Position numbers and translations under genes: made by a program
DNA from: Thermoprotei archaeon
GTDB lineage: Archaea > Thermoproteota > Nitrososphaeria > Geothermarchaeales > JDFR-13
Direction: 5' to 3'
DNA length: 32,794 nucleotides
Assembly: GCA_011043415.1 (NCBI GenBank)
Contig: DQXH01000123.1
Location: 1 to 32,794 of the forward strand
The notes under the pieces: generated by a model
The model's database searches: none
Told to the model about the DNA's origin: nothing
What the model saw: the letters and a program-made list of their open reading frames with translations, nothing else
Shown here: positions 1-32,794 of the stretch, piece after piece
How positions within the stretch are numbered: position 1 is the stretch's first letter
How the letters are laid out: the number at the start of each line of letters is the position of its first letter

Positions 1-1
1 A

Positions 2-445
2 AATATTGAGTTGGGTCTTAAATATCAGGGGGTAGACGATAAAGTCAGGAGAGATAAGGTATATAGGATCGCTGAACTACTTGGTTTAACCCAGTATCTA
101 GACTATTATCCAAATATGGTTAGTGGAGGTACGCGGAGAAAGACTTCAATAGCGAGGGCGATTGTATTGGATCCCGATATTCTACTTCTAGACGAGCCAT
201 TCACAGGCCTAGATCTAGACACTACAAATACGCTAATTAAGATGCTTTCAATAATCCCAAGTAAATTGAACATGACATTATTAATTGTATCTCACCAGTT
301 TCAGGAGCTCCTCCAAATAGTCGATAGACTCTATATATTAGGTGGCGTACCATCTAAAATAGCAGATGAAATCAATATTAGGAACTTGGGTAGAGAGGAG
401 AGGATTATAAAAGTTATTAAAGCATTCAATATGTCTAAAACCTAG
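2..445 (+). CDS. ABC transporter ATP-binding protein, C-terminal part (5' end outside window)
   Basis: Signature-like VSGGTRRKTSIARAI, Walker B ILLLDEPFTGLD, H-loop IVSHQ. The reading frame is open upstream of the listed TTG at 11 (NIE-LGLKYQGV), so the gene is truncated by the window edge. Confidence 0.9.
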   Translation, partial: NIELGLKYQGVDDKVRRDKVYRIAELLGLTQYLDYYPNMVSGGTRRKTSIARAIVLDPDILLLDEPFTGLDLDTTNTLIKMLSIIPSKLNMTLLIVSHQFQELLQIVDRLYILGGVPSKIADEINIRNLGREERIIKVIKAFNMSKT

Positions 446-1074
446 ATATTCAAGGCCCTCCTAACTATATTATATATAGCTACTGAGACTGCTATAGTAA
501 ATATACCATGGAATACATTATATGAAGCTATAATACCTAATGCTGTCATCAACGCTTTAAATACAAGCTCCTTGTTAGCAAGGAATACATTTATGTCGGA
601 TATATTCCCACTTGATTGAGGAATGAAGAATGTTAGATAATATGGTACTAGATATAGCAATACTACTGCATTAACAATAGTCATTACAATCCATCTAAAA
701 TTAACAGCCATAAAGTATCCGACTAAGTTCGATTTATATGCCGACGTACCCATCTTATTTCTAAGTATCTTCCCTATGTAAAATCCAGGGAACATAGATA
801 TAATCGCTAAGAATTTAAGAGGAGGCCCTATCGGTACGTCCACACCCATTACAAATAAGCCTAGCATATGTATGAATGTGGTTATAAAGCCAACTAGATA
901 CCCACCTAGAAAAAGTGCGACGACGTCGACTACCTCACTAATATCGAATTTAAGGAATGGGGCTAGAGGGTATGAAAATACTGTGGCCAAGCCGGATAGA
1001 GATATCATTAGTGCTAGTGCACCAAATATAGATGAAAACGCGATTACCTTACTATAACTGTGGTTATTCATCAA
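442..1074 (-). CDS. ECF transporter S component, RibU-like (riboflavin or related vitamin)
   Basis: About six hydrophobic segments; PLAPFLKFDISEVVDVVALFLGGYLVGF resembles the ECF S-component motif (FLkfDiSdvP). Sits tail-to-tail with an ABC ATPase. Confidence 0.7.
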   Translation of the reverse strand: MMNNHSYSKVIAFSSIFGALALMISLSGLATVFSYPLAPFLKFDISEVVDVVALFLGGYLVGFITTFIHMLGLFVMGVDVPIGPPLKFLAIISMFPGFYIGKILRNKMGTSAYKSNLVGYFMAVNFRWIVMTIVNAVVLLYLVPYYLTFFIPQSSGNISDINVFLANKELVFKALMTALGIIASYNVFHGIFTIAVSVAIYNIVRRALNI

Positions 1075-1152
1075 TTCTAAATCGATAAGAATACATTAAT
1101 AAAGTATATTTCAACTATGGAGGTATCAAATTTGATACTCAATTTTAATACT

Positions 1153-1551
1153 TTAGACTGGTTTAAAACCACCTTTACTTAATAGTTCTTTATAACGTCT
1201 ATCTCTTATAACAACTCTATTTAATTCAATATCACTTAAGCCAGATACTTCTTCAATAACTTTATCTATGATCTTCTTGTCATACTCATCGATCTCGGGA
1301 TCCTCACATATATACTCCATACATCTATTCTCCTTGTTTATCCTAATACATTTATCGTTCTTTAATTTAGATAGCTCATCTACCGAGAAGCCTGCTTCGA
1401 AGCCAGACACATTAAAATATACTATTGGACACCCTTTATCCTCAATAGCCTTCCAATTAGCTAGGACCAGGATCCTGCTTATCCTATATGGATGTATACA
1501 TCCAAGACGTTTAATTATATAATATGAAATACGTAAGACTTTATTCATCAT
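1153..1551 (-). CDS. Small protein, possibly SocA/Panacea (DUF4065)-like
   Basis: YYIIKRLGCIHPYRISRILVLANWKAIEDKGCPIVYFN resembles the start of SocA/Panacea-type domains. Weak, by-eye similarity only. Confidence 0.45.
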   Translation of the reverse strand: MMNKVLRISYYIIKRLGCIHPYRISRILVLANWKAIEDKGCPIVYFNVSGFEAGFSVDELSKLKNDKCIRINKENRCMEYICEDPEIDEYDKKIIDKVIEEVSGLSDIELNRVVIRDRRYKELLSKGGFKPV

Positions 1552-1629
1552 TACTAATGTATTAAATATTCTTTATAGTGAGACATAAAAATTTACATAT
1601 TAAACTTATTTATCTAGCAGGTGAAAATT

Positions 1630-1698
1630 CTATTGGCGATGATTAAACTACCCGGAACTGAGACATGATGAATTCAGCCTTGTATGAGCCGAGAAAGC
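1630..1698 (+). ncRNA. Candidate C/D box sRNA (2'-O-methylation guide)
   Basis: C-like GCGATGA (1636-1642), 15 nt, D' CTGA (1658-1661), 3 nt spacer, perfect C' ATGATGA (1665-1671), 17 nt, D-like CCGA (1689-1692), in a non-coding gap. The C and D boxes each deviate by one base. Confidence 0.5.
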
Positions 1699-1710
1699 TA
1701 AGGAGTATCA

Positions 1711-2922
1711 TCAAATTATATTGAAGACTACGTATCCTATCAAGATCGTTAATATAAATGTATAGATGAATGATGGAATGAGATATTTATATGTCTCAAT
1801 GATCTTTACCTTATAATACTCTGCACTTAGTATAAGGCATAGATGAACTGGGGACAATAATATAGCAAGCCATCCAGATGCATATGCTAATAGCAGCATG
1901 AGGTGATTAATCACACCATTTACAATTATAAACCTAGATAATATTGGAAAGGGAACAACGACGAAAATATATTCTGAACTCGCCGATATTCCCAGTAAGA
2001 ATGGTAGTAGAAATGCAATTATATATGGGCTAATATGATAAACCGTGATAAATTCCTTGAACTGTATATCTGCACCACTATTTAAGATATATTCTTTAAA
2101 AACAAGTGAAAACGCGATGATTACAAAGATATTCCATTTAGCCGCGAATTTAAATGATGATTTATGAATATTCAAACTAGGCTTATATAATATTGAAACT
2201 AATGCGATGGATGCGAGGAGAACATATTCCAATGGGATTCTAAAGATGATAACTAATAGTCCTATTAATATAAAGATCCATAGACCTTCAACCACACTCT
2301 TGACATCACGTTCACTTAACTCCACTTTAGGAAGTGTTCTATATACGATATAGGGTATTAAAGTTAATACCGCTACAGTCCCGATGAATGTAGTTGATAA
2401 TACATCTGGTATAGTTAATCCTAATATGGCAGCTGTTAATATTATGCTCTGGGATAGAGGCCATGACGGAACCCATATATGTCTAAACCAGTAGTTTAAA
2501 TATGTTGCATAATCCCTCTTAATTTTCAGAGTCTTAAAATATAATTTCTCTACTGTAATTGCAGATACTAATGCCCCACCTGGCATTGGAATTAGTCCTA
2601 TTGCAGACGGCACCAGTATGGCTGCGAGTCTAGGGCTTATTGAAGAGATTCCTCTTGTCAACGCATCAAGAACCCCGAGTTCCCGAAGTAGATTAGCTAG
2701 ATAAAATGCAAGAAATATTAGTAGGTATATTCTAAGTGATGAAAAACTAAATAGCCCGTCTAATGTGTATTTTATCAAAACAGGTATATTATTTAGAAAA
2801 GTGAATATCCCGTAGACTAAAGTGCTTATTACAACTGCGTAGAGAGGCTCCTTAGTCTTGAATAAAACTAGAAACAGTATCACTAGTGAAACAACGTAAA
2901 AGATTATCGCATTATATAGCAT
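1711..2922 (-). CDS. DUF401 family membrane protein (predicted permease)
   Basis: Hydrophobic throughout, about 10-12 TM segments; IGLIPMPGGALVSAITVEKLY and FRHIWVPSWPLSQSIILTAAI resemble DUF401/gluconate-permease-like proteins. Confidence 0.75.
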   Translation of the reverse strand: MLYNAIIFYVVSLVILFLVLFKTKEPLYAVVISTLVYGIFTFLNNIPVLIKYTLDGLFSFSSLRIYLLIFLAFYLANLLRELGVLDALTRGISSISPRLAAILVPSAIGLIPMPGGALVSAITVEKLYFKTLKIKRDYATYLNYWFRHIWVPSWPLSQSIILTAAILGLTIPDVLSTTFIGTVAVLTLIPYIVYRTLPKVELSERDVKSVVEGLWIFILIGLLVIIFRIPLEYVLLASIALVSILYKPSLNIHKSSFKFAAKWNIFVIIAFSLVFKEYILNSGADIQFKEFITVYHISPYIIAFLLPFLLGISASSEYIFVVVPFPILSRFIIVNGVINHLMLLLAYASGWLAILLSPVHLCLILSAEYYKVKIIETYKYLIPSFIYTFILTILIGYVVFNII

Positions 2923-2923
2923 T

Positions 2924-3631
2924 TCAACTAACTATTGTTATAGGATCTACATCTACATCTTTAATCCTATCCCGCCAACTAGAGCCGATTGCAACGATGA
3001 CATGTATAGCTACTGGATAAGCCTTTACACTCTTAACCATATTAATTAAACACTCGTGAGTACGCCCGGTTCTAATGACATCATCGACGATAAGGACGCG
3101 ATAATTCTTCCTAATAAGGAATCTAGGGAAGTAGAGTGAGACTACGGAGCCATCCAGGGTAGGCATCGAACACTCTACAAACCTATCTACACCAACCTCT
3201 TTACTACTCTTGGCTATAATTAGGGGGACCCTCATATACTCTGCGATTAGAGTAGCATATGGTATCCCGTCGGCGGAGGGGCTTAATATAGTATCTACCT
3301 TACCTATATATTTCGAGGCATATTTCAATGCAAGTATTTTAAGGAGTGATACATCAGATATAAGCTTCTGATTATTTAAGAAACCATGCTTATCATATGA
3401 TAACCTAGATTTAATTACACTCTCTAAATCAATTAACTCCTCAAGGATACGGGTTAATCTATCCATCTTCCCCTCATTAGGAAAAACCTTACCATGTAGA
3501 TACCTACTTAATGCAGACGCAGATAAACCTGTATGCTTACTTATCTCAATCCAAGGATAACTCTCTTTTGCAATCTTAAGAATCTCGAAGAAATACTGGA
3601 CCTTCAAAATCCTATTGATTCGACTACTCAT
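2924..3631 (-). CDS. HTH-phosphoribosyltransferase transcriptional regulator (GfcR/orotate-PRTase-like)
   Basis: N-terminal HTH (WIEISKHTGLSASALSRYLHGKVFP) followed by a PRTase domain with PRPP loop VLIVDDVIRTGRT. Confidence 0.8.
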   Translation of the reverse strand: MSSRINRILKVQYFFEILKIAKESYPWIEISKHTGLSASALSRYLHGKVFPNEGKMDRLTRILEELIDLESVIKSRLSYDKHGFLNNQKLISDVSLLKILALKYASKYIGKVDTILSPSADGIPYATLIAEYMRVPLIIAKSSKEVGVDRFVECSMPTLDGSVVSLYFPRFLIRKNYRVLIVDDVIRTGRTHECLINMVKSVKAYPVAIHVIVAIGSSWRDRIKDVDVDPITIVS

Positions 3632-3633
3632 AT

Positions 3634-3652
3634 TTTACAAACTATATGTAAA
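3634..3652. promoter_or_regulatory. Inverted repeat TTTACA-N7-TGTAAA just upstream of the HTH-PRTase gene start
   Basis: tttacaaactatatgtaaa read directly; it lies 3-21 bp upstream of the ATG ending at 3631. Confidence 0.4.
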
Positions 3653-3790
3653 TCATCTAATATAAATGATAATGTAGATGCTTTAAACATGGTAATACTT
3701 ATGTATTCTAATTCATCTTCATAATGAAAATGCTATATTCGATATCTTACTATAGCCACCTATGACTCTCTTTCAATTATTGGGTCGGGA

Positions 3791-3813
3791 TTACAATTTA
3801 AATAAATTTGTAA
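3791..3813. promoter_or_regulatory. Inverted repeat TTACAA-N11-TTGTAA flanking an AT-rich TATA-like stretch upstream of the BMP transporter
   Basis: ttacaatttaaataaatttgtaa read directly; about 57 bp upstream of the likely ATG at 3870. Confidence 0.4.
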
Positions 3814-3869
3814 AATTGAGTTATATTTTTCTTTGTCAATTGATTTATTTGTAGCAAGAGGTGTATTCT

Positions 3870-5198
3870 ATGGTTGATAGAAGAGACTTTCTTAAGTATA
3901 CTGGTTTAGGGATAGTTGCATTTGCGTTAGGCGCTGGAGTAGGATATACTCTGAAGCCTACCGGAGTTGGTGAGGGTGCTAAGACTGTTACGGTAACTAA
4001 GACTCAGAAGTTTACTGAAACGGTTACGCAGACTGTTACAGGCGCTGAGAAGCTTAAGGCTGCATGGATCTATGTAGGTCCAATAGGTGACTATGGTTGG
4101 ACTCATGCACATGATATTGGTAGGAAGGAAGCTGAGACGGCATTTCCGTGGCTTGAGACGAGTTATGTAGAGAACATTGACGAGGCTAAGACTAGGGGGG
4201 CTATTGAGCAGTTTATTAGCGAGGGATATAAAGTTATATTTACTACAAGCTTCGATCACATGAACCCTACATTCGAAGCCGCTAAAGATCATTCTGATAT
4301 AATATTCTTCCACTGCTCTGGGTATAAGAGATGGGATAACATGGGTACTTATTTCGCCGATTTGTATCAGGTATATTATTTAAATGGGTTGATGGCTGGC
4401 GCACTCACAAAATCCAATAAGATAGGGTATGTTGCTGCACACCTGATTCCTGAGGTAATCAGACATATTAATGCATTCGCTATAGGAATTAAAGAGGTTA
4501 ATCCTGATGCTAAGGTCTATGTAATTAGAATCGGCGCTTGGTATGCCCCCGATAAGGCTAGGGAAGCTGCGGCTACTCTAGTTGAGAATGGTGTCGACGT
4601 CTTGGCATTTACCGAAGACACCCCAAGCACGATACAATTTGCCCAGTCATATTATGAGGATAAAGATGTATTAATCCCTGTATTTAGTCACTACAGCCCA
4701 ATGTATGAATACGGTAAAGATGTCGTAGTTTCTGGTCAAGTTGTCAGGTGGGGGAAGATATATACAGATATATTATCTAAGGTATATTCAGGATTCTATA
4801 CCGCTAAGAATTTAAAGGATGTTGACTATTGGTGGCTTCTAGATACTGGAGCCGTTGACGTAGGTGCAGAGACTTATGACGATCATTTATGGATAAATAG
4901 TAAGTTTAAGACCCAGTTTGATGGCATTAGAGTTACTGAGAAGTATACTGGCTCATCAATGTCATTAACAGAGTTGATTGAATCCAGGTATTCCCAGATG
5001 AAGGATAGGAATATGGTATTCGATCCATTTACGGGTCCCCTTTCAGGTACATGGTATTTGAGTGAGGGTGGTACGGTACTGGGTAAAGAGTACTCACCAG
5101 GCGACCCCGTTGAGATTCCTAAGGGCGTTAGGTTAGGGCACGACGACCTGTGGGGTATGGGTTGGTTTGTAGATAATGTAATTATCCAGAGGGAATAG
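3870..5198 (+). CDS. BMP family (nucleoside/purine-type) ABC transporter substrate-binding protein with Tat-like signal
   Basis: RRDFLK twin-arginine-like motif, hydrophobic stretch, Thr-rich linker TVTVTKTQKFTETVTQTVTG, BMP/Med-like core (IGDYGWTHAHDIGRK; FFHCSGY). ATG at 3870 (SD-like GAGGTG at 3857) preferred over GTG 3861. Confidence 0.9.
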   Translation: MVDRRDFLKYTGLGIVAFALGAGVGYTLKPTGVGEGAKTVTVTKTQKFTETVTQTVTGAEKLKAAWIYVGPIGDYGWTHAHDIGRKEAETAFPWLETSYVENIDEAKTRGAIEQFISEGYKVIFTTSFDHMNPTFEAAKDHSDIIFFHCSGYKRWDNMGTYFADLYQVYYLNGLMAGALTKSNKIGYVAAHLIPEVIRHINAFAIGIKEVNPDAKVYVIRIGAWYAPDKAREAAATLVENGVDVLAFTEDTPSTIQFAQSYYEDKDVLIPVFSHYSPMYEYGKDVVVSGQVVRWGKIYTDILSKVYSGFYTAKNLKDVDYWWLLDTGAVDVGAETYDDHLWINSKFKTQFDGIRVTEKYTGSSMSLTELIESRYSQMKDRNMVFDPFTGPLSGTWYLSEGGTVLGKEYSPGDPVEIPKGVRLGHDDLWGMGWFVDNVIIQRE

Positions 5199-5200
5199 AA

Positions 5201-6757
5201 TTGAATATCCCTCCCACTTTTTTAAACTCTAATACCGTAGTATTAATGCGTGGCATCACAAAAGAGTTCTATGGGTTTAAGGCATTAGATAATGTGGATT
5301 TCGATATTAAAAAGGGTGAGATCCACGTTTTACTAGGTGAAAATGGGGCTGGAAAAACTACCTTAGTCAAGATCCTAACTGGAGTATATCTAATGGATAA
5401 GGGGGAGATCTATATAGATGGAGTGAAGAGAGATATAAGGAATGTAGGTGATGCAGTAAAATATGGAATCTCAATCGTCAATCAATATCCACAGCTTATC
5501 GACGAATTAACTATCACCGAAAATATATCCTTAAGTCTAAGAAGCTTAGGCATCATACATCGGTTTAATAAAATCAAGGAGAAAATTATTGAATACTCGG
5601 ATAAGTATAGTTTTAAGCTTGATCCAGATAAGTATGTTAGAGACTTAAGCTTCTCCGAGAGGCAGAGGGTAGAGATTTTAAAAGCCATCCTACTCGATTC
5701 CAAGGTTATTATAATGGATGAGCCTACTACGCTGTTAACGACATGGGAGAGAAAGTTGATATATCAGTTTATGAAGAGAGCCAAGGAAGAGGGTAGAAGC
5801 ATAGTCTTAATCACACATAAGCTATCTGAGGCCTTGGAAGTCGCAGACCGAATTACAATTCTAAAGAAGGGTAGGGTAGTTGCTAGACTTAATGCTGAGG
5901 ATGCAACTTATGGAAAACTTATGAAATTAATGTTTGATAAGATACATGCTAAGACTGTTGATAGGAAGAGAGACGTTGATAGTAGGAATGAGATACTGCG
6001 TATAGAGGATCTTGTGGTCTTAGATGAATATGGTAGGAAGGCCGTGAAAAATGTTAATTTAAAGTTGTATAGTGGGGAGATAGTTGGGATAGCTGGGATA
6101 GCTGGTAACGGTCAAAGAGAGTTGATCGAAGCGATATATGGTGTTAGGAGGAGGGAGGCTGGCAAAATAATATTCTTAGGTAGGGATATAAGCAAATATA
6201 ATGCTAGGGAGTTGAGGAAGTTGGTTGGATACATACCTGATAAGATTCCTGAAGCCGTAATTTTAAATATGCCTATATATGAGAATCTTATTCTAAAGAA
6301 GTATGACGACAGCATGATTTTAAGGAAGAAGATATTTATAGACTATAAATCCGTCTATAAATATTCAAGTAGCCTAATTAGTGAATATAATATAGCTGCT
6401 GAAGACCCAGGAGTTGATGCTGGTACATTATCCGGAGGGAACCTGCAGAAACTTGTATTAGCTAGGGAATTATCCCTTGATCCACCCCTCATCATAGCTG
6501 TAAACCCGAGTAAGACTTTAGACCATTTCAGCACCGAACTGCTTCACAGTACACTTATTAAATATAGAGACCGTGGAAAGGCGATTTTACTAGTTTCAGA
6601 AGATTCTGAGGAGGTTATGAAGGTAAGCGATAGGATTATGGTGATGCATGAAGGAAATCTATATGAACTCGGTAGTAAGGATGAAGTAGACCTGGGATTG
6701 ATCGAGGAATATATGATCAGGGGAGGAGAGGTGGAGGAAGTTATTAAAGTAGGGTAG
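5201..6757 (+). CDS. Sugar/nucleoside ABC transporter ATP-binding protein, two ATPase domains (RbsA/NupO-like)
   Basis: Walker A GENGAGKTTLVKIL, Walker B VIIMDEPT; second domain GIAGNGQRELIEAIYG and LSGGNLQKLVLAREL. TTG start at 5201, or ATG at 5246. Confidence 0.92.
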   Translation: MNIPPTFLNSNTVVLMRGITKEFYGFKALDNVDFDIKKGEIHVLLGENGAGKTTLVKILTGVYLMDKGEIYIDGVKRDIRNVGDAVKYGISIVNQYPQLIDELTITENISLSLRSLGIIHRFNKIKEKIIEYSDKYSFKLDPDKYVRDLSFSERQRVEILKAILLDSKVIIMDEPTTLLTTWERKLIYQFMKRAKEEGRSIVLITHKLSEALEVADRITILKKGRVVARLNAEDATYGKLMKLMFDKIHAKTVDRKRDVDSRNEILRIEDLVVLDEYGRKAVKNVNLKLYSGEIVGIAGIAGNGQRELIEAIYGVRRREAGKIIFLGRDISKYNARELRKLVGYIPDKIPEAVILNMPIYENLILKKYDDSMILRKKIFIDYKSVYKYSSSLISEYNIAAEDPGVDAGTLSGGNLQKLVLARELSLDPPLIIAVNPSKTLDHFSTELLHSTLIKYRDRGKAILLVSEDSEEVMKVSDRIMVMHEGNLYELGSKDEVDLGLIEEYMIRGGEVEEVIKVG

Positions 6758-6773
6758 GAGCTAGATCTAGAAT

Positions 6774-7856
6774 ATGTTTAAAATTGAGGTAACTATAAAG
6801 AAGAGAAGTAGGGAACTGCCATACTCAGGATTTATAATTCCATTATCATCGATCATCATATCTATATCGATATCATTAATAATTCTCGGATTATATGGTG
6901 TAGATCCCGGGAAATTCTTTAAAGTATTTACAACAGCGTTAATAAGTCCTTCAAGCATTAGATACGCGATTCCACTCATATTATCTGGAGTCGGCTTAGC
7001 AGTCGCATATAAGGCTAATGTGTGGAATATAGGTGCAGAAGGCCAGATTCTTGCAGGTGCATTGGTTGCATCTGGACTAGCACTATATTATATACCTCCT
7101 ACAATGCCCCACGAAGCCGCTATATTGTTATTATATATAGCTGCATTTCTAGCTGGCTCGTTAACTGCATTGATACCAGCTATTCTAAAGGCTTTATATA
7201 ATGTTAATGAGGTACTCTCAACACTGATGATTAACTATATTATGATGCAGATTGTAAATTACCTCGTCTATGGTCCCTGGCGGGGAAAGAAGGAATATGG
7301 ATATCCTAGAACTGATATATTCCCTAATAACACGATCCTACCACAGCTTGAAATCGGTGGTTTAAAGACGACGATAAACATACCTACACTTATCCTTATG
7401 ATTGGATCGGCTATCGTGATATATGTCATACTATTCAAGACTAAATGGGGATATGAAATAAGGGTATATGGATTGAGCGAAGAGGCAGCCAGATATGGTG
7501 GACTCGAAATCTGGAAGATAATAATTTTAGTTATGGTTATAAGCGGTGGATTAGCAGGATTAGCGGGGGCGGGAGAAGTATTGGGGGTATATAAACAGCT
7601 TATCCGTGCAGAGAGAGTTTCGGCGGGATTCGGATATACGGCTATTATAGTAGCTTGGCTAGGTAATTTAAATCCACTAGGAATACTGTTATCAGGATAC
7701 TTTATCGGGGTATTAGTTTCGATGGGTTATACACTCCAGATATTCACTGGAGTACCGTATGGAACTGTAAATATATTTACAGGTACTTTGTTACTGACGC
7801 TAATATCCCTAGACTTCCTATCCAAATACTCTCCTGTAATTAGGGTGAGAAGATGA
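6774..7856 (+). CDS. Nucleoside ABC transporter permease (NupP-like)
   Basis: GVGLAVAYKANVWNIGAEGQILAGAL and NEVLSTLMINYIM motifs typical of this permease family. Confidence 0.92.
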   Translation: MFKIEVTIKKRSRELPYSGFIIPLSSIIISISISLIILGLYGVDPGKFFKVFTTALISPSSIRYAIPLILSGVGLAVAYKANVWNIGAEGQILAGALVASGLALYYIPPTMPHEAAILLLYIAAFLAGSLTALIPAILKALYNVNEVLSTLMINYIMMQIVNYLVYGPWRGKKEYGYPRTDIFPNNTILPQLEIGGLKTTINIPTLILMIGSAIVIYVILFKTKWGYEIRVYGLSEEAARYGGLEIWKIIILVMVISGGLAGLAGAGEVLGVYKQLIRAERVSAGFGYTAIIVAWLGNLNPLGILLSGYFIGVLVSMGYTLQIFTGVPYGTVNIFTGTLLLTLISLDFLSKYSPVIRVRR

Positions 7857-8737
7857 TATCACTAGATCTTATAATTAGAGCAATATTAGCTGGCACACCT
7901 CTCTTAATCGCATCACTAGGAGAAATATATACAGAGAGATCAGGAGTATTAAATTTAGGTTTAGAAGGAATCTTCGTACTAGGCGCTGCTGTATCATTTG
8001 TAACAACTGTAGATTCAGGAAATGTAATACTTGGTTTGATATTCGCGGGAATAGCCGGAGGGATACTGGGTCTGATACATGGAATCGTATCCGTTTCATT
8101 TAGAGGTAGGCAGGTTGTATCAGGATTAGCATTGACGATAGTAGGCTATGGAATAGCAAGCTTAATTGGAGCCAAGTATGTAGGAAAACCCTTACCAACG
8201 TATATATACATCGGAGATAAGTGGATTATATTGCTAATCTCGGAATTAGCTATAGCATTTCTACTATGGTATCTATTATTTAAGATTAAACTCGGTGCTA
8301 TTATAAGATCAGTTGGTGAAGATCCTATATCTGCATATGGCTTAGGTGTAGATGTAGTTAAGACACGTATATTGACAACTTTATTTGGAGGATTTCTAGG
8401 TGGATTAGCAGGTGGATGGTACGTACTTGGATACATCCATATATGGACTGAAGGTACTGGAATGGGGAGGGGTTGGATAGCCCTTGCAATTGTAATAGTA
8501 TCTGCGTGGAATCCTCTACTAGCACCTATATTCTCCCTGATATTCGGGGGTGTTGAAGCCGCTATATGGAGGTTCCAGCTACCACCCTATAATTTCAATC
8601 CATATCTATTAGGCGCCACACCCTATCTAACCACATTACTAATTCTTGTAATATTTATGGCGACACCACTCAAGAAATATTTTAGACCACCGAAAGCCCT
8701 CGGTATACCCTTTTATCGTGAGGAGAGAACTATTTAA
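7853..8737 (+). CDS. Nucleoside ABC transporter permease (NupQ-like)
   Basis: GTPLLIASLGEIYTERSGVLNLGLEGIFVLGA motif; overlaps the preceding permease by 4 bp. Confidence 0.92.
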   Translation: MISLDLIIRAILAGTPLLIASLGEIYTERSGVLNLGLEGIFVLGAAVSFVTTVDSGNVILGLIFAGIAGGILGLIHGIVSVSFRGRQVVSGLALTIVGYGIASLIGAKYVGKPLPTYIYIGDKWIILLISELAIAFLLWYLLFKIKLGAIIRSVGEDPISAYGLGVDVVKTRILTTLFGGFLGGLAGGWYVLGYIHIWTEGTGMGRGWIALAIVIVSAWNPLLAPIFSLIFGGVEAAIWRFQLPPYNFNPYLLGATPYLTTLLILVIFMATPLKKYFRPPKALGIPFYREERTI

Positions 8738-9326
8738 ATTCTTCTAGAACATATTTATATCCCAATTCGAAAGCCCTTAAATTAATCTCCTTAAACCTAA
8801 GTCCACTTAACACTTCCTTGGCTGCCGACTTATCTAGACCGGATATCTCATTAAGCGCCACCATCGCACCGAACATCACTATATTAGCGACTATTACATT
8901 CCCAGCTTCCTTAGCAAGCTTCTGAGCTGGTATAATATAATATCTTAAATTATTTTCTTTAAATACTGATATTAGTTCCTCCCTACTAGGCATCTTAACA
9001 CCAGGAATCCCAGGTTTTAAAATATAATTATTTAATAAGACTATTCCATCCCTCCTAATATATTTCGCTGCTCTAACCGCCTCAATCAATTCTAGCCCGA
9101 CGAGCATATGGGTCCCACCTACTGGAGATAGTGGGGATAATGCGTCTCCAACTCTAATATGAACATTTACGCTCCCGCCCCTCTGACTCATTCCATGTGT
9201 CTCAGCGATTATAGAGTTGACATTGTTCATTAACAAGGTAGATGCTATAACCCTGGCTAATGTAATTAACCCCTGTCCACCTACTCCAGCCAATATAACA
9301 TTATACTCCATTATACTCACCACCAT
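8730..9326 (-). CDS. iorB: Indolepyruvate ferredoxin oxidoreductase subunit beta
   Basis: NVILAGVGGQGLITLARVIAS and ETHGMSQRGGSVNVHIRVG; directly downstream of iorA. Confidence 0.9.
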   Translation of the reverse strand: MVVSIMEYNVILAGVGGQGLITLARVIASTLLMNNVNSIIAETHGMSQRGGSVNVHIRVGDALSPLSPVGGTHMLVGLELIEAVRAAKYIRRDGIVLLNNYILKPGIPGVKMPSREELISVFKENNLRYYIIPAQKLAKEAGNVIVANIVMFGAMVALNEISGLDKSAAKEVLSGLRFKEINLRAFELGYKYVLEEFK

Positions 9327-11236
9327 AGAGACTCATATTCCGTGGTCCAAGGTTTACTAGGTATAATAGCTTTAAACGGACATATTTCAACACATTCACC
9401 GCATCCGACACATAAAGACTCATCTATATATGCTTTACCATCCTCCATTGGAATAATAGCTGGGCATGTAAATGCATTATAGCATATTCCACATCCAGTA
9501 CATTTGTCCAAATCTACCTTATAAGTAGGTATTGAAATCCCCTTTCTTCTAGCCATACTACTAACTAGTAAGCTACAGGCACGCTTCGCAATTACTAAGG
9601 CAACCTCATTATTTTCCTTAATATAGTTAATCGCCTCTAAAATAACCTTCTCGGATTCCTTGATCTTAAATGGATCGAATACCTTCACAAATTTTACTCC
9701 AGATGCTCTAGCAATATCCTCAATCTTTATTTCATTAGCCTTCTCCCATATTGCATTATATCCACTTCCAGGATGAGGCTGATTACCAGTCATAGCAGTA
9801 ACCCTATTATCTAAGACAACTACAAGCATTGGAGCATTATTATATACTGCATTAATTAATGGTGTAATCCCACTATGGAAGAATGTTGAGTCGCCGATTA
9901 TAGCTATTGGAAGATACTCTCTAGACAGTGTATGTGAAAATCCATTTGCAAGCCCTATACTTCCACCCATCTCAACTATGGTATCCTGTGCTTCAAATGG
10001 TTTATTGATACCTAGGCTGTAGCACCCGATATCCCCCGCATAGACGGGCTTAACCCTCGATCTAATTACAGCCCTTCTTAAGGCAAAGAATGTACCTCTA
10101 TGCGGACAGCCGGGGCATAACACTGGTGGTCTTGGAGGAAGTTCAACACCGTCTACGGTGATTACATCTGATAGAGGATACTCCAGGTCAAGCCATTTAG
10201 ATAAACCTTTTAATACATTATTTAGGGTTAATTCACCTATTTGAGGGATATACTTCTTTCCATAGACAGGTATTCTAATATTTTCATCATAGAGTAACGA
10301 CTTTACTAAAGTCTCGATAATCGGTTCAAGTTCCTCGACAACTAAAATCTCATCTACACCGTCCATAGCCTTTAAAACAAGTTTTCTAGGGAGGGGGATC
10401 ATACCAGATAATTTTAGAATCTTGATATCACTAATATTCAAGTATTTTAATGAGTCTACGACGTATGAATATGCATATCCTGATGTTATTATAAGCCTCC
10501 TACCATCACCCTCAATCTTATTATACCATACATTATTGAGATACTCCTCAATCCTATTCCATCTCTCCAACATTTCGCCACGTAATTTACGTGCATGCGA
10601 GGGTATTACAGCATATTTAGCGGGATTCTTTTTAAAACTCCCCTTTGATTTGATTTCACTCGGCTCACGTATCTCAACGGGGATCCTTGAGTGGCTTAAC
10701 CGGGTTACACTCCTTAATATCACGGGATGCTTCATTATACTACTTAGTTTAAATGCCTCGGTCGTAATATCCTTAAGCTCATATGGTGAACCAGCCTCTA
10801 GAACCGGGATAAATGCCCTAAGACCATAGTACCTATTATCCTGCTCATTCTGACTACTCCACATAGATGGATCGTCTGCTGAGACTATCACTAGTGAACC
10901 CTCGACACCAGTATATGCACTTGTAGATAATGGGTCTGCAGCCACATTAACGCCGACATGCTTCATCGCAGTAAGGCTTTTTACACCTGCAATCGCTGCA
11001 CCATACGCAGCTTCTAATGCAACCTTCTCATTAACGCTCCATTCAACATGATACTTATATTTAGGGGCGTATCTAGCTAGGGTCTCGACGACCTCTGTAG
11101 AGGGAGTCCCAGGGTACGCAGATACAAAGCCTACGCCAGCCTCTATAGCACCCCATGCAATAGCTTCATTACCAAGCAGAATAACCTTCCTCACCATACA
11201 CTCCTTAGATTCTTTAATGCTGCTCATGATACTCAC
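9317..11236 (-). CDS. iorA: Indolepyruvate ferredoxin oxidoreductase subunit alpha
   Basis: GNEAIAWGAIEAGVGFVSAYPGTPSTEV, CPGCPHRGTFFALR, TPP-binding GDSTFFHSGITPLINAVYN, C-terminal 2x[4Fe-4S] ferredoxin motifs CTGCGICYNAFTCP and CVGCGECVEICPF. Confidence 0.96.
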   Translation of the reverse strand: MSIMSSIKESKECMVRKVILLGNEAIAWGAIEAGVGFVSAYPGTPSTEVVETLARYAPKYKYHVEWSVNEKVALEAAYGAAIAGVKSLTAMKHVGVNVAADPLSTSAYTGVEGSLVIVSADDPSMWSSQNEQDNRYYGLRAFIPVLEAGSPYELKDITTEAFKLSSIMKHPVILRSVTRLSHSRIPVEIREPSEIKSKGSFKKNPAKYAVIPSHARKLRGEMLERWNRIEEYLNNVWYNKIEGDGRRLIITSGYAYSYVVDSLKYLNISDIKILKLSGMIPLPRKLVLKAMDGVDEILVVEELEPIIETLVKSLLYDENIRIPVYGKKYIPQIGELTLNNVLKGLSKWLDLEYPLSDVITVDGVELPPRPPVLCPGCPHRGTFFALRRAVIRSRVKPVYAGDIGCYSLGINKPFEAQDTIVEMGGSIGLANGFSHTLSREYLPIAIIGDSTFFHSGITPLINAVYNNAPMLVVVLDNRVTAMTGNQPHPGSGYNAIWEKANEIKIEDIARASGVKFVKVFDPFKIKESEKVILEAINYIKENNEVALVIAKRACSLLVSSMARRKGISIPTYKVDLDKCTGCGICYNAFTCPAIIPMEDGKAYIDESLCVGCGECVEICPFKAIIPSKPWTTEYESLWW

Positions 11237-11334
11237 TTAATAAAATAATATGAATATTATTTTTCTCAATGCCTATATTTAATAAAAAATATAGAAACGT
11301 TTAATACCCTCCCTAAAGACTATTTAACTGAATA

Positions 11335-11877
11335 ATGAAAAAGATATTATATATAATTATTCCAGTGATATTCTTCATTCTAAACATCATTGTCGGGTTT
11401 ATGGATTACAATAATGTATTGAAATTAGCTGAATCAATATTTGGCGAGTTTAAAGAAGTAGTTGCTGAAAAGGTCTTATCAACAAAGATTAAAGTAATGC
11501 TAATTATATTTACCAGAAACCTCTCTGTAGCCAGTATAATGATTGTAACAGGGCCTTTTCTCGCATTATTAGCTATTATAATTACCTCCTTCAATGGATA
11601 TGTTATAGGAGGGATAGCCCACTATTCAATAATCAACAGGGGAGTTACTAAGACTCTAGCATTAATAGTTCCACATGGAGTAATAGAGGTACCTACAATA
11701 CTTTATGCAGCATATCTAAGTATTTATATAGCTGTTGAATACTATAGAAACCGCGATAAGTTCTACCTTATATACCTACAGGGTCTAAGGAATATAATAT
11801 TTAAGATAGCCCCCCTACTATTAATTGCTGCATTTATCGAAACTTTTATAACACCATATATAGCCGGTTTATTGTAA
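11335..11877 (+). CDS. Stage II sporulation protein M (SpoIIM)-like membrane protein
   Basis: IIFTRNLSVASIMIVTGPFLALLAIIITSFNGYVIGG...LIVPHGVIEVPTILYAAYLS motif of the SpoIIM family. Confidence 0.85.
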   Translation: MKKILYIIIPVIFFILNIIVGFMDYNNVLKLAESIFGEFKEVVAEKVLSTKIKVMLIIFTRNLSVASIMIVTGPFLALLAIIITSFNGYVIGGIAHYSIINRGVTKTLALIVPHGVIEVPTILYAAYLSIYIAVEYYRNRDKFYLIYLQGLRNIIFKIAPLLLIAAFIETFITPYIAGLL

Positions 11878-11883
11878 AAAGGT

Positions 11884-13032
11884 TCATAAGGATTTAAGCC
11901 AATTAAGTAGATTTCTATATGCGATAATCCTAGCTACTGACTTGGCTTCCTTCGGCCCCGGCTTCTTCATGTAGAATGCGTTGACTTCATATACTGTACC
12001 TTTAAATCCTTTATCGAGAAGGAGTTTTCCTAGCCGTGCTAAATCAACCATATATCCCGCTAGTGCCGGACTATCATTTATTCTAGCATTAATGTATATT
12101 GAATCGTTTAATCCATTGAATGTCTTATATCCAATATGGATACTTACAAACTTCTTGTCTCCAAGTGGCTCTAGATAGCCGGTGGGCTTAATATAGTGAG
12201 GGGCATCATACCCTAGAATATCCTCGACAATGCTGCTCTTCGTCTTCTCCTTCATCAAGTTCTTACTCGGTTGCGTCAGCGAAAGGAAATCTAGATTACC
12301 TCCTATATTAAATTGAACTATAAATTCTACATACCTATTTCTATTCGCTAAATGCTCAAGTAAATCAGCAGTCAATGGTGTAGCACCAGTAGCTCCATCA
12401 TCTCCGAGAATAATTGCATTTACAGACTCATATGCAGATACAAATGCAGGGTCATTAGCTAACGGCGTCGGATTAAGGTTTATGAATGCCGCGGGTTTAA
12501 CCTCCTTAGAATACTTATATACTGCATAAGCATATACCTGAGAAGCTGATAAGCCGTCTCTCAAGTTACTCTCTATCGCATCAACTAATTTACTGAAATT
12601 ATCATACTCTTTAGTATACTCGGTGGTTACTACATTTATAAAGACATCTGCATCCATACTCCTCCATTCTTCAATTAATGTATCGATGGCCTGAGAAAGA
12701 GTCAATTCATCCTCCAATCCCCTTGGATCTATTGGCAAGCCCTTTAAACTACCCAAGTGTATTCCCTCATATACTTTAATATCCTTCAATGAAGCGGGGA
12801 TATCTATTTGATCATCGAGAAGCTTCTTAGCTATATCATACATACTTTTACCGATCTTATCCCTATCAACGTCATATCCAGCCACTATCTCGATATCTCT
12901 TATATCGATGGGTAACTCATGATTAGCTAGTGGAATACCATATGGCTCTAACTCACCCAGTTTAATCCTCTCTAAACCGACAGCGAAATGGGACGCCGCC
13001 ATACCCTGACCTAGTAATACGACCTTAACCAT
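11884..13032 (-). CDS. Inositol-1-phosphate synthase (archaeal type)
   Basis: N-terminal NAD-binding KVVLLGQGMAASHFAVGLERIKLGEL; INLNPTPLANDPAF; ILGDDGATGATPLTADLLEHL. Confidence 0.9.
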   Translation of the reverse strand: MVKVVLLGQGMAASHFAVGLERIKLGELEPYGIPLANHELPIDIRDIEIVAGYDVDRDKIGKSMYDIAKKLLDDQIDIPASLKDIKVYEGIHLGSLKGLPIDPRGLEDELTLSQAIDTLIEEWRSMDADVFINVVTTEYTKEYDNFSKLVDAIESNLRDGLSASQVYAYAVYKYSKEVKPAAFINLNPTPLANDPAFVSAYESVNAIILGDDGATGATPLTADLLEHLANRNRYVEFIVQFNIGGNLDFLSLTQPSKNLMKEKTKSSIVEDILGYDAPHYIKPTGYLEPLGDKKFVSIHIGYKTFNGLNDSIYINARINDSPALAGYMVDLARLGKLLLDKGFKGTVYEVNAFYMKKPGPKEAKSVARIIAYRNLLNWLKSL

Positions 13033-13070
13033 TAAAGATCACCTATAAAAGGGTTAGATACTATGTATAT

Positions 13071-13096
13071 AGGCTAGAGAGAGTACTCTCAAGCCT
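13071..13096. promoter_or_regulatory. Inverted repeat/hairpin with 12-bp palindrome GAGAGTACTCTC upstream of inositol-phosphate synthase
   Basis: aggctagagagagtactctcaagcct read directly; outer arms AGGCT/AGCCT enclose the palindrome. Confidence 0.45.
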
Positions 13097-13156
13097 AAGG
13101 TTTAGACATAATATATTATATCCTTGAAAAATATAAAGTTTTTACTTGTTAAATGT

Positions 13157-14575
13157 CTACTCCCACTCCTCCCTAATATATTCCTGGGTCTCCGCAACAA
13201 GCCTCATAGCATAATCTAAATACTCGATATGCCTCTCCAAATCCTCCTCCGTATGCTGTACACTGATAGTCCACATCTCCTCAGGACCTGTAGCCATAGG
13301 AATTATACCGTTATTCAGCATTCCAAAGTAGTAGGGGTACCATAGATCCATGTTAGTATCTAGTATCTCTCTAAAGTTCTTCACCTTATGCTTACTAAAT
13401 ATTATCGCTCCACTTACACCATATGTCTCGACATAGGCCTCTATATCATACTGTTTAAACATCTCTTCATACGCATTTTTAAGCATGCTATTGAATTTGA
13501 TGAGAGGTTTATACGCCTCCCTCGTTAGAATTTCCTTCAACGTGACATATAGTGATCTTAATGAAAATGGATTAGCGTTATATGTACCCGCATGTACAAC
13601 TCCCCTCTCCCTCATTGATTCTGAGGGACCTATTAAACTCATAATCTCTTCTTTACCGCCTATTATACTTATAGGTGCGCCTCCACCAACTGCCTTGGCA
13701 AGCGTAATAATATCGGGATCGACGCGATATTCCTGTGCAGCTGTTCTCGGCCCATTCCTCATACCTGTCTTAATTTCATCAAATATTAATACAATGTCAT
13801 ACTCCTTAGTAAGCTTCCTAATTCTTTTTAAATAGTTATTCATAGGCTTGATGATGCCTGCATTCATCATTACAGGCTCTATTATTAAGGCAGCTACATC
13901 ATCACCCTCCTCATCTAGTATATCCTCGAGAGTCTCCGTATCATTATATGGGACTATTCTAACTAGATCTTCTACTACATCCGGTACACCCATACTCTCT
14001 AAGACACTTACAGGCATTTTACGTGGCCCGGCTAATCCCCTGTATGGCCAGGTACTGATCAGGACATGGTCGTAAGTCCCATGATACGTACCCTCAACCT
14101 TTATGATGACATCTCTACCCGTGTATGCTCTGGCTAATCTAATTGCAAACATAATAGCCTCACTACCACTATTACTGATCCTAAACATATCGATATCAAA
14201 CAGATCTACTACTAACTCCGATAACTCACATAGTAATTCATGGGGATACGTGTATAATATCCCCTTCTCAACCTGCTTCTTCAACTCTTTAACAAGTATG
14301 GGATGAGCGTGACCGACTATCAATGCACCATAACCCATGTTAAAATCTAGGTACTCATTATCATCGACGTCCCATATCCTACTCCCCTTAGCATTTTTAA
14401 AGTATAGTGGATACGGTGGATAATATCTCTGGTTACTATTTACACCATATGGAATATAGTCACTAACCTTCTCAAATATCTCTCTAGACCCACTCGTTCT
14501 ACTTAGATACTTCTTCACCTCATCAATAACTTTAGGACCCAAATCCTCATAATCCGCTAAATAAGCTTCATACAT
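13157..14575 (-). CDS. Class III aminotransferase, glutamate-1-semialdehyde aminomutase (HemL)-like
   Basis: SGSEAIMFAIRLARAYTGRDVIIKVEGTYHGTYD, LIFDEIKTGMR, PLP lysine in DIITLAKAVGGGAPISIIGG. Confidence 0.85.
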   Translation of the reverse strand: MYEAYLADYEDLGPKVIDEVKKYLSRTSGSREIFEKVSDYIPYGVNSNQRYYPPYPLYFKNAKGSRIWDVDDNEYLDFNMGYGALIVGHAHPILVKELKKQVEKGILYTYPHELLCELSELVVDLFDIDMFRISNSGSEAIMFAIRLARAYTGRDVIIKVEGTYHGTYDHVLISTWPYRGLAGPRKMPVSVLESMGVPDVVEDLVRIVPYNDTETLEDILDEEGDDVAALIIEPVMMNAGIIKPMNNYLKRIRKLTKEYDIVLIFDEIKTGMRNGPRTAAQEYRVDPDIITLAKAVGGGAPISIIGGKEEIMSLIGPSESMRERGVVHAGTYNANPFSLRSLYVTLKEILTREAYKPLIKFNSMLKNAYEEMFKQYDIEAYVETYGVSGAIIFSKHKVKNFREILDTNMDLWYPYYFGMLNNGIIPMATGPEEMWTISVQHTEEDLERHIEYLDYAMRLVAETQEYIREEWE

Positions 14576-14705
14576 ATGATCATCCTCTAAGAAAATCTAA
14601 TTATGGGATTCCCACCCCACAATATAACAACACAATATGAACCTCCACAAATCTACAGTTGAGAAGAGTGGTATATAAATATAACTATAAAAATATTTAC
14701 ATACG

Positions 14706-14719
14706 ATAGACTAGTCTAT
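14706..14719. repeat. Perfect 14-bp palindrome ATAGACTAGTCTAT in a divergent intergenic region
   Basis: Read directly; lies between the class III aminotransferase start and the cydA-like pseudogene. Confidence 0.5.
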
Positions 14720-14862
14720 ACAATGTACTAACTTCTATTAAAATGTGTTTTCAATGAAAATTTCTTTCGTTTAAATATTGATTAAATTCGATTTTCGAAC
14801 TAAAAAGTTTTTATTATATAGAAATAAATTATAATTTTTTAATTAATATTTTGGTGTTAAAT

Positions 14863-15995
14863 ATGATTGAAATGTTCTATATTGGAATAATAAAGTTACT
14901 TCTTCTGAAAGTTTTAGACTATCTCCCTACAGCATTAGAACTATCAACCATTGGAATATACTTCCATGCAATAAGTATAGCAATTGTAATAGGAGGGGAA
15001 TTAAGTATAGTTGCCTAGAGTTTATTGAAGATATTAGGAATAACCCCGACTACATTATAATAGCTAAGAAAGTTGCTAAAGTAGTGGTTGTAGCATTTGT
15101 CTTCAGAACAGTCTCGGGAATAAATGTAGAATTTGGATTAGTACAGGTATGGAATGGGGGTATTGCTAGCGATTAGAAGCTAAGTTCTAATACCGCTATA
15201 TCTAGAACTTATAGCATTTATACTAGAAGGCGGCTTTCTACTTGCAGTGTTATATGCATGGAATAGGATGAAGCTTTCAATATATCCACTTATAGGATTC
15301 CTAATGGTTTTATGCGGCTTCATGGTACCAGATGGATTTTAGGTACATATTCGCTATAATCGATAAGCCAGTTGGGATACTTAATCTAACGCCTCTAGAG
15401 ACAGATCCCGTGGCAGCCTTATCAAATCCAGTGCATCTACCCCTAGTACTACATACATGGATAGGTGCAGTATCAATAGGTTTCATGGCAACAGCTACAG
15501 GTTTATTATATGCATCTGAATATGATCAGAAGCTATTGGAGTGCTATTGGCGATCCCACAGGAATTGATAGGTTATTGGTTCTGGCTAGTACTTGAGAGA
15601 GAGTTGAAGTATCTATTCAACAGTATATCGCGTCGATACTCGGTATATGTGATGTTCAAAATGACGTGTCATAGCCATTTATACTAATGATAATCGTCGC
15701 GATATACCTATACAGAAGTAATATTCTAGTATAGGAGAAGCGTTATTTTTAGGATATTCATTAGCCCCGTCATCGATCCTCGGCTTATTGGCAGAGGAAA
15801 TTTGCACATGATTATGGAAGAATATCATATATGATTATGGCAGGGATAGAGGAATCGGGGTAGAATTATTCGTAAAATAGGCTGATGATCGTAGGTATAC
15901 AGGATATATTAGCAGGATTAGTACCTATATTAGCATATTACATACGTTTATATGTTTCTCTACTCTATCTAGTTAAGGGCTTTTTATCCGAATAA
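14863..15995 (+). pseudogene. Decayed cytochrome bd oxidase subunit I (CydA-like) pseudogene
   Basis: Fragments in shifting frames concatenate to a CydA-like membrane protein: IYFHAISIAIVIGG / AKVVVVAFVFRTVSGINVEFGLVQVWNGG / LIPLYLELIAFILEGGFLLAVLYAWNRM / RYIFAIIDKPVG..ETDPVAALSNPVHLPLVLHTWIGAVSIGFMATATG / VLLAIPQELIGYW / GYSLAPSSILGLLAEE / IQDILAGLVPILAYYIRLYV. Stops at 15016, 15174, 15340, 15566, 15685 and 15732 plus several frame changes. Confidence 0.87.
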
Positions 15996-16010
15996 TTTTT
16001 ATATAAAAAA

Positions 16011-17171
16011 TTATAGTGGATACTCCCATTCACTATATTTAATTTCTTTGACGGGGACCCCTCTTCTATTAAGCTCTTTAATCCATAACCCAGGTTCAGT
16101 TATAAGCTCTGGTGGAATAACTCCCTTTCTAGGTACATATCCCTCTGCCAATAGCTGTAAACCTATACTAGCTCCATATCCCGTAGATACTGCGGTGACC
16201 CCTGCCTTCCAGTCATCTCGATATCTGAATGGACCTACAAAGTATATTCTACGTACATATACACCTCCCTCATATCCCTTTAACTCCACCCTTAATGCAC
16301 CAACCTCATTTCTAGATTCTTCAGGCTTTATCAAAGTAGCTAATACCTTCTGAGGCGATACCTTACATCCCATCACTTCTATAACATCCTTCCTTACAAG
16401 ACCGGACTTCCTTAAAAATTCTACAACGGGAAATAGACTCTCATCCCATGTATCTTTATATGTAACCGTCTTCACATCCGGGATAGTATATGGCAGGGTC
16501 GCCAACTCACTATGTATAATTGCATATGTCTTCTTATATCCAATTGGATCAGGAAAGTACGTAAGTTCGGGGTAACTTAATGGAGGGGCCTCGACAAACC
16601 TACCATTTATATATAGTATTGCGGGCATGGATACTTCATCAAGTATTGTTGAGATACTAAATCCAAATAAAGATTGCTCCTCCCCCGTAACGGATGTACT
16701 CCCCCATCTAATATGAATCTCCTCAACCTTATCCATCTTCTTAGCTCCATACCCGGCTAATACGTTGGAGGTCCCTGGATCATCCCCAACACCGACTAAT
16801 ACAGTTATCCCAGCCTCCTTAACCTTCTCATCGTACTCAAGCTCCTTTTTAGTCATCCAATATAATCCTCCTAAGTCGGCTAGATCCCTCTTAGCCTTTA
16901 TAGCTGCTTCGATAGCATATAAATTGTATTCATACCATGTCGCATTAACGACTACATCGGCCTTCCTCATGTAATCCGCTATCTCATCTACATCAGTTAT
17001 ATCGCCGCGATATATCTCTAGACGAGGGTCATTCAACTCCTTCGAAAAAATTTCCAGCGACTTAAAGTCGTAGTCAACTGCTATAACCTTCTCAACATCC
17101 TTTACATTTGTCAAAAGATCCCTTACAATAACTTTCCCTACACTGCCTACCCCTAAAACCATATATTTCAT
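16011..17171 (-). CDS. Saccharopine dehydrogenase-like NAD(P)-binding oxidoreductase
   Basis: N-terminal KYMVLGVGSVGKVIVRDLL, DVVVNATWYEYNLYAIEAAIKAKRDLADLGG, GVGDDPGTSNVLAGYGA; typical saccharopine dehydrogenase-like architecture. Confidence 0.85.
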   Translation of the reverse strand: MKYMVLGVGSVGKVIVRDLLTNVKDVEKVIAVDYDFKSLEIFSKELNDPRLEIYRGDITDVDEIADYMRKADVVVNATWYEYNLYAIEAAIKAKRDLADLGGLYWMTKKELEYDEKVKEAGITVLVGVGDDPGTSNVLAGYGAKKMDKVEEIHIRWGSTSVTGEEQSLFGFSISTILDEVSMPAILYINGRFVEAPPLSYPELTYFPDPIGYKKTYAIIHSELATLPYTIPDVKTVTYKDTWDESLFPVVEFLRKSGLVRKDVIEVMGCKVSPQKVLATLIKPEESRNEVGALRVELKGYEGGVYVRRIYFVGPFRYRDDWKAGVTAVSTGYGASIGLQLLAEGYVPRKGVIPPELITEPGLWIKELNRRGVPVKEIKYSEWEYPL

Positions 17172-17229
17172 ATAATATACACCCTTAGATACTCTCTTAA
17201 AAATAAGATTAATGGAATCTAAAAAATGG

Positions 17230-19098
17230 TTATGGATGATAGCGTGGGTATGAATACTTCTTCGCCACCCTACCTAATCGAAGTTGGGCAAGCTTCTTCC
17301 TAGTGGGGATACCCTCGCGATTCCATCCCCTAAGTTTATAATAGTCGTCTAGCATCTTCTCAAAGTCCTCTGGAGACACCCTCTTACCCTTTGCAGGTCC
17401 TGAAGGCATAGGCTCATACGCGATTTTATATGGTATGTAATCATCCTCTCTTCTAAAGCCCTCCCTAACGTTAAATAACCTGATTAGATTCCATATCCTC
17501 TCACCTTTAAACGCTAGTTCTTCTGGAGTAGTATCCCATCCAGTAACTAGATTTAGATATCTAGACATCTCCTCATAATTTATAGCTATAAAGTCGCACC
17601 ATATCATACACCATTTTACTGAATTTAGGTCTTGAAGCCTCTTAACTATCTCGGCCTTCCCCTCGGCAGTAAATGGATCCAACTCACCGAATGCTTCCTC
17701 AGCTATAGACCAAGCCCTAAGATGATCCGCTCCCCTATCAGCAGTTGCATAGGCTAGTGCCATCGACCAACTCCCTCTCGGATCATATGCTGGATATTCT
17801 AAACCCTTGGTCTCCACTGCATACTTCCACGCGTCACCACCTATATATACAGCCACTTCCCTAGCACCTTCAGCCATAATATCACCGAAACCTTTTCTAT
17901 ACGCGATCATTTTAATTAATTCATATGCCGCCTCAGCATCACCCCACTTAGCTTCAATTCCATTTAAATCATTCTTTGAAATAAGTCTCTTCTCATATAG
18001 CTCCATAATCATGCCTATTATATTCCCTGTTGAAATAGTATCAAGGCCTAGATCGTCGATTAAGCTATTTAAGGCCACAACGGCTTTAAAATCTGTTATC
18101 CCGGTAGCTCCTCCCACCATACCAATAGTCTCGTATTCCGGTCCATCTATAGTAATTTCACCCCACTTATCATCCTTAATTCTAGTTAGATTTCTACATG
18201 CAACTGAACACCTATAACATGCGGCTTTACTAGTTCTATACTTTTTCAGAGTCTCTACAGCTAATAGACTCCAGTTATCTGTCACACCAGTCTGGAAGTT
18301 TCTAGTAGGAAACACTCCTGCTTCATTACTCCATTCCACAATCTCAGGAGTCCCTCCATTCTTAGCCCATGAATATTCTTCACTGAATATCTTCTCCTTC
18401 ACATACCAGTTATTATATTCTTTAAAGCCATCAACATCTTTAATCTCGAACCTCGGGTTCCGGGTATCAGCAGATACCACGATAGCCTTTAAATTCTTAC
18501 TACCCATTACAGCTCCCGGCCCTCCTCTAGCATGAATATGATGCTTGTCGACGATAATACCAGATAATTTAACTAGATTCTCTCCGGCAGGGCCTATAGA
18601 GGCGATTTTGGCCTGCTTATCCCCAACCTCTTCCCTAAGAACCTCTTCCGTCTTAAATACACCATATCCCTTTAAATGTGTAGCATCCTTAATCGAGATT
18701 TTACCGTCAAAGTCAATGTATATATATGATAATTTACTAGCTCTACCCATTATAATTAGCGCGTCATATCCAGCAATCTTCAGCCACGATGGGAAGAAGC
18801 CTCCAGCATGTGAATCGTCGAATGTCATCGTCTTTGGAGACTTTGTAATAACTGCTCCCCTTGCAGAGCCTGGCGCACCAGTTCCTGTTAGAGGACCTAC
18901 CGCATATATCAATACATTCAACGGACTTAGTGGATCAATCTTAGGTGGAAGTAGGTCATAGAGATAACGTGCTCCTAAGCCTCTACCCCCAATATACTCT
19001 CTTAAAAACCTCTCTTTAAGCTTCCTAAATCTTACTTTAGACCTCGTTAAGTCGATGTAGGCTATTCGATTAGCATATCCGCACACCAATTTAACCAC
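17230..19098 (-). CDS. aor: Aldehyde ferredoxin oxidoreductase (tungsten family)
   Basis: GGRGLGARYLYDLLPP, NVLIYAVGPLTGTGAPGSARG, GPGAVMGSKNLKAIVV, [4Fe-4S] motif CYRCSVACR. Confidence 0.95.
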   Translation of the reverse strand: MVKLVCGYANRIAYIDLTRSKVRFRKLKERFLREYIGGRGLGARYLYDLLPPKIDPLSPLNVLIYAVGPLTGTGAPGSARGAVITKSPKTMTFDDSHAGGFFPSWLKIAGYDALIIMGRASKLSYIYIDFDGKISIKDATHLKGYGVFKTEEVLREEVGDKQAKIASIGPAGENLVKLSGIIVDKHHIHARGGPGAVMGSKNLKAIVVSADTRNPRFEIKDVDGFKEYNNWYVKEKIFSEEYSWAKNGGTPEIVEWSNEAGVFPTRNFQTGVTDNWSLLAVETLKKYRTSKAACYRCSVACRNLTRIKDDKWGEITIDGPEYETIGMVGGATGITDFKAVVALNSLIDDLGLDTISTGNIIGMIMELYEKRLISKNDLNGIEAKWGDAEAAYELIKMIAYRKGFGDIMAEGAREVAVYIGGDAWKYAVETKGLEYPAYDPRGSWSMALAYATADRGADHLRAWSIAEEAFGELDPFTAEGKAEIVKRLQDLNSVKWCMIWCDFIAINYEEMSRYLNLVTGWDTTPEELAFKGERIWNLIRLFNVREGFRREDDYIPYKIAYEPMPSGPAKGKRVSPEDFEKMLDDYYKLRGWNREGIPTRKKLAQLRLGRVAKKYSYPRYHP

Positions 19099-19192
19099 CT
19101 GGCAGAAAAGCGATTCTTAGATCAAATATTATATAATATCAGGTATAATATATTAAAAATATTATGAATTAAAACGTAGTTATATAGTATAA

Positions 19193-19714
19193 CTATTCTA
19201 AAATTCCCGCAATATATAGAAGATGTTCATATTCATCGAGGATTATCTTGTCTATAGCCGTTTTAACAGCATTAAATGAACCAGGTAGTGCGAAAACAAG
19301 TGTTTTATCGATAAAGCCTGCTAATGCTCTAGATGATATAGCTCTAGAACCAACCTCCTCAGAACTATATAGTGTAAATAATACTTGGAAAGCGGGTAAC
19401 TCGCGTGTAAATAATGGTTTTAAAGACTCAATGGTTACATCATCAGGAGATACGCCGGTTCCACCGATGAAGATCATTATATGCACGCCTTCAGCCCTAG
19501 CTCTGTCGACGACCTCCCTAATCATTTTAACATCATCCTTAATAACCACCCTAGTAATATCCTCTACCCCCCTCTTTCTAAAGGCTTCTTCTACATAGTC
19601 TCCAGACTGATCCATGTACTCAAGCCCACTTAAAACCCTGCTATATCTACTTGTACTAACCGTCACTATATATAATTTGGGTTTACTCCTAAGCCTCACA
19701 TCATGCGGCCTCAT
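19193..19714 (-). CDS. moaB: Molybdenum cofactor biosynthesis protein B (MoaB/MogA family)
   Basis: YIVTVSTSRYS, IMIFIGGTGVSPDDVTIESLKPLF, FALPGSFNAVKTAIDKII. Confidence 0.93.
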   Translation of the reverse strand: MRPHDVRLRSKPKLYIVTVSTSRYSRVLSGLEYMDQSGDYVEEAFRKRGVEDITRVVIKDDVKMIREVVDRARAEGVHIMIFIGGTGVSPDDVTIESLKPLFTRELPAFQVLFTLYSSEEVGSRAISSRALAGFIDKTLVFALPGSFNAVKTAIDKIILDEYEHLLYIAGILE

Positions 19715-19751
19715 GACAATAGTATAAATATGCTGATTTAACTAATTTAAT

Positions 19752-20222
19752 CTACCTAGACTTCCTCTTATACACCACCCTTACATCACATATCTTCACA
19801 TTAGGGTATGAACCCTCTTCATCCTTCTCATACTTCTTGACCATATCCCATATACAGAGTAATCCATTTATCACGCCTGTTAAAGCTTCCATCTCAACCC
19901 CAGTCTGTTCAATAGCCTTCACCGTAACACCCATTTTAATACCATTCTCAATGTACTCATAATCTACTTTGACGTCGGTGATTTTAATAGGATGACAGTA
20001 TGGTAATATAGAGGAGGTATTCTTAACAGCGTTTATAGCAGTTATCTTAGCAGCCTCAAAGACGTCTCCCTTCTCCACATTATTAGACTTAATCCTCTCA
20101 AGAGTATCCTTACTTAATTTTATGATACCCTCGGCCCTCGCCTCGCGATATACATATTCTTTAGACGATATATCTACCATCCCTTCAGGCTCCATAACAT
20201 GCTCAGAATATATAATATTCAC
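19752..20222 (-). CDS. moaC: Cyclic pyranopterin monophosphate synthase accessory protein
   Basis: MVDISSKEYVYREARAEGII, AAKITAINAVKNTSSILPYCHPIKITDV, GVEMEALTGV, CDVRVVYKRKS. Confidence 0.94.
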   Translation of the reverse strand: MNIIYSEHVMEPEGMVDISSKEYVYREARAEGIIKLSKDTLERIKSNNVEKGDVFEAAKITAINAVKNTSSILPYCHPIKITDVKVDYEYIENGIKMGVTVKAIEQTGVEMEALTGVINGLLCIWDMVKKYEKDEEGSYPNVKICDVRVVYKRKSR

Positions 20223-20302
20223 ATCTGTTAATAATGAATTATAAATAAAATTTTACTATTGTAAAGGAAATAAATCTATTAGGAGAGCTTTGGTGGTTAT
20301 AG

Positions 20303-20947
20303 ATGGGCGTCTTTAATCCTACAGTAGCAATTAGAACCCAATGGATACTTGCAAATAAAGTGATTTTAAAGGATAACTTCCACAATCCACCTAGGAATAT
20401 AGCTGGTGTGGATGTGGCGTATATAGGTGAATATGGACTAGGTGCCGCGGTATTACTTGATTATGAAGGACTCCATACAATTGATGAAAAAGCTGCTTTA
20501 ATCAAGGTCGATATTCCATACATACCCACCTTCCTAGCATTTAGAGAGCTTCCACCCATTATCAAGGCTTTAAAGAGGCTTAGGACCAAACCCGATATAA
20601 TTATGGTGGATGCACATGGTAGAATGCATCCGAGAAGATGCGGTGCAGCATCGCATCTAGGGGTAGTACTTAATATTCCTACAATAGGAGTGGCGAAAAG
20701 CCGGTTAATCGGTAAAGAAACTAATAATGGAGTTATAATTGATAAGGGTGAGGTAATTGGAATAAAGTTAGATAGAAACGTATATGTAAGTATCGGGCAT
20801 AGGATCTCATTGGAGACTGCTGTTAAGATAGTCTCGAAGACGAAGATCTATAAGATACCTGAGCCTGTTAGACGTGCACATAACTATGCAGAGAGAGTGA
20901 AGAAGTTAATTAGAGAGGGTACAATTAAGATCGAGGATCTATTATAA
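20303..20947 (+). CDS. nfi: Endonuclease V (deoxyinosine 3' endonuclease)
   Basis: AGVDVAYIGEYG, PTFLAFRELPPI, MVDAHGRMHPRRCGAASHLGVVLNIPTIGVAKS. Confidence 0.95.
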   Translation: MGVFNPTVAIRTQWILANKVILKDNFHNPPRNIAGVDVAYIGEYGLGAAVLLDYEGLHTIDEKAALIKVDIPYIPTFLAFRELPPIIKALKRLRTKPDIIMVDAHGRMHPRRCGAASHLGVVLNIPTIGVAKSRLIGKETNNGVIIDKGEVIGIKLDRNVYVSIGHRISLETAVKIVSKTKIYKIPEPVRRAHNYAERVKKLIREGTIKIEDLL

Positions 20948-20954
20948 ATAAACG

Positions 20955-21476
20955 TTACTTACTGAATCTAGGTAGTGTAATACCGCGTTGACCAATATAT
21001 TTACCACTGTATTCCATAGTTGGAGATGAAGCTTTAACAAGTATTAAATGAATCATACGCTCCCCTACAGTTAATTTTATGGGGTAAGACCCGCCTCGGA
21101 TTTGGAGGGTAAGCTCCCCCTTAAACCCAGCATCTACTATAGTGGGAGGAAGAGATAGACCTATTCTAGCATAGCTACTCCTTAAATTTATTAAACCTAC
21201 GATATCGTTAGGGAGCTCAATATACTCTAATGTATGTATTAGAACAACCTCGCATGGATTCAATATAAAAGACTCTACATCCTCTATAACATAGAAATCC
21301 TCTACCCTACTATAGTTCGGTTCGAATACCCTATCAGATAAATTTTTTAATCTACCGACACCCCTACCGAGTCTAAGGTCGAGGCCATTCTCCCTAATTG
21401 TATCATCTGATATTGGATCTATCTTTAATAAACCCTCTTTAATCAGCTTTAGTATATCAGGTTTAGATAAGATCAT
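20955..21476 (-). CDS. dcd: dCTP deaminase
   Basis: RENGLDLRLGRGVGRL, LINLRSSYARIGLSLPPTIVDAGFKGELTLQI. Confidence 0.93.
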   Translation of the reverse strand: MILSKPDILKLIKEGLLKIDPISDDTIRENGLDLRLGRGVGRLKNLSDRVFEPNYSRVEDFYVIEDVESFILNPCEVVLIHTLEYIELPNDIVGLINLRSSYARIGLSLPPTIVDAGFKGELTLQIRGGSYPIKLTVGERMIHLILVKASSPTMEYSGKYIGQRGITLPRFSK

Positions 21477-22846
21477 TAACCCACCTTCTTAACAGGATAT
21501 ATAGCCTCCTTAGGCGCCTCGCTAAATACCTCTAGATATTTCCTTAAGACTTTAGGGATGATAACTGTGCCATCAGGCTCCTGATGATTCTCTATTATAG
21601 CTGTAATAGTCCTTTGAGTAGCTATTGCAGTTGAGTTTAGTGTATGTACATATCCTTTCGAAGGCATACCCCTCCTCTCGGCATACCTTATATTAAGTCT
21701 ATAGCTCTGCCAATCTGTACAGTTACTTGCAGACACCATCTCCCTAAACTTCCCTTGGCTAGGCATCCACGCCTCCAAGTCGTATTGCTTAATAGCGAGC
21801 CTATTCATATCTTCACTAGCTATAATAACGATTCTATATGGAATCTCAAGGCCTCTAAACAACTCCTCAGCATTATTGAGAATCTCTTCATGATATTTTA
21901 GAGAATCCTCTGGGAGGGAGAATATAAATTGTTCAACCTTATTAAATTGATGCACTCTAAATATACCTTTCATATCCCTACCATGTGCAGTGGCCTCCTT
22001 CCTATAACATGGACTCACTCCAGCAAATTTAATTGGTAACTCATTCTCCTCAAGAACCTCATCCATGAAGTAAGCTGCTAGAGGATGTTCACTCGTTGCA
22101 ATCAAATATAGATCCTCATCCTCAATTTTATATAACGTATCCTCAAATGCATCGAATGTTACTACACCCTCGTAAGCCCTCCTCCTTATCATGTGCGGAG
22201 GCTCGATAATCTTATAGCCTTTTTTAGAGAGATAGTCTATAGCATACATTATCAAAGCCAGATCGAGATATACAAGGTCGTCTATCAAGTAATAGAACCT
22301 AGCTCCAGCTACTTTAGCTGCCCTTGCAGTATCGCCTAATCCAGTGCCCTCAGTCCAGTCTGCATGAGGTTTAATATCATAGTCTACAACTTCATAATCC
22401 ATCTTAAACCCTTGTAAAGACTCTATGAAAGCATCTAGATGCATCTTCATTACCTTAGCCTTACCCCATACTCTAATAACCTTATTTTTAGACTCATCCC
22501 CAATAGGTACGTCGTCTGAGACTATATTTGGTATATTCGATAAGACCTTATCAAGCTTTGCCTTAATCTCCCTCACCCTATTATTTAGCTCTGTAACTTC
22601 AGTATCGATTTTACGCGCCTCCTCAATCAACCTACTCCTCTCTTCAGGCGAGGCTCTTCCTATATTCTTAGTAATAATATTTTTCTTATGCCTTAGATCA
22701 TCAAGTTCCCTCTGATACCTTCTCCACATTATATCTAAGTTTATAGCATCGTCAAGTAACTTCGGGTCATAACCCCTCTTCACTAGACTGTCCCTGATTA
22801 CATCAGGCTGATTCCTGATGTAATATAATATACTGTAAAGCCTCAC
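21476..22846 (-). CDS. serS: Seryl-tRNA synthetase
   Basis: N-terminal coiled coil; class II motifs: EPPHMIRRRAYEG, YLIATSEHPLAAYF, FAGVSPCYRKEATAHGRDMKGIFRVHQFNKVEQF, LNSTAIATQRTITAIIENHQEPDGTV. Confidence 0.96.
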   Translation of the reverse strand: MRLYSILYYIRNQPDVIRDSLVKRGYDPKLLDDAINLDIMWRRYQRELDDLRHKKNIITKNIGRASPEERSRLIEEARKIDTEVTELNNRVREIKAKLDKVLSNIPNIVSDDVPIGDESKNKVIRVWGKAKVMKMHLDAFIESLQGFKMDYEVVDYDIKPHADWTEGTGLGDTARAAKVAGARFYYLIDDLVYLDLALIMYAIDYLSKKGYKIIEPPHMIRRRAYEGVVTFDAFEDTLYKIEDEDLYLIATSEHPLAAYFMDEVLEENELPIKFAGVSPCYRKEATAHGRDMKGIFRVHQFNKVEQFIFSLPEDSLKYHEEILNNAEELFRGLEIPYRIVIIASEDMNRLAIKQYDLEAWMPSQGKFREMVSASNCTDWQSYRLNIRYAERRGMPSKGYVHTLNSTAIATQRTITAIIENHQEPDGTVIIPKVLRKYLEVFSEAPKEAIYPVKKVG

Positions 22847-22916
22847 AAAAACCCACCTTAAATTAGTATCTATTTAATTGTGATATATAATTAATTTATC
22901 GAATAAACTTTAATTT

Positions 22917-23336
22917 ATGAAGATCCATAGGAGGGAGATCAGCCTATCTACTAAAGGCGAGGTAGATATCATAGACATAACTAGTAGGGTTGGAGAGGTA
23001 GTAGCTGAAAGTGGGGTATCTAATGGGATTGTAAATATATTTTGCCGTGGAAGCACATGCGCGATATCTACTATAGAATATGAGCCTGGGTTGTTGAAAG
23101 ACCTGCCAAATATCTTAGAGAGGATAGCGCCTAAGGATTTAGAGTATGAGCATCATAGGAGGTGGGGAGATTTTAATGGACATAGCCATGTTAGAGCCAC
23201 TCTACTTAAATCTAGTTTAACAGTACCGGTGGTGAATGGAGAACTGTATTTAGGTACATGGCAGCAAATTGTATTTGTAGAGCTCGATGTAAGGCCTAGA
23301 GAAAGAAGAGTTTTAATAACTGTTCTCGGAGAATAA
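22917..23336 (+). CDS. YjbQ family protein (UPF0047)
   Basis: GIVNIFCRGSTCAISTIEYEPGLLKDLPNILERIAP, HRRWGDFNGHSHVRATLLKSSLTVPVVNGELYLGTWQQIVFVELDVRPRERRV. Confidence 0.93.
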   Translation: MKIHRREISLSTKGEVDIIDITSRVGEVVAESGVSNGIVNIFCRGSTCAISTIEYEPGLLKDLPNILERIAPKDLEYEHHRRWGDFNGHSHVRATLLKSSLTVPVVNGELYLGTWQQIVFVELDVRPRERRVLITVLGE

Positions 23337-23361
23337 TTATATTATATATCTACGTATAAAG

Positions 23362-24504
23362 ATGATGAAGATGAAGAAGGAATCAGATTTAATACCACCA
23401 CATTATAGAATAGTTAATATATCTAGGGAGATAGAGCAGAAGGGTATTAAAATAATTCACATGGAGTTGGGAGACCCTGAGTTAGATACGGATAAGAGAA
23501 TTATAGATACAATGTATGAGGCTGCTCTCAAGGGACATACCCATTATGGTGATGCAAGGGGCTTACCCGAGTTTAGAGACGCTGTATCCCGGTATTTAAA
23601 TCGGAGGCTAAAACTTGATTTGACTCGGGATAATGTATGTGTGGTTCCAGGATCTAAATCAGCGATCTACATGTCACTAAAGACTTTGGCGGACGGCCCA
23701 GCTAAGGTAGGTGTTGTTGAGCCTACATGGGGAATCTACTACAGCTTTATAAGGGATCTAGGATATGACGCGATACCAATTAGATTGAAATATGAGAATA
23801 AATGGCAGGTTAGAGAAGAAGATTTAAAGGATATAGGTAAGTTAGATTTCATAGCGGTTATAAATCCATCTAACCCAACGGGGGTAGTATGGGATAGAGA
23901 GTCGATTGAATTAATTTTAGAGAAGGCTACTAGAGACGATGCATATTTAATTGCAGATGAAATATACTTCGAATTGATATATTCTAATAAAAAATTCATT
24001 TCATTCATGCATTACAATTATGAAAAGACTGTAGGGTTATATAGTTTCTCAAAGACATTCGCAATGACAGGATTTAGAATCGGGTGGATAGCTTCATATG
24101 ATAAAGACATAATCAATAGAATTGCAAGGGGATACCAGCTTCTATTAACTAATGTACCTGAATTCATTCAATATGCCGGTATAAAAGCTACTGATTTAGA
24201 TGATGTAATAGAGAGGAATAGGGGAATTTATATGGAGAGAACCTATTTCCTGGTAAATGGGTTAAAGAGGCTAGGATTTGAGTTTGTAGAGCCTGAAGCT
24301 GGGTTCTACATATTTTCTAAAGTACCCAATCCATATAACGACTCATACCAGTTTGCACTAGACTTACTTCATAAAGCCAGGGTAGCTATAGCTCCAGGCA
24401 CTTCATTCGGAGACTATCCGGGGTTCATTAGATTCACCACCGCATTAAAGATAGAGACTTTAAAGGAGGCTCTCAAGAATATTGAGGAGTTTATGAAGAG
24501 TTAA
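23362..24504 (+). CDS. Class I pyridoxal phosphate-dependent aminotransferase
   Basis: GDPELDTD, INPSNPTGVVW, YLIADEIYFELIY, PLP lysine SFSKTFAMTGFRIGW. Confidence 0.93.
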   Translation: MMKMKKESDLIPPHYRIVNISREIEQKGIKIIHMELGDPELDTDKRIIDTMYEAALKGHTHYGDARGLPEFRDAVSRYLNRRLKLDLTRDNVCVVPGSKSAIYMSLKTLADGPAKVGVVEPTWGIYYSFIRDLGYDAIPIRLKYENKWQVREEDLKDIGKLDFIAVINPSNPTGVVWDRESIELILEKATRDDAYLIADEIYFELIYSNKKFISFMHYNYEKTVGLYSFSKTFAMTGFRIGWIASYDKDIINRIARGYQLLLTNVPEFIQYAGIKATDLDDVIERNRGIYMERTYFLVNGLKRLGFEFVEPEAGFYIFSKVPNPYNDSYQFALDLLHKARVAIAPGTSFGDYPGFIRFTTALKIETLKEALKNIEEFMKS

Positions 24505-24566
24505 TTAAATTAATGACCAAACCCCCTATATTTTTAAATAATTTCAATAGTTTTATGGTGGGATAT

Positions 24567-25424
24567 ATGGATTGCATAGGGATTGTAGGTTTTGGTAGGA
24601 TGGGTTCCGCAGCAGCGGAATCCTATATAAACGCTGGATACAAGGTATATGGATGGAATAGGTCTCTTGAGAAAGTGGATAAAGTATATGGTGTCGAGAA
24701 GATAACTAGGTTGAAAGACCTCCCATCTAAATGTAGTTTAATAATGGTCTTTGTATCCGATGACGATGCATCTGCTCAAGTACTATATGGGAAAGACGGG
24801 TTATTCAGCGGGTCATCAAGTGATACAGTTATCTTAAATGCATCTACAATATCCCCTATCCATAGTAAGTTAGCATATGACATCTCACATGAATTAAATA
24901 TTAATTACCTGCATACCCCTATAATGGGTGGACCTAAGACATTAGTTGAGATGAGAAGTTTAATATTGGTGGACGGTGATAAGAATTTATTTAAACTGGT
25001 TGAAGGTGATTTAAAGATTATATCCAGGGAAAGATTGTATTTAGGTCCTCCGCCAACTGCGAGTGTCGTTAAACTAATACTTAATAGCATTGCATTTACA
25101 AATGCTGAGATATTATCAGAAGTAATCTCATTAGCGGAGGCCTGGGACGTTAATCTAGATAAATTATATGAAGCTGCGTCGAAGACATGGCTTAAATGTA
25201 TATTTGATAAATATATGAGGAGGATTTTAAGCGAGGACTATCCATCAAGCTTCCGAATGAGACTAGCTGCTAAAGACCTATTCTATACCACAGCATCAGG
25301 ATATTACAAGGATATACATATGCCAATTATATCCATGGTAAGCCAATTATATCTCCATGCATCCAGTCTAGGATATTCTGAAGATGATTACTCCAGAATA
25401 TTTAAAATATTTAAAAGAAAATAG
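24567..25424 (+). CDS. NAD(P)-dependent beta-hydroxyacid dehydrogenase (3-hydroxyisobutyrate dehydrogenase-like)
   Basis: MDCIGIVGFGRMGSAAAESYINAGYKVYGWNRS; later APIMGG-like TPIMGGPKTL. Listed ORF starts at 24513, but the Rossmann motif and a TATA-like tttttaaata near 24531-24540 favour ATG 24567. Confidence 0.85.
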   Translation: MDCIGIVGFGRMGSAAAESYINAGYKVYGWNRSLEKVDKVYGVEKITRLKDLPSKCSLIMVFVSDDDASAQVLYGKDGLFSGSSSDTVILNASTISPIHSKLAYDISHELNINYLHTPIMGGPKTLVEMRSLILVDGDKNLFKLVEGDLKIISRERLYLGPPPTASVVKLILNSIAFTNAEILSEVISLAEAWDVNLDKLYEAASKTWLKCIFDKYMRRILSEDYPSSFRMRLAAKDLFYTTASGYYKDIHMPIISMVSQLYLHASSLGYSEDDYSRIFKIFKRK

Positions 25425-25440
25425 ATACGAGTGAGGATAG

Positions 25441-26757
25441 ATGATATTAAAACCCATGTTATACCAGGTCCCCGACGAAGCATATAAGATGCTATATGAC
25501 TATCTAAATATCCTAGCCCCCTTCATCATATTAATCATAATTTCCGTATTAATAGGATTAATTATAGATCGTATATCCAGGGATCGAGTAATAAAACTAT
25601 TCAACGGATACTGGGTCGTTCTATTCTATGAGGATATCGATAAAAATGGTTTAAAGGAGGCATATTTCGGTAAGATAAATATCCCACCCCGATCCGGTGG
25701 GGGCTTCGAACTCGAGTATGCATTAAAGACTATTGTAAATCCAGTTAAGCTACTCGGATATTTAAAGAGGATGTATGAAGATACGGGGAACGAGAAGTAT
25801 ATTAAGAAAGCCAGGGAATTATATAACCATATTATAAAGTCGAGGAGAATCAATATCGGCTTTGAAGAGATAAAATATGATCCATTTACAGAACCTAGTG
25901 AAGCAAGTAGAAAGGTTTACAAAGACAATATTAAAGATGTCTATGCGATAGTCAGGTTCGTAGATATAATGAGTAAAGAGGAATTGGAGAGGAGGATGGA
26001 GGAGTTAAACAAGACATTCTATCCAGGGACATTATATAGGATAAAGAGAAGTATAACCAATTTCCTTGGATTAGCTAAAGATAGATTGACTGAGGCATTT
26101 GGAGCCGTCTCATCTAAATTATCTAAGGTCGCCCCCATACCTGTTGAAAAGGAGATTAAGAAGACTAGTGAAACCATAGTTACAGGTAAACTAGGTAGTT
26201 ACGAAGCCTTACTTGAAAATAGCATTGGAAAACTAGTCTTGGTTAAGGTTAAGGATATAGACGGTCTAGAAAGATTTTATCAGGGAATATTAAGGGAGTA
26301 CTCACCAAATTATATAGCAGTATATAATGTAGATTTTAGGATAGAGGAGGAGGCTGTATACATTGGTAGAAGGCTATTAGACAACTATCCAATTGAAAAA
26401 CTAGATTATCATGGATGGGCGTTAAGGGAGGGTAAGCATCTAGATATTATTTCAATAGAGAATAAAACGGATAAGAGTATTATCAAGGTGAAGAACCTAT
26501 ATAACAACAATATATACATAGACAAGTTTATAGTCAATAACCAGGAAGTTAAAGTCCCCGACCAGAATCTAGAGCCTGATGAAACTGTAGAGATAATTGT
26601 AGAGGGGGATATAGGCGAGAATCCCGAGATCAAAGTCCAATATACGATTGCTAAGAAGAGTGATATAATATGGCCGACGAGTAAAGTTAGAGTAATAGGA
26701 AGTGGAGAGCCTAGCGAGAGATTTATAGAATCTATATTAAAGAAGATTATGAAGTAG
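25441..26757 (+). CDS. Uncharacterised membrane-anchored protein with predicted soluble beta-rich domains
   Basis: One N-terminal TM (LNILAPFIILIIISVLIGLIID); internal IGKLVLVKVKDIDGLERFYQGILREYSPNYIAVYNVDF resembles Sm-like/SH3 barrels; beta-rich C-terminus. Confidence 0.8.
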   Translation: MILKPMLYQVPDEAYKMLYDYLNILAPFIILIIISVLIGLIIDRISRDRVIKLFNGYWVVLFYEDIDKNGLKEAYFGKINIPPRSGGGFELEYALKTIVNPVKLLGYLKRMYEDTGNEKYIKKARELYNHIIKSRRINIGFEEIKYDPFTEPSEASRKVYKDNIKDVYAIVRFVDIMSKEELERRMEELNKTFYPGTLYRIKRSITNFLGLAKDRLTEAFGAVSSKLSKVAPIPVEKEIKKTSETIVTGKLGSYEALLENSIGKLVLVKVKDIDGLERFYQGILREYSPNYIAVYNVDFRIEEEAVYIGRRLLDNYPIEKLDYHGWALREGKHLDIISIENKTDKSIIKVKNLYNNNIYIDKFIVNNQEVKVPDQNLEPDETVEIIVEGDIGENPEIKVQYTIAKKSDIIWPTSKVRVIGSGEPSERFIESILKKIMK

Positions 26758-26759
26758 AT

Positions 26760-26796
26760 TTACAAGTATAAAATGTAAACATTTAAATACTTGTAA
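26760..26796. promoter_or_regulatory. Perfect 10-bp inverted repeat (TTACAAGTAT-N17-ATACTTGTAA) overlapping the promoter of the RHH gene
   Basis: Left arm 26760-26769, right arm 26787-26796, nested AAATGT/ACATTT at 26771-26784, TATA-like tttaaata at 26782-26789, start codon at 26813. Confidence 0.75.
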
Positions 26797-26812
26797 TACA
26801 AATATTATAGAT

Positions 26813-27247
26813 ATGACGGAAGATAATGAGAAGAAGGAGAAGATTATAAGTATTAGGGGGATTGACAAAGACCTTTATAAAAGGCTTAAGGCGTTTGCTG
26901 ACGAAGCTGGAAAGACGGTTGGAGAAGCTGTGAATGATGCGATACAGATATTCCTGAGCTTATCAGGTAAACTCTCAGCTACAGTAGATGAAATTGTCAA
27001 GGAGGCAGCTTCATTAAGAGGGTTTAATGAGTTGTCGATCACGGGAGAGGAGGTTAAGGGATTTGATAAGAATATTATTATAGTGGATATCGATAAGCTT
27101 CATTTAAAAGACTTTGATGACGAGGCTTTACAGAAGATTGTTAGATTAATTAATATCAAGAAGTTAATTGTATCTGGTAAGGTAAATAAAGTCGCTTTAT
27201 ACTCTAAGTGCTTTAATGTATCAAGCGTGGAGTTTAGAGAGGATTAG
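26813..27247 (+). CDS. Ribbon-helix-helix-like DNA-binding protein with uncharacterised C-terminal domain
   Basis: ISIRGIDKDLYKRLKAFADEAGKTVGEAVNDAIQIFL fits a CopG/RHH beta-helix-helix; the C-terminal ~70 aa is not recognised. Confidence 0.7.
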   Translation: MTEDNEKKEKIISIRGIDKDLYKRLKAFADEAGKTVGEAVNDAIQIFLSLSGKLSATVDEIVKEAASLRGFNELSITGEEVKGFDKNIIIVDIDKLHLKDFDDEALQKIVRLINIKKLIVSGKVNKVALYSKCFNVSSVEFRED

Positions 27248-28386
27248 CTTATAGGCCTATATATAATCCCCAGTTTATCAGCATATGAATAAGCCTCCTC
27301 CATCTCTTTATATTTAGGCCTTCTAGCTATATCCTTAAAACGCCACGGCTCCCGAACCACCATATGCTCAGGTCTATATTGATCCATGATATTGACAAGT
27401 ACATTGGGTGTATTATCCGCTATCCACCTAAGCACGGGTTTAGTACAGCATTCAATATGGTTGGGAAGGACTAGGTGTCTAATAATGATCTCTCCCCCAT
27501 ATCCATAAACTATCTTTAGATTCCTGGTAACGACGTTATAGTAGTTATGAACCCTACTTAATTTAAATCCGCATTCATTATTCCCATATTTGAAGTCCGG
27601 GAGCCATATATCCATTATATCAAGTAGAAGCTCTAAGGCCTCTATAGTCATATACATATTACTATTCCATAGAAGTGGGATCCAGTCATTGAAATACCTT
27701 AATGACTCTATTATGACATGGAGATTCTGATCTGGATTTCCACCTACGTAATTGATGTTTCTAGCTCCCTTAGACGCAAGTATATGTGATATTCTAGCCA
27801 GGTATTGAGGGTCGACAATCTCTCCATTGAATGGTCTCTGGCTAATATCCCAGTTCTGGCAGAATACACATTTAAAGCTGCATCCAGTGAAGAATATAGT
27901 TCCTGAGGGGACTAATGGAGCCTCCTCACCCATATGTAGGAATGCTGAAGCGACTCTAGAAACAGAGTCTAATCCACATACCCCTCTATGTCCATCATAT
28001 CTATTCACCATACATCTTCTTTCACATAACCTACATGGGTTTACAAGTCTCTTAGCAATCTCTATCTTAACCTCAAGGAAATTATTACTACTATATTCCC
28101 TCCTAAATTCGTTTACATCGATATCTCCATTATATACCTTGTTCCATACATCTCTAAAGCTTCTTCTAAGCTCCCGATGAAGATTAAATAATTCATCTGC
28201 CGAGAAACTTCTCCAGTCCCCTATATCTCTGGGGACCTCAATATGTTTTGCAATGATATATCTTGGGGGGTATATCTGCTTCATAACTCTATAATACCAT
28301 GTAAGGATACGCCTAACATTTTCATCCCCCCATACTGTAAGTGAATCAGGTCTAACTAGATAGTAGTATACGTCTTCATCCACCAT
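27244..28386 (-). CDS. Radical SAM protein, PflA-activase-like
   Basis: CRLCERRCMVNRYDGHRGVCG upstream of radical SAM motif CSFKCVFCQN; GGNPDQNLHVIIESL. Confidence 0.9.
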   Translation of the reverse strand: MVDEDVYYYLVRPDSLTVWGDENVRRILTWYYRVMKQIYPPRYIIAKHIEVPRDIGDWRSFSADELFNLHRELRRSFRDVWNKVYNGDIDVNEFRREYSSNNFLEVKIEIAKRLVNPCRLCERRCMVNRYDGHRGVCGLDSVSRVASAFLHMGEEAPLVPSGTIFFTGCSFKCVFCQNWDISQRPFNGEIVDPQYLARISHILASKGARNINYVGGNPDQNLHVIIESLRYFNDWIPLLWNSNMYMTIEALELLLDIMDIWLPDFKYGNNECGFKLSRVHNYYNVVTRNLKIVYGYGGEIIIRHLVLPNHIECCTKPVLRWIADNTPNVLVNIMDQYRPEHMVVREPWRFKDIARRPKYKEMEEAYSYADKLGIIYRPIS

Positions 28387-28426
28387 GCTCCATATATAAA
28401 AATAGTATTTATTTAAATAGTTCTTG

Positions 28427-29134
28427 CTACTGTATCTTCTCGATAGCCTCTCTAAAGTATCTATTTCTATTCTTCAGGTATTTAATGGCCATTGCGATAT
28501 CCTCACCTGGGGATAATGTATATTCTAGAAATACACCTGTACGTCCATAGATCTCCCTCTTACTGAGCATATATACCCTCTCATTCACTATAGACTCCGG
28601 AATAGATAGTATTTTAGATGCCCAGCCCTCCCTTCCAATTATACAAGTCTCAATATGACCATCGTTAGTCGGCTGGATCAACATAAGCCTCTTATCAACA
28701 CCTGGTACCCTACGTAGACTCCCTAGACTATTATAATCTATCATCCCCCCGAATCTATAGAAGGATATCTCATTTGAAGTGAGCTTCTTCAGTGGATAAC
28801 TAACTACCTTCTTACCATAGTCATCAAGCCAGTAATATACCTTAGGTGTATTGTAGGGTGTTGCCTGGATAATAACTTTATTCCTAATCTCAAATCCATA
28901 TGACTCTAGCGTAGATTCTATCAGAAATGGGCTTACATATCTCAATATAATTATATCGATATCGCTATTAGGGTTAACATCTCCTCTAGCTACACTACCA
29001 TATACATATGGGTTTAAGCCCCTTAGATATAGGGGCTTAGAAATTTTAATGGCCTCCCTCCTAAACTTCTTAAGCAAATCAATTCGATCCTTATTATATA
29101 TTACCCCCCTCCACTCACCTGGTCTACAAATCAT
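28427..29134 (-). CDS. Nucleotidyltransferase superfamily (pol-beta-like) protein
   Basis: YVYGSVARGDVNPNSDIDIIIL is the GS-x10-DxD nucleotidyltransferase motif. Confidence 0.85.
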   Translation of the reverse strand: MICRPGEWRGVIYNKDRIDLLKKFRREAIKISKPLYLRGLNPYVYGSVARGDVNPNSDIDIIILRYVSPFLIESTLESYGFEIRNKVIIQATPYNTPKVYYWLDDYGKKVVSYPLKKLTSNEISFYRFGGMIDYNSLGSLRRVPGVDKRLMLIQPTNDGHIETCIIGREGWASKILSIPESIVNERVYMLSKREIYGRTGVFLEYTLSPGEDIAMAIKYLKNRNRYFREAIEKIQ

Positions 29135-29210
29135 CTTCTTCTACCAATATAAACCTTTTTAACACCAATAATTAAATTATAATATGTTCAAAATATCAAT
29201 TATGACATGA

Positions 29211-29228
29211 ATATGTAAAATTACATAT
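29211..29228. repeat. Inverted repeat ATATGTAA-AA-TTACATAT upstream of the nucleotidyltransferase gene
   Basis: Read directly in the intergenic gap between the nucleotidyltransferase and thiI. Confidence 0.4.
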
Positions 29229-29277
29229 GTTAAATAAATTAAACTATATGAAAATTGTCAAGTTTATGGAAAATTAC

Positions 29278-30780
29278 TCAATACCGTCTTCTAAATCTCT
29301 CGAATCCACCTACGAGATAATATGCTTTATAACCCTTCCTCCTAAGAATATATGCTATATATTTACTTAATACACCTGCCCTGCAGATAATTATAATTGG
29401 CCTATCCCTATAATCCTCTATATATTCACTAAGCTCCTCTTGAGGAATATTTATGGATCCTGGTATATGTGACTCGATATATTCATTTGATGGCCTAACA
29501 TCTATTAATACTGCGTTATCAGGGATCTCATCATATTCTATCGGGTAATCTTCAATAGGCTTTAAATCATACTCCAGATCCCTCAAATCATATACTCTAA
29601 TATTATCTAGAGACTCTTCAAATACTCTAAAGTCTAGTTTAGATTCCTCCTCCTCAACCACCTTGGACGACGCCCTTAGAACAGGGAAACGCTCTACCAA
29701 TGCACATACCTCCTCAACCACCTTAGATGATTCATAGGTCCCGATTTCCATAGCAATCTTCATAATATCATCTTTATCCAGACCGAATAACGGTCTATTA
29801 ACGGGGATTTTAATAGCCTCCTGAGAAACCTTTAAATTCCTCAACGTCTGACTTGAGACCTGCCCCAATACCTCTCCAGTAACTAGACTATCCGCCTTAA
29901 GTAGATCCGCTATATACTCGCCTCCCCTATACATGAAACGCTTCAATATAACTATTCTATAGTCCCTTCTAATCCTATCCCTAATCATAGCTGCTAAAGG
30001 CCTGTAATCAGCTACATACATCTTCGGCCTATACCCATATGACCAGTTTTTAGCGAGTATCGAGACCACTCTTAAAACCTTCTTTAGATACTCCTCACTA
30101 GCTAATTGAGCATGGAAATAATGCACTTCAGCACCCCTCTTAAGTGCATACCAGCTTGCAACCGCTGAATCGAAACCTCCGGAGACTAGGCTTATAATTC
30201 TTCCATCAGTCCCTATTGGCAGGCCTCCATATGCCTTAAACTCCCTTAAATAATAAAATACTTTATTCCCTCTAATCTCGAGTTTAACCCAGATATCTGG
30301 ATTCTTGAGGTCGACTCCCTTTGCATATGGTGTTAATGCCTTTCCAAGCTCCCTATTTACATCTATACTCCTGAAACTATGTTTACCCTCTCGCTTAGCC
30401 TTAACCGCAAATACCTTATTTCTAATGATATCTCGATAGATCTCCACACCCATCGAAACAATGTCATTTAAATCATCGAAATCTCTTGTAACAACCTCCA
30501 TAAACCCAACTATTCCGAATACCCTCCTTAAAACATTAAATATCTTGTCGTCGCCATCGACTTTAACTAGTATCCTACTCCACATATTGACTATCTCATA
30601 TTCCTTATACCCATTTGAAGTAAGAGCGTCTCTAATATTATCTATGAGTCTATTCATAAACCTCCTTCTACTTCTCCTACTCTTTAAAGTTAATTCACCT
30701 AATCTAATCAGAATATCCATATCCATTAAGACTATATCATTGCAATTCAATATTTTTAATAAGTTCTCAAGGCTTTTCAT
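29278..30780 (-). CDS. thiI: tRNA 4-thiouridine synthase ThiI with C-terminal rhodanese domain
   Basis: THUMP-like N-terminus, PP-loop ISLVSGGFDSAVASW, VTGEVLGQVSSQTLRNL, rhodanese ending with Cys loop IIICRAGVLS. Confidence 0.95.
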   Translation of the reverse strand: MKSLENLLKILNCNDIVLMDMDILIRLGELTLKSRRSRRRFMNRLIDNIRDALTSNGYKEYEIVNMWSRILVKVDGDDKIFNVLRRVFGIVGFMEVVTRDFDDLNDIVSMGVEIYRDIIRNKVFAVKAKREGKHSFRSIDVNRELGKALTPYAKGVDLKNPDIWVKLEIRGNKVFYYLREFKAYGGLPIGTDGRIISLVSGGFDSAVASWYALKRGAEVHYFHAQLASEEYLKKVLRVVSILAKNWSYGYRPKMYVADYRPLAAMIRDRIRRDYRIVILKRFMYRGGEYIADLLKADSLVTGEVLGQVSSQTLRNLKVSQEAIKIPVNRPLFGLDKDDIMKIAMEIGTYESSKVVEEVCALVERFPVLRASSKVVEEEESKLDFRVFEESLDNIRVYDLRDLEYDLKPIEDYPIEYDEIPDNAVLIDVRPSNEYIESHIPGSINIPQEELSEYIEDYRDRPIIIICRAGVLSKYIAYILRRKGYKAYYLVGGFERFRRRY

Positions 30781-30836
30781 TAATAATTTTCGAGGCTCTT
30801 AACTATTTTTAGTGGGTATATATAGAGGGGGGTTAA

Positions 30837-31160
30837 ATGTGGAGATGGAGGATTAGGCAGAGGGGTCGGGGTAGACCGATGAAACCAAGGTTTATACATT
30901 ATTTAAGGCCTCATCCCCCGATGATACCTATTAGCTATGGTAGAATACCTCCTCCACCGCCTCATATCAAACCTATTGAGATGACTCCCGACGAGTATGA
31001 AGCCTATATTCTAATTTATTATGAAGGTCTTAGTCAGGAGGAGGCTGCGTTGAAGATGGGTGTATCTAGAGGAACTCTATGGAGAAGTTTAGATAGTGCT
31101 AGGAAGAAGATTGCTGAGATGCTTGCAACTGGAAGGCCTATCATAGTCCGGATGTATTAA
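30837..31160 (+). CDS. DUF134 (UPF0251) family putative DNA-binding protein
   Basis: GRPMKPRFI...MTPDEYEAYILIYYEGLSQEEAALKMGVSRGTLWRSLDSARKKIAEML. Confidence 0.9.
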   Translation: MWRWRIRQRGRGRPMKPRFIHYLRPHPPMIPISYGRIPPPPPHIKPIEMTPDEYEAYILIYYEGLSQEEAALKMGVSRGTLWRSLDSARKKIAEMLATGRPIIVRMY

Positions 31161-31249
31161 CCCTTTATATACAAGTTATGGAATATGAAGTCATGGAGTA
31201 TTGTTAACCTTTATTTTTGTGCATATGCTAATAATTAATGGTGATTGGT

Positions 31250-31483
31250 ATGGGATGGAGATGGGGATTTAGGAGAGGAGGATATGGATATCCACCCTAT
31301 TACCCGCCTTATTATCCACCGCACTATCCACCGTATTATCCGCCAGCGAATCCAGAGGATGAACTAAGATATTTAGAAAATTACAAGAAAATGCTTGAGG
31401 ACGAGAAGAAGGCTATCGAGGAAGAGATTAGAATGATTGAGGAACGCATTAGAGAACTTAAGAGGATGCTGGGTAAGGAATAG
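31250..31483 (+). CDS. Small YPP-repeat/coiled-coil protein (DUF5320-like)
   Basis: [77 protein letters not shown] 31250 preferred over GTG/ATG 31238. Confidence 0.75.
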
Positions 31484-31534
31484 TTTTAACACATTCTTTT
31501 TACAATAGAATTATTATAGGGGGGTGGGTGGGAT

Positions 31535-31867
31535 ATTCCTAAGTATATCCTAGTCTATACAAAGAAGAGTAAGAAGCCTGAGATCGGTAGAGTAATTACC
31601 TATGATAAGAATGGAGTGATAGGCATATTTCATAGGAAAGCACCCTTAACAAAAGAGTTGAGGAAGGGAATGCTAGTTATTGCAAGGATTATATCTCCCA
31701 AGGATAAGGATAGAAACTTCTATATTTTATGGCCTGAGGAGATCTTGAAGGATGATAGGATCCCAGAGAAATATAATAAGAATCTGGAGGTATGGGGTAG
31801 ACCAGCATATAAGGAATTGAAGAGGCGTAGGATGGAGAGACTTGAGAAGGAGAAGGCCGGGAGGTGA
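31535..31867 (+). CDS. Small basic conserved-looking hypothetical protein; proposed non-canonical ATT start
   Basis: The frame of the listed ORF (31616) is open back to TAG 31517 with coherent protein (I)PKYILVYTKKSKKPEIGRVITYDKNG; the only RBS-like position is the G-rich block before ATT 31535. Confidence 0.6.
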   Translation: MPKYILVYTKKSKKPEIGRVITYDKNGVIGIFHRKAPLTKELRKGMLVIARIISPKDKDRNFYILWPEEILKDDRIPEKYNKNLEVWGRPAYKELKRRRMERLEKEKAGR

Positions 31868-31872
31868 TGGAG

Positions 31873-32328
31873 ATGTATCTTGATATTATTAAGAGGCTTG
31901 AGGAGGCTGGAGTAAGCTATATATTATTTTATAATAGGGATGGATTTGAAACTGTTGAAAAAGCGTCTAAATATACTGGATACCCCCCTGAAAACATCCT
32001 TAAGACAATGATTCTCAAAGCTGGTGAAAAGTTGATTGCATATATAGTTAGAGGCGATCAAAGGGTGAACCTAAATTTTATAAGTAGTTATCTAGGGCTT
32101 AAAGTAAAGTTGGCCGACGTTAAGTCTATTAAAAATGAACTGGGGATAGAGGTAGGGGGCTTATCAGTACTACATCCAAATATAATGAGGATCGATCGAT
32201 ACATGTCTAGAAAATGCCTTGAGGTATCTGATGTAATTGTAGGAGGTGGAGACCGCCTCCATTTATTTAAAGTATCAATAAAAGACCTAATCGAGTTGAC
32301 TAAACCTACTATATTGGATGATGAGTAG
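31873..32328 (+). CDS. YbaK/aminoacyl-tRNA deacylase-like protein
   Basis: YTGYPPENILKTMILKAGEKLIAYIVRGDQRVNLNFIS...GGLSVLHPNIMRIDRYM; SD-like GAGGTGA at 31861 precedes ATG 31873. Confidence 0.8.
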   Translation: MYLDIIKRLEEAGVSYILFYNRDGFETVEKASKYTGYPPENILKTMILKAGEKLIAYIVRGDQRVNLNFISSYLGLKVKLADVKSIKNELGIEVGGLSVLHPNIMRIDRYMSRKCLEVSDVIVGGGDRLHLFKVSIKDLIELTKPTILDDE

Positions 32329-32341
32329 GAGGCTAACCTTA

Positions 32342-32794
32342 TTATCCTTCTAACGTTCTTACAATATAATCATTAAACCTGCTCCACCATCCTCTTAATC
32401 CCTCTTCAAGATCCTCACTAAACTTCTTAGCCCATTCCTCAACCTCAATCTCCCCTGCTATTGTCGCTATGATATCCTTCACCTTCTTACCCTCCCAATA
32501 CCTCGGTTCTGCACCAGCCTTAATAGAGTACAGTCTTATTAGGGAGTACATCCTTAATGCATGCTTCTTCAAATCGATATCAGTATTAAGAAGTTTACTA
32601 TATAGGATGGGTAATACCTTCTCACCCCATCCACGGTGGAATCTACATAATCCACTATTATCTATTAGATACTCCATTAAAGCTCTTTCTAATGAAGAGG
32701 CTGCGTATTCCTCGGGAGACATGAATGTAGGGTGATAATTCGTCCAGTATCGTCCTAAAATATATAGTGGAGCTAGCATACCAGGCGTCCAATA
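32342..32794 (-). CDS. Probable aldehyde ferredoxin oxidoreductase family protein, C-terminal part (5' end outside window)
   Basis: Frame stays open to the window edge (YWTPGMLAP); DNSGLCRFHRGWGEKV resembles the C-terminal Fe-S cysteine region of AOR-family proteins. Confidence 0.55.
   Translation of the reverse strand, partial: YWTPGMLAPLYILGRYWTNYHPTFMSPEEYAASSLERALMEYLIDNSGLCRFHRGWGEKVLPILYSKLLNTDIDLKKHALRMYSLIRLYSIKAGAEPRYWEGKKVKDIIATIAGEIEVEEWAKKFSEDLEEGLRGWWSRFNDYIVRTLEG

Follow-up and report, generated by a model that had tools for sequence, protein, structure and literature searches.

The CydAA' system reported by Murali, Gennis and Hemp in 2021 (ISME J 15:3534) is said to be a cytochrome bd-type oxygen reductase of Archaea. 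When tandem paralogues recombine unequally, fusion genes of the haemoglobin Lepore type can result, and lineages that have abandoned oxygen reduction are known to carry respiratory pseudogenes. The locus described here shares features with each of them. It lies in a stretch of 32,794 nucleotides from an uncultured Thermoprotei archaeon (hereafter the window), which is contig 6 of a 1.24 Mb draft genome of 135 contigs, 84.7% complete.

As in archaeal CydAA', the two parts of the decayed gene are each homologous to one of the paralogous subunits, in the same order and with the start of cydA and the stop of cydA', but the genes have merged into a single broken frame, from which most of CydA and the initial third of CydA' are missing. 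As in Lepore-type fusions, the upstream gene contributes the head and the downstream gene the tail, the two meeting in frame at a homologous site with the intervening part deleted; the present case differs in concerning an archaeal membrane oxidase, in having paralogues only about 25% identical and in the decay that came afterwards. Like ordinary respiratory pseudogenes, the locus has a single gene disrupted by frameshifts and stops while the genes around it are intact, and unlike them it has a fusion structure, many frameshifts and little excess substitution. Paralogue fusions and respiratory pseudogenes are both known kinds, and the locus is a case of ordinary gene loss with an unusual fused structure.

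Identity and structure of the decayed gene

The pseudogene extends on the forward strand from an ATG at 14863 to a TAA at 15993-15995, and both triplets were confirmed in the window, as was the occurrence of the gene pieces in correct order over the three forward frames; on all these points the original prediction was borne out. Its assignment to a decayed gene of the cytochrome bd superfamily was also correct, since the fragments, stitched with X, matched the Pfam family Cyt_bd_oxida_I (PF01654) over residues 30-215 with an E value of 3.8e-14 and 52.5 bits (cut-off 26.2), a family-model match that places the product in this superfamily.

The nearest named relatives of the window's genome are Ca. 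Geothermarchaeum rappei (G004) and other Geothermarchaeota. In six of the ten relatives in the family Ca. Geothermarchaeaceae an intact cydA of about 500 codons is directly followed by a cydA' of about 370 codons; the relatives compared belong to genera other than that of the window's genome. When the G004 proteins were searched against the window's own genome, CydA residues 9-133 matched positions 14899-15273 (E=2.4e-17), with an overlapping match at 15006-15167, and beyond the N-terminus CydA gave a single further weak match (E=0.013), which is also produced by the paralogue in G004. Residues 85-369 of CydA', i.e., its C-terminal three quarters, matched 15172-15986, with residues 122-208, 216-247 and 249-369 falling within 15284-15986 at a best E value of 1.4e-18. 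The first 84 residues of CydA' had no match in the own genome, and neither this portion nor CydA after residue 133 or so had a match of its own anywhere in the assembly; when the remaining contigs were searched for traces of the deleted parts, only the paralogue cross-match came up.

The pseudogene was thus divided into a cydA-derived 5' part (14863-15264, forward strand), which begins with the CydA start and closes with the fourth-helix region (YAWN), and a cydA'-derived 3' part (15265-15995, forward strand), which picks up CydA' near residue 116 and continues to its stop codon. Compared with G004, the 5' part (14899-15264) is 56.7% identical to CydA and 21.2% to CydA', while the 3' part (15265-15986) is 49.8% identical to CydA' and 18% to CydA. 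Trees calculated for each part placed the 5' part among CydA and the 3' part among CydA' proteins, each beside Geothermarchaeum sequences (support 0.51 and 0.95, respectively). The 5' part retains the residues aligned to His19, Glu99 and Glu107 of E. coli CydA and reads YFHAIS and LYLELIAFILEGG, in agreement with CydA as aligned to 6rko, so the core residues are of the CydA kind. The fusion lacks about three quarters of cydA, including the C-terminal regions with the GRxPW stretch, and the first third of cydA'. A functional CydAA' needs two complete paralogous subunits, which this locus does not provide.

As read from the sequence, the feature is a pseudogene of the cytochrome bd superfamily with a cydA::cydA' fusion structure and not a near-complete CydA; the original prediction of a nearly full-length CydA gave way before the identities, the trees and the chimera scores reported below, only the first third being CydA and the remainder CydA'. 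Annotation proceeding fragment by fragment would mislabel the pseudogene as CydA.

Chimera scores and fusion junction

The window DNA was compared by frameshift-aware alignment with CydA, CydA' and chimeras of the two from six relatives, using eight shuffles as control. With the G004 references, a chimera of the CydA N-terminus and the CydA' C-terminus scored 787, CydA alone 341, CydA' alone 522 and the reverse chimera 81, and shuffled DNA (n=8) returned scores of 30-41. The chimera exceeded either parent alone with all six relatives. Such a comparison had been proposed with the original prediction, and the similarity it found is to CydA in the 5' part and to CydA' in the 3' part.

The fusion junction was located at 15253-15285 (forward strand), at a YTW(N/G) motif common to both paralogues. 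A junction scan showed one peak, at CydA residue 130 and CydA' residue 115 (score 787), with scores of 766 and 774 ten residues on either side. The frame is open through the junction, within an open stretch at 15184-15339. In the structure 5doq, a solved bd-type quinol oxidase, the YTW motifs of both paralogues align to one YTWDR stretch; the upstream head and the downstream tail are therefore joined at homologous positions, as unequal recombination would require. The junction DNA has about nine bases common to the paralogues.

Lesions

The best alignment carries about eleven frameshifts and three in-frame stops. Six frameshift zones and one in-frame stop are independent of the reference, recurring with all six relatives' chimeras. 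The former lie on the forward strand at 14995-15015 and 15157-15163 in the cydA part and at 15338, 15801-15804, 15843-15849 and 15876 in the cydA' part, and the latter is a TAA at 15181-15183 on the same strand. More frameshifts occur between 15494 and 15760 and after 15930, at positions that vary with the reference. Further in-frame stops on the forward strand, TAG 15672 and TAG 15732, were found in the alignments with the G004 and G007 chimeras. The original prediction had listed six stop triplets (15016, 15174, 15340, 15566, 15685 and 15732), and all are present as described; as lesions, only the one at 15732 holds, being in the homologous frame, and the other five are reached only past a frameshift.

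The open reading frame that a functional CydAA' needs is not found at this locus, and a complete protein of the cytochrome bd family would not be produced from it. Disabled as it is, the copy has counterparts in six genomes of the family in which both cydA and cydA' are without stops, as expected of a pseudogene. A 15-base inverted repeat, 93% complementary with its arms (15623-15637 and 15693-15707) 55 bases apart, was observed in the least alignable part of the pseudogene. Repeats bounding the locus were also searched for, and only short AT-rich ones were found, which we took as chance.

The genes on either side are intact on the reverse strand and align to those of the relatives over nearly their whole length. 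A glutamate-1-semialdehyde aminomutase-like aminotransferase of 472 aa (13157-14575) is 68% identical to its G004 counterpart over 472 aa, and a saccharopine dehydrogenase-like (SDH-like) protein of 386 aa (16011-17171) is 65% identical over 381 aa. These intact neighbours argue that the lesions are probably real rather than general sequencing error.

Age and mode of decay

The flanking intact genes of the window's genome are 59-68% identical to those of G004, and 67-78% identity was obtained between G001 and G004. The CydA part is 57% identical to G004 CydA, a value close to the 62% of the intact G001 CydA, with the limit that the alignment selects the best-fitting frame, so that identity is raised and some decay is possibly hidden. 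Since the 57% identity fits the range of the flanking genes, the CydA part appears to have diverged about as far as a working gene. The divergence of the CydA' part from G004 is no greater than that of the intact G001 CydA'. Differences to G004 by codon position were 0.36/0.23/0.61 in the cydA part, compared with 0.31/0.22/0.62 between working genes. As protein divergence is so close to that of a working gene, the gene seems to have been inactivated recently in comparison with the divergence of the genera, and the damage looks dominated by small indels with little excess substitution.

The archaeon of the window is presumably a thermophile, as its relatives suggest. In cultured Sulfolobus acidocaldarius single-base events made up 84 of 95 indels, and indels outnumbered substitutions; in this species and in Thermus thermophilus most indels are single-base, and base substitutions occur at about one tenth of the frequency seen in mesophiles, with indels reduced far less (PMC2688765). 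The indel-rich decay of the pseudogene agrees with this mutation pattern of cultured thermophiles (PMC2688765). Pseudogenes of this kind could preserve a record of mutation in archaea that resist cultivation.

Genomic locus in the relatives

The tandem cydA-cydA' pair of the relatives sits at sites other than that of the window's pseudogene. Relatives whose intact cydAA' lies elsewhere in the genome have the order aminotransferase, SDH, AOR, extended by IorAB in G004, around the equivalent slot, and the argument that the original prediction had built on the IorAB and AOR neighbours fails on this account. The unfused operon was sought in the relatives' equivalent slot and no cyd genes occurred there, so the intact copy at the same locus in close relatives that the prediction had looked to does not exist among them. 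The contents of the slot between the aminotransferase and SDH-like genes differ by genus: three short unrelated frames in genus g5 (L043:13369-14367 in G004 and L050:5645-6639 in G007), only about 270-330 bases in genus g2 and, in the window, the cyd pseudogene. As the equivalent slot of the relatives is without cyd genes, the operon would have arrived separately in the window's lineage, and within the set of genomes compared its position is peculiar to that lineage. A plasmid search made with a different part of the window was negative.

Origin of the fusion and alternative explanations

We consider it very probable that the locus is a dead cydA::cydA' fusion, formed from a tandem ancestor through a deletion by recombination between the paralogues, which left an in-frame hybrid that then decayed and was inactivated recently. 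The ancestor would have carried the archaeal cydA and cydA' in tandem, an arrangement seen in the relatives and presumed for the window's lineage. The paralogues would have recombined at the common YTW motif, with a deletion removing the last 380 or so cydA codons and the first 115 or so cydA' codons. The product would have been a single hybrid, in frame and about 377 codons long, that began at the cydA start and ended at the cydA' stop; a minimum of six small frameshifts, together with one to three in-frame stops, may then have accumulated in it, an order of events proposed from one sequence. As an outcome, no oxidase would be made from the locus. The fusion structure is read directly from the alignments, while recombination is the cause that we infer for it.

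A different course of events, possible and not favoured, is that the fusion came first as an intact one-gene working oxidase, with the haem core of CydA on a CydA' body, that was kept for a while and later decayed. The in-frame junction at homologous positions, the retained residues aligned to His19, Glu99 and Glu107 and a codon-position pattern that still looks constrained are in line with it; however, constraint acting before the fusion would yield the same codon-position pattern, the C-terminal CydA regions, including GRxPW, are missing and a scan of 400 genomes of the class turned up no intact hybrid, the intact CydA' matches starting at profile positions 1-10. We therefore regard a once-working hybrid as improbable. 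If it did exist, CydAA' would have been naturally reduced to a single gene before the loss of oxygen reduction became complete, and the locus would be a record of this step.

We attach a similarly low probability to the insertion of a displaced or foreign cyd fragment that was already broken, with a working copy in the part of the genome that is not assembled. The variation of the slot by genus, without cyd genes in the relatives, and the 84.7% completeness of the assembly leave room for such an event, whereas both parts of the pseudogene group beside Geothermarchaeum proteins, and G004, assembled in one contig, itself scores only 89% completeness, so that little may be missing here. HemA, HemB and HemC were not found in the assembly either, which also speaks against a working copy.

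Sequencing or assembly errors as the source of the breaks, or an assembly chimera as the source of the fusion, are very unlikely. Some frameshift zones do coincide with runs of four or five identical bases, a known error type, but similar runs in the intact neighbours are free of frameshifts, and every reference also places an in-frame stop in the gene. The paralogues are too unlike for an assembler to join, as only about nine bases are common to them at the junction.

The explanation hardest to credit, and rejected on the scores (341 vs 787) and the identities of the parts, is a plain decayed single CydA gene: the Pfam bd subunit I model covers the stitched product and its first third is CydA, but over the last two thirds identity is 50% with CydA' against 18% with CydA, and the length of the pseudogene fits neither gene end to end.

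Haem genes and the probable loss of oxygen reduction

The search of the rest of the genome, also proposed in the original prediction, was carried out on the own assembly, the 84.7% complete draft, and returned no other CydA or CydA', no intact bd oxidase and no haem-copper oxidase subunit I. All 11 genomes contain a complex I-like NuoH family protein. We consider it likely, for a draft genome, that the lineage lost oxygen reduction via the bd oxidase; the predicted loss of an oxygen-reducing branch is thus probably right, on evidence other than the neighbouring genes from which it had been argued.

The own genome keeps an AhbD-like radical SAM gene, and HemA, HemB and HemC are also absent from three fragmentary genomes that keep cydAA'; both observations weaken the haem evidence for lost respiration. 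Among the other relatives, HemA, HemB and HemC were all found in G001, G004 and G009, are kept by G002, which is without cydAA', and were not found in G003 and G006, both nearly complete and likewise without cydAA'. Contig 7 of the own genome (L061:8634-12518) carries a tandem of three AhbC/AhbD/NirJ-type radical SAM genes, of which the second is 60% identical to a gene in the G004 haem cluster. On contig 1 of G004 (L044:616-4860, from 555616) the intact cydAA' has hemB, hemL, a uroporphyrinogen methyltransferase-like gene and an AhbD-like gene within a few kilobases.

Members of Ca. Geothermarchaeaceae vary in this respect, the oxygen reductase being present in some and absent in others. The locus illustrates one route by which a tandem cydA-cydA' can collapse, and preserves an archaeal oxygen reductase at a stage that appears to follow closely on its loss.
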